The translations under genes and the position numbers were made by a program. Shown here piece by piece: positions 1 to 64,000 of a stretch of 64,000 nucleotides of DNA. The notes under the pieces are model-generated. The model did no database searches and had not been told where the DNA came from. It saw nothing but the letters and a program-made list of their open reading frames with translations. The stretch comes from Streptomyces sp. SCSIO 30461 (GTDB lineage: Bacteria > Actinomycetota > Actinomycetes > Streptomycetales > Streptomycetaceae). The stretch spans positions 2,348,001 through 2,412,000 of the forward strand of contig NZ_CP146101.1 in assembly GCF_037023745.1 (NCBI RefSeq), given 5' to 3'. Every line of letters begins with the position of its first letter. The stretch's first letter is position 1.

Positions 1-261
1 GGAGATGAGCGTGCGGCATGGGTTTCCCATGAGGGTCGCACCGCATTCGTCCTTCTTGTCACCGGCCGATTTCGTATCGATTTTCCGGAACACAGCACGA
101 CGCTGACCAATAGAGGTGACTATGTTCTATGGAACGGGTTGAATCATTCATGGTACGCGGAAGAGGAATCCCTGGTGCTCACGGTCCGCTGGCCGTCCGT
201 CGCCGGGTACCAGGTGGAGGAAGGGAGTGGCGGAGGTCGCTGTCTTCCTGAATCCGGGTAG
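1..261 (+). CDS. Cupin-like protein, C-terminal part (5' end outside window)
   Basis: An open frame runs from the first base to a TAG at 259-261, giving 86 residues with no start inside the window. The segment AFVLLVTGRFRIDF followed by RGDYVLWNGLNHSWYAEEES resembles the second half of a cupin beta-barrel: a Gly-Arg-Phe turn, then a Gly-Asp-Tyr turn, then an Asn-x-x-His strand, where the His would be a metal ligand. Small proteins of this type are common in Streptomyces and are often mislabelled signal peptidase I. No substrate can be assigned. The gene ends about 120 bp before the transposon nest and looks undamaged at its 3' end. Confidence 0.6.
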   Translation, partial: GDERAAWVSHEGRTAFVLLVTGRFRIDFPEHSTTLTNRGDYVLWNGLNHSWYAEEESLVLTVRWPSVAGYQVEEGSGGGRCLPESG

Positions 262-426
262 TGACCAGGCAGAGTTCCATCGTTCTCGCGATCGGCCGGG
301 AATGATCCAGGGTTCGCGCGAGTTCCCGAGATTGAGGTGCCCCCGGTGGCAAGACTTCGGCGTAGTCGCGTGACGCCCGGTTTATGGGGTCTTCGAAGTT
401 AATACTCCAGCTGTAGATCGTGATCT

Positions 427-1743
427 TCATGTCTGGGATGCGGCTTGCCGCCGGTAGTGACTGGTGCGTGATCGTGCCTGGTGGCGGCGGCGCCAGTCGG
501 ACCAGGCAAGCCGGTGGGCCGCGTCGAGGACGGGCCGGACGACGAGCGCGATGAACAGGCGGCAGATCTCGTTGCAGGACAGCGGGATCAGGTCGTCCGG
601 CGTGGGTCGGTGTGCGTGTTCGTCGGCGCGGACGACGGCGAGGAAGGCGTGGGCCAGCATCGCGAGGGTGACCCAGCGGGCCCACGAGGGGTAGCGGCGG
701 ACCTGGTGCTCATCCAGCCCGGCCAGTCCCTTCTCTGTTTGGAAGGTCTCCTCCACCCGCCATCTGGAACCTGCGACCTTGACCAGGGTGGCCAGGGATG
801 CCGGCGTGGTGGAGTGACAGCGGTAGTAGGCGAGTTCACCGGTGCTGCGGTTGCGGCGGATCAGCAGCTGGTGGTGGCCCGGGGCTGCCTCGGCGAGGTC
901 GATGACGGCCCAGTCGTAGAATCGCTGCCCCTTCGCGCCGTGTCCGGCCGAGAGCTTCTGCCAGGCCCGCTTCGGCACCTTCGCCGCCAGGGCATCGGCG
1001 CGGAACTTGCCTGCGCCGGTGGGCACTTCGGCCGAGCAGGCCACCGCGAGGACATAGCCGATGCCGCGTTCCTCCAGAGCCGTACGGAGTCTTGGGTTGC
1101 CGCCGTAGACCTCGTCCCCGGTGACCCAGCCGACGTGGTGTCCGGCGTCCAGGAATCGTTCGATCATCGTGCGGGCCAGTTCCGGCTTGGTCGCGAAGAC
1201 GGTGTCCTGGCCGAGTCCGGCTGCCCGGCAGCGGTCCGGGTCGCACGTCCAGGAGCGCGGGATGTACAGCTCCCGGTCGACCGCCGCGTGCCCGCGCGTC
1301 CCGGCGTAGACGAGGTAGACCGCGACCTGGGAGTTCTCGATCCGGCCGGCGGTGCCGGTGTACTGGCGCTGGACCCCGACCGTGTGGGTGCCCTTCTTCA
1401 CGTCGCCGGTCTCGTCGACAACCAGGACCGCGGCCTCGTCATAGAGGTGCTCGACGACGTATTCGCGCACGTCGTCACGGATGCCGTCGGCATCCCAAAC
1501 GGCTCGGCACAGCAGATGCTGCATGCCGTGCGGGCTGGCCTCCCCGGCCCACTCCGCGATCGTCCAGCAGTTCTTGCGCGGCAGGTCCGCCAGCAGGCCC
1601 AGCACCAACCGCCCGGCCCGCATCCGTGGTTCGACCCGGACGAACCGGCCCGCGATCCGGCCCATGGCCACCTCGAACGCATCCCGCCAACGGACGGGAT
1701 CTATGCTGTGACCTGCGGCCACCGTCTCATCGTTACTCCACAC
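427..1743 (-). CDS. IS701-family DDE transposase
   Basis: This 438-residue transposase catalyses cut-and-paste movement of the surrounding element. The three acidic catalytic positions are visible. The first Asp lies in VLVVDETGDVKKGTHTVGV (about residues 107-125), the second in GWVTGDEVYGG (about 205-215), and the Glu in WRVEETFQTEKGL (about 328-340). The N-terminal half carries the usual cysteine-protease-like spacing region CWTIAEWAG. The start is GTG at 1741-1743. The stop codon lies on the inner edge of the terminal inverted repeat, which is common for compact insertion sequences. The reading frame has no interruption, so the element may still be active. Confidence 0.92.
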   Translation of the reverse strand: MWSNDETVAAGHSIDPVRWRDAFEVAMGRIAGRFVRVEPRMRAGRLVLGLLADLPRKNCWTIAEWAGEASPHGMQHLLCRAVWDADGIRDDVREYVVEHLYDEAAVLVVDETGDVKKGTHTVGVQRQYTGTAGRIENSQVAVYLVYAGTRGHAAVDRELYIPRSWTCDPDRCRAAGLGQDTVFATKPELARTMIERFLDAGHHVGWVTGDEVYGGNPRLRTALEERGIGYVLAVACSAEVPTGAGKFRADALAAKVPKRAWQKLSAGHGAKGQRFYDWAVIDLAEAAPGHHQLLIRRNRSTGELAYYRCHSTTPASLATLVKVAGSRWRVEETFQTEKGLAGLDEHQVRRYPSWARWVTLAMLAHAFLAVVRADEHAHRPTPDDLIPLSCNEICRLFIALVVRPVLDAAHRLAWSDWRRRHQARSRTSHYRRQAASQT

Positions 1744-1853
1744 AAGTCACGATGATCAACGGTGGCCGCACCCGTCTCCACACCGGCCCACCTTGGCTGA
1801 GGGCCCTGCTTAGCCCGTTTCACCGTAACGCTCAACAGCACAGGCCGATGGGC

Positions 1854-2256
1854 CTACGGTGCCGACAGGGCTGTGCGCTCGGCTTTCTCCAGCCAGTCGG
1901 TGTACCAGCGGGCGAACGTCACCGGCGTACCGTCGTCGTCGAGCAGCGGGGCGAGGTCGACGTCGTCCACCCGGCAATCGGACCAGATCGTGCCACGGTG
2001 GCTGCCGTTGATGATCAGCCATTCTCTCTGGGCGCAGCCCAGGTGGGAGATCACGATGGCGCCGGCGGTGCGCTCCGGGGCGAACATGATGGCCTCCCAC
2101 CGCTCGTCCCAAGCCTCGATGGCGTCGTCGAAGTCCTCGATGTCGTCGAAGTCCTCTCCACCTGTGCCCCAATGCCCCAAACACCCTGCTGCCGGAAGGC
2201 CCTGCACCCGCCACCACGAGCCGCTGACGCACGCCCACCCACCACTGATCAGTCAT
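1854..2256 (-). pseudogene. SMI1/KNR4 (SUKH)-like gene remnant carried inside the IS701 element
   Basis: On the minus strand, 2207-1854 encodes FDDIEDFDDAIEAWDERWE, then VISHLGCAQREWLIINGS, TIWSDCRVDD and TFARWYTDWLEKAE. The order cHxGC...lIvnG...iW.D...FxxWYxxWL is typical of the C-terminal half of SMI1/KNR4 (SUKH) domain proteins, many of which act as immunity proteins against contact-dependent toxins. The expected N-terminal half is missing. A second frame at 2256-2160 (MTDQWWVGVRQRLVV...) seems to hold preceding sequence, which implies a frameshift near 2160. It is therefore probably a decayed passenger gene trapped between the inverted repeats. Whether any product is made cannot be told from sequence. 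Confidence 0.6.
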
Positions 2257-2495
2257 GCGCAGACCGTACGTGCAGCCACCGACACCTGGGGCGCGGGCCC
2301 ACTGCTACGGTCCCGACGGGCTCAAGACTGGCCCAACGCCCCAGACCCCTCAGCACAACACGCACATCGGCCAGCTGAGGCTCTCGATCACGCCCCCAGC
2401 AAGATCACGATCTACAGCTGGAGTATTAAGCGGTGCGTGCGTACATGACAGCTTCCGGGCGGACGGCCGACGCGGTGCGCTGCTCGTGCAATGAC

Positions 2496-4014
2496 GGGTC
2501 TTCGAATTTAGTGGGGCTGCGGCGGTGACGGGCGCGCTCGCCGGTCACGCTGTGTGAGGTGGTTGGGGTGCGGGCGCCCTGGACGCAAGGAGCCCGCGGG
2601 CCTTCGTGATCATGGTTGTTGTCTAGGCAACCGATCATGAAACCCCACGGGCTTGAACAGCGACGATACCGGCATCAACGAAGCGGCAACGCGACTTCTG
2701 GGGCTGGAGGGGGTGAGTGTGACGCAGGTCAAGGACGACGGGGCGGGCGGTTCGACGGTGTACGTGGTCACGAGCGAGGACTCCGCCCGGGCCTGCCCCT
2801 CGTGCGGGGTCTTCGCCACCCGGCTGAAGGACTACCGCACCACCCGGCCCCGGCACCTGCCCTGCGGTGGACGCCCTGTGAGTATCCGGTGGCGCAAGGC
2901 ACGCTGGTACTGCGCCGAACCCGCGTGCGAGCGCGGCTCGTTCACCGAGGCGATCCACGCGGTGCCCGCCGGGATGCGCACCACCACCGCCCTGCGCCGG
3001 GCGGCGGGGGCCGCGGTCTGCGACGGATCCCGCACCGTCGTGCAGGCCGGCCGCGACCTGTCCTTGAGCTGGCCCATCGTGCAGCGATGCTTCGAGGACT
3101 ACGCCGCGACGGTCCTGCCCGAGACGCCGCCCGCGACCGAGGCGGTCGGGATCGACGAGACCCGGCGGGGCAAGCCGGTCTGGGCCCAGAACCCGGCCAC
3201 GCAGAAGTGGGAACTGGTCGCGGACGCCTGGCACATCGGCTTCGTCGACGTGATCGGCGGGCAAGGACTGTTCGGGCAGGTCGAAGGCCGCAACGCCACC
3301 TCGGTCGCCGACTGGCTCAGCTCCCAGCCCGCATCCTGGCGGGCACAGGTGCGCTACGTCGCCATCGACCTGTGTTCCACCTTCCGCGCCGCCGTCCACC
3401 GTGCCCTGCCGCACGCGACCGTGGTCGTCGACTGCTTCCACATCGTGCAACTCGCCCAGCGCCACCTCGCCGACCTGCGCCGACGCCTCACCTGGCGGCA
3501 GCACGGCCGCCGGGCCCGCAAGGGCGACGGCATCTACACCGTCCGCAAACTCCTGCGCCGCAACAAAGAAGACCTCACCGAAGACCAACGCCTCCTCCTG
3601 AAGACCGAGTTGGAGTACATGGGCACCTACGGCCGGCAGATCCACGCGGCCTGGCAGGCCAAGGAACTCCTGCGCGACCTCCTCGGCCTGGCCGTCAGCC
3701 GCACCCACCACGCCCCCGACCGCTCCGCGATCTCCGCCGCCCGCCACCGCTTCTTCACCCACGTCGCCGACCACGCCCACCTGCACGAACTCCTCACCCT
3801 CGCCGAGACCATCGAGCAGTGGTGGGACGGCATCGAGACCTACCTGACCACCGGCATCACCAACGCCGCCTCCGAAGGCAACAACCGCCTCATCAAGCTC
3901 GAAGCGCGTAACGCCTTCGGCTTCCGCAACCGCGCCAACCAGCGCCTACGCTCACGCTGTGCGACCACCCGCCGGAGCCGACGGCAGGCGCACCCCCACT
4001 AAATTCGAAGACCC
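2496..4014 (+). mobile_element. ISL3-family insertion sequence, intact, with 8-bp target duplication
   Basis: Perfect 21-bp terminal inverted repeats lie at 2496-2516 (GGGTCTTCGAATTTAGTGGG...) and 3994-4014. The flanking direct repeats GCAATGAC at 2488-2495 and 4015-4022 are an exact 8-bp target duplication, diagnostic for the family. The element is 1519 bp and contains a single transposase gene. It inserted into the interior of the related MITE. Confidence 0.95.
2653..4002 (+). CDS. ISL3-family transposase
   Basis: The 449-residue transposase has an N-terminal zinc-finger region (CPSCG at about 41-45, with later Cys residues in WYCAEPAC). This is followed by the ISL3 DDE core: AVGIDETRRGK (about 163-173), VAIDLCSTFRAAV and VVVDCFHIVQLA (about 235-265), and the late NAASEGNNRLIK (about 405-416) carrying the Glu. 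The start appears to be TTG at 2653, preceded by AGGCAACC. No ATG or GTG upstream within the element gives a better match. The frame is intact and ends 12 bp before the element's right end. The family moves by a DDE mechanism and makes 8-bp duplications, as seen here. Confidence 0.92.
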   Translation: MNSDDTGINEAATRLLGLEGVSVTQVKDDGAGGSTVYVVTSEDSARACPSCGVFATRLKDYRTTRPRHLPCGGRPVSIRWRKARWYCAEPACERGSFTEAIHAVPAGMRTTTALRRAAGAAVCDGSRTVVQAGRDLSLSWPIVQRCFEDYAATVLPETPPATEAVGIDETRRGKPVWAQNPATQKWELVADAWHIGFVDVIGGQGLFGQVEGRNATSVADWLSSQPASWRAQVRYVAIDLCSTFRAAVHRALPHATVVVDCFHIVQLAQRHLADLRRRLTWRQHGRRARKGDGIYTVRKLLRRNKEDLTEDQRLLLKTELEYMGTYGRQIHAAWQAKELLRDLLGLAVSRTHHAPDRSAISAARHRFFTHVADHAHLHELLTLAETIEQWWDGIETYLTTGITNAASEGNNRLIKLEARNAFGFRNRANQRLRSRCATTRRSRRQAHPH

Positions 4015-4146
4015 GCAATGACTGGCCTGACCGCCCTCCCGGTCGACGACCGTCGCATTGGCATGGCCATGCCGCACCGCTTAACTTCGAAGGCCCGGTT
4101 TATGACGAACTATCAGCTCTGCGGTGTTCCCGGAACGAACCGGACG

Positions 4147-4371
4147 TCACGCGACTACGCCCTGGTCGATGACCGCTCGCTTCACCGCGGTGCGGCCGTA
4201 GGAGGTCAGGGAACCCTGCCCGGCTATGAGGAAATCCCACCGCCGGTACATGTTCAGGTAGACGTCCTGCACAGCGTCCTGAGCGCTGGGCGAAGTGGGT
4301 GGCGACGTGCGCGAAGTCGGATGCGCCAGTGCATCCCAGCCCGTGCAGGTGGACCCTGGCAGGCCCCTCAC
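4147..4371 (-). pseudogene. Sigma-70 (ECF/SigE-type) region 2 fragment
   Basis: On the minus strand about 40 codons (near 4283-4160) read AQDAVQDVYLNMYRRWDF then GSLTSYGRTAVKRAVIDQ. This matches the end of sigma-70 region 2 in actinobacterial ECF sigma factors (DAVQDvFlrlyrrwd...sLtsYayraVrnavID). Upstream codons lack convincing region 2 similarity, and translation stops at the outer inverted repeat (4138-4161), so region 4 is missing. The fragment was presumably truncated by rearrangements that also produced the neighbouring transposon nest. It is unlikely to be functional. Confidence 0.5.
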
Positions 4372-4580
4372 CCGGCGAGGAACGACTCTTTCAGAACCGC
4401 CCCCTCGACACGATCGCCGCTACGCCGCGGTCACCCTGACGCCTGCATTCGCCGGGTTCGCGGTGGGGACGACACCCCTGGTTTCCGGTCAGTTTTCCGG
4501 CGGTTCGTTTTTGCGCCTTCCCACCTGGGATGATGCGGGGCGGGGGAGTCACTGGCAAGGCATGAGGCCCTGGGGGATCG

Positions 4581-5321
4581 ATGAGCAGCACTGTTATTGA
4601 GGCGGCCGGCGAGGCGTCGGCACTGACGCGGTTGAAGTCGGCACAGAAGAGTGCAAAAGGTGTATCTCTGTACTCGCGGTTCGTGAACCGGCCCGCGGGC
4701 CGGTACCTCGCTGCCGGTGCCTACCGGGTGGGGCTCACTCCGAACCAGGTGACCCTGATCAGCGCCGCCTTCAGCTTCGCGGCTGTCCTGACGGTGGCGC
4801 TCGCGCGGCCCGGCTGGGGGGTGGGGCTGCTGGTGTGGCTCGGGCTGGCGGTCGGGTTCGCCTTCGACTCGGCGGACGGGCAGCTGGCACGGCTGCGCGG
4901 CGGCGGAAGTGCGGCCGGGGAGTGGCTCGATCATGTGGTGGACTGCGCCAAGCTCACCGCGTTGCACATCGCGGTGCTGATCGCTTTCTACCGGTATCCC
5001 GAGCACTTCGGGACCTCGTCCGACGGCTGGCTGCTGGTGCCGCTGGCATTCCAGCTCGCCGCCGTCGTCACGTTCTTCGGCGGGCTGCTCACCGAGAAGC
5101 TCAAGCCCAAGGCGGCGCCGGGGCAGGGGGCAGGCCCGTCCACGCTGCGGGCGGTGGCGCTGCTGCCCGTGGACCACGGGGTGTTCTGCCTGGTGTTCCT
5201 GCTGCTCGGCGGCGGCGTCGCCTTCCGGTGGGCGTACACCGGGCTCGGCGTCGCCGCCGCGCTGTTCCTCGCCGCCTTCCTCGCTAAATGGTTCCGGGAG
5301 CTGTCCGTAGTTCGTCGCTGA
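4581..5321 (+). CDS. CDP-alcohol phosphatidyltransferase family protein
   Basis: This 246-residue integral membrane enzyme belongs to the family that moves a phospho-alcohol from a CDP-alcohol to an acceptor with release of CMP. The full signature DxxDGxxARx8Gx3Dx3D is present as DSADGQLARLRGG...GEWLDHVVD (about residues 93-118). All four Asp residues are there, so it should be active. Several hydrophobic helices surround it (for example LISAAFSFAAVLTVALA and LLVWLGLAVGFAF). The start is ATG at 4581. The adjacent convergent gene encodes a cytidylyltransferase that could make its CDP-activated substrate, so the pair probably adds a phospho-alcohol such as glycerol phosphate to lipid or glycan. 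The acceptor is not known. Confidence 0.85.
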   Translation: MSSTVIEAAGEASALTRLKSAQKSAKGVSLYSRFVNRPAGRYLAAGAYRVGLTPNQVTLISAAFSFAAVLTVALARPGWGVGLLVWLGLAVGFAFDSADGQLARLRGGGSAAGEWLDHVVDCAKLTALHIAVLIAFYRYPEHFGTSSDGWLLVPLAFQLAAVVTFFGGLLTEKLKPKAAPGQGAGPSTLRAVALLPVDHGVFCLVFLLLGGGVAFRWAYTGLGVAAALFLAAFLAKWFRELSVVRR

Positions 5322-5760
5322 GGCTCGGTGCGCTCAGGGCGTCGATGGCGCGGCGCAGCTGGGTGCTGGACGTGTGGACGGTGTACGGGAAGTAGACGAC
5401 GTCCACACCGACGGCGGCGAAGTCCCGCTCCAGGCGCTCGCCCTTCGGCGTGCCCCGCCAGTCGTCGCCCTTGAACAGCACGTCGAAGCGGACCTGCTTC
5501 CAGGTCTCCACCTTGTCCGGCACGGTCTCGACGAACGCGGCGTCCACGTACTGGATGCTGCGGACGATCTCCAGTCGTTCGACCAGCGGGATCATGGGCC
5601 GCCTGCCCTTGGCCATCTCGGCCATCTCGTCCGAGACCACACCCGCCACCAGGTAGTCGCACTGGGCGCGGGCGTGGCGCAGGATGTTCAGGTGCCCGAT
5701 GTGGAAGAGGTCGTAGGCGCCTGGTGCGTAACCCACGCGGTACCGCTTGCTCGATGGCAC
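5284..5760 (-). CDS. Cytidylyltransferase-like protein (TagD / glycerol-3-phosphate type)
   Basis: This 158-residue nucleotidyltransferase has the HxGH motif in GAYDLFHIGHLNILRHA (about residues 14-30) and the second signature TSSTQLRRAI, equivalent to ISSTxxR, near residue 130. RVGYAPGAYDLFHIGH and the short length fit the glycerol-3-phosphate cytidylyltransferase group, which makes CDP-glycerol from CTP. Other small polyol or phosphocholine substrates are possible. The start is GTG at 5758-5760. Its 3' end overlaps the CDP-alcohol transferase by 38 bp in convergent orientation. The pairing suggests the two supply and use the same CDP-alcohol, decorating the polysaccharide made by the downstream genes. 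Confidence 0.82.
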   Translation of the reverse strand: MPSSKRYRVGYAPGAYDLFHIGHLNILRHARAQCDYLVAGVVSDEMAEMAKGRRPMIPLVERLEIVRSIQYVDAAFVETVPDKVETWKQVRFDVLFKGDDWRGTPKGERLERDFAAVGVDVVYFPYTVHTSSTQLRRAIDALSAPSLSDELRTAPGTI

Positions 5761-5978
5761 AAATGCCCCCCTTGTTCGTTGGTGTCCCCCCCGCGCGCAT
5801 CCATTGACAGGAGCGCGCAGAATTTGACGATAGCGTTCATGCTGGGTGCGGGGAGAGTGAACAATTGGGTGCGTCCTGGTTCACTTCCGAGCAGCATGCG
5901 GGATCAGGGGGGTCTCGTGGGATGTGAACATACTGGGGAGGCTGCCGAGGCAGGCGGCCGGGGGGAAGGTTTCGCCGC

Positions 5979-7238
5979 GTGACCGTGACACAGACCAACG
6001 GCGGGGACGGCGGGCGGCGACGGCTGCTGCTGGTGTCCACCAACTACGCGCCCGAGCACACCGGGATCGGCCCGTACGCCACCGGTATCGCCGAGCACTG
6101 GGCGAGCTGCGGGCATGACACCCATGTGCTCGCCGGGCTTCCGCACTACCCGTCCTGGCAGATCGACCCGGCGTACCGCAAGGTGTGGCGGGCCACCGAG
6201 CGGCGTGCCGGGGTCACCGTGCACCGCCGCCTGCACACCGTCCCGCCGCGGCAGAGCGCGCTGCGCCGGGGCATGTTCGAGGGGTCGATCCTCGCCCATG
6301 GCCTTGTCGCGCCGCCCCGCACCGGTCGGCTCGACGCCGTCCTCGCCCAGCTGCCCAGCCTCGCCGGGGGCGTGCTGGGGGCGCGGATCGCGGCCCGGCA
6401 GCGTGTCCCCTACGTGCCCGTCGTCCAGGACCTCATGGGCGCCGCCGCCGCGCAGTCCGGAATCAAGGGCGGTGGAGGCCGCGCGGCGGAGCTGGCCGAA
6501 CGGGCGGAGTCGTGGGTGCTGCGGCGGGCCACCCTCGTCGGTGTGATCCACGAGACGTTCGTCGAGCGGGTCCAGGCCATGGGGGTGGATCCCGGGCGCA
6601 TACGTCTGGTGCCCAACTGGTCGCACATAGGGGCACCCACCGCATCCCGCGCGCACACCCGGGAGCGCCTCGGCTGGCGGCCCGAGCAGACCGTCGTGGT
6701 GCACTCCGGGAACATGGGCCTCAAGCAGGGCCTGGAGGTGCTGGTGGAGGCGGCCCGCCGTGATCCGGCGACCCGTATCGTGCTGATGGGCGACGGCAAC
6801 CAGCGCGAGCACCTCGCAGGGCTGGCCGAGGGGCTGCCCAACCTGGAATTCATGCCTCCGGTTTCCGACGAGGACTTCCCCGATGTGCTCGCTGCCGCCG
6901 ATGTGCTCGCCGTGACCCAACGGGCCTCGGTGCTCGACATGAGCGTGCCGTCCAAGCTGACCTCCTACTTCGCCTCCGGTCGTCCCGTGGTCGCCTCCGT
7001 CGCCGCTGAGGGCGGCACCGCGCGCGAGGTGTTGCGATCCGGTGCCGGATTGCTCGTGGAACCCGAGGATCCGGATCAGTTGCTGTCCGCGGTGCGTAAA
7101 CTCGCCGATGACCCGGGGATGGCGGATGAGCTCGGCGCGGCGGGACCGCGCCATGTGGCGGCCCATCTGTCACGGGAAGCGGGTCTCGCGCGGATCGACG
7201 CGCTGATCGACGAGGCGATGGGGGGCCCTGGGAAGTGA
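5979..7238 (+). CDS. GT4-family glycosyltransferase (WcaI-like)
   Basis: This 419-residue GT-B glycosyltransferase is preceded by GGGGGAAGG at 5961-5969 and starts with GTG. The N-terminal domain begins RRLLLVSTNYAPEHTGIGPY with the glycine-rich acceptor loop, followed by LAGLPHYPSWQ, as in colanic-acid WcaI-type enzymes. The C-terminal Rossmann half has VVHSGNMGLKQGLEVLVEA (about 228-246), VLMGDG and the donor-binding segment VPSKLTSYFASGRPVVASV (about 325-343), with the EPED-type acidic tail. It should transfer a nucleotide-activated sugar to a lipid-linked intermediate at the cytoplasmic face. Its stop overlaps the next start (GTGA at 7235-7238), so translation is coupled to the Wzz-like gene. 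Confidence 0.88.
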   Translation: MTVTQTNGGDGGRRRLLLVSTNYAPEHTGIGPYATGIAEHWASCGHDTHVLAGLPHYPSWQIDPAYRKVWRATERRAGVTVHRRLHTVPPRQSALRRGMFEGSILAHGLVAPPRTGRLDAVLAQLPSLAGGVLGARIAARQRVPYVPVVQDLMGAAAAQSGIKGGGGRAAELAERAESWVLRRATLVGVIHETFVERVQAMGVDPGRIRLVPNWSHIGAPTASRAHTRERLGWRPEQTVVVHSGNMGLKQGLEVLVEAARRDPATRIVLMGDGNQREHLAGLAEGLPNLEFMPPVSDEDFPDVLAAADVLAVTQRASVLDMSVPSKLTSYFASGRPVVASVAAEGGTAREVLRSGAGLLVEPEDPDQLLSAVRKLADDPGMADELGAAGPRHVAAHLSREAGLARIDALIDEAMGGPGK

Positions 7239-9007
7239 GCCAGACACACGTCACGATCCGGGCGGAGGACGAGCCGGAGCAGCTGCGCGAGCAGTTCCGC
7301 CAACTGCTGCGCTATCGCTGGCTGATCGCGAGCGGCATCGGTGTGGGACTGCTGGCCGGTGCCTGGCTGGGCATCACCGGCGCCGACAGCTACGCGGCCA
7401 CCACCGATGTCGTCCTGCGCGCCCCCTCCAGCGACCCCTTCAATCCGACCCTCTCCCTCGACAAGGCGATCAACATGGGGTCCGAGCGTCAGACGGCGCT
7501 CAGCCGCAAGGTCGCCGAGCGCGCCGCGAAGGCGCTGGAAATGGGCGAGGACGAGGTCGAGCAGCTCCAGAGCGGGCTCCAGGTCACCACTCCGCCGCAG
7601 ACCCTGGTGCTGCACTTCACCTACAACGCCGCCGACCCGGAGGAGGCGGCACGGCGCGCCAACGCACTGACGGAGGCGTACATCGACCTGAGCAAGGAGC
7701 AGTGGTCGAAGAGCCGCGACACGATGGTGAAGAGCCTCCAGGACCAGCTCAATCCGATCGCCAAGCAGAACGACGAGCTGTCCAAGGAGATCAAGGGGCT
7801 GCCCGACGGCGCACGCGCCGACTCCGCCTACGCGCAGCAGGCCAACCTGCTCAACCGCATCACCGAACTCCGCTCCAAGATCACCAGCCTGAAGACGCTC
7901 GACATGACTCCCGGCAATGTGATCCGCACCGCCACCCCGCCCACCTCACCCGACGGTCCTGGCCTGCCGCTCGCGCTCGCCATGGGCGGTCTGGCAGGTG
8001 TGGGCCTCGGGCTGCTGGCCGCTTGGGTGCGGTTGGTGTTCGACCCCGCGCCGCGTTCGGCCGGGGATGTGGCCCGAGCCGTGCGCGGCCCCGTCCTGGG
8101 CGCGCTGCCGCGCGGCTCGGTCGACGCACTGGAGGTCGGGCGTTCGGACTCCCGGGCCGCCGAGGAGTACCGCTCGATCGCCTTCCGGCTCGCCTACGAC
8201 GACAAGTTCGCCGACCGGCGACGCCTGCTCGTCGTCGCCCCGCGCGGCTCCATGGAGACCAGTGCGGCGGTGGCGGCCAACCTCGCCGCCTCCTTCGCGG
8301 AGACCGGCAAGAACGTGCTGCTCATCGAAGCCGATCTGCGTACTCCTTCGCTGACGGACCTGCTCGACGTCTCCACCATGTCCAGGCCCCGCTGGAGCCG
8401 TGGCGGCGGGTACGGCGACAGTGGGCACGGCGAAGCCGGTGACGGCGAATGGCCCGGCCGGGACCGGCTCGTGGTCGACGCGGGGGAGTCCGGGGTCTTC
8501 GGTCTCGTCCCGGGTGAGCGGGTGCGCAACGTCCCGCGCGCACTGACTTCGGGCAGGGTCACCCAGCTGATCACCGAGGCCGACGATCCCGATGCGACGG
8601 TCGTGGTCGTCGCCCCGCCGGTGCTCGCTTACGCGGATGCCCTGGCGCTGGTCGACCGCGTCGACGGGGTGCTCATCGTCTGCGACCCGCGCACCGTGCA
8701 CCGGGCCGACCTCATGCGCATCCGTGAGCTGATCGTCGGTGCCGGCGGTACCGTGCTCGGCGCGGTGACGCACAGCGAGTCGCGGCGCGGTGGCACGGCT
8801 TCCGCTGCGCGGGAGGGCGGCAGCAGTGGTGGCGGCAGTGGGAGCGTCGGCGGCAACCGGCGGCGCAAGGCCGGGAGCCCGGCGGACCGCCCCGCCCCGC
8901 CCCTGCCCCGCGCCGAACGCGAGGCTCTGCCGGAGCCCGAGTTCGACCCGCAGACCGACCCCAGCAGCACCATGGCACTGCGCACGGTGCGCCCGGGAGA
9001 CCGGTGA
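7235..9007 (+). CDS. Wzz chain-length / BY-kinase-like protein with degenerate nucleotide site
   Basis: This 590-residue two-part protein combines an N-terminal Wzz module and a C-terminal tyrosine-autokinase-like module. The Wzz module has a first membrane helix at about 29-46 (LIASGIGVGLLAGAWLGI), a periplasmic coiled segment to about 230, and a second helix LALAMGGLAGVGLGLLAAWV near 247-266. The kinase-like module reads LLVVAPRGSMETSAAVAANLA where active kinases have GxGKST, so the Walker A Lys is absent. The Walker A' segment LLIEADLRTP keeps its Asp, but the Walker B position reads VVVVAPPVLAYADA without Asp. There is no tyrosine-rich tail; the C-terminus is Gly/Ser/Pro rich. It probably controls polymer length or export structurally. 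It overlaps the neighbouring genes by GTGA on both sides. Confidence 0.85.
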   Translation: MSQTHVTIRAEDEPEQLREQFRQLLRYRWLIASGIGVGLLAGAWLGITGADSYAATTDVVLRAPSSDPFNPTLSLDKAINMGSERQTALSRKVAERAAKALEMGEDEVEQLQSGLQVTTPPQTLVLHFTYNAADPEEAARRANALTEAYIDLSKEQWSKSRDTMVKSLQDQLNPIAKQNDELSKEIKGLPDGARADSAYAQQANLLNRITELRSKITSLKTLDMTPGNVIRTATPPTSPDGPGLPLALAMGGLAGVGLGLLAAWVRLVFDPAPRSAGDVARAVRGPVLGALPRGSVDALEVGRSDSRAAEEYRSIAFRLAYDDKFADRRRLLVVAPRGSMETSAAVAANLAASFAETGKNVLLIEADLRTPSLTDLLDVSTMSRPRWSRGGGYGDSGHGEAGDGEWPGRDRLVVDAGESGVFGLVPGERVRNVPRALTSGRVTQLITEADDPDATVVVVAPPVLAYADALALVDRVDGVLIVCDPRTVHRADLMRIRELIVGAGGTVLGAVTHSESRRGGTASAAREGGSSGGGSGSVGGNRRRKAGSPADRPAPPLPRAEREALPEPEFDPQTDPSSTMALRTVRPGDR

Positions 9008-10377
9008 CCGTGCCCGGGGGGCCGCCGGGTGCGTCCGACCCGGCACCCGATCAGCCCACGGCGGCCGATCGGCCCACTGCGCCCGAGCCGGGCGTGCCGG
9101 CCGCCGGGCGCGGCTCGCGGCGGTCGACAGCAGCGGTCGCTTCCGTGCTCGACCAGGCGGCGTCCAGTCTCACCAACATCGCCGTCCTGGTCATCGCCGC
9201 GCGGGTCTCCACCGCGCACGGGTTCGCCGCCTTCTCGATGGTCTATCTGACCTTCACGGTGCTGCTGGGCCTCAACACGGCGTACGCGGGACAGGTCGTC
9301 GTCCTCACCCGGGGTGACACCGCCACCACGGGAGCCGCGTGCCGTTCCGCGGTCGCGTTCACCGGCCTCGCCGCCACCGCCTGCGGCGTGCTGCTGGCCG
9401 TGGCCGGCACGGTCACCGCCGCCGTCGGCTCGACCGGACCGGGCGGAGCCTTCCTCGCGCTGGGAATCGTGCTGCCGCTGGTACTGGTGCAGGACGTGTT
9501 GCGGTACGCGTTCTCCACACTGCGGCGGCCCGGTCTCGCACTGGTCACCGACACCCTGCGCCTGCTGTGCGTGGTGCCCGCGCTGCTGCTCCAGCCGCAG
9601 CACACCGCTCCCGGGCTGCTCGTCGCGGTCTGGGGGCTGTCGGCCGTGCCCGCCCTGCTGCTCGGTCTGCGGCTGCTGTGGCCGCATGTGCGCGGTACCC
9701 GGACGGATCTGCGGCCGTACGCGCGCAGAGGGCACCTCGGCCGGCGCTTCGCCGTGGAGTTCGCCGTGGGCAACGCGTCCAGCCAGCTCGCCGTGCTCGG
9801 CCTCGGTCTGTTCGCCGCTCCGCTCGCGGTCGGCGCGCTCCGCGGGGCCAGCACCCTCTTCGGTCCGCTCAACGTGCTGTTCAACTCGGTCAACGCGTTC
9901 GGGCCGCCGCTGCTGAATCGTTTCGATGGCCGTCGGGCCACCGCACGAGCGGCGGCCTTCCTCGGGCTGGTGCTCTGCGCCGTCGGTCTCGGTTGGGGGC
10001 TGGTGCTCCACGCCCTGCCGGACGGTGTGGGGCGCCAGTTGCTGGGTGAGACCTGGCAGTCGGCGGCTTCCCTGCTTCCGGCCACGGGCGCCCAGTACGC
10101 GGTGATGGGCCTGGGCACCTGTGCCCTGGTGACCCTCCGGGTGCTCAGCCCGCGCTCCACCCTGTCGGTGCAGGTGGTGTTCTCGCTGCTCTCGGTGGTG
10201 CTCATGCTCGGCGGATACCTGCTGACCGGGTCCGCGCTGGGCGCCGCCTGGGGTCTGGCAGCGGGCTCCGCGCTGAAGGCGGTTGCGGCCTGGATCCGCG
10301 CTGCCCGTGTCGTCCGGGCGCCCGTGGCGGAGGAGCGGTCCGCTGCCGCGGACGCTCCGGCCGTTCCTGCGGGCTGA
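9004..10377 (+). CDS. Polysaccharide flippase-like multi-pass membrane protein (Wzx/MATE superfamily)
   Basis: This 457-residue protein has a Pro/Ala-rich cytoplasmic N-terminus of about 45 residues followed by about a dozen hydrophobic helices. The first helix pair, SVLDQAASSLTNIAVLVIAA then GFAAFSMVYLTFTVLLGLN, is typical of MOP-superfamily lipid-linked oligosaccharide flippases, where the N-terminal 'qaassltn' segment is conserved. The family moves undecaprenyl-linked repeat units across the membrane. It starts with GTG overlapping the stop of the Wzz-like gene, so it lies in one operon (glycosyltransferase, Wzz, Wzx). The neighbouring polymerase and priming transferase support this role. 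The substrate cannot be told from sequence. Confidence 0.8.
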   Translation: MTVPGGPPGASDPAPDQPTAADRPTAPEPGVPAAGRGSRRSTAAVASVLDQAASSLTNIAVLVIAARVSTAHGFAAFSMVYLTFTVLLGLNTAYAGQVVVLTRGDTATTGAACRSAVAFTGLAATACGVLLAVAGTVTAAVGSTGPGGAFLALGIVLPLVLVQDVLRYAFSTLRRPGLALVTDTLRLLCVVPALLLQPQHTAPGLLVAVWGLSAVPALLLGLRLLWPHVRGTRTDLRPYARRGHLGRRFAVEFAVGNASSQLAVLGLGLFAAPLAVGALRGASTLFGPLNVLFNSVNAFGPPLLNRFDGRRATARAAAFLGLVLCAVGLGWGLVLHALPDGVGRQLLGETWQSAASLLPATGAQYAVMGLGTCALVTLRVLSPRSTLSVQVVFSLLSVVLMLGGYLLTGSALGAAWGLAAGSALKAVAAWIRAARVVRAPVAEERSAAADAPAVPAG

Positions 10378-10485
10378 CGGGCTGCCTGACGGGCGACGCA
10401 ACGCCTCCGTCGCCGAGTCGAGCGGTGCACCGCGGTCGCCGAGCAGGCGCATCCCGCTCGCCGGTCCCTGCGGCCCGCTCGCCGG

Positions 10486-12054
10486 TCAGCGCAGCCCGGT
10501 CGCCCGGTCCTGCCGGAACGTGGTGATGAGCGCGATGCAGCAGACCGCGATCGCCACCCGCCCCGACGCCTGTAGCATCGGTCCGCGCAGCAGGATGAAG
10601 GAGTATCCGGCGATCAGCGGCACCGTGAGCGCGATCAGACTGCCCGGTGGCGACCGGCGCACCGCCCGCCGCGCATAGCGGCGGTCCACCCGGGCCGCCG
10701 CGTAGCCCAGCCCCACGAACCCCGCCACCATGCCGACCGGGCCGAAGTCGATCCACAGCTCGGCCCACACCGGCGAGGAGAGGTTGGTGTTGACGGTTCC
10801 CATCCACTCGCCGACCATCACCCCGGTGTCCATGGGCTTGTCCGCCCAGATGGACCGGGGCACCGCGAACAGCACCGAACCCGTCAGCTGGCGGCCGTAG
10901 GTGTGGCCGCGCCCCGACCGTTCGTAGGTGACCGTGTTGGCGAACATGCCGACCTGGTCGTAGTCCTTGATGGTCAGTGGTTCCAGGGGGGACGTGGTCT
11001 CCAGCGGACGGTAGTTGTCGTCGTCGTAACGGAACCGGTCAGAGAACGGGAAGACGATCAGTGCCACGATCACGCCCAGACTCAGCGCGATCCGGTAGAA
11101 CGCCGCGCTCACCGGGAAGACGGTGAACAGCAGCGAGAACAGCACGGTCAGGAACCAGAAGCGCGGATTCGAGATCGGGTTGTTGACCACCGCGTTCAGC
11201 CCCGCGAGCGCCAGCCAGGAGGCGATGACCGTCACGGAGCGGCGCGCATGCCGCGAGGTCACCAGCCACCGGGTGTAGGCCAGCCAGGCGATCAGGGCGG
11301 GAACGGTGCCGAACCCGCGCACAATGGCCTGACCCGCCTGCGAGTCCGCCTGGGAGAGCCCCGCGTCCTGGACGCTGCTGATGATCTCCTGACGGCTGGT
11401 GAAGAAGACCGCCGGGCCACCCAGCTTCATCACGAGGAGGGCAGAGCCGGCGAAGGCGGCAAGCGTCAGCAGGTACAGGCGGCGGCGGTGCACCAGCGCC
11501 GTGCGCAGCCCCTCGTCCCTTTCGCGGCCAGGCCGCTGGCGGGCCAGCAGGGAGCCGATGTCGAAGGCGACGCAGCCGATCAGGACGAGTGCCACGGCCT
11601 CGGTGAGATCGCTGCGCGGTCCCACCACCGGGGTGGGTGTGCGCCCCAGCACGGCCTGGACGAACGGTGCCACCCCCATCGCCATGTAGACGAACAGCCA
11701 GAACGAACCGGCGAGCAGTTTGCGGCGGTTTGTGAGGACCATCGCCGACAGCCGAAGGCCCGAATACACGGTCAGCGCGAGCTGTGTCCACAGAGCGGAG
11801 TCGCGCGGGCCCGTGCCCGGCTGCATGAGTACGAGCAGCGGCAGGAACACCGAGAATCCCAGCACGAGCGGGACCGACAGCGCGCGCGAGAGCAGTGTGC
11901 GCGGTGAGAACGGGCGCGTCACGGTGCGCTCGCGCGTCTCCTGCTCCTGCCCCTGCTGCCGCGCACCTGGTGCCCGAGCGCCCGGCGCATGTGCCGCGGG
12001 CGACACCGCTGTGGCGCTCGGGGCAGTGGAGCCCCGGTCTTTCTGCTGCGTCAT
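10486..12054 (-). CDS. O-antigen/EPS polymerase-like membrane protein (Wzy-type)
   Basis: This 522-residue multi-pass membrane protein has an N-terminal cytoplasmic tail rich in Ala, Pro and Gln (about 50 residues). About twelve hydrophobic segments follow, together with a long extracytoplasmic loop at about 340-420 (FPFSDRFRYDDDNYRPLE...GRQLTGSVLFAVPRSIWADKP). A large polar loop and FxxP/W-x-D-K-P motifs are typical of O-antigen polymerases, which join repeat units after export. These proteins have little sequence conservation, so the call rests mostly on topology and on the surrounding wzx, wzz and transferase genes. It is transcribed towards the flippase and away from the acetyltransferase. 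Confidence 0.72.
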   Translation of the reverse strand: MTQQKDRGSTAPSATAVSPAAHAPGARAPGARQQGQEQETRERTVTRPFSPRTLLSRALSVPLVLGFSVFLPLLVLMQPGTGPRDSALWTQLALTVYSGLRLSAMVLTNRRKLLAGSFWLFVYMAMGVAPFVQAVLGRTPTPVVGPRSDLTEAVALVLIGCVAFDIGSLLARQRPGRERDEGLRTALVHRRRLYLLTLAAFAGSALLVMKLGGPAVFFTSRQEIISSVQDAGLSQADSQAGQAIVRGFGTVPALIAWLAYTRWLVTSRHARRSVTVIASWLALAGLNAVVNNPISNPRFWFLTVLFSLLFTVFPVSAAFYRIALSLGVIVALIVFPFSDRFRYDDDNYRPLETTSPLEPLTIKDYDQVGMFANTVTYERSGRGHTYGRQLTGSVLFAVPRSIWADKPMDTGVMVGEWMGTVNTNLSSPVWAELWIDFGPVGMVAGFVGLGYAAARVDRRYARRAVRRSPPGSLIALTVPLIAGYSFILLRGPMLQASGRVAIAVCCIALITTFRQDRATGLR

Positions 12055-12176
12055 GGCGCCCCGCCCCCGAGTAACGATCCCCGCCGCAGTCTACCGGCGC
12101 CCTGTGTGAGGTGAACGGCCAGCTACTACAGTGTGGCGAAGTCGCGTCCTGGGGGGACGCCGTTGGGGGTGGATCG

Positions 12177-12716
12177 ATGCGTGATCTCCCGGCCTTCACT
12201 CTGGCCGGATACGACAAGGGGCGAAGCAGAATCGTTCAGGCGCTCTGGTTCGCGGTGATGAACACGGTCTTCATGGCGTGGTTCACCCCGGCCAGGGTGA
12301 GGACGGCCCTGCTGCGTGCCTTCGGTGCCGAGATCGGCGCCGGAGTGCTCATCCGGCACCGCGTGCGCGTGCTGTGGCCGTGGAAGCTCACGGTCGGCGA
12401 CCACACCTGGATCGGCGAGGGCGCCTGGATACTCAATCTGGAGCCGGTCACCATCGGCGCCCATGTGTGCGTGTCGCAGGAGGCGCTGCTCTGCACCGGC
12501 AGCCATGACCACCGCGCCGCCGACTTCCGCTACCGCAATGCGCCGATCACCGTGGACGACGGCGCCTGGATCGCGACCCGCGCCACCGTGCTCGCCGGGG
12601 TGAAGGTCGGCCGCTGCGCCGTCGTCGGTGCGGGCGCCGTGCTCCACAAGGACCTTCCGGAGCTGACTCTGCACACCGCCGACAACCGGCGCAGGCCCGT
12701 GGAGGAACCGGCATGA
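12177..12716 (+). CDS. WcaF-like hexapeptide-repeat acetyltransferase
   Basis: This 179-residue left-handed beta-helix acyltransferase is best started at ATG 12177, which follows a GGGGGTGG ribosome site. An upstream in-frame start at 12111 adds only non-conserved residues. The order WFAVMNTVFMAW, RAFGAEIGAGVLIRHRVRV, VTIGAHVCVSQEALLCTGSHDHR and GAWIATRATVLAGVKVGRCAVVGAGAV is that of WcaF/WcaB-type O-acetyltransferases. The catalytic His is in GSHDH (about residue 112). It should acetylate a sugar of the polysaccharide or its precursor, using acetyl-CoA. Its stop overlaps the next start as ATGA, giving translational coupling with the second GT4 enzyme. Confidence 0.87.
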   Translation: MRDLPAFTLAGYDKGRSRIVQALWFAVMNTVFMAWFTPARVRTALLRAFGAEIGAGVLIRHRVRVLWPWKLTVGDHTWIGEGAWILNLEPVTIGAHVCVSQEALLCTGSHDHRAADFRYRNAPITVDDGAWIATRATVLAGVKVGRCAVVGAGAVLHKDLPELTLHTADNRRRPVEEPA

Positions 12717-13822
12717 GAGTGCTGCACACCGTCACCCTGCACAGCACGACGCACGCCTTCGGCGGCCCGGTACGGGTCGCGCTCAACCTCTGCCAGGGGC
12801 TGCGGGAACGCGGCCACGACGCACGCCTCACCGCGCTTGCGGACGGCTTTGCGCTGCCGCTGCCCGAGGAGATCGAGGGCGTGCCCGCCCGGCTCTACCG
12901 GGCGCGCAGGGTGCTGCCGCTGGGCTTCAGCGGTATCACCTCACCCGCTCTGCTCGCTGGGGCACACCGCCTCGTACGGGACGCCGATGTCGTCCATGTG
13001 CATCTCGCCCGTGATCTGGTGACCCTGCCGGTCGCGCTCGCCGCACTGCGCGCCGGAAAGCCCCTGGTCCTCCAGACACACGGCATGGTGGACCCCAGCG
13101 AGCGGCTGTCGGCCCGGCTGCTCGACGCGGTCGCGGTGCGCCGGGTGCTGCGCGGGGCTCGTGCGGTGCTGCATCTCACCAGCCGCGAGCTGCGGGACCT
13201 GGAAGCGGTGGTCGGTGGAGCCGGACTCGACCGGGCCGTCCACCTGGTCAACGGCGTGCCCGCGCAGCCCGAGGGGCCCGCCCCGCAAGGCAGCCCGCGA
13301 ATTCTGTACGCGGCCCGCCTGCAGGCCCGCAAGCGGCCGGTGGATCTGGTGGAGGCGGCGCCCGCGATCCTCGCCCGGTATCCGGACGCCACCATCGTGG
13401 TGGCAGGGCCCGACGAGGGGGAACTCGGCGCGGTGCGCCGGCGGATCGGCGAGTTGGGACTCGGGGGGCGGGTGAGCTGCCCGGGGCCGCTGACCGGGAC
13501 GCAGATGACCGAGGAACTGCGCCGGGCGCACGTCTATGTACTGCCTTCGGTCGACGAGCCGTTCCCGATGTCGGTCCTGGAATCGATGGCAGTCGGCACC
13601 CCGGTCGTGGTGACCGAGTCCAATGGCCTGGCACGTGATGTGGTCCGGGCCGGCGCCGGCCGTGTGATGACCGGCTCCGACGGCATCGCCGCCGCGGTGC
13701 TCGACCTGCTGGAGCCGTCAGCGCGCCAGGCCGCATCCGGCGCGGCCCGCAAGCTCACGGCCGAGACGTTCTCGATGGACGCGGTGATCGGCACGCTGCT
13801 CGATGTCTACGAGCGCGTGTGA
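12713..13822 (+). CDS. GT4-family glycosyltransferase
   Basis: This 369-residue GT-B glycosyltransferase has the N-terminal acceptor loop TTHAFGGPVRVALNLCQGL (about 12-30). The C-terminal nucleotide-sugar domain has ILYAARLQARKRPVDLVEA (about 197-215), IVVAGPDEG, and the motif LPSVDEPFPMSVLESMAVGTPVVVT (about 281-305), whose ExxxxxxxE pattern is characteristic of retaining GT4 enzymes. It is expected to add a further sugar to the repeat unit at the cytoplasmic membrane. It is translationally coupled to the acetyltransferase and ends before a strong bidirectional terminator. The donor sugar is unknown; GDP-fucose made by the genes at 17.8-20 kb is one possibility. Confidence 0.88.
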   Translation: MRVLHTVTLHSTTHAFGGPVRVALNLCQGLRERGHDARLTALADGFALPLPEEIEGVPARLYRARRVLPLGFSGITSPALLAGAHRLVRDADVVHVHLARDLVTLPVALAALRAGKPLVLQTHGMVDPSERLSARLLDAVAVRRVLRGARAVLHLTSRELRDLEAVVGGAGLDRAVHLVNGVPAQPEGPAPQGSPRILYAARLQARKRPVDLVEAAPAILARYPDATIVVAGPDEGELGAVRRRIGELGLGGRVSCPGPLTGTQMTEELRRAHVYVLPSVDEPFPMSVLESMAVGTPVVVTESNGLARDVVRAGAGRVMTGSDGIAAAVLDLLEPSARQAASGAARKLTAETFSMDAVIGTLLDVYERV

Positions 13823-13910
13823 TCCCGAGCGTGATCCCGTCTTCGCCCCCGGCGCCGACTACCCGCCCCTGACCCTCACCGTCCAGATCGCCAACAGCGC
13901 AATGCCGCTG

Positions 13911-13946
13911 GGGTTCCCCCTCGCCCGACCGGGCGAGGGGGAACCC
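13911..13946. terminator. Bidirectional intrinsic-type terminator hairpin
   Basis: A perfect 16-bp stem (13911-13926 with 13931-13946) and a GACC loop lie between the convergent glycosyltransferase and lipoprotein genes. A second small hairpin (CCAGGCG/CGCCTGG, 13945-13960) follows at once. There is no U-tract, which is usual in high-GC actinomycetes. Confidence 0.85.
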
Positions 13947-13973
13947 AGGCGACCGCCTGGACCTGGTGCGGAA

Positions 13974-14696
13974 CTACGCGGGAAGCCAGGCGTAGCAGCC
14001 CGTCGAGACGAATGAACGGGTCCCGGACGGGACCTCCGCGATCACCTTCTTCTTGCCCGCGCCCGTGCCGGGTCCGGCCGCCAGCACGCCGCCGCCCTCT
14101 CCCAGCGCCTGCCAGGTGCAGCCCTCGGCGGTGGTGAGGGCCTGGTAGGTGCCGGGCTCCGGGTTCTTCTGGGTGCCGCCCGGGAATCCGGTCTCCGCGG
14201 CGTCCAGCAGTGGCCGCTGCTTCGGGCACAGCTGCTTGATCGCGGCCTCGGCCTCCGGCAGGTCTCCGGCGATGATCGCGCCGATCGCGGCGTTCTTGTC
14301 GTGGGCGGCGGTGCGCTCGATGCGCTGGCAGGTTTCCTGGCCGGTCTGGAGCACTGCGGCCGGGTCCATGTCCACGGGCACCCGGCCGCTCAGGTACTTC
14401 TTCTCCTTGGTGGTGAAGGTGCCGGTCGCCGGGGTGAGTTTGGCGTCGGGCAGGACCGGGCCCTTGGACGCGGAGTCCTTGGTTGCCTCGGGCGCCGGGC
14501 TCGACTGGGAGTCGGGCGTGGTTGCGGCCGGTTTGCCGGCGGCGCTCTGGGTGGGCTTGGCCTTCGCCTTCGTTTCCGTGTCGCCGTCCGAACTGCAACC
14601 GGTGAGTGCGAGAAGCGCGATGAGGGCGGCGGCGCCGACGGCGCCGCGCCGGGCGGACCTGACGGGCAGGGTCAGCCGAGTGGTACGAGTGTGCAT
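13974..14696 (-). CDS. Putative secreted lipoprotein, function unknown
   Basis: This 240-residue protein has a clear lipoprotein signal: a basic start (MHTRTTRLTLPVRSARRG), a hydrophobic core AVGAAALIALLALTG, and the lipobox LTGC with Cys near residue 34. The start at 14696 was chosen because it places this signal at the N-terminus; longer in-frame extensions run through tandem repeats. A Lys/Ala/Pro/Thr linker (about 35-80) leads into a globular region with three Cys residues (ETCQRIE, KQLCPKQ, EGCTWQA). It ends with a segment SGTRSFVSTGCYAWLPA that looks like a surface-exposed beta domain. It may help display or process the polysaccharide, but that is only context. I do not recognise the family with certainty. 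Confidence 0.75.
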   Translation of the reverse strand: MHTRTTRLTLPVRSARRGAVGAAALIALLALTGCSSDGDTETKAKAKPTQSAAGKPAATTPDSQSSPAPEATKDSASKGPVLPDAKLTPATGTFTTKEKKYLSGRVPVDMDPAAVLQTGQETCQRIERTAAHDKNAAIGAIIAGDLPEAEAAIKQLCPKQRPLLDAAETGFPGGTQKNPEPGTYQALTTAEGCTWQALGEGGGVLAAGPGTGAGKKKVIAEVPSGTRSFVSTGCYAWLPA

Positions 14697-14735
14697 GGTG
14701 GCTCCTGCGGGGGCGGCGGGCCCCGGGGTATGGAG

Positions 14736-14807
14736 GCGGGCCCACACGGAGGTGCGGGCCCGGAGGGGTGTGCGGGCCCGCACGGAGGTGCGGGCCCGCA
14801 CGAGAGG
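14736..14807. repeat. Four tandem 18-bp GC-rich repeats
   Basis: Four head-to-tail 18-bp units (14736, 14754, 14772 and 14790) have the consensus GCGGGCCCGCACGGAGGT. Units 3 and 4 create the palindrome GTGCGGGCCCGCAC. The array lies just upstream of the lipoprotein start and just after the stop of the secreted propeller gene. It could be the terminator or attenuator between the two minus-strand genes, or simply a variable-number repeat. Confidence 0.85.
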
Positions 14808-14815
14808 CGGCGAGG

Positions 14816-17554
14816 TTACGGCGCCCCGAAGGTCAGCACCAGCTGCGGCGTGTTCTCCGCGGCCGAAGCCTCGGCGGACCACAGCCACAGCGCGTCCGCT
14901 CCGGTGCTGGTGAGCGCCAGGTTGTAGCTGCCGCCCAGGGCCGGGGAGAGCGCATCGGTGTCGAGTCCCGTCGAGTAGAGCGACGACAACTCGGTCATCC
15001 CGGTCAGGGTGCCGATCGAGGTCCCGGCGACGGTCGGCTTGGAGGCATAGGTGGTGCCCGACTCCGTCCAGCTTCCGGTGACCGGCCGCACGGAGATCTC
15101 GTCCGCGCTGCCCGCGCTGCTCATGGTGGTGGTCTTCACCGTGAGCCGCGCGCTCTTGAGCACCGTCCCGGCCGGCGCCGCCGGCAGGTCGAAGCGCAGG
15201 TACGACTCGTACGCCGAGGTGCCGCGCACCGCCAGCGAGGTGGAGGTGCCGTAGTTGGCACTTGCGGCACTGGCGTTGACGTACGTGTCCTCAGCCGCCC
15301 GGACCGTCTGCACGGTGTCGGCCACGGCCGAGGCCAGCGAGTAGTGCTTCTGCACCTGGGACGCGCTCAGAGCCGACGGGTAGATCGCCGTCTCGTCCAT
15401 CTGACCGGCGAAGTAGTAGCTGGTGGGACGGTTCGGCCAGGAGCTGAGGTTGTCCCCGCCGATGCGCCAGTAACCGTTGTAGCTCTGGTTGCCGGTCTCG
15501 GCGAGCGTGCCCACCTGGACGCCGTCCACGTACAGGACCATCCCGGACGAGCCCTGGGTGGCGACGACATGGTGCCACTTGCCGTCGTTGTAGCTGTTCG
15601 GCGAGGTGATCGTGCGGGTGGTGCCCGTGTAGACGCCGAAGATCAGCTGACCGTTGGTGCGCATGTAGACGTGCCGGTCGTAGTTGGCGCTGTGCTTGAG
15701 GGTGCGGTCACCGAACCCGACCAGCTTGCCGCCCCGAGTGGTGGTGGTCTTGAACCAGGTCTCGACCGAGTACTGGCTCGGCCCCGCGACCTGCTTCTCG
15801 CTGTAGGCCCACTCGTTGGTGCCGTTGAAGCCCATCGCGGTGGACGCGCCCGTCACGGCGGCCGGGGTCTGGCGCAGCGACGGTTCGTTGACCTGGACGC
15901 CGCTCTGGTTGCCGGACGAGCTGTCGCCGATGAACGGGCTGGTGGACTCGTCGTAGCGCCAGTACATGTTGGCGCCGTCATCCAGCACCTGCGCCGCGTA
16001 GTTCTGGGCGGAGGTCGGCACCGTCACGGTGACCGTGGACGAGAGCCCGGAGGCGTTGCCCGCGGCGTCGGTGGCGGTCACCCGGTAGGTGTAGGTGGAG
16101 CCGGGGGTGACGTTCTTGTCGGTGTACGACAGCTGCGGACGCGACCACTCGACGGAGTCGCCGTCGACCGTGTACACGGGCGTCGAGCCGTTGTTGCGGT
16201 AGACCTTGTACGTCAGCTTGCTGTCGTCCAGGTCGTAGCTCGAACGCCAGCGGACCCGCGCCTCGGTGGGGCTCACGGCCTCGCCGCTGACCGAAGGCAC
16301 GGTCGGCGCCCCGGTGTCCGGGGAAGAGGCGAAGCGGGTCAGGCCCTGGGCGGCCGCGCCGTTGACGGTGGTGAACTCGCCACCGACCCACATGTACTTG
16401 TTGTCCGACGTGTGGGAGACCACCATGGCGCGCGGGCCGATGCCCTCGCCCAGGCCGTCGTTGGTGTCGGGGAACCAGCCCAGCTTGTTGGTGCCGGTGG
16501 TCGGCTCCGCGAGCAGGTGGCGCCGGCGGCCGTCGGGGAACTCCCCGACACTGGCGCAGTCGTGCGCGTGCGAGGCGCTGTACAGCACGCCCTCGTACGA
16601 CTCGACGGCCTGGGTGGCGCCCAGGCAGGTGTCCCGCCAGCGCTGGTTCATCGTGGACAGGTCCAGCGCGATACGGCCGTCGAACACACCGCCACCGGTG
16701 CCCTCGTTGCCGGTGTAGAAGCCCGTGGCGTCGGTGTCGAGCGCCTTGACCACCGACCTGCTCTCGATGAAGCCGGGGTAGGTGCGGACATTGGCGCCCG
16801 TGGTCGCGTCGACCACGGCCAGTGCGTGCGAGCTCGCTCCGTTGACGGTGAAGAAGTCACCGCCGAGGATCACGTTCTTGCCGTCGGGGGTGACCGCGAG
16901 AGCCCGGCCGGGCTCGTCCACATCGGCCTGGAACGGCTTGACGGCGCCGCTGGTGGCGTCCACCGCCGCGTAGCGCTCGTGCTCGGCGCCGCCGACCGAG
17001 GTGAAGTCGCCGCCCAGGTACACCGTGTCCCCGGTGACCGCGAGCGCCCGCACGGTGGCGGGGACACTCGGGCGGAAGCTCGCCTTGGGCGTGCAGCTGG
17101 CGATGTCGATGGCGGCGAGACTGCTGACCGGCACGTTGTTGACCGAGCCGAAGTAGCCGCCCGCGTAGAGCGTCTTCTTGTCCGGCGAGACCGCGAGGGC
17201 CCGCACGGTCGCGGTGCCGCTGTCAACGGCGAAGGACAGCTTGCAGGACGTGGGGTCGCCGGTCGCAGCGTCCAGCGCGACGAAGTTCAGCGCGTCCTGC
17301 GCGTTGCCGCTCTCCCCGTCCGGCGGGCGCACCTGCGAGAAGGTGCCGCCCGCGAACACCGTGCCGTTCGCCTCGGCCAGGGTCCACACGATGCCGTTGG
17401 TCTGCCAGGTCGGCAGGTCGTCGGCGGTGAAGGCGACGGGCGAGGTGATCGCGTTCGCGGACTGCGGCAGGACCGTGAGCACGCCCACGCCCGCCGCTGC
17501 CGCCACTGACAGTGCGAGGGCGACGCTGAGCCGCCCTCTTGTTCTTCTGTGCAT
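14816..17554 (-). CDS. Large secreted beta-propeller / FN3 / LamG / DNRLRE protein
   Basis: This 912-residue exported protein starts at ATG 17554 after GGGGGG. It has a signal peptide of about 37 residues (SVALALSVAAAAGVGVLTVL, cleavage after SANA). Residues about 40-410 form a repeated Kelch/DUF5122-like propeller (VFAGGTFSQV, LYAGGYFGSV, VYLGGDFTSVGG, VILGGDFFTVNG, MWVGGEFTTVNG). About 425-520 is a fibronectin type III domain (TAPTVPSV...VTATDAAGNASGLSSTVTVT). About 560-720 is a LamG/concanavalin-like fold (YSVETWFKTTTT...GKWHHVVATQGSSGMVLYVDG). The last roughly 180 residues match the DNRLRE/CBM96 type (TYVNASAASANYGTSTSLAVRG...YLRFDLP). It probably binds glycans outside the cell. Its position inside the polysaccharide locus suggests the cell's own polymer as target. 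Confidence 0.85.
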   Translation of the reverse strand: MHRRTRGRLSVALALSVAAAAGVGVLTVLPQSANAITSPVAFTADDLPTWQTNGIVWTLAEANGTVFAGGTFSQVRPPDGESGNAQDALNFVALDAATGDPTSCKLSFAVDSGTATVRALAVSPDKKTLYAGGYFGSVNNVPVSSLAAIDIASCTPKASFRPSVPATVRALAVTGDTVYLGGDFTSVGGAEHERYAAVDATSGAVKPFQADVDEPGRALAVTPDGKNVILGGDFFTVNGASSHALAVVDATTGANVRTYPGFIESRSVVKALDTDATGFYTGNEGTGGGVFDGRIALDLSTMNQRWRDTCLGATQAVESYEGVLYSASHAHDCASVGEFPDGRRRHLLAEPTTGTNKLGWFPDTNDGLGEGIGPRAMVVSHTSDNKYMWVGGEFTTVNGAAAQGLTRFASSPDTGAPTVPSVSGEAVSPTEARVRWRSSYDLDDSKLTYKVYRNNGSTPVYTVDGDSVEWSRPQLSYTDKNVTPGSTYTYRVTATDAAGNASGLSSTVTVTVPTSAQNYAAQVLDDGANMYWRYDESTSPFIGDSSSGNQSGVQVNEPSLRQTPAAVTGASTAMGFNGTNEWAYSEKQVAGPSQYSVETWFKTTTTRGGKLVGFGDRTLKHSANYDRHVYMRTNGQLIFGVYTGTTRTITSPNSYNDGKWHHVVATQGSSGMVLYVDGVQVGTLAETGNQSYNGYWRIGGDNLSSWPNRPTSYYFAGQMDETAIYPSALSASQVQKHYSLASAVADTVQTVRAAEDTYVNASAASANYGTSTSLAVRGTSAYESYLRFDLPAAPAGTVLKSARLTVKTTTMSSAGSADEISVRPVTGSWTESGTTYASKPTVAGTSIGTLTGMTELSSLYSTGLDTDALSPALGGSYNLALTSTGADALWLWSAEASAAENTPQLVLTFGAP

Positions 17555-17818
17555 GAACCCCCCGGCTTCTGAGTCCGCTGACGGACTCTCTGCCCTTGAT
17601 GCGCCCGCCAGGCCTCCTCGGTCGGAGCGGGCGTATGAACATGTTTGCGCGCGAACTCTACGAGTGCATGTCACTTCGCGGAATGCATTTGACTCATCCG
17701 ATGTGCAATTTAAACGTTTTCACAGCGATCTCATGGTGCCGGACAACACATCCGTCACTGGAGGTCGCCGTGCGTGACGTTTCCGTCGAACGTCGGCAGC
17801 GGTGGATCCGCCGCCGCG

Positions 17819-18832
17819 TCAGCGGTCGATACGCACCGAGGCGCCCGCGAGTTGGTCCGCCACCTGCCGCACATCGGCTTCGACCATGATCCGTGCCAGC
17901 TCCTCCACCAGGACGGTGGGCTTCCAGCCCAGCAGCTCACGCGCCTTGGAGGCGTCCCCGATCAGCGCGTCGACCTCGCTGGGGCGCTCGTACTTGGGGT
18001 CGTAGCGGACGTGGTCGTTCCAGTCGAGCCCGACATGGGCGAACGCGGTCTCCACGAACTCCCGTACCGTGGCCGGGACCCCGGTGGCCACCACGTAGTC
18101 GGTCGGCTCGTCGTGCTGAAGCATCCGCCACATCGCCTCGACGTACTCGGGCGCGTAACCCCAGTCGCGGACCGCGTCCAGGTTCCCGAGGTAGAGGCGG
18201 TCCTGGAGGCCGGCCTTGATCCGGGCGACAGCGCGGGTGATCTTGCGGGTCACGAAGGTCTCGCCGCGGCGCGGGGACTCGTGGTTGAACAGGATGCCGT
18301 TCACCGCGAACATGTCATATGCCTCACGGTAGTTGACCGTGGCCCAGTACGCGAAGACCTTCGCGGCGCCGTACGGGCTGCGCGGGTGGAAGGGGGTGCC
18401 CTCGTTCTGCGGGGGCGGCGTCGAGCCGAACATCTCCGAGGACGACGCTTGGTAGATCCGCGTCTGCACCCCGCTCGCCCGCACGGCCTCCAGCAGCCGC
18501 AGCGCGCCCAGGCCGGTCACGTCACCGGTGTAGAGCGGCGCGTCGAAGGAGACCCGCACATGCGACTGCGCGCCCAGATTGTACACCTCGTCCGGCTGGA
18601 GGTCGCGCAGCAGGTTCACCAGCGCCACCCCGTCGGAGAGGTCGGCGTGGTGCAGCACAAAGCTGCGCTCGGCCTCCTGCGGGCCCTGGTAGATGTGGTC
18701 GATCCGCTCGGTGTTGAAGCTGGACGACCTGCGCACCAGGCCGTGCACCCGGTAGCCCTTCGACAGCAGCAGCTCCGCCAGATACGAGCCGTCCTGGCCG
18801 GTCACACCGGTGATCAGCGCGGTCTTGGTCAT
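17819..18832 (-). CDS. gmd: GDP-mannose 4,6-dehydratase
   Basis: This 337-residue short-chain dehydratase/reductase converts GDP-D-mannose to GDP-4-keto-6-deoxy-D-mannose, the first step to GDP-L-fucose. The NADP-binding loop [20 protein letters not shown] lies at 9-28. Also present are [13 protein letters not shown], the catalytic region [13 protein letters not shown], and [10 protein letters not shown] with the Tyr-x-x-x-Lys pair, plus [14 protein letters not shown] near 180, all diagnostic of Gmd. The start is ATG 18832. The next gene, divergent at 19012, encodes the enzyme for the following two steps, so the pair forms a complete fucose-nucleotide branch. Confidence 0.95.
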
Positions 18833-19011
18833 GTGATGTTCCCCTCCATGCCGGACCCGCCATGGGGCCGGATCCGGTTCGTGCGCCCGCTGTGCACGGG
18901 CTGTTTGCCGTGAAATCCTGGTATCTCTGGAATCCTGCGAAGTACCGGTAATTTCTGTTGAAATGCCGATGCGGTCGTACGGATCACGCAACGCCTGGCA
19001 TGATCCGGCCC

Positions 19012-19980
19012 ATGACCGCATCGCTGCTGCCCGAACGTGCCCGTGTCTTCGTCGCCGGCCACCGTGGCCTGGTGGGCTCCGCCGTGGCCCGCCGGCTCTC
19101 CGCCGACGGGCACGAGGTGCTCACCCGCACCCGTGCCGAACTGGATCTGCGCGATGCCGCGCGTACCGCCGCCGAACTGGCCGACATGAGGCCCGACGCC
19201 GTGGTGCTCGCCGCCGCCAAGGTCGGCGGAATCATGGCCAACAGCACGCAGCCGGTGCAGTTCCTGGAGGAGAACCTCCAGATCCAGCTCAGCGTGATAG
19301 CCGGGGCGCACGCCGCCGGGGTGGGCCGGCTGCTCTTCCTGGGCTCGTCGTGCATCTACCCCAAGCACGCCCCCCAGCCCATCACCGAGGACGCGCTGCT
19401 GACCGGCCCGCTGGAGCCCACCAACGAGGCGTACGCGCTCGCGAAGATCGCCGGCATCGTCCAGGTGCAGTCGTACCGGCGCCAGTACGGCGCGTCGTAC
19501 ATCAGCGCCATGCCGACGAACCTCTACGGGCCCGGTGACAACTTCGACCTGGAGACCTCGCACGTGCTGCCGGCCCTGATCCGGCGCTTCCACGAGGCGG
19601 CGGCCGCCGGCCGCGACGAGGTCGTGCTGTGGGGCAGCGGCACCCCGCGCCGCGAGTTCCTGCACGTGGACGACCTCGCCGCGGCGTGCGCGCTGCTGCT
19701 GCGCTCGTACGACGGCGACGAGCCGGTCAACATCGGCTGCGGAAACGACCTCACCATTCGGGAACTGGCCGCGACGGTCGCCGATGTCACCGGCTTCACC
19801 GGACGGATCGCCTGGGACACCACCCGGCCCGACGGCACCCCGCGCAAGCTGCTCGACATCTCCCGGCTGGCGGGGCTCGGCTGGAAGCCGGCGATCCCGC
19901 TGCGCGACGGCATCGCCGCCACCTACGCGCACTGGCGCGGGGGGTTCGAAGACGGCCGCGAGGCCGGTTCCGGCAGCTGA
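19012..19980 (+). CDS. fcl: GDP-L-fucose synthase
   Basis: This 322-residue enzyme does the 3,5-epimerisation and 4-reduction that turn GDP-4-keto-6-deoxymannose into GDP-L-fucose. Features include the NADP loop [16 protein letters not shown] (about 13-28), [18 protein letters not shown], the Ser in [17 protein letters not shown] and the Tyr/Lys pair in [11 protein letters not shown] (about 138-148). [19 protein letters not shown] follows, as in WcaG. The start ATG 19012 is preferred over an in-frame ATG at 19000, although neither has a strong ribosome site. It is transcribed divergently from gmd, so a shared regulatory region of about 180 bp lies at 18833-19011. Confidence 0.94.
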
Positions 19981-20105
19981 CGGAACCGGCCGGGCGCGGT
20001 CACGGGGGGAGCCGCGGTCGCGGGAGGTGCTTCGGGAGTGGTCGCCGTCACCGGGTCCCGGCGCGGCGACCGCGCCGGGACGCTGGGCGGTCACGAGCGC
20101 CGTCC

Positions 20106-21581
20106 TCAGTACGCCCCGCGGCCGTCGACGACGGCGCGGAACGTACGGGCCATGACGTCCACATCACTCGTGAACGACCAATTGTCGACATAGCTGAGAT
20201 CGAGCTGGACGGTTTCGTCCCAGGACAGGTCGGAGCGCCCGCTGATCTGCCACAGCCCGGTCATCCCCGGCCGCACGGTCAGTCGCCGCCACTCGACGGG
20301 CGTGTAGCGGGCCACCTCGTCGGCGAGCGGCGGTCGTGGACCCACCAGGGACATGTCGCCCTTCAGCACATTGATCAGCTGGGGCAGTTCGTCCAGCGAG
20401 GTGCGGCGCAGCCAGTGGCCGACCCGGGTGACCCGGGGGTCGCGGCGCATCTTGAACATCAGGCCGTCGTGTTCGTTCTCCTGGGCCAGTTCGGCCTTCT
20501 CGCTGTCGGCGCCCACCCGCATACTGCGGAACTTCCACATCACGAACGGACGTCCGCCCAGTCCGATGCGCTCATGGAGATAGAACACCGGACCCGACGA
20601 CGACGCCTTCACCGCCGCTCCGATCAGCAGCAGCAGCGGAGCCAGCAGCAGCAGACCCAGCAGGGCTGAACTGCGGTCCAGCACCTGTTTGAGCAGCGGC
20701 TGCACGCCCTCCTTCGTCGGCGGAGCCACCCGCAGCAGCGACATACCGCCGGCTGATCCGGTCTCCAGGCGCTTGACGGACACCTCCACCAGGCCCGGCG
20801 CGAGGAACAGCTCGATCCCCGCGTCGTGCAGGCCCCAGGACAGGCGGCGCAGCCGCTCGCCGGAGAGCGTGGCGCCCGGGACGACCAACACCAGGTCGGC
20901 GCCGAGCCCCCGCACCGCGCCCACGACCGGCTCGGAGTCCTCCGCGGGGGAGTCGGGTGTGGCCGCCGCCAGCCGCTTTCCGGTACGGATGCCGGAGCCG
21001 CACTCACCGTCTCCCACGGGGACGGCGCCCACCGCGACATACGGGTGGTCGGTACGGGCGGCGAGGTGCGCGGTCACATCGTCCGCGGCGGTGGGCTCGC
21101 CCACCACCAGCACCTTGACCACTGCCTGCGCCCTGCGGCGCTTGGCCGCGAGATGGCGGTGCACCGCCTTGCGGCAGATCAGCGTCAGCAGCAGGGCGGG
21201 CAGCAGCGCGGCCAGGCACAGCGGCGCGCGCAGTCGAACCCCCATGGCTGTGTGTGCAACCGCGAGCACCCCCAGCAGGATGAACCAGTCGTGGAGCACG
21301 GGGAGCGCGCCTCGGTCCTCGCCGATGGCCCGCGCCTCGTAGCGCGTACGGAACAGCTGGACGCCGGCCCAGGCGAGCCCCGCGACGACGCCGCTCGGCA
21401 CGGCCCACGGCTGGTGCGCGGCGTACAGCATCAGCCCGACCGGCACTCCGGCACCGCTGAGGTCGATGATCAGCGAAGCGGGCAGATACCACCGGGACTT
21501 GCGCCCCATCCACTGTGAGGGGCGCGCTCGGTGGCGTGCCTCGCTTGATCGATCGGAATCAGCGGTTTGAACATCCCACAT
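20106..21581 (-). CDS. Priming polyprenyl-glycosylphosphotransferase (WbaP/CpsE-like)
   Basis: This 491-residue membrane enzyme starts polymer synthesis by moving a sugar-1-phosphate from its nucleotide to undecaprenyl phosphate. The N-terminal half has several membrane helices (for example LIIDLSGAGVPVGLMLYAA and LCLAALLPALLLTLI) and a degenerate CoA-binding-like domain. The C-terminal third is the catalytic bac_transf domain: DRSSALLGLLLLAPLLLL helix, FYLHERIGLGGRPFVMWKFRSM, RRTSLDELPQLINVLKGDMS, LVGPRPPLADEVARYTP and RPGMTGLWQISGRSDLSWDE. The essential KFRSM, DELPQ and GPRP signatures are all intact. It starts at ATG 21581 after GGGGGGG and diverges from the LCP gene. It is expected to be the committed step of this locus. 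Confidence 0.93.
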   Translation of the reverse strand: MWDVQTADSDRSSEARHRARPSQWMGRKSRWYLPASLIIDLSGAGVPVGLMLYAAHQPWAVPSGVVAGLAWAGVQLFRTRYEARAIGEDRGALPVLHDWFILLGVLAVAHTAMGVRLRAPLCLAALLPALLLTLICRKAVHRHLAAKRRRAQAVVKVLVVGEPTAADDVTAHLAARTDHPYVAVGAVPVGDGECGSGIRTGKRLAAATPDSPAEDSEPVVGAVRGLGADLVLVVPGATLSGERLRRLSWGLHDAGIELFLAPGLVEVSVKRLETGSAGGMSLLRVAPPTKEGVQPLLKQVLDRSSALLGLLLLAPLLLLIGAAVKASSSGPVFYLHERIGLGGRPFVMWKFRSMRVGADSEKAELAQENEHDGLMFKMRRDPRVTRVGHWLRRTSLDELPQLINVLKGDMSLVGPRPPLADEVARYTPVEWRRLTVRPGMTGLWQISGRSDLSWDETVQLDLSYVDNWSFTSDVDVMARTFRAVVDGRGAY

Positions 21582-21894
21582 GTACCCCCCCAGGCACGTC
21601 CGGTGGCGTGAGCCACCGATGTCACGAACATCTGTTCATCGAACATGTGACACGATGGTGAACGGTACGGCAAACTATTGCGCACATGGGCGCGTTTATG
21701 TGAACGTGACCGACTGGTAATGGGGCATATGAAACCGCACGATGTGCGGGCGGGGAGAGTCGGGTCACCGAACCTCGCGGAAACCTGTACGAACCTCGAA
21801 CATGCTGGCTACAGTGTGCGCCCGACGGGGAAGGGGACGCACTCCGACGATTCCGGAGTGCGTGGTGGGGGACAGAAAGGCGGCTGATGCCGCG
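21582..21894. promoter_or_regulatory. Divergent intergenic region between the priming transferase and LCP gene
   Basis: About 310 bp of lower-GC sequence separates two divergently transcribed polysaccharide genes and must hold both promoters. Short AT-richer patches occur at 21660-21700, but I see no pair of boxes convincing enough to call and no long inverted repeat. No gene is supported here. Confidence 0.45.
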
Positions 21895-23052
21895 ATGACG
21901 GACCGGAGCGAAGCGACGGACATGCTCCCGGCTGCCGCCGTGAAGTCGGACGAATCCGGCACCAGGGGCGCCACCGGAACGGCGCCCGGGACCGGTGGGA
22001 CGGCCACCGGGGATGGCGGGGAAGCCGCCGGGACGACCGGAGCGGGCAGCCGAGGCCGCAAGAAGCCCAGGAGCCGCGCACGCCGAGTGCTCATCGGGGC
22101 GATGACGCTGCTGGCGGTCGGCCTGCTCATGGTGGGTGGGATCGCCTGGTGGACCGTCGACCACTACACCGGCAGGGTCGACCGCATATCCGGTGTCTTC
22201 CCGACGACGCTCCCCGAGACCGAACAGCCCGCGCCGTCGCGCGGCGGCCAGACCTTCCTCCTCGTCGGTGTGGACAGCCGCTCCGACCTGCCGACCACGG
22301 GCCGCGACGCCAAGGCTCCCCAGTGGAAGTACGGGGCCCAACGCAGCGACACGATGATGCTGGTCCATCTCCCGGCCGACCACTCCGGCGCGTATGTCGT
22401 CTCACTGCCCCGTGACTCCTGGGTGGACATCCGGGGACACGGCAAGGCCAAGCTCAACGCGGCGTTCTCCTGGGGCGGTCCGCCGCTGCTGATCGACACG
22501 GTGCAGCGGCTGACCAAGGTGCGGGTGGACCACCTCGCCGTGATCGACTGGGACGGCTTCAAGGAACTCACCGACGCCGTAGGCGGAGTGGACCTCGTCG
22601 TGGACGGCGCCGGCCGCCATATGAACGGCAGCGAGGCCCTGACCTACGTACGCGAGCGGAAGAACCTGCCCCGCGGAGACTTCGACCGCACCCATCGCCA
22701 GCAGTACTTCCTGCGCACCCTGCTCGGGAAGGTCATGCGCCCCTCGACCTTCTCCAACCCGGCCAAGGCGACCGAGGTGCTGGACTACCTCACCGCCGCG
22801 GTGAGCGTGGACGACCGGCTCAGCGACACCGACCTGCGTGCGCTGCTGTGGGACAACAGGAACGTGCGCCCCGGTTCGATGGTGTTCATGAACGCTCCCA
22901 CCAAGGGGACCGACATGATTTCCGGCCAGTCCGTGGTCCTGCTGGACAGCGGCGAAGGCGCGGAGCTCTGGCAGGCCATGCGTGAGGACTCCCTCGACGT
23001 CTACATGGAGACCCACGAGAACACCGACCGGCTCGGCGCCACGGCGCAGTGA
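21895..23052 (+). CDS. LytR-CpsA-Psr (LCP) family glycopolymer ligase
   Basis: This 385-residue single-pass membrane protein has a cytoplasmic Gly/Thr-rich tail, a helix VLIGAMTLLAVGLLMVGGIAWW at about 64-85 and an extracytoplasmic LCP domain. The domain has the family landmarks FLLVGVDSRSDLP (about 122-134), RSDTMMLVHLP, SLPRDSWVDI (the conserved Arg/Asp pair near 170), KLNAAFSWGGP, VDHLAVIDWDGFKELTDAVGGVDL and, further on, ALTYVRERKNLPRGDFDRTHRQQ. LCP enzymes attach undecaprenyl-linked polymers to peptidoglycan or other wall acceptors. The start at 21895 is uncertain; GTG 21862 is in frame and closer to a purine-rich stretch. Here it probably fixes the polymer made by this locus to the wall. 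Confidence 0.9.
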   Translation: MTDRSEATDMLPAAAVKSDESGTRGATGTAPGTGGTATGDGGEAAGTTGAGSRGRKKPRSRARRVLIGAMTLLAVGLLMVGGIAWWTVDHYTGRVDRISGVFPTTLPETEQPAPSRGGQTFLLVGVDSRSDLPTTGRDAKAPQWKYGAQRSDTMMLVHLPADHSGAYVVSLPRDSWVDIRGHGKAKLNAAFSWGGPPLLIDTVQRLTKVRVDHLAVIDWDGFKELTDAVGGVDLVVDGAGRHMNGSEALTYVRERKNLPRGDFDRTHRQQYFLRTLLGKVMRPSTFSNPAKATEVLDYLTAAVSVDDRLSDTDLRALLWDNRNVRPGSMVFMNAPTKGTDMISGQSVVLLDSGEGAELWQAMREDSLDVYMETHENTDRLGATAQ

Positions 23053-23281
23053 GCCGAGACACGCCGAGACGTGACGAGCCGCACGGAGGCATGCCGCACT
23101 GAGACGTGCCGAACGCACTGCGGTGGGCCGCGGATGGGGAGCGTCGTGAGTCGTATGGCGACGATGGCGTGTTGTCGCCACAGTGGCCTGTTCGCTAGTG
23201 CGTTCACCGGCCGGCAGGCCATGCTTGTCAGCGTCTGGTCCTGTGCTCCGGGACCTACGCCCGCGTCCACGGAGGACACCC

Positions 23282-24928
23282 ATGTCGGAACACCCGGTTC
23301 GTCGTGCCCATCATCACCGAAGGCCGTCCAAGCGAAGACGACGCGCCACGATCGGAGCCCTGTTGGGGTTGTTACTGATCGGGCTCGGCGCCGGTGTCGG
23401 TCTCGCCGGTGACCGGGAGCAGCCCCTGCCTCACGCCCTTCGGCCGAGTCCGGCCGCCACCGAGCCGGCCCCCGACCGGGAGCCGTCGGCGTCCCCCGCC
23501 GCGTCCCCCTCCGAGCCGCCGAGCCCGGAGCCCACCGAGCCTGAGCCCGCCCCTGAGCCCACCACCGCACCGGCCGTGGCGCCGGGTCCGGTGCTGCCCT
23601 TCGACCTGCCGGCCACCGAGGAACTGCGCAGCAGCCCGCGCCTCGTCTTCGCGCACTACTTCCCGCCCTACCCGCTCTCGCTCGACAACGAGCCCACCGC
23701 ACGGGACTACTACAACCGCAACTACCTCACCGCCGAAGGGGAGAAGGGCAAGCACACGGCTTACGGTGGACTGCTGCGGGACCGGCCGCTGCCCGTGCAG
23801 CCCGGTGGCGGAGACTGGCGACTCGCCAACCTGGAAAGGGAAGTGAGGACCGCCCGTGACGCCGGGATCGACGGGTTCACCGTCGACATCCTCTCCCTGA
23901 CCGGTACCAACCGGGAGCGCGTCGAACTGCTGCTGCGCGCGGCGCAGCGCGTCGACCCGGGGTTCCGCGTCGTGCTGATGCCTGACATGGCGTCCCTGGA
24001 CACCGACCCCCGCACCCTGGCCGACGAACTGGCCGCGCTCGCCGCCTCCCCCTCCGCGTACCGGCTGGCCGACGGGCGCCTCGTGGTCTCCCCGTTCAAG
24101 GCCGAGGCCCGGGAACCAGCATGGTGGAGCCAGGTGATCGGACGGCTCGGCGAGCACGGCATCGGCACCGCACTGGTCCCGGTCTTCCTGGACTTCCGCG
24201 CCAACGCCGAGCGGTTCGCACCGATCAGCGAGGTCTTCTCGTCCTGGGGCAACCGCAGCCATACCCAGCAGGACGGCGTCCCCGGCGACATCCGACTCGC
24301 CCACTCGCTGGGCAAGAAGTGGATGCAGGCCGTGTCCGTCCAGGACGCCCGACCCAACCAGGGCATCTACGACGAGGCGGGCAACACAGCCACCCTGCGC
24401 TCGACCTGGAACCACGCGATCACCGACGGGGCGGACTGGGTGCAGCTCACCACCTGGAACGACTATTCGGAGGGTACCCAGTTCGCCCCCTCACTGCACA
24501 ACGGCCATACCTATCTGGACATATCCTCCTACTACCTCACTCGCTTCAAGACGGGGGTGTGGCCTCGGATCGTCCGCGACACCGTCTACGTCACCTCCCG
24601 AGTGCAGTTCACGTCCGGCGCCGACACCGCGACCCACCCCGTGCGGATGCGCCCCCGGCCGGGCACCGCACCCGCGAGCGACCAGGTGGAGGTATTCACC
24701 TTCCTGACCGCACCCGCCACGCTCGATGTGCGAGTGGGTACTGTGCCCCATACCTATGGCGCTCCGGCCGGCCCGTACGCCCGGGGCCTTCCGCTGAGCC
24801 CCGGCCGCACCGAGGTCGTGGCCAGGCGTGGGGGCGCCACGGTCGCCGCCGTCACGACCCGATATCCGGCGCGGCGCGCAGCCACCGTGCAGGACCTCCA
24901 GTACTACGGCGTGTCCAGCAGGCGCTGA
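23282..24928 (+). CDS. Secreted or anchored glycoside hydrolase, GH71/GH99-like
   Basis: This 548-residue protein has a basic N-terminus, an uncleaved or signal helix TIGALLGLLLIGLGAGVGLAG (about 23-43) and a long Pro/Glu-rich spacer (about 45-110). The catalytic barrel then begins at RLVFAHYFPPYPLSLDN. Key segments are DAGIDGFTVDIL (about 197-208), FRVVLMPDMASLD, VSPFKAEAREPAWWSQV and the end motif VQLTTWNDYSEGTQFAPSL (about 387-405). That motif resembles the WND/WNE-E-G box of GH71 and GH99 alpha-glucanase/mannanase enzymes. A beta-domain follows to the C-terminus. It could trim or release the locus's own polymer. The exact linkage specificity cannot be inferred. Confidence 0.82.
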   Translation: MSEHPVRRAHHHRRPSKRRRRATIGALLGLLLIGLGAGVGLAGDREQPLPHALRPSPAATEPAPDREPSASPAASPSEPPSPEPTEPEPAPEPTTAPAVAPGPVLPFDLPATEELRSSPRLVFAHYFPPYPLSLDNEPTARDYYNRNYLTAEGEKGKHTAYGGLLRDRPLPVQPGGGDWRLANLEREVRTARDAGIDGFTVDILSLTGTNRERVELLLRAAQRVDPGFRVVLMPDMASLDTDPRTLADELAALAASPSAYRLADGRLVVSPFKAEAREPAWWSQVIGRLGEHGIGTALVPVFLDFRANAERFAPISEVFSSWGNRSHTQQDGVPGDIRLAHSLGKKWMQAVSVQDARPNQGIYDEAGNTATLRSTWNHAITDGADWVQLTTWNDYSEGTQFAPSLHNGHTYLDISSYYLTRFKTGVWPRIVRDTVYVTSRVQFTSGADTATHPVRMRPRPGTAPASDQVEVFTFLTAPATLDVRVGTVPHTYGAPAGPYARGLPLSPGRTEVVARRGGATVAAVTTRYPARRAATVQDLQYYGVSSRR

Positions 24929-24939
24929 CCCAAGTTCGG

Positions 24940-24970
24940 GCGGGGGCCCGGGGCCGGTTCCGGCCCCCGC
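24940..24970. terminator. Terminator hairpin after the GH71/99-like gene
   Basis: A 9-bp perfect stem GCGGGGGCC (24940-24948) pairs with GGCCCCCGC (24962-24970). It starts 12 bp after the stop codon of the hydrolase gene. Confidence 0.75.
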
Positions 24971-24976
24971 TCTCAG

Positions 24977-25357
24977 CTTGAGTCGGTGCGCCAGGTGGTG
25001 CGCTCGCGTAACGGCCTCCTTCATGCGCTCGAGGTCGAGGAGACGGTCGGCACGATCGCCCGGGGCGAGGCGCTCGCGGTAGTCGGCCGGCACACTGTGG
25101 TGGAAGCCGGGATCGTCCAGCTCCATGGCCGGCGCGTAGGTGGAATCGAGTCGGCAGTGGACCGCCTCGGCCGCTTGCCGGTCCGCCAAGCCGAGCAGTT
25201 GCAGCACACAGACGGTGGCCGGCTGGGTGGGCGAGAGGCCGGGGCGGCCATCGTGCGAGTACCGGTCGGCGAAGTCCTCGCCACACCACAGCCCGCCGAG
25301 GCGGTCCCCCACCCACATCGCCGTCGTACCGCCCGGGTCGCTCGCCCGTGCCATCAA
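24977..25357 (-). pseudogene. IS1182-family transposase remnant (N-terminal part)
   Basis: On the minus strand the frame reads TTAMWVGDRLGGLWCGEDFAD, DGRPGLSPTQPATVCVLQLLGLADRQAAEAVHCRLDSTYAPAMELDDPGFHHSVPADYRERL, then DRADRLLDLERMKEAV. This is the conserved start of IS1182-type transposases. The segments are shortened compared with the family (a residue or more is missing at VLQ-LLGL and RLLDL-ERMKE), and everything after about residue 125 is absent. It is a dead fragment marking the border between the polysaccharide locus and the next operon. Nothing else is recognisable between 25358 and 25500. Confidence 0.8.
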
Positions 25358-25500
25358 TGCACGGTCAGAGACGGGATTCGCTCACCAGAACGGGCACGGA
25401 GCGACATCGGGCAACCGCATCGGTCCACGAACAGCCCCGAGCATGCCCGTTGATCTCGCCGCCGCACCGGGACACTCCAAGATCCTTGACAGAGTCAGGC

Positions 25501-26388
25501 TCAGAGGGAGCCGAAGAACGCCCGGAGGGCGGACACGGTCTCGTCGGGTGCCTCGACCTGCGGGTAGTGACCGGCAGCAGGCGGGCCGGCGAGTTCGGTC
25601 ACGGTCGCGTGGGGCATGCGCTCCCGGATGCGGGCTAGCACGTGGGCTCCGCTGACGGGATCGTCCGGTCCCCAGACGAACAAGGTGGGGCCCTGGCGCG
25701 TCTCCAGGGCCGAGATCCACCGGGCCTGGTGCATGCGTCGCTCGTCGATGTAGCGGAGCAGGCCCGGCGCCAGCAGATGACCCCGGTCGTGCGCTACGCA
25801 GTTCCACATGGCGTGCAGGTCCAGGTCGGAGACGGGCCGGTTCAGGATGCGGCGCATTGACGCGCGGAAGCCGCGTTCGCTGATGAGCGGGGCGAGCAGT
25901 GGACCCAGGGGGCTGTGCAGGAGTCGTTGGATGCGGATCGGGCGATGGAGATCGGGATAGAGGCCGCCGTTGAGCCAGGCCATGGCGGTGATCCGTTGGG
26001 GGTTGCGGGCGAGAAGCTCCTGGGCGACGCTGACTCCGTAGTCGTGGGCGACCAGCGCGGTGTCGCCGATGCCGAGCAGCGACCAGAGGTCCTCCACCAG
26101 GTCGGCCTGCTCCAGGAGCGAGTACATGTGCTTCCGAGGCTTGTCGCTGTGCCCGAAGCCGAGGAGATCCAGGGTGGTGACCCGGTGCCCAGACTCCGCC
26201 AGTGCGGGCGCGGTGACCGACCAGTCGTGGGACGACGTGGGAAACCCGTGCAGGAGTGTGACGTGTGCCCCGTTGGGAGGGCCGTCCTGACGGACGAACA
26301 GTTCGTGGCTGCCTGCGCGGCCGTTGAGGGTGAGGCGTGTGCCGCCGGCGTACCACTGATCGGCGGTCTGCATGGTTGTGTCGGCCAT
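25501..26388 (-). CDS. Alpha/beta hydrolase with Asp nucleophile (epoxide hydrolase / haloalkane dehalogenase type)
   Basis: This 295-residue alpha/beta-hydrolase fold protein has the oxyanion motif LLHGFPTSSHDW (about 44-55) and the nucleophile elbow ALVAHDYGVSVAQEL (about 108-122). The nucleophile is Asp rather than Ser, as in epoxide hydrolases and haloalkane dehalogenases. LFVWGPDDPVSG gives the acid and PAAGHYPQVEAP the base His. A cap domain is present between (RIQRLLHSPLGPLLAPL...). It starts at ATG 26388, one base overlapping the stop of the TetR gene (TGATG), so it is the last gene of a three-gene operon. The substrate is unknown. Confidence 0.87.
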   Translation of the reverse strand: MADTTMQTADQWYAGGTRLTLNGRAGSHELFVRQDGPPNGAHVTLLHGFPTSSHDWSVTAPALAESGHRVTTLDLLGFGHSDKPRKHMYSLLEQADLVEDLWSLLGIGDTALVAHDYGVSVAQELLARNPQRITAMAWLNGGLYPDLHRPIRIQRLLHSPLGPLLAPLISERGFRASMRRILNRPVSDLDLHAMWNCVAHDRGHLLAPGLLRYIDERRMHQARWISALETRQGPTLFVWGPDDPVSGAHVLARIRERMPHATVTELAGPPAAGHYPQVEAPDETVSALRAFFGSL

Positions 26389-27130
26389 CAAAGGCTCCGT
26401 TCCTGCGCGGCGATGCCGTCGAGGAGGCACCGCAGGCCGAAGTCGAACTCCTCGTCACCGTCCGGGCCTCCGAGGAGTGCGGAGTGCGCGGTGACGAGTG
26501 GGTGCCGGCCTGCGGGAAGGGACGCGAACAGGTCGGCCATGGCGGCACGCTGCCCGGCGGTGCGGGCCGCGCCGCCGCTGTCCAGCACCACGGCACCGAC
26601 GACGTAGTGGGTCACGGTGAGGTAGATCCGCACCGCCTGCACGGGCGGCCATCCGGCCTCCGTCAGCAGCCTCAGGCCGTGTTCCCGGGCTCGCAGGGCA
26701 TTCGGGCCCAGGAGCTGGCCACGGGGTATCAGAGGGACGAGGGACTTGTGCGCACGGATCACGCGGCGGTACTCACGGGCCCCCGCTTCCGTGCCGACCC
26801 GCCAGTCAGGGCCCGGCTCCGGGAGGGCGACTTCGCCGAGCATGTGGTCGACCAGCTCCACGAGCAGCTCATCGCGGCTGGCCACATGCCGGTACAGCGA
26901 GGTGTGCCGTACGTCCAAGAGGTCGGCGACGGCTCGCATCGTGAGGGCATCCAGGCCCTCACGATCGGCGATTTCGAGAGCCACGTCCATGATCGACCCG
27001 AGAGTGAGGCCGCCTGCCCGGGGGCGCCGCCCCGCTCGTGCGGAGTAGCGCTGTTTCCACCAGCCGGCTGACCCCACCACCAGGTCCTGGCCACCCCCCT
27101 TGGCGTCCGGCGCGGACGCGGACGAGCCCG

Positions 27131-27134
<4 letters not shown>
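26388..27134 (-). CDS. TetR-family transcriptional regulator
   Basis: This 248-residue regulator has its helix-turn-helix near residues 45-90: SIMDVALEIADREGLDALTMRAVADLLDVRHTSLYRHVASRDELL. The tail of the HTH, SLYRHVASRDELL, is the standard TetR recognition pattern. The C-terminal ligand domain (about 100-240, with VRIYLTVTHYVVGAVV and GLRCLLDGIA) resembles TetR_C of the TetR/TetR_C-1 class. The gene overlaps the aldolase upstream (27131-27134) and the hydrolase downstream, so it is co-transcribed with the genes it probably controls. The inverted repeat at 27961-27995, just before the operon's first gene, is a good candidate operator. Confidence 0.9.
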
Positions 27135-27928
<794 letters not shown>

Positions 27929-27960
27929 GGCGAGCCTTCCTCGGAAGTACGAATGAAACG

Positions 27961-27995
27961 CGTCGGGTGGACGCATGTTATGCGTCCGTCCGACG
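27961..27995. promoter_or_regulatory. Inverted-repeat operator candidate for the TetR protein
   Basis: Two 16-bp arms (27961-27976 and 27980-27995) match at 14 of 16 positions around a GTT spacer; the central core is GGACGCATGTTATGCGTCC. It lies 33 bp upstream of the aldolase start, in the only non-coding gap of the operon. Size and position suit autoregulation by the TetR protein. Confidence 0.75.
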
Positions 27996-28009
27996 CGTAA
28001 CAAGGGTGT

Positions 28010-28225
28010 GGAAGCTCGTGCACGGTGAAGACGACCGGCGTCTCAGGGGGCGGCCTCCTTGAACTGGCGGGCCGGCGCAAGCGCCTTCTCCAGCTCCGGC
28101 CTCACCCTGATCCGGGTGCTGATCTGCTCGGATAGGGCCTTGTGGCACTCCGCCCGGCGCGGGGCGAGCCGGCTCGCCCCGCGCCGGGCGGTCGACGTCC
28201 TCTCGTACCCGATTCGGACGGGCCG
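28010..28225 (-). pseudogene. Serine resolvase/invertase N-terminal fragment, frameshifted
   Basis: The minus strand reads VRIGYERTSTARRGASRLA, then CHKALSEQISTRIRVRPELEKALAPARQFKEAAP. This matches the resolvase N-terminal domain (RIGYxRxST...FSEkIStrvrvRPELekAl...AAP). A stop follows directly, but the +1 frame continues ETPVVFTVHEL, the normal family continuation, so one extra base near 28048 breaks the gene. The C-terminal DNA-binding part is absent; similarity stops at about 28010, close to the TetR operator. The segment normally reading AQQELQSQLDAL is occupied by a perfect palindrome (28151-28190). The gene is inactive. Confidence 0.75.
28151..28190. repeat. Perfect 40-bp palindrome without a loop
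   Basis: Bases 28151-28170 (CGCCCGGCGCGGGGCGAGCC) are followed immediately by their exact reverse complement at 28171-28190. Palindromes of this length with no spacer are rare and unstable in replication. It lies inside the resolvase fragment. It may be a fold-back duplication made during DNA repair, or a cruciform or terminator structure. Confidence 0.9.
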
Positions 28226-28367
28226 CTCGGCGAGGGGCATGGGCACGACGGCGAGCGCGGGGCTCTGCTTCCATGCGTGGCCGGGACGCCGTTCGGCGGG
28301 ACGTGGGTGGAGTCGGTGCGCTCGGCGGGAGCTGAGGCCGCCGGGTCCGCCTCGGCGCCGCGAGTCC

Positions 28368-29639
28368 TCAGGCCGCCGGCACCTGCTGCGAGATGGGGAG
28401 ATCCCGCAGTCCCCGCAGGGGCTGTGAGAGCAGGATGGAGCTCGTGGCGCAGAGGCCGAGACAGACCACCCACATCGTCGGCCTCAGCCCCAGGAACGTG
28501 TTCATCGCACCGCCGAGCAGCGCGCCCGCCGGGATCGTGCTGAAGTTGACGAACATCGTCGTGGCGGTGACCCGGCCGATGAGGTCCGTCGGGCAGTAGG
28601 ACTGCCGGAAGCTCACGATGATGACGTTGCAGGCCACCACACCGGCCATCATCATGGTGGACCCGATGGCGAAGAGAGCCAGTCGCGAGCCCTGGTGGGT
28701 GAGGGGGATGAGCAAGACGAAAGGTGCCGCCACGAGTTGCACGTACAGCAGAGCGCGTGCCGTGCCGAGGCGACGGGACAGCCGTGCGGCGGCGAGACCG
28801 CCGAGGATGCCGCCGACGCCGCCGAAGGCCATCAGTATGCCGACCAGGCTCGGGGAGGCGCCTACGGTGCGGACGAGGAAGACGATCTGCGTGGCCTGGT
28901 AGCCGGCCAGCGCCATGTTCAGCGCCGCGCCGAAGACGGTGATGGCGCGGACATAGCGGTCGCCCGTGACGAAGCGCAGGCCGTCGGCTATCTCACGGAG
29001 TATCGGTCTCGGCTGACGGGCGGGGCGGGACTCGACGGCGCGGATGGACAGTAGACACACCGTCGAGACGAGGAACGACAACACCTCGAAGAGCAGTCCG
29101 GTGGCACTTCCCACGAACTGGGCGATGAGTCCACCCGCGCCGGGACCCGCGACCCTGGTGGTCTGCTCCGCCGCCTGCAGCTTGGCGTTGCCCTCCATCA
29201 GATCGGCCTTGTCCACCAGGGACGGCAGATAGGCCGAGTAGGCGGTGGAGAAGAACACGGCAGTCGTACCGGTCAGAAAGGCCACCGCCAGCACATGCCA
29301 GATGTTCAGTGCGTCCAGCCACCATGCGACGGGCACACTGAGGAGGAGCACAGCCGAGATGAGATTGCAGCACAGCATGATGCTGCGGCGTGGAAGTCTG
29401 TCCACCCAGGCGCCGGCGGGAAGTCCGATGACCAGCCAGGGCACCCATGGGGCGGCGGTCAGCAGGCCGATCATCCAGGGCGAGGCGTGCAGCGTGTCGA
29501 CCGCCAGGAGCGGGAGCAGCACCGCGGTGATGTTCATGCCGAGCCTGCTCGCGGTCTCCCCGATCAGCAGGGAACGGAAGTTGCGGTGGGCCCAGAGTCC
29601 GCCTAATCGTGTCGGCCGTGCGCTCTCCCGTGAAGTCAT
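28368..29639 (-). CDS. MFS exporter (MFS_3 / multidrug-efflux type)
   Basis: This 423-residue transporter has twelve predicted helices. It opens LWAHRNFRSLLIGETASRLGMNITAVLLPLLAV, the usual start of MFS_3 actinobacterial exporters, followed by PAGAWVDRLPRRSIMLCCNL (the loop 2-3 motif GxxxDRxxRR, about 74-93). The linker ILREIADGLRFVTGDRYVRAI joins the two halves, and the second half has GGVGGILGGLAAARLSRRLG. It is transcribed away from the peptide synthetase genes across a 215-bp gap, a common arrangement for self-resistance or product export. It most likely exports the peptide made by the downstream synthetases. Confidence 0.88.
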   Translation of the reverse strand: MTSRESARPTRLGGLWAHRNFRSLLIGETASRLGMNITAVLLPLLAVDTLHASPWMIGLLTAAPWVPWLVIGLPAGAWVDRLPRRSIMLCCNLISAVLLLSVPVAWWLDALNIWHVLAVAFLTGTTAVFFSTAYSAYLPSLVDKADLMEGNAKLQAAEQTTRVAGPGAGGLIAQFVGSATGLLFEVLSFLVSTVCLLSIRAVESRPARQPRPILREIADGLRFVTGDRYVRAITVFGAALNMALAGYQATQIVFLVRTVGASPSLVGILMAFGGVGGILGGLAAARLSRRLGTARALLYVQLVAAPFVLLIPLTHQGSRLALFAIGSTMMMAGVVACNVIIVSFRQSYCPTDLIGRVTATTMFVNFSTIPAGALLGGAMNTFLGLRPTMWVVCLGLCATSSILLSQPLRGLRDLPISQQVPAA

Positions 29640-29854
29640 AGCGAGAACAGGTCCTTCGTAGCCTGCGCGGTGGACGGGTTACGTTAGCAAGATCACACAA
29701 CTGTCTGCAACACTGTGAAAACAGACCGTCGCGCGCCTAGGATCGGCCGCTGAATCGTGTCGAACGCACTGCTGTGGCGATGAGGTACGGACAAACCCAC
29801 TGGTCCTCGTGGAAGGCACCGCGAAACGCGTGCCGGTGTCGAAATGGGGATCTC
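29640..29854. promoter_or_regulatory. Divergent promoter region of the peptide cluster
   Basis: A 215-bp gap separates the exporter from the first synthetase gene. It includes a lower-GC stretch at 29680-29730 with a short GTCTG/CAGAC inverted pair around it. No box is strong enough to assign to a sigma factor. Both transcription units must start here. Confidence 0.45.
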
Positions 29855-31876
29855 ATGGATCAAAGCGAGGAGTCGTTCGTGGGTGGTGATTCGCGCGGCG
29901 CCTCAGGGCGTTCTGTCGAGTCCGCGGCCTCATGTGCGGACCGCGCCGCGATTTCCGCGCCTGTGGATTCCTTCGGTCTTGAACGATTACCCATCGGCGG
30001 GGAATGCGAGGCGGATACCGGTACCCCCGCCCTGCTGGAATGCTTCGAGGACTGGGCGAAGCGGACTCCGGACGCCCCGGCGGTGGAGTTCGAGGGCCAG
30101 GTGGTCTCGTACGGCGAGCTGAACGCCGGGGCGAACCGGCTCGCCCGCCTGCTGGTCGGGTGTGGTGCGGGGCCGGAGGCGGTCGTCGCCTCCGCGGCGA
30201 CGAGATCGGTCGCGCTGCTGACCGGATTGCTGGCCGTGATGAAGACCGGAGCCTCGTATCTCCCGGTGGATCCCGAGTACCCGGCGGAGCGCATCACCCG
30301 AATGATCGGTGACGCGCGGCCCGGCATGGTGCTCACCACCGTGGACAGTGCGCTGTCTTCCGCGGTGACCACCGCACTGTCCGGACCCTCCGCACTCTCC
30401 CCCGTGCCTCTCCTGTGCCTCGACACCCCCGAGCAGGAGGCCGAATCCCGCCGCCGTTCGGCGGCCGACCTCACGGACGCCGAACGGCACGGCCCGCTGC
30501 ATCCCGCCGGTGCCGCGTACGTGATCTACACCTCGGGATCCACCGGGCATCCCAAAGGCGTGGTGGTGACCCGCGCCGGACTCGCCAATCTGGCGGCCCA
30601 CCTCCGGAGTGCGCTGGCGGTCGAAGTGGCTTCGCGTGTACTGCAGTTCATCTCTCCCAGCTTTGACCCGTTCTTCTGGGAGGTGGCCATGACGTTCTCC
30701 TCGGGCGCCACACTCGTCATGGCGCCCGCCCGCAGCCTGCGGCCCGGACCGGAGCTGCACCGGCTTGTGGACGAGCGGCGTATCACCCATCTCGCGGTGC
30801 CCGCGGCCGTGCTGGGTGTGCTGTCACCGGACGCCCTGCGCTCGGTGGGCAACCTGGTCGTCGGAGGTGAGGCACTGGGAGCCGAATTGGCGCGCCGCTG
30901 GTCGGCGGGACGGACGATGATCAACGCGTACGGGCCCACCGAGACCACCGTCTGCGCCACCATGAGCGATGCGCTGACCGGCTCAGCGCAACCGCCGCCG
31001 ATCGGGCGCCCGGTGCGCCGGACACGTGTGTATGTGCTCGACGAACGGCTGCGGCCGGTTCCTGCCGGAGCCGTGGGCGAGCTCCACATCGCGGGCGTCG
31101 GTCTGGCCCGCGGCTATCTGAACCGGCCCGCGACCAGCGCTGAGCGCTTCGTCGCCGACCCGTACGGTGCCCCGGGCACGAGGATGTACCGCACCGGTGA
31201 TCTCGCCCGATGGAACGGCGACGGCGATCTGGAGTTCGCCGGACGCGCCGACGAGCAGGTGAAGATACGCGGCTACCGGGTCGAACCGGGTGAGATCGAG
31301 GCGGTGCTCGCCGCACATCCCGGGATCACCGGGGCCGCGGTGGTGATACATGAGTACGGCCGCGGTGACCGGAGGATCGTCGCCTACGTGGTGCCGGAAA
31401 GCAGTCCGGTACGCGGTGCCACCGCACAGCTCAGGGAGTCCGTGGCCCGCCGCGCGGCCGCGTTCCTGCCGGCGTTCATGCTGCCGTCGGCCGTGGTCGT
31501 ACTCGACGGCTTCCCGCTGACACCGCACGGCAAGCTGGACCGTGCCGCCCTGCTCCCGCCCGAGATCGGCTCGAGTGGCGCCAGCCGCGAGCCGCGGACC
31601 CCCCGGGAGGAGGCGCTGTGCCGGATGTACGAGGAACTGCTGGGTGCCCAGGCGGCGCCGGGGGCGGCAGGCATCGGCATCGATGACGACTTCTTCGACC
31701 TGGGCGGCCACTCGCTGCTGGTGACCAGGCTGGTCAGCAGGGTTCGTGCGGTGTTCGGCGTCGAAATCACGGTCGAGGTGGTCTACGACGCACCCACGGT
31801 GGCCGACCTTGTGGAGCGGCTCGACACCGCCCCGAAGGCGCGGCCGACGCTACGGCGGATGCGAGGCGCCGGCTGA
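29855..31876 (+). CDS. Nonribosomal peptide synthetase, loading A-T didomain
   Basis: This 673-residue protein has an adenylation domain (about 55-570) and a carrier domain (about 580-655). It starts at ATG 29855 after GGGGAT. A-domain motifs: [19 protein letters not shown] (A2), [17 protein letters not shown] (A3), [13 protein letters not shown] (A5), [18 protein letters not shown] (A6), YRTGDLARW (A7), [20 protein letters not shown] (A8) and [12 protein letters not shown] (A10, Lys present). The carrier has [17 protein letters not shown] with the phosphopantetheine Ser at 620. By-eye code residues are D-P-W-A-V-G-A-V-C-K, aromatic-like (compare DAWTIAAVCK for Phe). There is no condensation domain, so it is a loading or free-standing A-T unit, of the kind that P450s hydroxylate in aminocoumarin and nikkomycin systems. 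Confidence 0.93.
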
Positions 31877-31912
31877 CCGGCTGAATGCCAACCGACGGAA
31901 ACGGGGGACCAC

Positions 31913-33010
31913 ATGGACTTCAGTCTCTTCTACTTCGCAGATGACAGCGTCAGTTGCCCGGATGGCGACGCGGGTCGCTACGAACTCCTGCTGGAGGGAG
32001 CGAGGTTCGCCGACCAGCACGGCTTTCGCGCCGTCTGGACCCCGGAGCGGCACTTCCACGCGTTCGGCGGCCTGTACCCGAACCCGGCTGTGGTGGGTGC
32101 GGCGCTTGCCGCCGCTACCGAGCGCATCGCCATCAGGGCCGGCAGCGTGGTCGCGCCCCTGCACCACCCGCTCCGGATCGCCGAGGAGTGGTCGGTGGTC
32201 GACAACCTCTCCGGGGGCCGGGTCGGAGTCTCCTTCGCCTCGGGCTGGCACCCCGTGGACTTCGCCCTGAGCCGCAGCTCCTACCAGGACCGCAAGCGCG
32301 TCACCCTTGACCGGGTCGAACAGGTCCGCGCCCTGTGGCGCGGCGGCTGCCACGAGGTGGTCGACGGGATCGGCAATCCGGCCTCGGTGCGGATCTACCC
32401 ACCGCCCGTGCAGCCGGAGCTGCCGGTCTGGATCACCAGTGCGGGCGACGCGGACACCTTCCGCGCCGCGGCGACCAGCCGTGCCGGAATACTCACCCAC
32501 CTCCTCCGCCAGGGCATCGGTGAACTGGCCGGAAAGATCGCCGAATACCACAGGGTGCACCGCGAGACCCATGGTGGAGCTCAAGGCCATGTCGTCCTCA
32601 TGCTGCACACCCTGCTGGGGCAGGACCGGGCGGAGGTGAGGGAGGCCGTACGAGGACCCCTCCGTGACTACCTGAGGAGTTCACTCGACCTGGTCACCGG
32701 TTCGCTGGGAAATGACGACCCAGGCTCGCATCCCCATTCCGATCCCGACGCAGAACCGGGCGACGACATCGTTATCGAAGCCGACGCCCTCGATGAGGAG
32801 GACATCGAATTCCTTGTCGCCCGCTCTTTCGACACCTATGTCGAAGAGCGCGGACTCTTCGGCACCGTGGACGAAGCGCGCGTGATCGTGGAGCGCCTGC
32901 GTGACATCGGGGTCGATGAGATCGCCTGCCTGATCGACTTCGGAGTGGACACCGCGACCGTGCTCAAGGGCCTGCGGCAGTTGAACGAACTACGCGAAGT
33001 ATTCGCCTGA
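31913..33010 (+). CDS. Luciferase-like flavin monooxygenase of the MupA/Atu3640 type
   Basis: This 365-residue flavin-dependent protein of the bacterial luciferase fold is well placed after GGGGGACC with ATG 31913. [11 protein letters not shown] starts the barrel, followed by [31 protein letters not shown] (about 36-66), [46 protein letters not shown] (about 78-123) and [18 protein letters not shown]. This pattern ([17 protein letters not shown], SGWHpvDF) is the natural-product LLM subgroup, often fused to or beside NRPS and PKS modules. Members oxidise carrier-bound chains. An unusual acidic Asp/Glu insert follows at about 265-310. It sits between the loading A-T gene and the main synthetase, so it probably tailors the peptide during assembly. 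The exact site is unknown. Confidence 0.85.
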
Positions 33011-33057
33011 CCACGCATTTCCTCGTTGAGGCTCTGAGGCTTGGAGGCCCGGACGAC

Positions 33058-36000
33058 ATGATCCCTCTGTCCTTTTCGCAGCTGCGCTTCTGGTTCCAGG
33101 GTGAGGTGGACGGCGGGGACGCGTCCCTGAACGCGTCGGTCGTGCTCCGCATGTCCGGAGCGCTGGACGTATCGGCGATCACCGATGCCCTTCGGGATGT
33201 GGTGGGACGCCATGAGATCCTGCGCACGCTCTTTGCCGCCCAGGACGACGAGCCCCGGCAGCTGATCCTGGATCCCCGGGACACGGCTGCGCGCCTGGCC
33301 CTGCCGGTCCGCCGGATCGAGGCCGCGGACGTCGAACGGACCATTGCCGTCGCTGCGGACCGCCCCTTCGCCCTGGGGCGGGAGCTGCCGCTGCGGGCGG
33401 AACTGCTCTCGGCCGGGCCCGACGAGTACGTACTGGTGGTCGTGGTGCACCACATCGTGTTCGACGGATGGTCGGCCGGGCCGTTCCTGCGGGATCTCTC
33501 GGTGGCCTATCGAGCGCGGCTCGCGGGTGGTGCGGCGCCCGACTGGGACGACCTTCCGGTGCAGTACGCCGACTTCACCTTGTGGCAGCGTGAGGTGCTG
33601 GGTTCGGCCGATGACGAGGACAGCCTCTGTGCGCGGCAGTTGGCCTACTGGCGGCGCAGGCTCGACGGTCTCCCCGAAGAGCTCGTCCTGCCCACCGACC
33701 GGCCCCGGCCGCCCACCGCGTCGCACCGCGCCGGCGTCGTCCCGTTCCGCGTCGGCCCACGGGTGCACGGCAGGCTCCAGGAGCTTGCCAGGGAGCACGG
33801 AGCAAGTCTGTTCATGGTGCTGCACGCGGGTCTCGCCACGCTGCTCCACCGGTTCGGCGCGGGGTCCGACATCCCGGTGGGCAGCCCGGTCGCGGGGCGT
33901 ACCGACACCGGACTGGAAGACCTCGTCGGCTGTTTCGTGAACACCGTGGTGGTCCGGACCGCTGCCGGTCTCCTGTCGGCGAATCCGTCCTTCAGCGACT
34001 TGCTGCGCCATGTGCGGTCCGATGTGCTGTCCGCTCTCGCCCATCAGGATGTGCCGTTCGAGCAGGTCGTGGAGGCCGTCAACCCGGCGCGCTCCGCGGG
34101 TCGGCACCCCCTGTTCCAGGTCATGCTGGTGCTCCAGAACAACGCGACCGCCGCCGTGCACCTCCCGGGTGTCGAGGCTCGAATGACGACCGAGGGGCGG
34201 GACCGTGCGGTCGCCTTCGACCTGGTCGTCGATGCGACCGAGACCGACGGCGGGCTCGACGTACGGCTGGTCTACGCGGAGGACCTCTTCGACCGCGGCA
34301 CCGCCGACCGCATCGCCCGTGCCTACGAGAGGCTTCTGATCGCCGCGGTGCGGTACCCGGCGGAGCCCATCGGGCATCTGGAGCTGATGGGCAACGCCGA
34401 ACGGCAGTCCCTGCTCGACGCCGGGCGGGGTCCCGTGCACCCCGTACCGGAAGGCTCAGTCCCGATCCGGTTCGAGGAGCAGGCCGCCGCGACGCCCGAC
34501 GCCATCGCGGTGCTGTGCGGTGGGGTCTCGCTCAGCTACGCGGAGCTGGAAGCCCGGTCCAGGCGGTTGGCCGAGGTGCTCCGGGGGTCCGGTGCGGCAC
34601 GCGAGCGCTGTGTCGCCGTGGCGATGGAGCGTTCTGCCGACCTGGTCGTCGCCCTGCTGGCCGTGCTCAGGAGCGGCGCGGCGTATCTGCCCCTCGACCT
34701 GCGGAGCCCGGACCCGCGGTTGCGGGCGATCCTGGAAGAGTCCCGGCCCTGCCTGCTGCTCACTGACCTGTCCGCGCGTGAGCGGGCGGGCACATGGGCG
34801 CGGTCGTTCGACGGCCTCACGGTGCTGGACGTCACCGATCCCGTGCCGACGGCATCGACGGCGGACGCGGAGCCGATCGGTGGCCTGCCCGGCATCCATG
34901 CGGAGGGCGCCGCCTATGTGATGTACACATCCGGTTCCACCGGCCGTCCCAAGGGCGTGCTGGTGACCCACCGGAACATCCTCGCGCTCTGTGCGGACCC
35001 GTGCTGGGCCGACGGCACCCACCGTCGCGTACTGGCGCACTCGCCGCACTCGTTCGACGCCTCCACCTTCGAGATCTGGGTGCCGCTGCTGGGCGGCGGC
35101 ACCGTCGTGGTCGCGCCGCGGGCCGAGTCCGCCGTGCAGACCGTCGAGCAGGCCGTCGCCCGGCACGGGGCGACCAGCGCCTTCCTCACCGCCTCGCTGT
35201 TCAGCGCCCTGGTTGCGCAGCGGAGCCCCGCCCTGGGGCAGTTGCGGCACATCTGGGTCGGCGGCGAGGAGCCGTCACCCGCAGCCGTGCGGCAGATGTT
35301 GGAGGACTTTCCCGGCACCCTGCTCACCAACGGTTACGGACCGACGGAGAACACCACCTTCACCACCTCGCACCGCTTCCGCCCGGAGCCGACCGCCGCC
35401 CGGGACACCAAACCCTCGATCGGGTGTGGGTTGGCTAATACGCGGGTGTATGTGCTGGATGGGTGTTTGGTTCCGGTGCCGTTGGGTGTGGTGGGGGAGT
35501 TGTATGTGGGTGGTGCGGGGGTGGCTCGGGGGTATGTGGGTCGTCCTGGTGTGACGGCGGGTCGTTTTGTGGCGGATCCGTTTGTGGGTTCGGGGGAGCG
35601 GATGTATCGCACGGGGGATTTGGTGCGGTGGTCCGGTGTGGGGGAGTTGGAGTTTGTCGGGCGGGTTGACGATCAGGTGAAGGTGCGGGGTTTCCGGATC
35701 GAGTTGGGGGAGGTGCGGGGGGCGCTTGAGGCTGATCCGGCGGTGGGTCAGGCGGTGGTGGTGGTGCGTGAGGATCGGCTGGGTGAGCGTCGGTTGACGG
35801 GGTATGTGGTGCCGGTCGCGGGTGTGGATGTGGTGGGTTTGGCTGGGGTGTTGGTGCGTCGGGTGGGGGAGGTGCTGCCGGATTACATGGTGCCTTCGGT
35901 GGTGGTGTTGGAGGGTGGGTTGCCTTTGACGCCGAATGGGAAGGTGGATCGGGCGGCGCTTCCGGTGCCTGGTGGGGATGGCGGTGGGGCTGATGGTGGG

Positions 36001-39000
36001 GAGGGGGGTCGGTCGCGGGGGCCGGTCGGTGCGGTGGAGGAGTTGTTGTGTGGTCTGTTCGCCGAGTTGCTGGGACGTGAGCGGGTCGGTGTCGATGCCG
36101 ACTTCTTCGCACTCGGCGGCCACTCACTGCTCGCGGTCCGGCTCGTCAGCCGCCTCCGTGCCGAGCTGGACGCCGAGATCGACATGCGTACGATCTTCGA
36201 GGCCCGTACACCGGCCGAGCTCGCCGCCCGTTTCGCCACTGCGGCGCCCTCCCGTACCTCGCTGGAGCCATGGCCCATCCGCCCGGAGAGCCTGCCGCTG
36301 TCCTTCTCCCAGTCGCGGTTCTGGTTCCACGGCGAACTCTCCGAAGGCTCCGACGGGGAACCGCAGACGATCACCACGGTGCTGAGGCTGACCGGCGAGC
36401 TGGACACGGAGGCGCTGCGGGCCGCGCTGCGGGACGTGGCAGGGCGCCACGAGAGCCTGCGTACGGTCTTCCCCGTCGTGGACGGCGCCGCGCACCAACA
36501 CGTCCTCGACCTCGACTCCCCCGCTGTCACCTCCCGACTGGAGCTGCCCGTCGACCGGGTCGAGCCCGGACGGCTGGCGCGGACCATGGCCGAGGCTTCG
36601 GGGCAGGCCTTCGACCTGACGGCGGAACCACCGCTGCGGGTACGACTGCTCGCCACTGACGACAGCGAACACATCCTGCTGGTGACGATCCATCACATCG
36701 TGTTCGACGGATGGTCGGCCGGGCCGTTCCTGCGGGATCTCTCGGTGGCCTATCGAGCGCGGCTCGCGGGTGGTGCGGCGCCCGACTGGGACGACCTTCC
36801 GGTGCAGTACGCCGACTTCACCTTGTGGCAGCGTGAGGTGCTGGGTTCGGCCGATGACGAGGACAGCCTCTGTGCGCGGCAGTTGGCCTACTGGCGGCGC
36901 AGGCTCGACGGTCTCCCCGAAGAGCTCGTCCTGCCCACCGACCGGCCCCGGCCGCCCACCGCGTCGCACCGGGCGGAATCCGTCGCGCTGCGGCTGGGAG
37001 CCGACGACCACGGGCGGCTCGCAGGGCTGGCCCGGCGGCACGGGGCGAGCCTGTTCACTGTGCTGCACGCGGGACTCGCTGCCTTCCTGCACCGGCTCGG
37101 CGCGGGCACCGACATCGCGGTGGGCAGCCCGGTCGCCGGTCGTACCGATGTCGCGATGGACGAGCTGGTCGGCTGCTTCGTCAACACCGTCGTCATACGG
37201 ACCGACGTGAGCGGCGAACCGGACTTCGGCGCGCTGGTCGACCGGGCGCGCACCGAGGTGGTTGCCGCGCTCGACCACCAGGACGTGCCGTTCGAGAAGG
37301 TGGTGGAAGCCGTCAACCCGCCCCGTACCCCGGCTCGCCACCCGGTGTTCCAGACCATGCTCAGCCTGCAGAACAACGCGGCGGCCACGGTGGACCTGCC
37401 CGGACTTGACGCGGTGCGGCCGGCGACGGACGACCGGTATCCGTCGATCGCCTTCGACCTGCTCTTCGACATCACCGAGACCGGCACCGGTCTCGAGGGG
37501 CGGCTGGTCTACGCCCAGGACCTGTTCGACCGTGCCACCGCCGAACGCATGGCGGGCTGGTTCGAACTGTTCCTCGCGGCGGCGGCGGCCGATCCGGCCC
37601 GCCCCGTGGGACGTCTTGACCTCATCTCTTCGGGTGAGCGCACGCACATGCTGGAATCGGGCAGCGGCCACGCCCGCGAGGTGAGCGCCCGGACCGTGCC
37701 CGAACGGGTGCGGGAGTGGGCGGACGAGACCCCGGACGCCGTCGCGGCGGTCTGCGGTGGCGACTCGCTCAGCTACCGGGAGCTGGACACCCGGTCCCGG
37801 CGCCTGGCGCGGTATCTGTGCGCACGGGGCGCCGGGCCCGAACGGGTTGTAGCCGTTGCCATGGAACGCTCGCTCGACCTGCTTGTCGCCCTCATCGCCG
37901 TACACAGGTCCGGTGCCGCCTACCTCCCCATCGACCCCGGGCACCCCAGGGCGCGGATCGCGGCGGTGCTGTCCGGCGCGCGCCCCGGCTCGCCTGTGCT
38001 GGTTCTGTCCGACCGCGCCACGCGTGCGGCGGTGGGTGAGGACGGCTGGCTGGCACTGGACGACCCCGAGACGGCGTCCCGACTTGCCGCGCCGGCGGAC
38101 GACGACGCATCGGTCGGCGGGCCACAGGTCCGGACCGACCCGCACGGCCTGGCCTATGCGATCCACACTTCCGGATCCACCGGCCGGCCCAAGGGCGTCG
38201 CCGTCACGCATCGGAACCTCACCAACCTGCTGGACGCCATGTGCGACCGGATGCCCCTTGCGCGAGACGACCGATGGCTCGCCGTGACCACCGTCGCCTT
38301 CGACATCGCGCACCTCGAACTGTTGCTGCCACTGCGCGAAGGCGCATGCGTCGTCATCGCCGGATCCGACGAGGCGAAGGACCCGTTCGCACTCGCCCGG
38401 CTGATCGAGCGGCACATCGTGACGGTGATGCAGGCGACCCCGTCGTTGTGGTCCGTGGTCGTCGACAGCGTTCCGGAGGCCGTCCGAGGACTGCGGGTAC
38501 TGGTGGGCGGTGAGACGCTCGGCGCCAGGCTCGCCGCCGAGCTCACCGATCGGGCGCGCGAGGTGATCAATGTCTACGGACCCACCGAGACCACCATCTG
38601 GTCGCTGGCCGCGCCCGTGGGCCGGGGCGAAGGGCGTGTGCCGCCGATCGGGTGTGGGTTGGCTAATACGCGGGTGTATGTGCTGGATGGGTGTTTGGTT
38701 CCGGTGCCGTTGGGTGTGGTGGGGGAGTTGTATGTGGGTGGTGCGGGGGTGGCTCGGGGGTATGTGGGTCGTCCTGGTGTGACGGCGGGTCGTTTTGTGG
38801 CGGATCCGTTTGTGGGTTCGGGGGAGCGGATGTATCGCACGGGGGATTTGGTGCGGTGGTCCGGTGTGGGGGAGTTGGAGTTTGTCGGGCGGGTTGACGA
38901 TCAGGTGAAGGTGCGGGGTTTCCGGATCGAGTTGGGGGAGGTGCGGGGGGCGCTTGAGGCTGATCCGGCGGTGGGTCAGGCGGTGGTGGTGGTGCGTGAG

Positions 39001-41016
39001 GATCGGCTGGGTGAGCGTCGGTTGACGGGGTATGTGGTGCCGGTCGCGGGTGTGGATGTGGTGGGTTTGGCTGGGGTGTTGGTGCGTCGGGTGGGGGAGG
39101 TGCTGCCGGATTACATGGTGCCTTCGGTGGTGGTGTTGGAGGGTGGGTTGCCTTTGACGCCGAATGGGAAGGTGGATCGGGCGGCGCTTCCGGTGCCTGG
39201 TGGGGATGGCGGTGGGGCTGATGGTGGGGAGGGGGGTCGGTCGCGGGGGCCGGTCGGTGCGGTGGAGGAGTTGTTGTGTGGTCTGTTCGCCGAGTTGCTG
39301 GGACGTGAGCGGGTCGGTGTCGATGCCGACTTCTTCGCACTCGGCGGCGACAGCATCAGCTCGATCCGCCTGGTGTCAAGAGCCCGCGCCAAGGGCGTGG
39401 TGATCACCGCTCGAGAGGTGTTCCGCCACCGGACCGTCGAGGCACTGGCCGCACACGCACGACTGCGGCAGCCCAAGGCGAAGCCCGGCGCCGAGACCGC
39501 GAAGCCCGCGGAGGAAACGGCATCCGCCCCGGCGACGGCGAATCCCGGCGACGCGCTCACCGGACCCGAGCCGACCGGTCCCGTACCGCTCACTCCCATC
39601 CTCCGCTGGCAGCGGGACAGGGGCGGCCCGGTCGACGGTTTCCACCAGTACGTACTCGTCCGCACTCCTGCCGACCTGGAGCTGCCGAGACTGCATGCGA
39701 TACTCCAGTCGCTGCTCGACCGCCACGACACCCTGCGGATGCGCCTGCGGCGCACCCCGGAATGGCGGCTCGACATCCTGCCGCGCGGCGCGGTCACGGT
39801 GGACGGACGCATCGCCCGGGTGCCGGTCGACGGCACCGGCACCGGTATCGATGGAGTGCAGGCGGAGTGGGAGCGGACACTGCGCGTCCAGGTCGATCTG
39901 GCGCGCGGGCGGCTCGCACCGGAGACCGGGAACATGCTCCAGGCCGTGTGGTTCGACACGGGCCCCGGGAACCCCGGACGCCTGCTTCTCCTGATCAACC
40001 ATCTGTCGGTGGACGGTGTCTCCTGGCGGATCCTCCTCCAAGACCTGCGCGGTGCCTGGACCCAGCCGGCGGCCGAGCCGCCGCGGCCCGCGGCCTCGTT
40101 CCCGGAGTGGGGTGGTCGACTGGAGAAGAACGCACTCGACCGCTCCGTCGAACTCCCCTACTGGAGCACGGTGCTGGAAGGAGCGGGCGAACTGTTCGAC
40201 GGTGCCGCCGTGCTGCCCGGACGCGATGTCCTGAGAACCCAGGAGACCATCTCCCGCGTGCTGACGGCGGACCGCGCCGAAGCCCTGCTGACCCGGTTGC
40301 CCGCCCGTCTCGGCACCGGTGTCAACACAGTGCTGCTCGCGGCACTGGGCCTCGCCCTACGGGGCTGGCGCGCCGCGTACTTCCCGAGGAACACCGCGCC
40401 GTTCCTGGTGGATGTGGAGGGCCACGGCCGTGAAGCGCTGGCGGACGACCCCGCGGACGAGCCGGACATCTCCACCACCGTCGGCTGGTTCACCAGCATG
40501 TTCCCCGTCCGCCTCGACACTCGGAGCGATGCCCCGTACGACGCCCTGCGCTCCGTACGGGACCAACTGGACACCATGCAGGACAAGGGACTCGGCTACG
40601 GTCTGCTGCGCCATCTGAACCCGGCCACCGCACCCGTGCTGGAGCGGCTGCCCCGGGGGCAGATCCTCTTCAACTACCTCGGCAGGTTCGAGAGTCCGGA
40701 CGACACGGACTGGTCACTCGCGCCCGAAGCCGCTGCGGTAGGCAGCGGCGGGGACCCGGACATGCCGCTCACCCACCTGCTGGAGGTGTCCGCCGTAGCG
40801 CTTCAGCGGAAGGGCGGCCCCGAGCTGCACATCAGCTGGGCGTATGCGTCCGGGCTGCTGGAGCAGCACCAGGTCGACGACCTGGCCGACCGCTGGACCG
40901 GGGCGCTCGCCCATCTGGCCGACCACTTCGAAGAGGCCGCCACTGCCGACGCCGCCGGAGCCGGAGCCGGAGCCGCCGAGGGCGTCGAGCCCATCGAGGG
41001 AGGGGCTTGCGCATGA
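33058..41016 (+). CDS. Nonribosomal peptide synthetase C-A-T-C-A-T-E
   Basis: This 2652-residue synthetase, with GGAGG before ATG 33058, adds two residues to the chain. Domains (approximate residues): C 2-430 (HHIVFDG, His near 131); A 465-975 ([14 protein letters not shown], 'PTENTTFTT'; code D-A-F-F-W-G-G-T-F-K, branched-aliphatic-like); T with Ser 1023 (LGGHSLLAV); C 1075-1510 (HHIVFDG near 1212); A 1540-2040 ([11 protein letters not shown]; code D-I-L-Q-L-G-V-I-W-K, close to the glycine code DILQLGLIWK); T with Ser 2099 (LGGDSISSI); E 2175-2640 ([11 protein letters not shown] near 2315, EGHGREAL Glu 2454, [13 protein letters not shown]). There is no thioesterase. Two pairs of identical DNA blocks lie inside the gene. 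Its stop overlaps the P450 start (ATGA). Confidence 0.94.
33451..33728 (+). repeat. 278-bp block in first C domain, identical to 36694-36971
   Basis: Base-for-base copy of 36694-36971, offset 3243 bp. It codes for the second half of the catalytic core of the C domain, from just after the HH of HHIVFDG to [10 protein letters not shown]. The flanking sequence of the two C domains differs at many synonymous sites, so this patch was homogenised recently (gene conversion or module duplication). Confidence 0.95.
35417..36120 (+). repeat. 704-bp block (A-domain C-terminal part plus start of T), identical to 38645-39348
   Basis: Identical to 38645-39348 (offset 3228 bp), it runs from the CGATCGGG start just before [12 protein letters not shown] to the LGG before the carrier Ser. 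It encodes motifs A6 to A10 and most of the T domain. Codon use changes at its borders: TTG, GGT, GTT, CGT and GGG are frequent inside, while GCC/CTC/GTC-type codons dominate outside. Confidence 0.95.
36694..36971 (+). repeat. 278-bp block in second C domain, identical to 33451-33728
   Basis: Partner of the repeat at 33451-33728. Sequence identity ends sharply on both sides (previous base and base after 36971 differ), which marks a conversion tract. Confidence 0.95.
38645..39348 (+). repeat. 704-bp block, identical to 35417-36120
   Basis: Second copy of the A-domain tail and T segment. Preceding code-determining parts of the two A domains are unrelated, whereas this tail is identical, so the variable core has been exchanged onto a shared scaffold or the tail was copied. 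Confidence 0.95.
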
Positions 41017-42245
41017 ACGGCGGACAGTACGAAGACACCGATCCTTCGGAGGTCGACCTCGCGGATCCCGCCTCGCACGCCGAGCGGGACCTCACCCCAC
41101 TGTGGCACCGTCTGCGTGAGAAGGAGCCACTGCACTGGCAGCCGCCCAATGGGGCCCGCCCCGGCTTCTGGGTCCTGACGCGCCACCGCGATGTGTCCGC
41201 TGCCTACCGCGACACCCAGCGCTTCCGCTCGGATCGCGGCAATGTGCTGGACACCCTCCTGACCGGCGGTGACTCCGCGGCCGGAATGATGCTCCCCCTC
41301 ATGGACGGCCCCCGACACACCGCGCTGCGCGGCGCCCTGATGAAGGCGTTCTCCCCACGGTCGCTGTCCGGAGTGGTCGACAGCATCCGCGTGGCCTCCC
41401 GTGATCTGGTCACCGAGTTCCTGGAACGAGGACGGTGCGACTTCGCCACCGACATCGCCGGGCTGCTGCCGCTGCGTGCGATCTGCGACCTGCTGGGCGT
41501 ACCGCCCCGTGACCGGCGGCAACTGCTCGACATGACCTCATCGGCCCTCGGCTCGCACAGCGAGGAGGCACTGCGGCAGAACGCGTGGGTGGCCAAAGGC
41601 GAGATCCTGCTGTACTTCTCCGACCTCGCCGCGCGGCGGCGTGCGAATCCCGGCGACGACATCGTCAGTCTCCTCACCCAGTGCACCGTCGAGGGCAGGC
41701 GGTTGACGGACGAGGAGGTGGTCTTCAACTGCTACAGCCTGATACTAGGCGGCGACGAGACCACCCGCCTCGCACTCGTGGGAGGCGTGGCCGCGCTGCT
41801 GGACGCACCCGCCGAGTGGGAGGCGTTCAGGTCCGGGCGGACCGCCACGGAGAGCGCCGTCGAGGAGGTGCTGCGTTGGACGACACCGACCCTGCACGCC
41901 GGGCGCACCGCGGGAGCGGACGTCGACCTGCACGGCCGGACCATCAAGAAGGGGGACATCGTCACCCTGTGGAACGCTTCCGCCAACCGGGACGGCGACG
42001 CATTCGCCGACCCGGACCGGCTTCTGCTGTCCCGGCAGCCGAACCGGCATCTCACGTTCGCCTACGGGGCGCACTTCTGCCTCGGCGCCTTCCTCGCCCG
42101 CGCCGAGATCGGCGCCGTACTGGACGACCTGCGTCAGCTGGTGGGCACCATGGCGGCGGCCGGACCAGCGCGGCGCGTGTACTCCAACTTCCTGACGGGG
42201 CTGGTCTCCCTGCCGATCGTCTGGACCACGTCGGCGCGGCGGTGA
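41013..42245 (+). CDS. Cytochrome P450
   Basis: This 410-residue soluble bacterial P450 starts at ATG 41013 overlapping the synthetase stop (ATGA), so its translation is coupled to the NRPS. The heme loop [17 protein letters not shown] (about 347-363) contains the axial Cys. The I-helix has [13 protein letters not shown] (about 240-252), with the usual acid-alcohol pair here as Glu-Thr, and the ExxR Glu/Arg pair lies in EEVLRWTTP (about 285). Length and organisation fit P450s that hydroxylate carrier-bound amino acids. The free-standing A-T protein of this cluster, with an aromatic-like code, is a natural partner for beta-hydroxylation. The target residue is not proven. Confidence 0.92.
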
Positions 42246-42317
42246 GGGGCGGTCGCACGCGTATCCGTGTGGCGCTCGGAGGCCCGCTGGACGGCCGGGC
42301 ACCCGCCGTCCGGGACC

Positions 42318-44273
42318 TCACAGCGGTACGACCGTGACCTCGGTCGCCTTCACACTGGTCCAGACCCGCACACCGTCGGCGAGTGCCAGATCGGCCGCTG
42401 CCGCCGGGGTGATCTCGGCGATGACGTCCGGCGCCTGCCCTGACGTGATCAGGATGCGCAACCGGCTTCCGCTGGCGGTGATTTCGCGGACCGTACCCGG
42501 CCAGACATTGCGTGGGCTGCCGGTCGGCCGCTCGCGGTGGACCGACACCGCCTCGGGTGCGATCACGGCGAGGCACTCGGATCCCTCGGGCAGCGGTTCT
42601 GCGACGACCAGCGTCCCGCCGTCCGGGAGGCGCAGCCCGTCGGCGGTCGCGATGCCCGGCCAGGCGTTGCGTCCGAGCATCCGGGCCACCCACGGGGAGC
42701 GGGGATGCCGGGTGACCTCGTTGGGAGGGGCGTCCTGGAGGGCGCGACCGCCGTCGAGCACGAGCACCCGGTCGGCGAGTGAGACGGCTTCCACGGGATC
42801 GTGGGTGACGATCAGGCAGACCCCGCCGAAGCCCTCCAGATGCCTGCGCAGAGTGTGGCGCACATGGGCGCGGGTGGTCTGGTCGAGTGCGGCGAGCGGC
42901 TCGTCCAGGAGGAGCAGCCGGGGGCGGGTGGCCAGGGCGCGGGCCAGGGCGACCCGCCCGGCCTGTCCACCGGAGAGCTGTGCCGATTTGCGGTGCGCGA
43001 GGTGGCCCACCTGGAGCCGGTCGAGCCAGTCCTGTGCGACTCGGCGAGCCTCGGCGCGCGATATGCCCCGGGCCCGGAGACCGTACGCGGTGTTGGCGAG
43101 TGCGGTCATGTGTGGGAAGAGCGCGCTGTCCTGGGGCACCCAGGCCACCGTCCTGCGGTGCGGGGGAAGACCGGTGACATCCGTACCGCCCAGGGTGAGC
43201 CGCGCGTGTGCGCGGGGCGTGAGCCCGAGCAGGGCACGCAGCAGGGTGGTCTTCCCGGCACCGTTGGGGCCGACGACGGCGATCGTCGTGCCCGGTTCGG
43301 CATCGAGGACGAGGTGGGTGAAGCCGCTGAACTCCGAGTGCAGCGCCCATCCTCCGCTGCCTTCCGGCGCTGGTGTGGGATCCGGGTCCGACCCGGTCGC
43401 GGGGAGGGGCGGCTGCTCCGCGTCGGCGTCCGGCGCCATGGAGCCAGGGGCCCGCTCCCCGCCGACCGGTGTGCCGCTCCAGCGACCGCGCAGGGCGATC
43501 AGCACCGCCATCGCGATGGCGAGCAGCAGGAGGGAGACCGAGGTCGCCGCCTCCGGCTCGTCCTGCAGCAGCAGGAAGACCTCCAGTGGCAGCGTCTGGG
43601 TGACACCGGGCAGGTTGCCCGCGAACGTGATCGTGGCGCCGAACTCACCGAGCGCACGCGCCCAGGTGAGAGCCGCACCCGCTACCAGCCCGGGGGCCAC
43701 CATCGGCAGGGTCACGCTGAAGAACACCCGCACCGGAGATGCGCCGAGCGAGGCGGCGGTCTCCTCGTAGCGCGGTCGCAGCCCGCCCAGCGCTCCTTCC
43801 AGGCTGATGACCAGGAACGGCATGGCGACAAAGGTCGCGGCGAGCACGGCGCCTGAGGTGTGGAAGGGCAGCGTGATGCCGAAACTCTCTTCCAGCCAGG
43901 GCCCGATGAGTCCTCGACGGCCGAAAGCGAGCAGCAGCGCGACACCGCCGACGGTGGGCGGCAGCACCATCGGCAGCAGGACGAGCGAGCGAACGAACGC
44001 CTTGCCGGGGAACGGCACCCGAGCCAGCAGCCACGCCAGCGGTACCCCCAGCACCAGGGAGATGCCGAGTGCCCAGAAAGACACGATCAGCGAAAGCGTC
44101 AGTGCCTCGGTGGTGTCCGGGCTGGTGAGATGGTCCGTCAGCTCGCCCCACGGGGTGCGTACCAGGATCGCGACCAGTGGCAGCAGCAGAAACGCGACGG
44201 CGGCCAGCGCCGGCACCGCCAGGGCGAGGGGCGCTCGGGGACGCCCGGGGGCGCCCCCGCTGATCCATTTCAT
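42318..44273 (-). CDS. modBC: Molybdate ABC transporter, fused permease and ATPase (ModB-ModC)
   Basis: This 651-residue fusion starts at ATG 44273. The N-terminal permease (about 1-245) has five to six helices and the EAA loop ETAASLGASPVRVFFSVTLPMVAPG (about 156-180). The tandem FGATITFAGNLPGVTQTLPLEVFLLL is specific to ModB-type permeases. A linker rich in Pro/Asp leads to the ATPase (about 315-530): Walker A GPNGAGKTTLL, Q-loop WVPQDSALFPHM, signature LSGGQAGRVALARAL, Walker B RLLLLDEPLAALD, switch VTHDPVEA. A Mop/TOBE regulatory domain (about 585-651) follows: GTVREITASGSRLRILI. ModB and ModC are usually separate, so the fusion ensures 1:1 assembly. It powers molybdate import with ModA upstream. 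Confidence 0.94.
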   Translation of the reverse strand: MKWISGGAPGRPRAPLALAVPALAAVAFLLLPLVAILVRTPWGELTDHLTSPDTTEALTLSLIVSFWALGISLVLGVPLAWLLARVPFPGKAFVRSLVLLPMVLPPTVGGVALLLAFGRRGLIGPWLEESFGITLPFHTSGAVLAATFVAMPFLVISLEGALGGLRPRYEETAASLGASPVRVFFSVTLPMVAPGLVAGAALTWARALGEFGATITFAGNLPGVTQTLPLEVFLLLQDEPEAATSVSLLLLAIAMAVLIALRGRWSGTPVGGERAPGSMAPDADAEQPPLPATGSDPDPTPAPEGSGGWALHSEFSGFTHLVLDAEPGTTIAVVGPNGAGKTTLLRALLGLTPRAHARLTLGGTDVTGLPPHRRTVAWVPQDSALFPHMTALANTAYGLRARGISRAEARRVAQDWLDRLQVGHLAHRKSAQLSGGQAGRVALARALATRPRLLLLDEPLAALDQTTRAHVRHTLRRHLEGFGGVCLIVTHDPVEAVSLADRVLVLDGGRALQDAPPNEVTRHPRSPWVARMLGRNAWPGIATADGLRLPDGGTLVVAEPLPEGSECLAVIAPEAVSVHRERPTGSPRNVWPGTVREITASGSRLRILITSGQAPDVIAEITPAAAADLALADGVRVWTSVKATEVTVVPL

Positions 44274-44351
44274 CGCCGGTACCCCATGCTTGACCCCTCG
44301 CCTTCCGGCACGCGCTGCGTGCTCCGTCGCCATGTGCTCCGCAGCCGCCTG

Positions 44352-45185
44352 CTACGGCTGTTGGAAGCCCGCGTCCTGGAGGATCTTCCGCGCCTCGGGA
44401 GTGGACAGCCAGGCGACGAACGCCGCTGCCGCCTCGGCGTGCTTCGACTCCTTGAGAGTCGCCGCCGGATACCGGGCGATGGCGTTCTGAGCGTCAGGGA
44501 TCGCCACGGCGTCGACCTTGTCCGGAGCGCTTTCGGTATCGGACTTGTAGACCAGGCCCGCATCGGCCTCGCCGAGCTCGACCTTGCTCAGCACCGCGCG
44601 GACGTTGGGCTCCAAGGAGACCGGCTTCACCGTGATCTTCTGGGCGTCGAGGATCTGGTTGCTGTACTTGCCCGCCGGGACTTCGGGAGCGGCCAGCACC
44701 ACCTTGAGGTTGCTGTCGGCCAGGTCCTTCAGGCCGCCGATCCCCTTCGGGTTGCCCTCTGCGGTGGCGATCACCAGGCGGTTCTTGGCGATGACCGCCG
44801 GAGTGCCGGTGTCCGCCCGCACCTTGTCCATGCTCTTGGAGTCGGCAGTGACCAGCACGTCCGCGGGAGCGCCCTGCTGCACCTGGGACACCAACTCCTG
44901 GGAGCCGGCGAACGAGAAGGTGATCCTGGTGCCGGGATGCCCCCTCTCGTACGCGGCGCCGGCCTTCTTGAAGACATCGGTCAGCGAGGAAGCGGCGAGC
45001 ACCGTCAGATCGCCCTTGGGTGCGGTGGAGGCCGATATGGACGCGGTGCCCGGAGCGCCCGCGTTCTGGTCCGATTCGCCGCCGCAGGCGGTCAGCGCCA
45101 TGAGCAGGGCGGCGGCAGTGGCGGCCGCGGACGCGGCGGTGCGGATTCCGGCGGCGCGCGAGGAGGAACGCGAGGGTGGGGACAT
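44352..45185 (-). CDS. modA: Molybdate-binding lipoprotein ModA
   Basis: This 277-residue periplasmic-type binding protein is anchored as a lipoprotein: SAAATAAALLMALTAC with the Cys near residue 34. Mature features typical of ModA are LTVLAASSLTDVFKKAGAAYE (about 61-81), FSFAGSQELVSQVQQGAPADVLVTAD (about 90-115), NRLVIA and DAGLVYKSDTESAPDKV (about 217-233). The two-domain fold captures molybdate (or tungstate) outside the membrane and delivers it to the permease. The start is ATG 45185. It precedes the ModB-ModC fusion by about 80 bp in the same direction, so they form one transcription unit. Confidence 0.95.
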   Translation of the reverse strand: MSPPSRSSSRAAGIRTAASAAATAAALLMALTACGGESDQNAGAPGTASISASTAPKGDLTVLAASSLTDVFKKAGAAYERGHPGTRITFSFAGSQELVSQVQQGAPADVLVTADSKSMDKVRADTGTPAVIAKNRLVIATAEGNPKGIGGLKDLADSNLKVVLAAPEVPAGKYSNQILDAQKITVKPVSLEPNVRAVLSKVELGEADAGLVYKSDTESAPDKVDAVAIPDAQNAIARYPAATLKESKHAEAAAAFVAWLSTPEARKILQDAGFQQP

Positions 45186-45214
45186 CAGGAGAAGCTCCCT
45201 GGACTGCCTGAGGG

Positions 45215-45607
45215 TCAGATGCGATCGATGTGCACGTTGGTCGACTTCACGCGGGCGGTGGCCTGCATGCCGACTTCCAGGCCCAGTTCCTCCACGGCCT
45301 CCCGGGTCAGGAGTGAGACGAGACGGTGCGGGCCGGCCTGGATCTCGACCTGCGCCGCGACATCGCCGAGCTTGACAGCGGTGACGATGCCGGGGAAGGC
45401 GTTGCGTGCCGAGGTGTAGGAGACGTCGTCGCCGCTGCCGCCCTGGCCGATCTCGATGGAGAACGCGGCCAGAGCGCGGCCGTCGATCAGGCGGCGCCCG
45501 CTGTCGTCGCGGTGGGTGGCGACTCGGCCGGCGTCGGCCCAGCGTCGCGCGGTGTCGGGACTGACGCCGAGCAGGCGGGCTGCCTGTCCGATGGTGTAGG
45601 ACTGCAT
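45215..45607 (-). CDS. HTH-Mop molybdate-responsive regulator (molbindin fused to MerR-like HTH)
   Basis: This 130-residue protein joins a small MerR/excisionase-like helix-turn-helix (MQSYTIGQAARLLGVSPDTARRWADAGRV, 1-29, then GRRLIDGRALAAF) to a single Mop/TOBE domain (about 60-130: SARNAFPGIVTAVKLGDVAAQVEIQ...AVEELGLEVGMQATARVKSTNVHI). In ModE the same Mop domain senses molybdate and controls DNA binding, but the HTH here is of a different type. It is the first gene upstream of modA and lies beside an inverted repeat (45633-45675). It is therefore the likely molybdate sensor and repressor for this locus. Such proteins are annotated as TOBE/helix-turn-helix proteins in actinomycetes. Confidence 0.88.
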   Translation of the reverse strand: MQSYTIGQAARLLGVSPDTARRWADAGRVATHRDDSGRRLIDGRALAAFSIEIGQGGSGDDVSYTSARNAFPGIVTAVKLGDVAAQVEIQAGPHRLVSLLTREAVEELGLEVGMQATARVKSTNVHIDRI

Positions 45608-45632
45608 ATGCCACACCGTAGGTCCGTATTCC

Positions 45633-45675
45633 TGGCATCTGCAAGTGATCACGGAGATATCCAGTGCAGATGCCA
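45633..45675. promoter_or_regulatory. Inverted-repeat operator between divergent molybdate genes
   Basis: TGGCATCTGCA (45633-45643) and TGCAGATGCCA (45665-45675) are perfect 11-bp arms 32 bp apart centre to centre, about three helical turns. The site is 26 bp upstream of the HTH-Mop regulator and in front of the tandem Mop gene. It is the best candidate for molybdate-dependent control of both directions. Confidence 0.75.
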
Positions 45676-45811
45676 AACTCCCCCATGGGGGATTGGAGGA
45701 TGTGCCAAGCGGAGGGGCTGTGACTGCTACGTGGTGCGCCTGGGGCGCCCCGGCCGATACCCCTGGTTACATCCGGGGACAGGTACTTCCGCAACCGAAG
45801 GCGCGTCCATC

Positions 45812-46231
45812 ATGAGCCTGAGCATCCGCAACCAGATCCCCGGCACCGTCACCAGCGTCACCTCCGGCGAGGTCATGGCGGCGGTCAAGGTCCGCCTCGA
45901 CGGCGGTCAGGACATCATCGCCGCCATCACCGCCGACGCGGTGCGCGACCTCGGACTCGCCGAAGGTTCGACCGTGCGTGCGCTGGTGAAGTCCACCGAG
46001 GTGGCGCTGGCCACCGGGCCCGTCGAAGGGGTCAGCATCCGCAACCAACTGCCCGGGTTCATCACGGACATCGTCACCGGCGGTGCGATGGCCGCGGTCA
46101 GGCTGCGCGTGGACGGGGGTGAACTGACCAGCGCAGTCACCAAGGAGGCCGTCGCCGATCTGGGCTTCACGGTCGGTACTCCCGTGGTGGCCCTCATCAA
46201 GTCCACCGAGATCTCCCTCGCCCGGGACTGA
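45812..46231 (+). CDS. Tandem Mop (molbindin) molybdate-binding protein
   Basis: This 139-residue cytoplasmic protein consists of two direct Mop domains. Each opens SIRNQ-(I/L)-PG and ends ALVKSTEVALA (about 57-67) or ALIKSTEISLA (about 127-137). The internal repeat (SIRNQIPGTVTSVTSGEVMAAVKVRLDGG against SIRNQLPGFITDIVTGGAMAAVRLRVDGG) is clear. Molbindins oligomerise and bind several molybdate ions, storing or buffering the anion. It starts at ATG 45812 and is transcribed divergently from the molybdate transporter genes. A strong hairpin follows at 46303. Confidence 0.93.
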   Translation: MSLSIRNQIPGTVTSVTSGEVMAAVKVRLDGGQDIIAAITADAVRDLGLAEGSTVRALVKSTEVALATGPVEGVSIRNQLPGFITDIVTGGAMAAVRLRVDGGELTSAVTKEAVADLGFTVGTPVVALIKSTEISLARD

Positions 46232-46302
46232 GCGGGACTCGGCATGCCCGAGGGGCTCAGGAACGGGCGTGAGGGGAGGTGGGGACGGCGGTCCCGGTGG
46301 CT

Positions 46303-46335
46303 GCCGTCCGGGCCTGGTGACCGGGCCCGGACGGC
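46303..46335. terminator. Terminator hairpin between the Mop and PabAB genes
   Basis: A perfect 12-bp stem GCCGTCCGGGCC (46303-46314) pairs with GGCCCGGACGGC (46324-46335), loop of nine. It lies between convergent genes, so it could serve both. Confidence 0.8.
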
Positions 46336-46383
46336 GGCAGTCGGTGATGCCCAGCCTTCGAAGGCCGCCCCTTCCCCGGGTCG

Positions 46384-48570
46384 TCAGCGCACGGCCGCGG
46401 GAAATCCGCGCCCCGTCAGCGCCAGCAGCGGCCCCGCCTTCACCGCCGTCTCCTCGTACTCGGCCGCAGGGTCGGACAGCGCGATCACCGCACCGCCGAC
46501 TCCGTAGCGCACCCGGTCGGGTGCGACCAGGGCGGTCCTGATCACCACGCTCAGATCGGCGGCACCCGTCAGCGAGAAGTAGCCGATGGACCCCGAGTAC
46601 ACACCACGCGGACCCGCCTCCAGCCCGTCGATGATCCGCATCGTCCGGATCTTCGGCGCCCCGGTCATGGACCCCGCCGGGAAGCAGGAGCGCACCACGT
46701 CCACGGCGGTCCGCTCGGCTCGCAGCCGGGCCCGGACCGGGCTGACCAGCTGGTGGACGGTCGCGTACGTCTCGACCCGGAAGATGTCGCCGGCCTCGAC
46801 CGAGCCGCTCTCTGCGCACCGTCCGAGGTCGTTGCGCACCAGGTCGACGATCATCAGGTTCTCGGCGCGGTCCTTCTCGTCGGTCCGCAGCTCCGTGACG
46901 AGCGCGGCGTCCTCCGCTGCCGTCGCTCCGCGCGGCCGGGTGCCTTTGATGGGGCGGGACTCGGCGGTTCCGTCGGCGCCGACCCGGAGGAAGCGCTCGG
47001 GGGATGTGCTCAGCACCGCCAGCGAGCCGAAGCCCAGCAGGGCTCCGTACGGCGCGGGGCTGTGGCGGCGCAGCAGCCGGTAGCTCTCCCAGGGGTCGAG
47101 CGTGCCCCGCACCTCCGCCATGTTGGTGAGACACACCTCGTACGTCTCACCCGCCGCGATCTGCTCCTGGGCGCGGACGATCAGCGCGAGGTAGGCCTCG
47201 TGGTCGTGCCGCAACCGGATCTCGGAGAGCGCCGTGCTCCCGTGGTCGCCCCCTCCGGCGGTCACGGGCGCCGCAGGGACGCCCGCCGCCGATTCGAGGA
47301 CATCCGCCGTGCTGCGCAGCCAGGCCCGGCCTGCGCTCTCGTCGCCGCCCTCGGTCAGGGCCAGGAGATACGTCGTCCTGCTGAGGTGGTCGAAGACCAC
47401 CGCGCGGTCGGCGAACACCATGACCGCGTCGGCGTCGTCGGAGCGGTGCGCGACCTCGCCCCCGCACTCGGCCTTGAGCTCGTAGCCCAGATAGCCGACC
47501 CAGCCGAGCGCGAAGTCGCAGGGGAGCGGAGGGACCTCGGTGCGGGTGGACCGTAGGTCCGCGTCCAGCCAGTCGAGGAAGGCGCCCCAGACGACCTGGG
47601 TGTCGTGGGCGGATCGGACGGTGACCGTCCGGCTGGAGACGTCGGCTTTCGCCACCCGGGCCAGTGGGCCGGAGGCGTCTCCCATCATCGAGAATCGGCC
47701 GGCCGTGGTGGTGGCCGGGTCACCCGTGTCCGAGGCGTCGGGTGCGCCGCTGTCGAGCCAGAAGGCGTATGGCCCCGAGCGGAAGAGGCGGTCGAAGGCC
47801 ACCTCGTCGTTCCAGCGGGTCGGGAGCGCCTCGGCCAGGACCCGCAAGTGGCGTGCGGGTGAGGTCTGTCGTGAATCCGTCACGGCCTCTCGGGAGGTCA
47901 TCGCCCGAACGGCCCGTTCGGCCTGTTCGGCCTGTTCGGCCCGTTCGACGTGCCGAATCGGCTGGGTATCCCGGGATGCCGGTGCGCCCCTCCACACCCG
48001 GGTCAGCCGCATGAAGTTGGCCATCAGCTCATGCCCGTAGTCGGTGAGGATCGACTCGGGGTGGAACTGCAGCCCCCACATCGGCCGCCCCCGGTGTTCC
48101 ACCGCCATGACGACTCCGTCGTCCGGGGCCCAGGCGACGGCTGCCAGCTCATCGGGCAGGTCCGATACCGCCAGCGAGTGGTAGCGCACCACATCGAACG
48201 GAGACGGCAGCCCGGCGAACAGGCCCGTACCCCGGTGGGTCACCGGGGAGATGCGCCCATGGCGAGGCTCCGGCGCACGCGACACCCTGGCCCCGTGGGC
48301 CAGGGCGAGCCCCTGGTGCCCGAGGCACACTCCCAGCAGCGGGATCGGCACGTGCTCGATGATCTCCCGGCAGATCCCGAAGTCCGTGGCGACCGCGGGG
48401 TTTCCGGGCCCGGGCGAGATCACCACATTGTCGAACGATTCCAGCATCCCGCGGTGCCAACCGGGGTCGTCGTTGCGCAGCACGACCGGCCAGGACCCGC
48501 TCACTTCGGAGATCTGGTGGCAGAGGTTGTAAGTGAAGGAGTCGTAGTTGTCGATCAGCAGGGTGCGCAC
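46384..48570 (-). CDS. pabAB: Aminodeoxychorismate synthase, fused PabA-PabB
   Basis: This 728-residue fusion makes 4-amino-4-deoxychorismate from chorismate and glutamine. The N-terminal glutaminase (about 1-190) has the catalytic Cys in LLGVCLGHQGLAL and the His/Glu in LQFHPESIL. After a linker (about 200-230) with imperfect Glu/Ala/Arg repeats, the chorismate-binding domain has GWVGYLGYELKAE, ETYEVCLTNM, SRPIKGTRPRG (about 553-563) and FPAGSMTGAPKIRTM. The Lys of PIKGT distinguishes aminodeoxychorismate from anthranilate synthase. The start is GTG 48570. It lies 2 bp from the methyltransferase, so they are co-transcribed. It may serve folate or a p-aminobenzoate/p-aminophenylalanine branch. 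No pabC or papBC is in the window. Confidence 0.93.
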   Translation of the reverse strand: MRTLLIDNYDSFTYNLCHQISEVSGSWPVVLRNDDPGWHRGMLESFDNVVISPGPGNPAVATDFGICREIIEHVPIPLLGVCLGHQGLALAHGARVSRAPEPRHGRISPVTHRGTGLFAGLPSPFDVVRYHSLAVSDLPDELAAVAWAPDDGVVMAVEHRGRPMWGLQFHPESILTDYGHELMANFMRLTRVWRGAPASRDTQPIRHVERAEQAEQAERAVRAMTSREAVTDSRQTSPARHLRVLAEALPTRWNDEVAFDRLFRSGPYAFWLDSGAPDASDTGDPATTTAGRFSMMGDASGPLARVAKADVSSRTVTVRSAHDTQVVWGAFLDWLDADLRSTRTEVPPLPCDFALGWVGYLGYELKAECGGEVAHRSDDADAVMVFADRAVVFDHLSRTTYLLALTEGGDESAGRAWLRSTADVLESAAGVPAAPVTAGGGDHGSTALSEIRLRHDHEAYLALIVRAQEQIAAGETYEVCLTNMAEVRGTLDPWESYRLLRRHSPAPYGALLGFGSLAVLSTSPERFLRVGADGTAESRPIKGTRPRGATAAEDAALVTELRTDEKDRAENLMIVDLVRNDLGRCAESGSVEAGDIFRVETYATVHQLVSPVRARLRAERTAVDVVRSCFPAGSMTGAPKIRTMRIIDGLEAGPRGVYSGSIGYFSLTGAADLSVVIRTALVAPDRVRYGVGGAVIALSDPAAEYEETAVKAGPLLALTGRGFPAAVR
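47904..47948. repeat. Short 9-bp tandem repeats in the PabA-PabB linker
   Basis: Five imperfect copies of TTCGGCCTG (CCGTTCGGC variants) encode the linker ERAEQAEQAERA. The repeats keep the frame and probably vary in number between strains; they do not affect catalytic motifs. Confidence 0.7.
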
Positions 48571-48572
48571 GG

Positions 48573-49286
48573 TCAGCCCCGGATCTCGAACAGGATGTGC
48601 TCGAGTTCCTCGCCGCTGCCTTCGAGGAAGCGACGCCGGTCCCGGACCACGAGCTCGTGTCCGCAGGCGTCGGCCATGTCGTGCAGCAGATCCAGGTCGC
48701 CCCGGTCGCTGAACTGGAGCAGCGCCGAACCGCCCTCGGTCAGCAGCCCCGGTGCCTCGGCCAGATAGCGCCGGTGCGCCTGGTACCCCGGATCGATGTA
48801 GGCGGCCTCGTGCTCCGTTTCGTAGCGGTAGTCCCTTGGCGCCAGCACGAAGTTGGAATGCCAGTAGACGGTGTCGAAGCGTTCGGCCGGGTCGAGTCCC
48901 GCGAACAGGTCGCTGTGCACTGCCCTCAACCGGTCGCCGACACCGTGCCGTTGCGCGTTCAGCTCCGTGTTCCGTACCGCCGCCTTGCTGATATCCGCCG
49001 CGACCACACGTGCGCAGCCGGCCAGTGCCGCCGACACCGCGATGATGCCGGTGCCCGCCCCGATCTCCAGGAACGAGCCCCCGGAGCGGTAGCGGGGCTC
49101 ATCGTCCCCGGTCAGACCCAGGACGTCCAGAGCGACCCCGGTCGTGGCCGAGAAGGGCGGAGCGAACACACCGTCAAGCAGATCCCATTCCCTGTCGGCC
49201 ATGGCGAAGACATCCGGCCTGTCCTCACGAGTGAGCGACTGTCTGCTTCGCTCCAGCGACCTGAGATAGCTCCCGTGTTCCGTCAT
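48573..49286 (-). CDS. SAM-dependent methyltransferase, class I (PrmC/HemK-like fold)
   Basis: This 237-residue methyltransferase contains FLEIGAGTGIIAVSAALAGCARVVAADISKAAVRNTELNAQRH (about 86-128), the SAM-binding motif I with its acidic D at the end of strand two. FDTVYWHSNFVLAP is at the position where PrmC has the NPPY motif, so the catalytic loop differs and the substrate is probably not a glutamine side chain. It starts at ATG 49286 and runs straight into the PabAB gene (2 bp gap). This conserved pairing suggests that the product of PabAB, or a downstream compound, is methylated. The function is not recognised. Confidence 0.82.
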   Translation of the reverse strand: MTEHGSYLRSLERSRQSLTREDRPDVFAMADREWDLLDGVFAPPFSATTGVALDVLGLTGDDEPRYRSGGSFLEIGAGTGIIAVSAALAGCARVVAADISKAAVRNTELNAQRHGVGDRLRAVHSDLFAGLDPAERFDTVYWHSNFVLAPRDYRYETEHEAAYIDPGYQAHRRYLAEAPGLLTEGGSALLQFSDRGDLDLLHDMADACGHELVVRDRRRFLEGSGEELEHILFEIRG

Positions 49287-49512
49287 CCCCGCCCCCTTGC
49301 ATAACGATGGGGTGCCGCGTGTGCCGACACCCCGAGCCATGGTTTCCCAGCCGGGTATACCTTGGAAGGTGCTCTGAGCACCACACCACCCCAGCACGGA
49401 GGTGCTCGCGGCACACCTTCTGGGCCCGGATCCGGAAACCCCGCTTGACCATCGCAAACACGGAACTTAGGCTCCAAGTGCATGATCTTGACTCTTGTTT
49501 GGGGGACACCAG

Positions 49513-51588
49513 ATGAGCACGGTGAACCCGGACGACGGGTCCTCGGACTCCGACGCGCTGGCCGTCCTCGAACTCCTCGCCCGCGAGGCACCGTCCAGCC
49601 GCTTCGACGAACTCCTGCGGACGGCACGACAGCATCCGCTGCCCCAGGAGCGGCTGCGGATGCTGGAGCGTGCGGTGCGACTCGCCCTCGATGTCCGTGC
49701 CACCGCCGAGCAGCGGCGCAGACGTGAAGCAGGGCTCGCCACGCTCGTCGACACCACACAGGAACTGTCTTCGTGCACGGATGATTTGGACGGGCTGCTC
49801 CATGTGATCACCAGCCACGCCAGGCGCTTGCTGAACTTCGACATGGCCTATGTCAGCCTGCGCCTCCCCGGTGGCGGCTCGTACGTGCACAAGTCCGACG
49901 GCGAGACCACCGCACTGAGCGTCGGACTCGAACTGGACCCGGGATTCGGCCTCGGTGAGTACGCCCAGAGCAAGCAGGCACCCTTCTGGACCGCCGACTA
50001 CCTGGCCGACGGTCGGTTCCCCCACTCCCCGGACATCGACGAGGTCGTGAGCTCCGAGGGGCTGCACGCAGTGCTCGCCGTGCCCTTGATCCACGGTGGC
50101 GCGGCCATCGGCGCGCTGTACGGGGCGTCCCGCGAGATCCGTCACTTCACCCCGGACGAGGTCAGTCTGATGCGGTCGCTCGCTGTGCTGTCGGCATCCG
50201 CGATCGAGGCGACCAGACGCAGAGCCCGAATCGAGACCGGGCTCGCCGACGTGCAGTCGGAGAATGTCCGCCTCACTTCGGCCCTGGCCCGCACGGACCG
50301 CCTGACCGCGACCCAGAAGCGGCTCATGGACCTGGTCCTGGAGGGCGGTGCGCTGCACGACGTCACCAAGGCGGCGGCCGAAGCCCTGGACGGCACCCTG
50401 GTACTGCGGGACGCGGAGGGCAGGACACTGGCCGCCACCGGCGAACTCCCGCAACCCGGCGCGGCATCGGTGGTCCGGGCACTGGTCGACTCCCATGCCG
50501 CGGGGGCGCCCGTGAGGGTGAGCGGCGACGGAGGCTCCGGGGCGTGGGTCACCCATGTCACCACCGGAGTCGAGGCGCCAGGCACCCTGCTGTTCCGGCG
50601 ACCGGTGGTGCCGGCCCAGCACCGCGCACCTGACCTCGCACCGGCCCCGCGCTCCCCACAGGCCACCGCGTCAGCCGCGTCGCACCCTGCACCGGCCGCC
50701 GCACTCGACGCCCTGACGGAAGAGGACAAAGGGCTGCTGTACGCAACGGCTCAGACGCTCGCGCTGGTCCTGTTGCTCGGGCACAGCGCCGGGGCAGCGG
50801 CGGGCCCCGCGCGCGACGAATGCCTCGAGGAACTGCTCGCCGGCGCACCGGAGTCTCCGCGCCGACTCTCGGAGCGCGTCCGCAGGCTCGGTATCGACCC
50901 AGGCGGACAGCACCTGGTGCTGATAGTGCGCCCAGAGGGCGGCAAACAGGGCGAGTCGGCCGTATGGGCGTCCTCGTATGCGTACCGGCACGGCGGTCTC
51001 AAGACGGTGCGCGGCGACTGCCTCGTGCTGCTCATCCCCGGTACGGACGCGTCGGCGGCGGCACGCGCGGCGGCCGGGGAGCTGTCGCCGCTGCTGGGGC
51101 AGCCGGTCTCGGTGGGCTCGGCGGGTCCGACCTCCGAGCTGTCGGCGGTCGGCAAGGTGTACCAGGAGGCACGCCGATGCCTCGACACCCTCGTCGCACT
51201 CGGCCGCACCGGTGGCACGGCATCACCCGAGGACCTCGGCTTCCTCGGACTGCTGCTCTCCGACGACCATGACGCGGACGCCTTCGTCCACAACGCCCTG
51301 GGCGCTGTGCTCGACTACGACAGCGGGCGCTCCACCGACCTCGTGCGCACCCTGGAGGCGTACTTCACAGCGGGCGGCAGTCCGACCCGCGCGGCGCAGC
51401 AACTGCATGTGCACACCAACACGGTCGCGCGGCGACTGGACCGCATCACCGAACTGCTCGGTCCGCACTGGCAGGAGCCCGCCCGGGCGCTGGAGATCCA
51501 GCTGGCGCTGCGCCTCAGGCGCGCCCAGGACGCGGTGTACCGAAGGCCGGGGGAGACCCGGCGCGCTCAGGCCGACCGCGAAGCGTAG
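49513..51588 (+). CDS. PucR/CdaR-family GAF and helix-turn-helix regulator
   Basis: This 691-residue regulator starts at ATG 49513. It has an N-terminal region, a GAF sensor domain at about 90-240 (LVDTTQELSSCTDDLDGLLHVITSHARRLL...AVLAVPLIHGGAAIGALYGA) and a coiled linker. The middle PucR-type region (about 430-600) contains an Ala/Pro-rich stretch at about 380-410. The C-terminal HTH_30 domain has TLEAYFTAGGSPTRAAQQLHVHTNTVARRLDRITELLG (about 616-653). This C-terminal signature is that of PucR/CdaR activators of purine, sugar-acid or other catabolic genes. The effector is unknown. Its 3' end overlaps the next gene by 22 bp in convergent orientation. Confidence 0.88.
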   Translation: MSTVNPDDGSSDSDALAVLELLAREAPSSRFDELLRTARQHPLPQERLRMLERAVRLALDVRATAEQRRRREAGLATLVDTTQELSSCTDDLDGLLHVITSHARRLLNFDMAYVSLRLPGGGSYVHKSDGETTALSVGLELDPGFGLGEYAQSKQAPFWTADYLADGRFPHSPDIDEVVSSEGLHAVLAVPLIHGGAAIGALYGASREIRHFTPDEVSLMRSLAVLSASAIEATRRRARIETGLADVQSENVRLTSALARTDRLTATQKRLMDLVLEGGALHDVTKAAAEALDGTLVLRDAEGRTLAATGELPQPGAASVVRALVDSHAAGAPVRVSGDGGSGAWVTHVTTGVEAPGTLLFRRPVVPAQHRAPDLAPAPRSPQATASAASHPAPAAALDALTEEDKGLLYATAQTLALVLLLGHSAGAAAGPARDECLEELLAGAPESPRRLSERVRRLGIDPGGQHLVLIVRPEGGKQGESAVWASSYAYRHGGLKTVRGDCLVLLIPGTDASAAARAAAGELSPLLGQPVSVGSAGPTSELSAVGKVYQEARRCLDTLVALGRTGGTASPEDLGFLGLLLSDDHDADAFVHNALGAVLDYDSGRSTDLVRTLEAYFTAGGSPTRAAQQLHVHTNTVARRLDRITELLGPHWQEPARALEIQLALRLRRAQDAVYRRPGETRRAQADREA

Positions 51589-52943
51589 CCCGTCGCACGG
51601 TGGTCGCGCCGTCCCGCGAGCGCGGCAACGGCATGCGCGGCCGAGGCGAGGGTGAGATGCCGGTGCCAGCCTCGGAAAGACCGCCCTTCGAAGTCCTTCA
51701 GCCCCACGTGTTCCCCCACGTCCGCCAGATCCCTGCTCGTGCGGTCGGCCAGCTTGGTCAACCTCAGCAGCGCGCCCGCAGGTACGGACGTCATATTGGT
51801 GGCCCAGACCGCCACCGGCGCCTGCCGTGGATCGGCCCACTCCCCGAGCAGCGTCAGCTCACCGCCACCGCGCACGGCGTTCGCGCCGCGCCGTGAACCG
51901 GGCAGTGCGGTCCGTGCGGGGTGCGCGGCGGCGTCCGCGGCCCCGGCGGGGTACGAACCGGGTGCGGGGCTCACGGGGACGGCGACGGCGATCGAGGTGC
52001 GGCGGTCGAACGACGGCGCTGCCAGGTCGGTCCACTCGACCGTGTCGCGCAGGCCCCTGACCGATTCCAGGATCGCCCGCGCGCTCCGCGGACCGCCGCG
52101 GTATCCGGGCAGCGCGGGTGCGCGCACCGTGAGCGGGGACGCGGCGGCCGTGTCAGCGACCTGCGCGATGACCGGTATCCCGGCGCGGGTGAACCGGCCG
52201 ATGGTGGCAGGGAGATCGCTGATGTGCGGGTGGAGCACGACCGGCCGCGCCAGCGACCGCCATGCGCTCATCGACTCCAGCAGAGCCGTCGCCGCGCACT
52301 CCTCGTCCGACTGCGGGCCGATGCCGTCCGGGATCTCCGCGCGCCGACGCCTCCCGTCGTCCCGTACCCATGTGTCCGGCAGCCGCAGCCGCCAGTGCAC
52401 CGGCGTGCTGAACGTCTCCGACGCCTGCCACACCCCGTACGCCTGCTGCCCGCGGAAGGAGTGCCCCAGGCACGGATCGAACATCCGGTCCACTCCCACC
52501 GAGTGCTCGCCCGCCTTGGGGATCGCCATGGACCGCACTACCCACGCCCGGGCCGGACGGGCCTCCTCCGTATAGCTGGCGAGTGCCTCCCGCACCGGCA
52601 TCCAATCCCAGGTGGAGCTGCAGACGAAGTGGTGCAGACTCTGCTCTGCGGCCGCTCCTCCGACCGCAGCGGCGATACGGCGGATGGACTTCCGTCCGTG
52701 CGCCCTCAGCAGCCCGTGCAGGTACTGCTCGCCCTTCTCCCGCTGGTCCTTCCTCGCGAACGAGGCGAACAGCACGGCAGCGAGATCCTTCACCAAGGCC
52801 GCTTCCCATCTGTCCGTGTCCGGCGTGGGCCGTGCGCCACCGGCGTCCCGTGACGCCTCGCCAGGCTGGTCGGCCAGCAGCCGCAGCCGGGCACGAGGCG
52901 GTCTCTCCCGCTCGGGTCCCTCCTCGGCACATGGCGCGATCAC
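51567..52943 (-). CDS. IS701-like transposase-derived protein, probably domesticated and catalytically inactive
   Basis: This 458-residue protein starts at GTG 52943 with GGAGGGAGC in front. Its N-terminal DRWEAALVKDLAAVLFASFARKDQREKGEQYLHGLL (about 44-79) and overall shape match IS701 transposases. At the first catalytic Asp (VVDETG in the active copy at 427-1743) it reads VVRSMAIPKAGEHSVGV, so Asp is Arg. The region aligned with the third acidic residue (VEETFQTEKG) reads ADVGEHVGLK. No terminal inverted repeats are visible around it. An intact long frame with dead catalytic residues points to a recruited cellular function rather than a mobile element. The role is unknown; DNA binding is likely. 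Confidence 0.72.
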   Translation of the reverse strand: MIAPCAEEGPERERPPRARLRLLADQPGEASRDAGGARPTPDTDRWEAALVKDLAAVLFASFARKDQREKGEQYLHGLLRAHGRKSIRRIAAAVGGAAAEQSLHHFVCSSTWDWMPVREALASYTEEARPARAWVVRSMAIPKAGEHSVGVDRMFDPCLGHSFRGQQAYGVWQASETFSTPVHWRLRLPDTWVRDDGRRRRAEIPDGIGPQSDEECAATALLESMSAWRSLARPVVLHPHISDLPATIGRFTRAGIPVIAQVADTAAASPLTVRAPALPGYRGGPRSARAILESVRGLRDTVEWTDLAAPSFDRRTSIAVAVPVSPAPGSYPAGAADAAAHPARTALPGSRRGANAVRGGGELTLLGEWADPRQAPVAVWATNMTSVPAGALLRLTKLADRTSRDLADVGEHVGLKDFEGRSFRGWHRHLTLASAAHAVAALAGRRDHRATGYASRSA

Positions 52944-53078
52944 AGTGCTCCCTCCGGTACCACGCTCTCCACGGCGGCACCTGTCCGCCGGCTCCAGCCT
53001 CGCCGCCGCCGGACTCCGTGGCGAGGTGCGCCGGCCCCCTGGCTCGGCCTCCGTACGGTCGTCCCGCCACCACCCGGA

Positions 53079-53160
53079 CCGAGGTGCCGGTGCGGATTCG
53101 TCGTGGCCCGAGGTGCCGGGGCGATTCCGCGTGGCCCGAGGTGCCGGGGCCCGAGGCGCC
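53079..53160. repeat. 28-29-bp tandem repeats in a 416-bp intergenic region
   Basis: Three imperfect copies begin CCGAGGTGCCGG (53079, 53108 and 53136, the last one shortened) and contain GCG(G)ATTC and CGTGGC. The surrounding gap (52944-53359) separates the divergent transposase-like and hydrolase genes. Besides the repeats I see only the ribosome site GGGGAGGG at 53346; no other gene is supported. Confidence 0.8.
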
Positions 53161-53359
53161 CGACCGAGTCGCCCGGCCCGCGCGCCGGCCCGGCAGTGCG
53201 TCGGTCCGCACGGCGTGCCCGCGGGGCGCGCACCGCTCAGCGGTACTTTCCTCACCGGTTATGGGTTCGGCAAAGAACGCAAGTCCGACCTATTCCGCAC
53301 CACGCCTCGCGCGAAAGGATCACCCGGTACAACTCCACACCATCAGGGGAGGGTTCCAG

Positions 53360-54943
53360 GTGAGACGCACTGCAGTGCTGGGTTCGGCCGGCACGCTGGT
53401 CGCGGGCAGCCTCATAGCGGGCGCGATCATGGCACCGGCGGCCACCGCCGAAAGCCGTGGCCACGGAACGTCCGAGGCGCACGGTGTCCGGATCGCGGCG
53501 GCGCGCGCGGCAGCCAAGGGCATCGACTGGGCTGTCTGCCCGGAGGACTGGGGCTTCGCCAAGCCCATTCAGTGCGGCTATGTCAGTGTTCCGCTCGACT
53601 ACGCACGCCCGACCGGCAAGCAGATCAAGATCGCTGTGAACCGAATCGGCAACACGGGCACCAAAGAGGAGCGTCAGGGCGCGCTGCTCTACAACCCCGG
53701 TGGCCCCGGTGGTTCCGGGATGCGCTTCCCGACCAGGGTCACCAACAGGAACCCTCTGTGGGCAAAGGTCTCGAAGGCGTACGACTTCGTCGGCTTCGAT
53801 CCCCGTGGTGTCGGCCACTCCACGCCCATCTCCTGTGTCGACCCGCAGGATTTCGTCAAGGCTCCGAAGCCCGACCCGGTGCCGGACAGCGAGGCCGACA
53901 AGCGCGCACAGCGCAAGCTCGCGGCCGAGTACGCGGACGGCTGCGCCGAGCGCAGCGGCTGGATGCTGCCGCACATGACCACGCCGAACACCGCACGCGA
54001 CCTGGATGTCATCCGGGCCGCCCTGCACGAGAAGAAGCTCAACCTCCTTGGTGTCTCCTACGGCACGTACCTCGGCGCGGTCTACGCCACGCTCTTCCCG
54101 AGCCACGTTAGGCGTATGATCGTCGACAGCGTGGTCAACCCATCCCGCGAAAAGGTCTGGTACCAGGCGAACCTCGACCAGGACGTCGCGTTCCAGACCC
54201 GCTGGGACGACTGGAAGGCGTGGGTCGCCAAGAACGACTCCGTCTTCCACATCGGGGACACCCCGGAGAAGGTCGAGCAGCAGTGGATCGGGCTGCGGGC
54301 AACCGCCAAGAAGAAGCCCCTCGGTGGGGTGGTGGGCCCGGCCGAACTCATCGGCTTCTTCCAGAGCGCTCCGTACTACGACTCCGCCTGGGCGCCCATC
54401 GCCCAGACCTGGAGCAAGTACCTCGCGGGTGACACTCAGGCGCTGGTCGCCGCCGCCGCCCCCGACATGTCGGACACTGCGGGCAACATCTCGGCGGAGA
54501 ACAGCAACGCCGTCTACACCGCTGTCGAGTGCGCCGACGCCAAGTGGCCCACCAGCTGGAAGAAGTGGGACCGCGACAACACCCGTCTGCACAAGGAAAA
54601 TCCGTTCATGACCTGGGCCAACGCCTGGATGAACCTGCCCTGTGCCACGTGGTCGACGAAGCAGCACACCCCAGTGCAGGTGCGTACCGGCAAGGGCCTG
54701 CCGCCGGTGCTCATCGTGCAGGCGGAGCGCGACGCCGCCACCCCCTACGACGGCGCCGTCGAGCTGCACAAGCGCCTCAAGGGTTCGCGTCTGATCACCG
54801 AGAAGGATGCCGGCTCGCACGGGGTGACCGGTCTGGTCAACCCCTGCGTCAACGACCGCGTCGACACCTACCTGCTCAGCGGCAAGCTGGACAGCGCCGA
54901 TGTGACGTGCACACCGCACGCCACACCCAAGGCGACCATGTGA
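53360..54943 (+). CDS. Secreted alpha/beta hydrolase, tripeptidyl-aminopeptidase type
   Basis: This 527-residue exported hydrolase is started at GTG 53360, placed after GGGGAGGG. The signal peptide is VLGSAGTLVAGSLIAGAIMAPAATA (about 6-30). The mature part opens IDWAVCPEDWG, then YVSVPLDYARPTG, LLYNPGGPGGSGMRFPT (oxyanion hole, about 112-128), FDPRGVGHSTPISC, the nucleophile elbow LLGVSYGTYLGAVYA (Ser near 236), the acid in LIVQAERDAATPYDG and the His in DAGSHGVTG. These are the hallmarks of the S. lividans tripeptidyl aminopeptidase group (abhydrolase_1 plus TAP-like C-terminal domain). It releases N-terminal tripeptides outside the cell, probably for peptide nutrition or processing of secreted proteins. 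Confidence 0.93.
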   Translation: MRRTAVLGSAGTLVAGSLIAGAIMAPAATAESRGHGTSEAHGVRIAAARAAAKGIDWAVCPEDWGFAKPIQCGYVSVPLDYARPTGKQIKIAVNRIGNTGTKEERQGALLYNPGGPGGSGMRFPTRVTNRNPLWAKVSKAYDFVGFDPRGVGHSTPISCVDPQDFVKAPKPDPVPDSEADKRAQRKLAAEYADGCAERSGWMLPHMTTPNTARDLDVIRAALHEKKLNLLGVSYGTYLGAVYATLFPSHVRRMIVDSVVNPSREKVWYQANLDQDVAFQTRWDDWKAWVAKNDSVFHIGDTPEKVEQQWIGLRATAKKKPLGGVVGPAELIGFFQSAPYYDSAWAPIAQTWSKYLAGDTQALVAAAAPDMSDTAGNISAENSNAVYTAVECADAKWPTSWKKWDRDNTRLHKENPFMTWANAWMNLPCATWSTKQHTPVQVRTGKGLPPVLIVQAERDAATPYDGAVELHKRLKGSRLITEKDAGSHGVTGLVNPCVNDRVDTYLLSGKLDSADVTCTPHATPKATM

Positions 54944-54962
54944 CGCCTTGAAATCGGAGGAG

Positions 54963-54987
54963 GGGCGGGTCCTTATCGGGCCCGCCC
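54963..54987. terminator. Terminator after the aminopeptidase gene
   Basis: Arms GGGCGGGTCC (54963-54972) and GGGCCCGCCC (54978-54987) form a 10-bp stem with one G-T-type mismatch, loop TTATC, followed by a T-rich stretch TTCATTTCTTCC. It lies 20 bp after the stop codon. Confidence 0.85.
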
Positions 54988-55097
54988 TTCATTTCTTCCG
55001 TTCTTCCGTGTCTTTCGCCGCCCGGCCGCGTCGCGGCGGGAGCCACGGCAGCGGACCATGGACCATGAGGCCGGGACCCTCGTGGGAGGAGCGGACG

Positions 55098-56192
55098 ATG
55101 CGCGAGATTCTGCCGGCGCTGGCCCGGTGGTACGCGGCGGGCCGGCCCTTCGCCCTGGCCACCGTCGTCGCCGTGAACCGCAGCACACCGCGTGGACCCG
55201 GCGCGGCGATGGCGGTAGGCCCTGACGACGAGGTCCTGGGCAGTGTGTCCGGAGGATGTGTGGAAGGGGCGGTGTTCGAGCTCGCCCGCGAGGTCATCGC
55301 CGACGGTGAGCCACGGCTGCGGACCTTCGGCTACAGCGACGACGACGCCTTCGCCGTGGGACTGACCTGCGGCGGCGAGATCACCGTGCTGGTACGCAGG
55401 GTGTCCCGGGAAGCCGAGACGGTGTTCGGCGCCGTGGCCGAATCCGTACTGTCCCACCGCCCGGTGACGCTGGCGGTGGTGACGGACGGTCCGGCGCAGC
55501 GCGGTGCCGCGCTGGCCGTCTGGCCCGACGAGGCCGCGGGCACGCTCGGTACGCCCGGCCTCGACACCGCCGTCACCGCGGACGCCCGCGGAGAGCTCGC
55601 CCAGGGTGCCACCGTGACGCGGCACTACGGTCCGCAGGGGCAGCGCCGCGAGGACGGTGTCGCCGTGTTCCTGGAGTCGTTCGCGCCGCCGCCGCGGATG
55701 CTCGTGTTCGGCGCCATCGACTACGCCGCCGCCGTCGCCCGTATCGGCGGCTTCCTCGGCTATCGGGTGACCGTCTGTGATGCGCGACCCGTCTTCGCCA
55801 CGCCCAGGCGCTTTCCCGAAGGCGTGGAGGTCGTGGTGGACTGGCCGCACCGCTATCTCGGCGCCACCGAGACCGACTCCCGCACAGTCATCTGCGTACT
55901 GACACACGATCCTAGGTTCGACGTACCGCTGCTGGAGGAAGCCCTGCGTCGCCCCGCCGCCTACATCGGCGCGATGGGCAGCCGTCGCACCCACGACGAC
56001 CGGCTGGAACGTCTTCGCGGAACCGGTCTCGGCCAGGAGGCACTGGCCCGGCTGCGCTCACCCGTCGGACTGGACCTGGGAGCCCGTACACCGGAGGAGG
56101 TGGCGGTTTCCGTGGCCGCGGAGATCATCGCCCTGCGCTGGGGCGGCAGTGGTGCGCCATTGACGGCGACGTCGGGGGCGATCCATCCCTGA
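55098..56192 (+). CDS. xdhC: XdhC-family molybdenum cofactor insertion/sulfuration factor
   Basis: This 364-residue protein has GGAGGA before ATG 55098. The N-terminal XdhC/CoxI domain reads FALATVVAVNRSTPRGPGAAMAVGPDDEVLGSVSGGCVEGAVFELA (about 18-63), with the conserved SGGCVEG. The C-terminal Rossmann domain has MLVFGAIDYAAAVARIGGFLGYRVTVCDAR (about 201-230), then CVLTHDPRFDVPLLEEALRR and YIGAMGSRRTHDDRLERL (about 292-309). XdhC delivers sulfurated molybdopterin cofactor to xanthine dehydrogenase-type enzymes. No Xdh subunit gene is in the window. The molybdate transport genes about 10 kb away and the PucR-like regulator fit the same physiology. Confidence 0.92.
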   Translation: MREILPALARWYAAGRPFALATVVAVNRSTPRGPGAAMAVGPDDEVLGSVSGGCVEGAVFELAREVIADGEPRLRTFGYSDDDAFAVGLTCGGEITVLVRRVSREAETVFGAVAESVLSHRPVTLAVVTDGPAQRGAALAVWPDEAAGTLGTPGLDTAVTADARGELAQGATVTRHYGPQGQRREDGVAVFLESFAPPPRMLVFGAIDYAAAVARIGGFLGYRVTVCDARPVFATPRRFPEGVEVVVDWPHRYLGATETDSRTVICVLTHDPRFDVPLLEEALRRPAAYIGAMGSRRTHDDRLERLRGTGLGQEALARLRSPVGLDLGARTPEEVAVSVAAEIIALRWGGSGAPLTATSGAIHP

Positions 56193-56248
56193 CCTGTTCA
56201 TGATGGGCCCCCGACCGCCCGGGACGCCCCCTGGGAGGGTGGCGCCCC

Positions 56249-56602
56249 GTGTATCTGCTGCAGCGCGTCCGGGGCAGCCTGCCGGGCTCGCTCGGCTTCG
56301 CCTCGATCGACCCGGACCAGGCTTTCAACCTCGTCTCCGCGGCCGTGGCCCTGGTACGCGACCTCACCCGGTCCCGCTCCGGTGAACTGGGCAACTTCTG
56401 GGCCGATCCGGTGCGCGGCACCGTCCCTGCCCTGCTTCCGGTCTCGATCGTCGGCGCGATCGTGCTGGTCGCGCTCGGCGCGATCCGGAGCTTCGCCGGC
56501 ATCCACGAGGTCGGCCGGTTCATGGGCGGCTCCCAGCGGTGGAACGGCGGTGCGGTGGCCTCTCAGGAGGCCGTCAGGGAGAAGCAGGCCAAAGCTGCCT
56601 TA
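56249..56602 (+). pseudogene. Putative membrane protein, disrupted by a MITE
   Basis: About 118 codons from GTG 56249 encode YLLQRVRGSLPGSLGFASIDP, then a hydrophobic segment TVPALLPVSIVGAIVLVALGAI (about 65-86) and IHEVGRFMGGSQRWNGG. The reading frame runs into the MITE at 56603, and the sequence beyond the IS insertion (58490 onward) does not give a clear continuation. I do not recognise the family, and the codon bias is weaker than that of neighbours, so it may not be a real gene. Confidence 0.35.
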
Positions 56603-56777
56603 GGGCGTGTTGCGAAAGTAGCTCCGTCCGCCCGCAGGGCGGGGCCTGCGGCGTCTGGTGCGTGCGATCGCAAGGCGGAGGATCATCCTCGTACTGGACG
56701 TACGTGGATGACTCCGACAACGCAGCGAGCGTGCGTGCCAGGCGTCGCGGGTCAGGAGGGACTTTCGCAACACGCCC
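56603..56777. mobile_element. 175-bp MITE with 17-bp inverted repeats and TA duplication
   Basis: Perfect 17-bp inverted repeats GGGCGTGTTGCGAAAGT (56603-56619) and its complement (56761-56777) are flanked by TA on both sides (56601-56602 and 56778-56779). There is no transposase frame. The size, TA target and high internal GC are consistent with a non-autonomous IS630/Tc1-type element, although other families duplicate TNA. An IS1182-type element inserted precisely at its right edge. Confidence 0.85.
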
Positions 56778-56780
56778 TAG

Positions 56781-58485
56781 AAGATCACTGAAAATCTCGG
56801 GTTTGGGCCCCGCGGGTGGCCCCGCGGGGCCAGACTGCTGTGTGTGCAGGGGGAATGGGCCGGGGAGACGGTCGGGCCGGATGTGTGGGAGACCTGCCGG
56901 GAGCTGATCCCGGCAGGGAGTGTGTTCGCGTTCCTGGCCGAGCACCGCGAGCGGCTGCTGCCGCCGGAGATGTTCGCGGACATGTACCCCTCGGCCAACG
57001 GGCGGCCGAGCCTGCCGCCGCAGGTGCTGGCGACGGCGGTGGTGCTGCAGAGCCTGTTCGGGACCTCGGATGTGGAGACCGTGCTGGAGCTGCGGTGCGA
57101 CCTGCGGTGGAAGGCGGCGTGCGGACTGGGGCTGAACGACACGGCGTTCGACCCGTCGCTGCTGACCTACTTCCGGCGCCGCCTGCAGCGGTCCTCGGAT
57201 CCGGGGCGGATCTTCACCCGGGTCAAGGAGGTCGTGGCCGCCACCGGCATCCTGCGCGGGAAGCGGCGCCGCGCGCTGGACTCCACGGTGTTCGACGACG
57301 CGGTGGCCACCCAGGACACGGTCACCCAGCTGATCTCGGCGATCCGCCGGGTGATCCGCGAGGTCCCCGGCGCCGGCCGCGTCGCCGCCGGGCATTGCAC
57401 CGCTCACGACTACACCGACCCGGGCAAGCCGAAGATCGCCTGGGACGACGAGCAGGCCCGCGCCGGGTTGGTGGACGCGCTGGTCACGGACGCGCTCAAC
57501 CTGTTGGGCCGCCTGCCCGAGCAGGAGCTGGGCGAGCGGGCCGCGAACGCGGTCGGCCTGCTGGCGCTGGTCGCGGGCCAGGATGTGGAGCCCGCCGAGG
57601 GCTCCGACGGGCGCGACGGGCGCTGGCGCATCACCCAGGGGACCGTCCGCGACCGCGTGGTGTCCACCGTCGATCCCGAGGCCAGGCACATCCACAAGAA
57701 CCGCACCCGCCACCAGGAAGGCTTCAAGGGCCACGTCGCCGTCGAGCCGGAGACCGGCTTATTCACCGAGGTCGCCCTCGCCGCGGGCTGCGGCCCCGAG
57801 AACCACGAGGCGAAGATCGCCGAGGACCTCCTCGCCGCCGAGGACGAGCCGTGCGAGGTGCTCGGCGACTCCGCCTACGGCACCGCCGACCTGCGCGACC
57901 ACCTCGAACAGCAGGGCCACGACGCCGTCCTCAAACCACCCCCGCTTCGCGCGGCCGTGCCCGGCGGCTTCACCAGCGACGACTTCCACATCGACACCGA
58001 GAACGGCCAGGTCACCTGCCCTGCCGGGCACATCGTCCCCCTCGGCAAGCCCCGGAAGACCGGCTTGCGGCAGGCTCAGTTCAAGAAGCTGTGTGCCGGC
58101 TGCCCGCTGCGCGAACGCTGCACCACCTCCAAGACCGGCCGCGTCCTGCAAGTCCACCCCCAGCACCAGCGCCTGGCCGACGCCCGTGCCCAGGCCACCG
58201 ACCCCGCCTGGAAAGACACCTACCGCCGCTGGCGGCCACCCGTCGAACGCGGCATCGCCTGGCTGACCACCAAAGGCAACCGCAGACTGCGCTACCTCGG
58301 CACCCTCAAGAACGACACCTGGCTCCGCAACCGAGCCGCCGCCCTCAACCTCCGACGGCTCGTCAACCTCGGCCTCGAAGTGGCCGCCGACGGCACCTGG
58401 ACCCTGACCCCGGCCACACCGTGAAGCACGGAGGGCGGCCCCGCCACCGGCGGACCGCCCCCACAACAAGATTTTCAGCAGCCTT
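56781..58485 (+). mobile_element. IS1182-family insertion sequence inserted at CTAG
   Basis: CTAG borders both ends (56777-56780 and 58486-58489). The first shares its CTA with the MITE edge and the following TA. Imperfect inverted repeats read AAGatcaCTGAAAATCT on the left and AAGgctgCTGAAAATCT on the right, about 17 bp. The element is about 1.7 kb and includes one transposase gene. The palindromic CTAG target and right-end repeat suggest it moved into the edge of the pre-existing MITE. Confidence 0.85.
56844..58424 (+). CDS. IS1182-family transposase
   Basis: This 526-residue transposase has the family pattern GRPSLPPQVLATAVVLQSLFGTSDVETVLELRCDLRWKAACGLGLNDTAFDPSLLTYFRRRL (about 50-110). 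The first Asp lies in ALDSTVFDDAVATQDT (about 147-162), the second is in VLGDSAYGTADLRDHL (about 338-353) and the Glu is near VERGIAWLTTKGNRRLRYLG (about 460-480). A zinc-ligand-like CPAGH...CAGCPLRERCTTS lies at 382-427. The frame is intact from a GTG near 56844. The gene fills the insertion sequence and may be active. A degraded relative lies at 24977-25357. Confidence 0.93.
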   Translation: MQGEWAGETVGPDVWETCRELIPAGSVFAFLAEHRERLLPPEMFADMYPSANGRPSLPPQVLATAVVLQSLFGTSDVETVLELRCDLRWKAACGLGLNDTAFDPSLLTYFRRRLQRSSDPGRIFTRVKEVVAATGILRGKRRRALDSTVFDDAVATQDTVTQLISAIRRVIREVPGAGRVAAGHCTAHDYTDPGKPKIAWDDEQARAGLVDALVTDALNLLGRLPEQELGERAANAVGLLALVAGQDVEPAEGSDGRDGRWRITQGTVRDRVVSTVDPEARHIHKNRTRHQEGFKGHVAVEPETGLFTEVALAAGCGPENHEAKIAEDLLAAEDEPCEVLGDSAYGTADLRDHLEQQGHDAVLKPPPLRAAVPGGFTSDDFHIDTENGQVTCPAGHIVPLGKPRKTGLRQAQFKKLCAGCPLRERCTTSKTGRVLQVHPQHQRLADARAQATDPAWKDTYRRWRPPVERGIAWLTTKGNRRLRYLGTLKNDTWLRNRAAALNLRRLVNLGLEVAADGTWTLTPATP

Positions 58486-58609
58486 CTAGCCGAACATCGC
58501 GTTGAAGCAGATCATGGCGAAGTGACGAACCGACGAGCGGACGAAGTGGTGTGGCGACAACCCGTGTCGGAGTTGGGCCGAACGGGTGAGGGGCGCCAGG
58601 ATGGTCCCC

Positions 58610-59023
58610 ATGAGCAGGTACGAGAGGTACGACGTCACCGACGAGCAGTGGGAGGGCCTGGCCCAGGTCGTCCCACTGCGCGGTCGCAACGAGTGGCCGT
58701 CGCGAGTGGACCACCGCACGATTCCGCGGGGCTACGAGGAAGCCTATGTCGCGGAGGCCGAGCAGCGCCGCATGGTGGTGCTCAGGGTGCAGGTGTTCGC
58801 CGACGCGCGGGAGGTCGCCGAGCGCCTCATTGCGCAGATCCCGGTGCTGCTGGATCTGACGAGTGCCGACCCCGACGTGGCCAAGCGCATTCTGGACTTC
58901 AGCAGCGGCGTGGTCTTCGGGCTCGGTAGCGCGATGCACCGGGTCGACCGCAACGTCTTCCTGCTCGCTCCGCACGGCACGGAGGTCGACGGGGTGGCTG
59001 CTGCGGCCGTACCGCACGGATAG
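58610..59023 (+). CDS. SepF-like cell division protein (paralogue)
   Basis: This 137-residue protein starts MSRYERYDVTDEQWEGLAQVVPLRGRNEW. The SepF domain then spans about 52-120: MVVLRVQVFADAREVAERLIAQIPVLLDLTSADPDVAKRILDFSSGVVFGLGSAMHRVDRNVFLLAP. SepF tethers the FtsZ ring to the membrane, and Streptomyces usually has several paralogues beside the one in the division cluster. This copy lacks the standard N-terminal membrane-binding amphipathic helix and has a different 50-residue N-terminus. The start at 58610 is favoured by homology; in-frame starts at 58586 and 58601 exist. It lies directly after the IS1182 element, which may have changed its promoter. Confidence 0.88.
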   Translation: MSRYERYDVTDEQWEGLAQVVPLRGRNEWPSRVDHRTIPRGYEEAYVAEAEQRRMVVLRVQVFADAREVAERLIAQIPVLLDLTSADPDVAKRILDFSSGVVFGLGSAMHRVDRNVFLLAPHGTEVDGVAAAAVPHG

Positions 59024-59124
59024 GCGGTCTCCGCCTGCTGTGGACGGTTGAGCGGGCACGGTCCCTGGTCGAGCGTGCTGAAGGTCTGTGACTCCTTCCT
59101 CACCTGAGGGGCGGGGGCTTCTCG

Positions 59125-59790
59125 CTATGCCGGTGCGGCTTCGCGACGGACCAGCCCGGCCCGTAGAACGTTGAGTGCCCCGACAACGTCGGCGTGTGCC
59201 TGGTGGCCACAGCCCACGCAGTGGAACTTCTCCTGTGTGGGCCGGTTCCTTGGCGATGTGCCCGCGTTCGGGGCAGGTTCGGGAGGTGTCGCGGGGGTCC
59301 ACGGCGATCACTTCCCGTCCGGCACTCTCAGCCTTGGCATTCAGGATCGCGAGGAACACCCCCCCAGCCGGCAACCGAGATCGAACGGTTCAACCCGGCC
59401 TTGGCGGCGGACCCGTTGGGCAGGAAGCCGCCCGGCTGTTCGGGGTTCGGCTTCGGCGCGGCGTTGGCGACGTGCTCACCGTTGGACGTGGTGAGGAACG
59501 AGGCGATGCCCATGTCGATGCCGACCACGCTGCCGGTCGCGGGCAGGGGCTGCTGTGAGGAGAACGACCAGCGGCCCTGACGCTCCGGATCGAACGCCCG
59601 GATCTCCTTGAGCTGCGCGGACTGCTGCCCGTACTTGATACTCGTCTTCGAGGCGTGCCGGTAGGCGTCTCGACGTTCCCGCAACGCGCCGTTGTAGAGC
59701 GAGCAGTGATCGCGCAGCATCTCGCCGAGCGCGGCGGCCTGGCCCACGGTGGGCAGCATCAGGCATTTGCACGCACGGATCAACGCGGCC
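59125..59790 (-). pseudogene. IS200/IS605 or IS607-type TnpB remnant with internal deletions
   Basis: On the minus strand the N-terminal part reads RACKCLMLPTVGQAAALGEMLRDHCSLYNGALRERRDAYRHASK (59790-59660), then KYGQQSAQLKEIRAFDPERQGRWSFSSQQ. It jumps to VVGIDMGIASFLTTSNGEHV, which holds the RuvC Asp, so roughly 100 residues are missing. The C-terminal zinc-finger part shows REVIAVDPRDTSRTCPERGHIAKE with the second Cys replaced by Arg. A base deletion follows, after which NRPTQEKFHCVGCGHQAHADVVGALNVLRAGL appears in another frame. It is a dead TnpB fossil. TnpB is an RNA-guided nuclease related to Cas12. Confidence 0.82.
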
Positions 59791-59976
59791 CACCCCCTTC
59801 CGCTGCACCGTCTCGGGCGTGGCGGGCCCTGTCCGGCTTGACCTCGCGGTGCAGGCCGAACCTGAACCGCGCATCGTCGGCGAGCGGTTGGCCTGCTCTT
59901 CGTCTCGTGGGTGCGGTGAGCGGGAGCGGGGCGTTCGCGCGGGAGCTGGAAGGGGTGGCGGTGGTAGACCTGTGCC

Positions 59977-60405
59977 GTGACGGAACTGGACGTGAAAGCA
60001 CTGCAACGCCGGCTGGTGGAGTTCGCCGCGGCTCGTGACTGGGGGCCGTACCACACCCCCAAGAACCTGGCGGTGGCCCTTACGGTCGAAGCGGCGGAAC
60101 TCGTGGAGATCTTCCAGTGGTTGACACCGGAGGAGTCCGCGGGGGTCATGGACGACCCCGGGAAGGCGCATCGGGTGGCCGATGAGGTCGCGGATGTCCT
60201 CGCCTATCTGCTCCAGTTCTGCGAGGTGCTCGGGATCGATCCGCTGAGCGCGCTCGCCGCGAAGATCGACCGGAACGAGCTGCGTTTCCCCGCCGCGGAA
60301 CGGTCGACCACCGGGAGTTCCGGTGGTGAGCGTTCCGATGGTGTGGGTTCGGACGGCGAGGGTACCGGTGCCGAGCGCTCAGGCGACGGTTCATCGGGAG
60401 CTTGA
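59977..60405 (+). CDS. MazG-like nucleotide pyrophosphohydrolase
   Basis: This 142-residue protein belongs to the dCTPase/MazG superfamily. It opens TELDVKALQRRLVEFAAARDWGPYHTPKNLAVALTVEAAELVEIFQWL, where ExxE (EAAELVE, about 38-44) is the first metal-binding pair, and has VADEVADVLAYLL (about 70-82) for the second ExxD. It probably hydrolyses house-cleaning nucleotides such as (d)CTP to the monophosphate. The C-terminal 45 residues are a Gly/Ser/Glu low-complexity tail not found in typical family members. The start is GTG 59977. No operon partner is obvious. Confidence 0.88.
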   Translation: MTELDVKALQRRLVEFAAARDWGPYHTPKNLAVALTVEAAELVEIFQWLTPEESAGVMDDPGKAHRVADEVADVLAYLLQFCEVLGIDPLSALAAKIDRNELRFPAAERSTTGSSGGERSDGVGSDGEGTGAERSGDGSSGA

Positions 60406-60426
60406 TCGTCACTCTACGGAGTGAAT

Positions 60427-60457
60427 GATCTATCCACAAGCGGTCTCCTGTCCACAG
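60427..60457. other. Two DnaA-box-like sequences
   Basis: CTATCCACA and CTGTCCACA occur in the same direction within 30 bp, each one or two bases from the Streptomyces DnaA box TTGTCCACA. They lie in a 143-bp gap before the DUF6099-type gene. The match may be chance; a DnaA titration or regulation site is possible. Confidence 0.35.
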
Positions 60458-60548
60458 ATTTCCGAATTCCCCTGGCGTTTCCTTTGGAGTGCCTTCACTC
60501 TGGGTAGTGACTCAGTGGAGGGAAGTCGTATGAACGGGGGCGGCGTAC

Positions 60549-61031
60549 ATGGAAGCGGAGCGACTCATCGCGGCGGGCCGACTAGCGCTCGCGCATTGCC
60601 GGGACGCTGCGGAGGTGGTGGCGGAGGCATGGCAGGCAGAGGCCCTCGCGCAGGCGATCGGCAGCCAACTGGCCTTGTGCGGCCCCAAGGAGCTGAGAGG
60701 GGAGGCACGCGCACTCGGCGAGGGCGGTGGACGCGGAGGCAGTCCGCCTGACGTGCGGCTTTTGCACACCGCCGGCCCCCGTGCGGCGCAGCTCACCGCA
60801 GTCTCCGATCCGCCGCGTGCGCTGACGTTGCTGAGCACCCTGCTCGGTGAGGTCGGCATAGCACTGGTCGGGGTCGCCTGCGCGACGGATGAGGAGGGCC
60901 TGTACTGGCAGTGCATCGAAGCCATCGACGCCACGGACGAGTCGGGTGACCGGGTGCAGGCGATGCTTCGAAGACTCTCCCCGCAGGAGCGCGGCCGGGT
61001 CGGTCCCGACTCGGCCACCAGACCGCCGTGA
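60549..61031 (+). CDS. DUF6099-like conserved actinobacterial protein
   Basis: This 160-residue protein has the typical opening MEAERLIAAGRLALAHCRDAAEVVAEAWQAEALAQAIGSQLALCGPKELRGEARALGE, followed by a Gly-rich gap and ALTLLSTLLGEVGIALVGVACATDEEGLYWQCIEAIDATDES (about 97-140). I recognise this only as a family of Streptomyces proteins of unknown function. It is mostly alpha-helical with no signal peptide, membrane segment or catalytic motif. The start at 60549 follows GGGGGCGG. It may be co-transcribed with the LLM enzyme 83 bp downstream. Confidence 0.7.
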   Translation: MEAERLIAAGRLALAHCRDAAEVVAEAWQAEALAQAIGSQLALCGPKELRGEARALGEGGGRGGSPPDVRLLHTAGPRAAQLTAVSDPPRALTLLSTLLGEVGIALVGVACATDEEGLYWQCIEAIDATDESGDRVQAMLRRLSPQERGRVGPDSATRPP

Positions 61032-61114
61032 TGCCGCATGCCGCGGGGACGCACCCGAGGGCGGCACGGGGCCGCCGGAAGGTTGAAACGCGGACGGAGG
61101 TGCAGGATGGAGGC

Positions 61115-62038
61115 ATGGATCTGCGTATCTTCACCGAGCCCCAGCAAGGGGCCTCCTACGACACCCTGCTGGCCGTCGCCAAGGCCACCGAGGACCTCGG
61201 ATTCGATGCCTTCTTCCGCTCCGACCACTATCTGAGCATGGGCTCGGCCGACGGACTGCCTGGGCCCACCGACGCCTGGATCACCCTCGCGGGCCTTGCC
61301 CGCGAGACCAAGCGGATCAGGCTCGGCACCCTGATGACGGCAGGTACGTTCCGGTTGCCGGGGGTGCTCGCCATCCAGGTGGCCCAAGTGGACCAGATGT
61401 CCGGTGGACGGGTCGAGCTGGGACTGGGGGCGGGGTGGTTCGAGGAGGAGCACAAGGCATACGGCATTCCCTTCCCCAAGGAGAAGTTCGCCCGGCTCGA
61501 AGAGCAACTGGCCATCGTGACCGGCCTGTGGGCCACGGAACCCGGAAAGACGTTTACCTACCGGGGAAGCCACTACCAGTTGGAGGACTCGCCCGCACTG
61601 CCCAAGCCCGCCCAGGACAAGATCCCGGTGCTCATCGGCGGCCACGGCGCGACCCGCACACCGCGGCTGGCCGCTCGCTACGCCGACGAGTTCAACGTCC
61701 CCTTCGCTTCGATCGAGGACAGCGAGCGCCAGTTCGGCCGGGTGCGGGCCGCCGCCGCTGAAGCCGGTCGTGAGCCGGACGAGCCGCGCTGTTCCAACGC
61801 CCTCGTCGTCTGCGTGGGCAGGGACGACGCGGAGGTCGCCCGCCGTGCCGCCGCCATCGGGCGCGAGGTCGACGAGCTCAAGACCAACGGACTCGCCGGA
61901 TCGCCGGCCGAAGTCGTGGACAAGCTCGGCCGGTACGCGGAGATCGGAACCTCCCGGGTCTATCTCCAGATCCTGGACCTCCATGATCTCGACCATCTGG
62001 AACTGATCGCCTCCCAGGTCCAGAGCCGACTGGGCTGA
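61115..62038 (+). CDS. LLM-class F420-dependent oxidoreductase
   Basis: This 307-residue luciferase-like protein starts at ATG 61115 with GGATGGAGG before it. MDLRIFTEPQQGASYDTLLAVAKATEDLGFDAFFRSDHYL, then IRLGTLMTAGTFRLPGVLAIQVAQVDQMSGGRVELGLGAGWFEEEHKAYGIPFP (about 63-115) match the F420-type group (TIGR03560-like), and the GAGWFEEEH segment is characteristic. It probably uses coenzyme F420 or FMN to oxidise an unknown substrate. It differs clearly from the NRPS-associated LLM protein at 31913-33010. The next gene starts seven bases downstream of its stop. Confidence 0.88.
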   Translation: MDLRIFTEPQQGASYDTLLAVAKATEDLGFDAFFRSDHYLSMGSADGLPGPTDAWITLAGLARETKRIRLGTLMTAGTFRLPGVLAIQVAQVDQMSGGRVELGLGAGWFEEEHKAYGIPFPKEKFARLEEQLAIVTGLWATEPGKTFTYRGSHYQLEDSPALPKPAQDKIPVLIGGHGATRTPRLAARYADEFNVPFASIEDSERQFGRVRAAAAEAGREPDEPRCSNALVVCVGRDDAEVARRAAAIGREVDELKTNGLAGSPAEVVDKLGRYAEIGTSRVYLQILDLHDLDHLELIASQVQSRLG

Positions 62039-62044
62039 GCGTCG

Positions 62045-62950
62045 GTGAAGCCCGTCCGCGCCCTTGCCGCCGCCCTCGCGGAACGGCCGCTCGTGCTCGA
62101 CGGAGGCCTGTCCAACCAGCTGGAGGCGCAGGGCTGCGACCTGTCCGACGAACTCTGGTCGGCGCGGCTGCTCGCAGACGGCCCCGAGCAGATCGAGGCC
62201 GCGCACACGGCGTATGCGCGGGCGGGCGCGGACGTGCTGATCACCTCCAGCTATCAGGCGACCGCCGGGGGCTTCGACCGCCGTGGCCTGAGCCGTTCCA
62301 GAGCAGCCGCACTGCCGGCCCTCAGCGTGGAACTGGCCCGCGCCGCAGCGGCCGGTGTGCCGCGCGAGGTGTGGGTGGCGGCATCGGTGGGTCCGTACGG
62401 CGCCGCGCTCGCGGACGGTAGCGAGTACCGGGGCCGCTATGGGCTCACCGTGCGGGAGCTGGCGGACTTCCACCGCCCCCGTATCCAGGCCCTGGCCGCA
62501 GCCCGGCCCGACGCCCTCGCCCTGGAAACCGTGCCCGACACGGACGAGGCCGAGGCCCTGCTCGCCGCAGCCGGTGACACCGGGCTTCCCCTGTGGCTCT
62601 CGTACACCGTGGCGGGCGAGCGCACCCGGGCCGGCCAGGACCTCGCCGCCGCCTTCGCCCTGGCCGCCGGGAACGACCAAGTGATCGCCGTCGGCGTCAA
62701 CTGCTGCGATCCCGCCGACGCGGAACGCGCTGTGGAGCTGGCCGCCCGCGAGACGGACAAGCCGGTCGTCGTCTACCCCAACAGCGGCGAGCGCTGGGAC
62801 GCCGCGGCGGGCCGCTGGTACGGCCGCGCCACCTTCGACCCGGCCAAGGCCCGCGGCTGGCAGTCGGCAGGTGCCCGGCTCATCGGCGGCTGCTGCCGCG
62901 TGGGCCCGGAGCTTGTCGCCGTGCTGGCGGGCGTCGTCGGAGGCCGGTAG
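62045..62950 (+). CDS. mmuM: Homocysteine S-methyltransferase
   Basis: This 301-residue zinc-dependent methyltransferase makes methionine from homocysteine using S-methylmethionine (or SAM). Landmarks are PLVLDGGLSNQLEAQGCDLSDELWSARLL (about 15-43), AGADVLITSSYQATAGGF, the first zinc Cys in GVNCCDPADAERAV (about 218-231) and the C-terminal Cys pair in RLIGGCCRVGPE (about 278-289). SVGPYGAALADGSEYRG is also typical. The start is GTG 62045, only 7 bp from the LLM gene's stop, so the two are probably co-transcribed. Confidence 0.93.
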   Translation: MKPVRALAAALAERPLVLDGGLSNQLEAQGCDLSDELWSARLLADGPEQIEAAHTAYARAGADVLITSSYQATAGGFDRRGLSRSRAAALPALSVELARAAAAGVPREVWVAASVGPYGAALADGSEYRGRYGLTVRELADFHRPRIQALAAARPDALALETVPDTDEAEALLAAAGDTGLPLWLSYTVAGERTRAGQDLAAAFALAAGNDQVIAVGVNCCDPADAERAVELAARETDKPVVVYPNSGERWDAAAGRWYGRATFDPAKARGWQSAGARLIGGCCRVGPELVAVLAGVVGGR

Positions 62951-63062
62951 GGCCCTGCGCCTGACCGTCAGCTGCGACGGCCGCGACCGCATGATCGCTC
63001 CTCGCGGCTGTACCGTGGAAAACGCCTGGTGGGCCGGCTCCGAACCGACAATACTCGGACAC

Positions 63063-64000
63063 GTGTTCCTGACGATCTCCACCACCGGCACCCCGGAGCG
63101 TCCTGCCACCGACCTGGGCTTTCTGCTGCACAAGCACCCGGACAAGGCGCAGACGTTCTCGACCTCCCACGGCACCGCGCACGTCCTCTACCCCGAGGCC
63201 ACCGCCGAGCGCTGCACGGCGGCGCTGCTGCTGGAGGTGGATCCCGTGGCGCTGGTGCGGCGCGGCAGGGGGAAGGGGCGCGGGGGCGCGCCGGATTCCG
63301 CGCTGGCGCAGTATGTCAACGATCGGCCGTACGCCGCGTCCTCGCTGCTGTCCGTCGCCATGAGTACCGTCTTCAAGAGCGCCCTGCGCGGGGTGTGCTC
63401 GGCGTTGCCGGAGCGGGCCGCGACTCCACTGCCGCTCCGGATCGAGGTGCCGGCGCTGCCCGCGCGCGGCGGGACGGAGCTGGTGCGCAAGTTGTTCGGG
63501 CCGCTCGGCTGGAGCACGGTCGACGCCGCCCCCGTACCGCTGGACGAGAGATTCCCCGAGTGGGGCGACTCGCGTTACGTGCGCCTGGTGCTGGAGGGCG
63601 AGTTGCGGCTCGCCGACGCACTACGGCAGTTGTACGTCCTCCTTCCGGTGCTCGATGACGCCAAGCACTACTGGGTCGCCCCCGACGAGGTCGACAAGTT
63701 GCTGCGGGCCGGTGACGGCTGGCTTGCCGAGCACCCCGAGCAGAAGCTGATCACCAGCCGCTATCTGTCGCGGCGCTGGGGTCTGACCCGTCAGGCCATG
63801 GAGCGCCTCGAACTGGTGCGGCTGGCCGAGAGCGACGACCTCGAGGTCGAGGACGTCGACAACGCCGTGGACGAGACCACCGACACCGACGAGCGTCCCG
63901 TCCCGCTGGCCGAGCAGCGGCGTACGGCGATCCTGGGGGCGCTGCACGAGGCGGGCGCCGCCACCGTGCTCGACCTGGGCTGCGGACAGGGCCAGCTGGT
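63063..64000 (+). CDS. hen1: 3'-terminal RNA 2'-O-methyltransferase Hen1 (3' end outside window)
   Basis: At least 312 codons from GTG 63063 lack a stop before the window end. The N-terminal domain is the bacterial Hen1 type: VFLTISTTGTPERPATDLGFLLHKHPDKAQTFSTSHGTAHVLYPEA (about 1-46), then YVNDRPYAASSLLSVAMSTVFKSALRG (about 86-112) and KLFGPLGWSTVDAAPVPLDERFPEWGDSRYVRL. The methyltransferase domain begins AATVLDLGCGQGQL at the very end of the window. Hen1 methylates repaired RNA 3' ends after sealing by Pnkp, so a Pnkp gene probably follows just outside. Confidence 0.92.
   Translation, partial: MFLTISTTGTPERPATDLGFLLHKHPDKAQTFSTSHGTAHVLYPEATAERCTAALLLEVDPVALVRRGRGKGRGGAPDSALAQYVNDRPYAASSLLSVAMSTVFKSALRGVCSALPERAATPLPLRIEVPALPARGGTELVRKLFGPLGWSTVDAAPVPLDERFPEWGDSRYVRLVLEGELRLADALRQLYVLLPVLDDAKHYWVAPDEVDKLLRAGDGWLAEHPEQKLITSRYLSRRWGLTRQAMERLELVRLAESDDLEVEDVDNAVDETTDTDERPVPLAEQRRTAILGALHEAGAATVLDLGCGQGQL

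Follow-up and report, generated by a model that had tools for sequence, protein, structure and literature searches.

The window, a 64-kb stretch of Streptomyces DNA, contains an NRPS gene that encodes a protein of 2652 amino acids in a single open reading frame (Table 1). Its domain order is C-A-T-C-A-T-E; the third Condensation match is, we presume from its position and motifs, the E domain. No PKS domain was found among the Pfam matches of this gene. The end of the A domain and the beginning of the T domain are covered, in both modules, by a block that the earlier note described as base-identical. We confirmed this: the two copies agree at 704/704 bases. The identity does not extend by even one base on either side, so this is the maximal exact repeat. 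The copies are 3228 bp apart, which is a multiple of 3. The gene and both copies lie on a single contig of 8.05 Mb. We will refer to this part of each module as the tail.

Table 1. Features of the NRPS gene (positions within the window).
Feature	Position	Strand	Remarks
NRPS gene, C-A-T-C-A-T-E	33058..41016	+	Pfam Condensation (3), AMP-binding (2), AMP-binding_C (2), PP-binding (2)
278-bp exact repeat between the C domains, copy in C1	33451..33728	+	no GC skew
A-core, module 1	34465..35415	+	vertical; ordinary codon use
GRINS-type repeat, copy 1 (module 1)	35417..36120	+	end of A after A5, A-sub, A-T linker, start of T up to FFALGG
Remainder of T domain 1, from HSLL	36121..36237	+	outside the repeat; no matching skew
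278-bp exact repeat between the C domains, copy in C2	36694..36971	+	no GC skew
A-core, module 2	37690..38643	+	vertical; ordinary codon use; 45% amino acid identity with A-core 1
GRINS-type repeat, copy 2 (module 2)	38645..39348	+	same sequence as copy 1
Remainder of T domain 2, from DSIS	39349..39462	+	outside the repeat, before E
E domain (presumed), partner of T2	39565..40917	+	from position and motifs

The block is also unusual in its composition. On the coding strand, it has a GC skew of 0.54 and a TA skew of 0.52, and the third codon base is G in 62% of codons and T in 28%. Apart from two single 150-bp windows, skews of this size are confined to the two copies within the 64 kb. The block had been described as rich in TTG, GGT, and CGT codons, unlike its flanks, and this holds up: TTG encodes 16/24 leucines in the block, as compared to 12/264 elsewhere in the gene (Fisher test, P = 2e-13), and GGT encodes 21/47 glycines (36/174 elsewhere). 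The difference is weakest for CGT (6/22 arginines in the block and 23/212 elsewhere). A comparison of GC3, which the earlier note had proposed as a check, also separates the block (0.714) from its flanks (0.85–0.88). The codon use is thus different, as claimed, but it is not "alien" in the sense of a donor's codon table: the pattern is instead a strand asymmetry, with little C or A and much G or T, and we dropped the donor codon table as the cause once the skew was calculated. A cause tied to the replication strand was also considered; because dnaA maps to 0.137 Mb on this contig, the direction of the replication fork is unsure.

We compared 11 synthetases with the same two-module architecture, including the window's. 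These orthologs came from searches with either C1-A1 or the complete protein as the query, with at least 77 loci among the matches listed. In the protein search, 120 of 3378 matches were listed, and three of these were used (61–64% identity over 99–100% of the query). DNA was compared for 8 of the 11 genes; P0061, P0067, and P0108 were compared as protein. Four of the 11 (the window's gene, P0061, P0067, and L160) have near-identical tails, with 0.996–1.0 protein identity between modules; all four have one right border in common and show the same shift in amino acid content. The other seven have neither, and their two tails are just 0.69–0.73 identical. Valine, for instance, makes up 19% of tail 1 in the window and 10–11% in those seven. 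Among the eight genes with DNA, both homogenized ones are skewed (2/2) and none of the others (0/6). Homogenization thus tracks the shift in composition (4/4 with the shift and 0/7 without it), but this is only an association, and these are not independent cases, because the trees differ on whether the four homogenized orthologs form a clade or pairs (see below).

In the six non-homogenized orthologs with DNA, tail 1 and tail 2 differ at 22–25% of positions. If we take 24% from these tails as the expected divergence, the probability of 0 differences in 702 positions is 2e-84. Full identity over 704 bp, seen in contig sequence only, might raise the concern that an assembler or polisher made two similar tails identical. 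We consider such an artifact very improbable: both copies are in one contig, each with unique flanks, and L160, from a separate genome, has the same arrangement and retains 0.6% differences between its copies. P0061 and P0067 have this arrangement as well.

The A-cores have a different history from the tails. In a tree of the A-cores from the 11 orthologs, the module-1 and module-2 cores form two groups (100/100) with a single change of label, so the cores stayed in place while the tails were homogenized. This contradicts the claim that A-core parts had been swapped. We had considered A-core exchange, which would make the history of the cores discordant with that of the modules, and rejected it because the 11 + 11 cores separate at 100/100. 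The substrate-code halves of the two A domains were said to differ completely, which is overstated: they do differ, but the A-cores are 45% identical as protein and 64% identical as DNA. Outside the repeat, the remainders of the two T domains have 47% nucleotide identity.

The modules also share an exact 278-bp stretch in their C domains, which was absent from the earlier note. It has ordinary codon use and does not qualify as GRINS by the test described below. Since this repeat is exact though unskewed, copying between the modules does not need the skew. Exact stretches in both the C domain and the tail might point to a recent duplication of a whole module, after which the A-core and most of C were replaced. 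This is hardly credible, as the architecture and both types of A-core are common to all 11 orthologs, and the split of the core trees by module (100/100) implies that the modules are old.

In a tree of the 22 ortholog tails, the tails from both modules pair with each other within each of the four homogenized genes. This supports the earlier claim of recombination between modules, and the tails were most likely homogenized by gene conversion.

The proposed imported scaffold fared less well. If a tail with alien codons had come from an unrelated synthetase and A-cores had been swapped onto it, then its codon use would be unlike the flanks, as it is, and similarly skewed tails do occur in unrelated Streptomyces synthetases (up to 69.5% amino acid identity). 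However, the tail closest to the block, among the 166 that we compared, is from the ortholog P0061 (79% amino acid identity), while 69.5% is the best for any unrelated synthetase. In a tree of 156 tails, all 22 ortholog tails are in a single clade (SH-aLRT 97) that excludes the unrelated skewed tails. A search for a donor of the block's DNA in 392 genomes from the same genus, including its own, gave no match above 83% identity (over 260 bp) or above 75% (near full length) among the matches listed, and the rest of its own genome gave partial matches of 66–70%. Also, the A-cores are vertical. On these comparisons, we rejected foreign import, which requires that the closest relative lie outside the orthologous gene, and consider it improbable. 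Judging from these sequences, the tail is native and was recoded within the family of orthologous genes.

A skewed tail could instead have arrived from the orthologous synthetase of another strain and then been homogenized between the modules. The tails of the four homogenized orthologs are more alike than the remainder of their genes, by 0.079–0.154 across the 6 pairs (mean 0.115, versus 0.026 for the other seven), and the four form one clade in the 22-tail tree (96/98). In the 156-tail tree, they form two pairs, so the origins of the homogenized tails are unsettled. On the other hand, the window's tail groups with P0061 just as its A-core 1 does (100/99) and, with weaker support, its A-core 2 (89/95), as expected from vertical descent, and a shared composition also raises similarity. 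From the sequences, the extra likeness may reflect shared ancestry, exchange between strains, or convergence, each of which is compatible with it. We view exchange between strains as the most serious alternative, though an unlikely one.

To estimate the frequency of skewed tails more broadly, we used loci found by their C1-A1 region and left out those found through the skewed block. Among the Streptomyces loci, all 3 tails with both skews above 0.2 have a partner that is at least 95% identical, as compared to 1/59 of the other tails. Among loci that were picked for their skew, 8/28 skewed tails have no 95% partner within the stretch that was fetched. Among the matches listed, both skews exceed 0.25 in 2/73 tails from Streptomyces, 0/69 from other actinobacteria, and 0/114 others.

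The right border of the repeat is at the T motif LGG|H/D. In both copies, the changepoint in G/T content is within 5 nt of the left edge and within 28 nt of the right edge; across the two homogenized orthologs with DNA, the ends of the skewed and copied segments differ by 5 to 60 nt. The borders also coincide with the loss of homology. Pairs that combine an H-type with a D-type T domain stop at LGG in 5/5 cases (the window, L160, P0061, P0067, and L146), versus 2/14 pairs in which both T domains are of one type (L150 and L151). The cutoff of 10 nt was picked after the values were seen and the pairs have loci in common, so the significance (Fisher test, P = 0.0018) is only indicative. Left borders are more variable: of 15 pairs, 9 end no more than 30 nt from the IG site and 6 reach 75–1000 nt further. 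The skew may even span the A-cores, as upstream leucines are encoded by TTG in 33/35 cases in L017 and 30/30 in L028.

A GRINS, as defined in the available text of PMC9899208, is a stretch of at least 500 bp that is more than 80% identical to some other part of its assembly line, and both copies pass this definition: the identity extends over 35384–36163 and 38624–39373 (mean best identity of 0.98 and 0.99), and the test values are 0.53/0.51 and 0.55/0.51. As in the GRINS of PKSs and PKS-NRPS hybrids, insofar as these are described in the available parts of PMC9899208, PMC10394414, and PMC11907408, we see a repeat within one assembly line, strong GC and TA skews, and a link to gene conversion; unlike the PKS elements described there, this one sits in a pure NRPS and spans A-sub to T instead of PKS domains.

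We think it likely (probability of roughly 0.8) that the blocks are two copies of a GRINS-type element in an NRPS, native to the gene, recoded, and kept identical by recurrent and recent conversion. The family's own DNA that encodes A-sub, the A-T linker, and the start of T would have become rich in G and T, and poor in C and A, on the coding strand; gene conversion via homologous recombination would then keep copying between modules 1 and 2. The A-cores would remain different because the conversion tracts stop, or selection favors tracts that stop, at the A-core on their left side and, on their right side, at the portion of T that is specific to its partner (LGGHS before C or LGGDS before E).

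RecA forms its most stable filaments on sequences of the TGG type, and we propose that the G/T-rich strand might favor conversion in this way. TGG, GTG, and GGT account for 24% of the window's tail, as compared to 4–6% in unskewed orthologs, and RecA-favored trinucleotides are enriched 4- to 7-fold on the coding strand of the skewed tail; this enrichment is largely explained by base composition (0.199 expected and 0.241 observed). As for G-quadruplex motifs, those with four GGG runs have one start in the window's tail and none in L160, and two-G motifs are enriched. GRINS of PKSs shift protein composition too. Nivina et al. 2021 reportedly described GRINS in assembly-line PKSs, with an abstract that is said to mention many gene families and to leave open both the origin of GRINS and whether the skew causes gene conversion. 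We speculate, quite tentatively, that GRINS are self-maintaining recombination elements that arise by recoding in place, with a RecA-favored strand that keeps the copies converting each other. If so, the recoding nearly doubles the valine in the protein while leaving the substrate-choosing A-cores free, and in-frame repeats 3228 bp apart would set up losses or gains of one module.

Other known systems are similar in part. As in biosynthetic clusters whose modules evolve in concert (available text of PMC4256081), modules within a gene are closer to each other than to orthologs, but here this affects one segment only, with extreme skew. As in the natural exchange of NRPS A-cores (available text of PMC8097286), A-sub and T go together and the borders lie around the A-core; there the core moves, whereas here the cores stay and the complementary segment is homogenized. 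The right border is directly after the two glycines of FFxxGGxS, which, in the available text of PMC12668312, are the XUT-IV fusion site for engineering; that fusion is designed and this tract is natural. The family offers two natural borders, one after A5 and one at the glycine pair in the T motif, of which one is already used by engineers (according to the same text).

Unusual codons in an assembly-line gene are not necessarily a sign of foreign origin. This family amounts to a natural experiment on GRINS: 11 synthetases with one architecture, of which 4 are homogenized and 7 are not.

The two blocks lie in one NRPS gene, which we read as C-A-T-C-A-T-E (E by position and motifs). As the earlier note had claimed, all 704 bp are base-identical, and the identity extends by 0 bases to the left and to the right. 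In the protein, residues 788-1021 match residues 1864-2097. This run, which we call the tail, begins past the A5 region with IGCGLA, continues through the rest of A (with A-sub) and the linker, and ends in the first part of T at FFALGG. Beyond it, module 1 continues with HSLL and module 2 with DSIS.

Coordinates of the features in the window
Feature	Position	Description
Adjoining genes	29774-33010 and 41007-42245	A-T protein, MupA/Atu3671-family luciferase-like monooxygenase, cytochrome P450
NRPS gene	33058-41016	holds both blocks
Block, copy 1	35417-36120	module 1
Block, copy 2	38645-39348	module 2
C-domain repeat	33451-33728 = 36694-36971	exact, 278 bp, around HHxxxDG; ordinary codon use
A2 code region	37690-38643	putative specificity code
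E domain	39565-40917	downstream of T2

The adjoining genes and the NRPS gene are likely one cluster. A reading by hand gives a putative glycine-like specificity code for A2; an E domain follows despite this. The best dnaA match (contig positions 136771-137256, outside the window) is close to one end of the 8.05-Mb contig. Since dnaA is expected near the middle of Streptomyces chromosomes, the contig may be rotated.

The blocks also have the unusual codons that were reported for them: TTG encodes 16/24 leucines, versus 12/264 in the rest of the gene, and GC3 is 0.714 instead of 0.85-0.88, so the composition departs from that of the flanks. Third positions are G 0.62, T 0.28, C 0.09, and A 0.01. 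The GC skew is 0.54 and the TA skew is 0.52, while in the A-cores (the preceding, substrate-choosing parts of A), C2, and E, both are at most 0.10 in absolute value; C1 has a TA skew of 0.16. Across the 64 kb, in 150-bp windows, both skews exceed 0.3 in the same direction over an extended stretch in the two blocks alone; elsewhere, two isolated windows also exceed it. We applied the definition of GRINS (genetic repeats of intense nucleotide skew) in PMC9899208 to 29774-42245 (PMC10394414 words it differently). Both blocks fit this definition and the C-domain repeat does not.

Among the matches listed, ten orthologs share this architecture: seven as DNA (L038, L039, L140, L141, L160, L161, and L162) and three as protein only (P0061, P0067, and P0108). 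L142 duplicates L039. L143, a longer synthetase that aligns piecewise and has unskewed tails, was excluded from the counts. The two tails have 0.996-1.0 protein identity in P0061, P0067, and L160, versus 0.69-0.73 in the other seven orthologs. In L160, the tails are 0.994 identical in DNA, with skews of 0.52-0.57; skew is absent from the tails of all 6 non-homogenised orthologs with DNA, although L038 and L140 (whose cores, tails, and E match at 96-98%) are not independent cases. Where the residue is shared with L038 or L161, the codon differs at 61-65% of tail positions, versus 39-46% in other domains, chiefly by C>G and C>T, with the reverse almost absent. Tail 1 of the homogenised four (these three and the window) is 19-22% valine and 16-20% glycine, versus 10-11% and 10-12% in the other seven, so the base bias carries through to the protein.

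The earlier note proposed that A-core parts were swapped onto an imported scaffold. Instead, across the 11 genes, the A-cores split by module into two groups (100/100; one label change), and the tail tree requires six label changes because each of the homogenised four pairs its own two tails. A quick 156-tail tree puts the 22 ortholog tails, skewed and unskewed, into a single clade (SH-aLRT 97) together with the two L143 tails; this clade contains no unrelated skewed tails. Together, these trees indicate a tail native to this gene family, in which the tails rather than the A-cores were copied. The excess likeness of tails over the rest of the genes averages 0.115 in the homogenised four, 0.026 in the seven, and 0.021 between groups. 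The window's gene clusters with P0061 in the trees of the tails (97/96), of A-core 1 (100/99), and, with weaker support, of A-core 2 (89/95). The homogenised four form two pairs (92, 94) in the 156-tail tree versus one clade (96/98) in the 22-row tree; their skewed state may reflect a single origin, repeated origins, or movement between orthologs.

The best G/T changepoints are 5 nt inside the left edge and 28 nt inside the right edge of the repeat in both window copies, and 31 and 60 nt inside in L160. For the left edge of copy 2, the 2-log-likelihood range extends 30 nt outside the repeat, so the skew stays inside the repeat for the best estimates alone. On the right, the repeat stops at the LGG of T. 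LGGDS is associated with E partners, and T2 sits before E here. According to PMC10212144, LCL-type C domains go with LGGHSL and DCL-type ones with LGGDSI. The right border is at LGG in 5/5 pairs with unlike T types versus 2/14 same-type pairs (pairs share loci, and the 10-nt cutoff was set after the values were seen). Selection for a partner-specific part of T would explain this border, and so would plain loss of homology. The XUT-IV fusion site (PMC12668312) is at the same place, and the tract agrees with natural NRPS recombination in which A-sub and T stay together (PMC8097286).

Among 22 Streptomyces loci retrieved through their similarity to C1-A1, all 3 tails with both skews above 0.2 have a partner with at least 95% identity, versus 1 of the 59 other tails; that exception, with a GC skew of 0.2, pairs with a skewed tail. 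In 12 loci selected via the skewed block, 20/28 skewed tails and 0/14 others have such a partner, and two unskewed tails reach 92%. The synthetases L144 and L145 have three skewed tails apiece, 98-100% identical, so homogenisation can cover more than two modules. Recoding also covers the A-core in two further Streptomyces synthetases (in the 900 bp upstream of the tail, TTG encodes 33/35 leucines in L017 and 30/30 in L028).

Among the full texts searched, the spelled-out name of GRINS appears in three papers, all of them about PKSs; four mention GRINS together with NRPSs and skew. Because recombination and gene conversion are described as favoured by skews in PKSs and NRPSs (PMC11915812), and shared skew patterns are noted in NRPS genes (PMC9205934), we do not claim that skewed NRPS repeats are unreported.

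The identity, the skew, its recurrence, and the vertical cores are observations; we infer that the tails were copied between modules through gene conversion by homologous recombination. TGG, GTG, and GGT make up 24% of the block's coding strand versus 4-6% in unskewed ortholog tails; base composition alone predicts 20% for the block. E. coli RecA forms its most stable filaments on TGG repeats (PMC3763553), and we propose that this enrichment might let RecA make conversion recur. The unskewed C-domain repeat shows that copying is possible without skew, which counts against skew being required. As the copies are 3228 bp apart, a multiple of three, a crossover between them would delete or add one module in frame.
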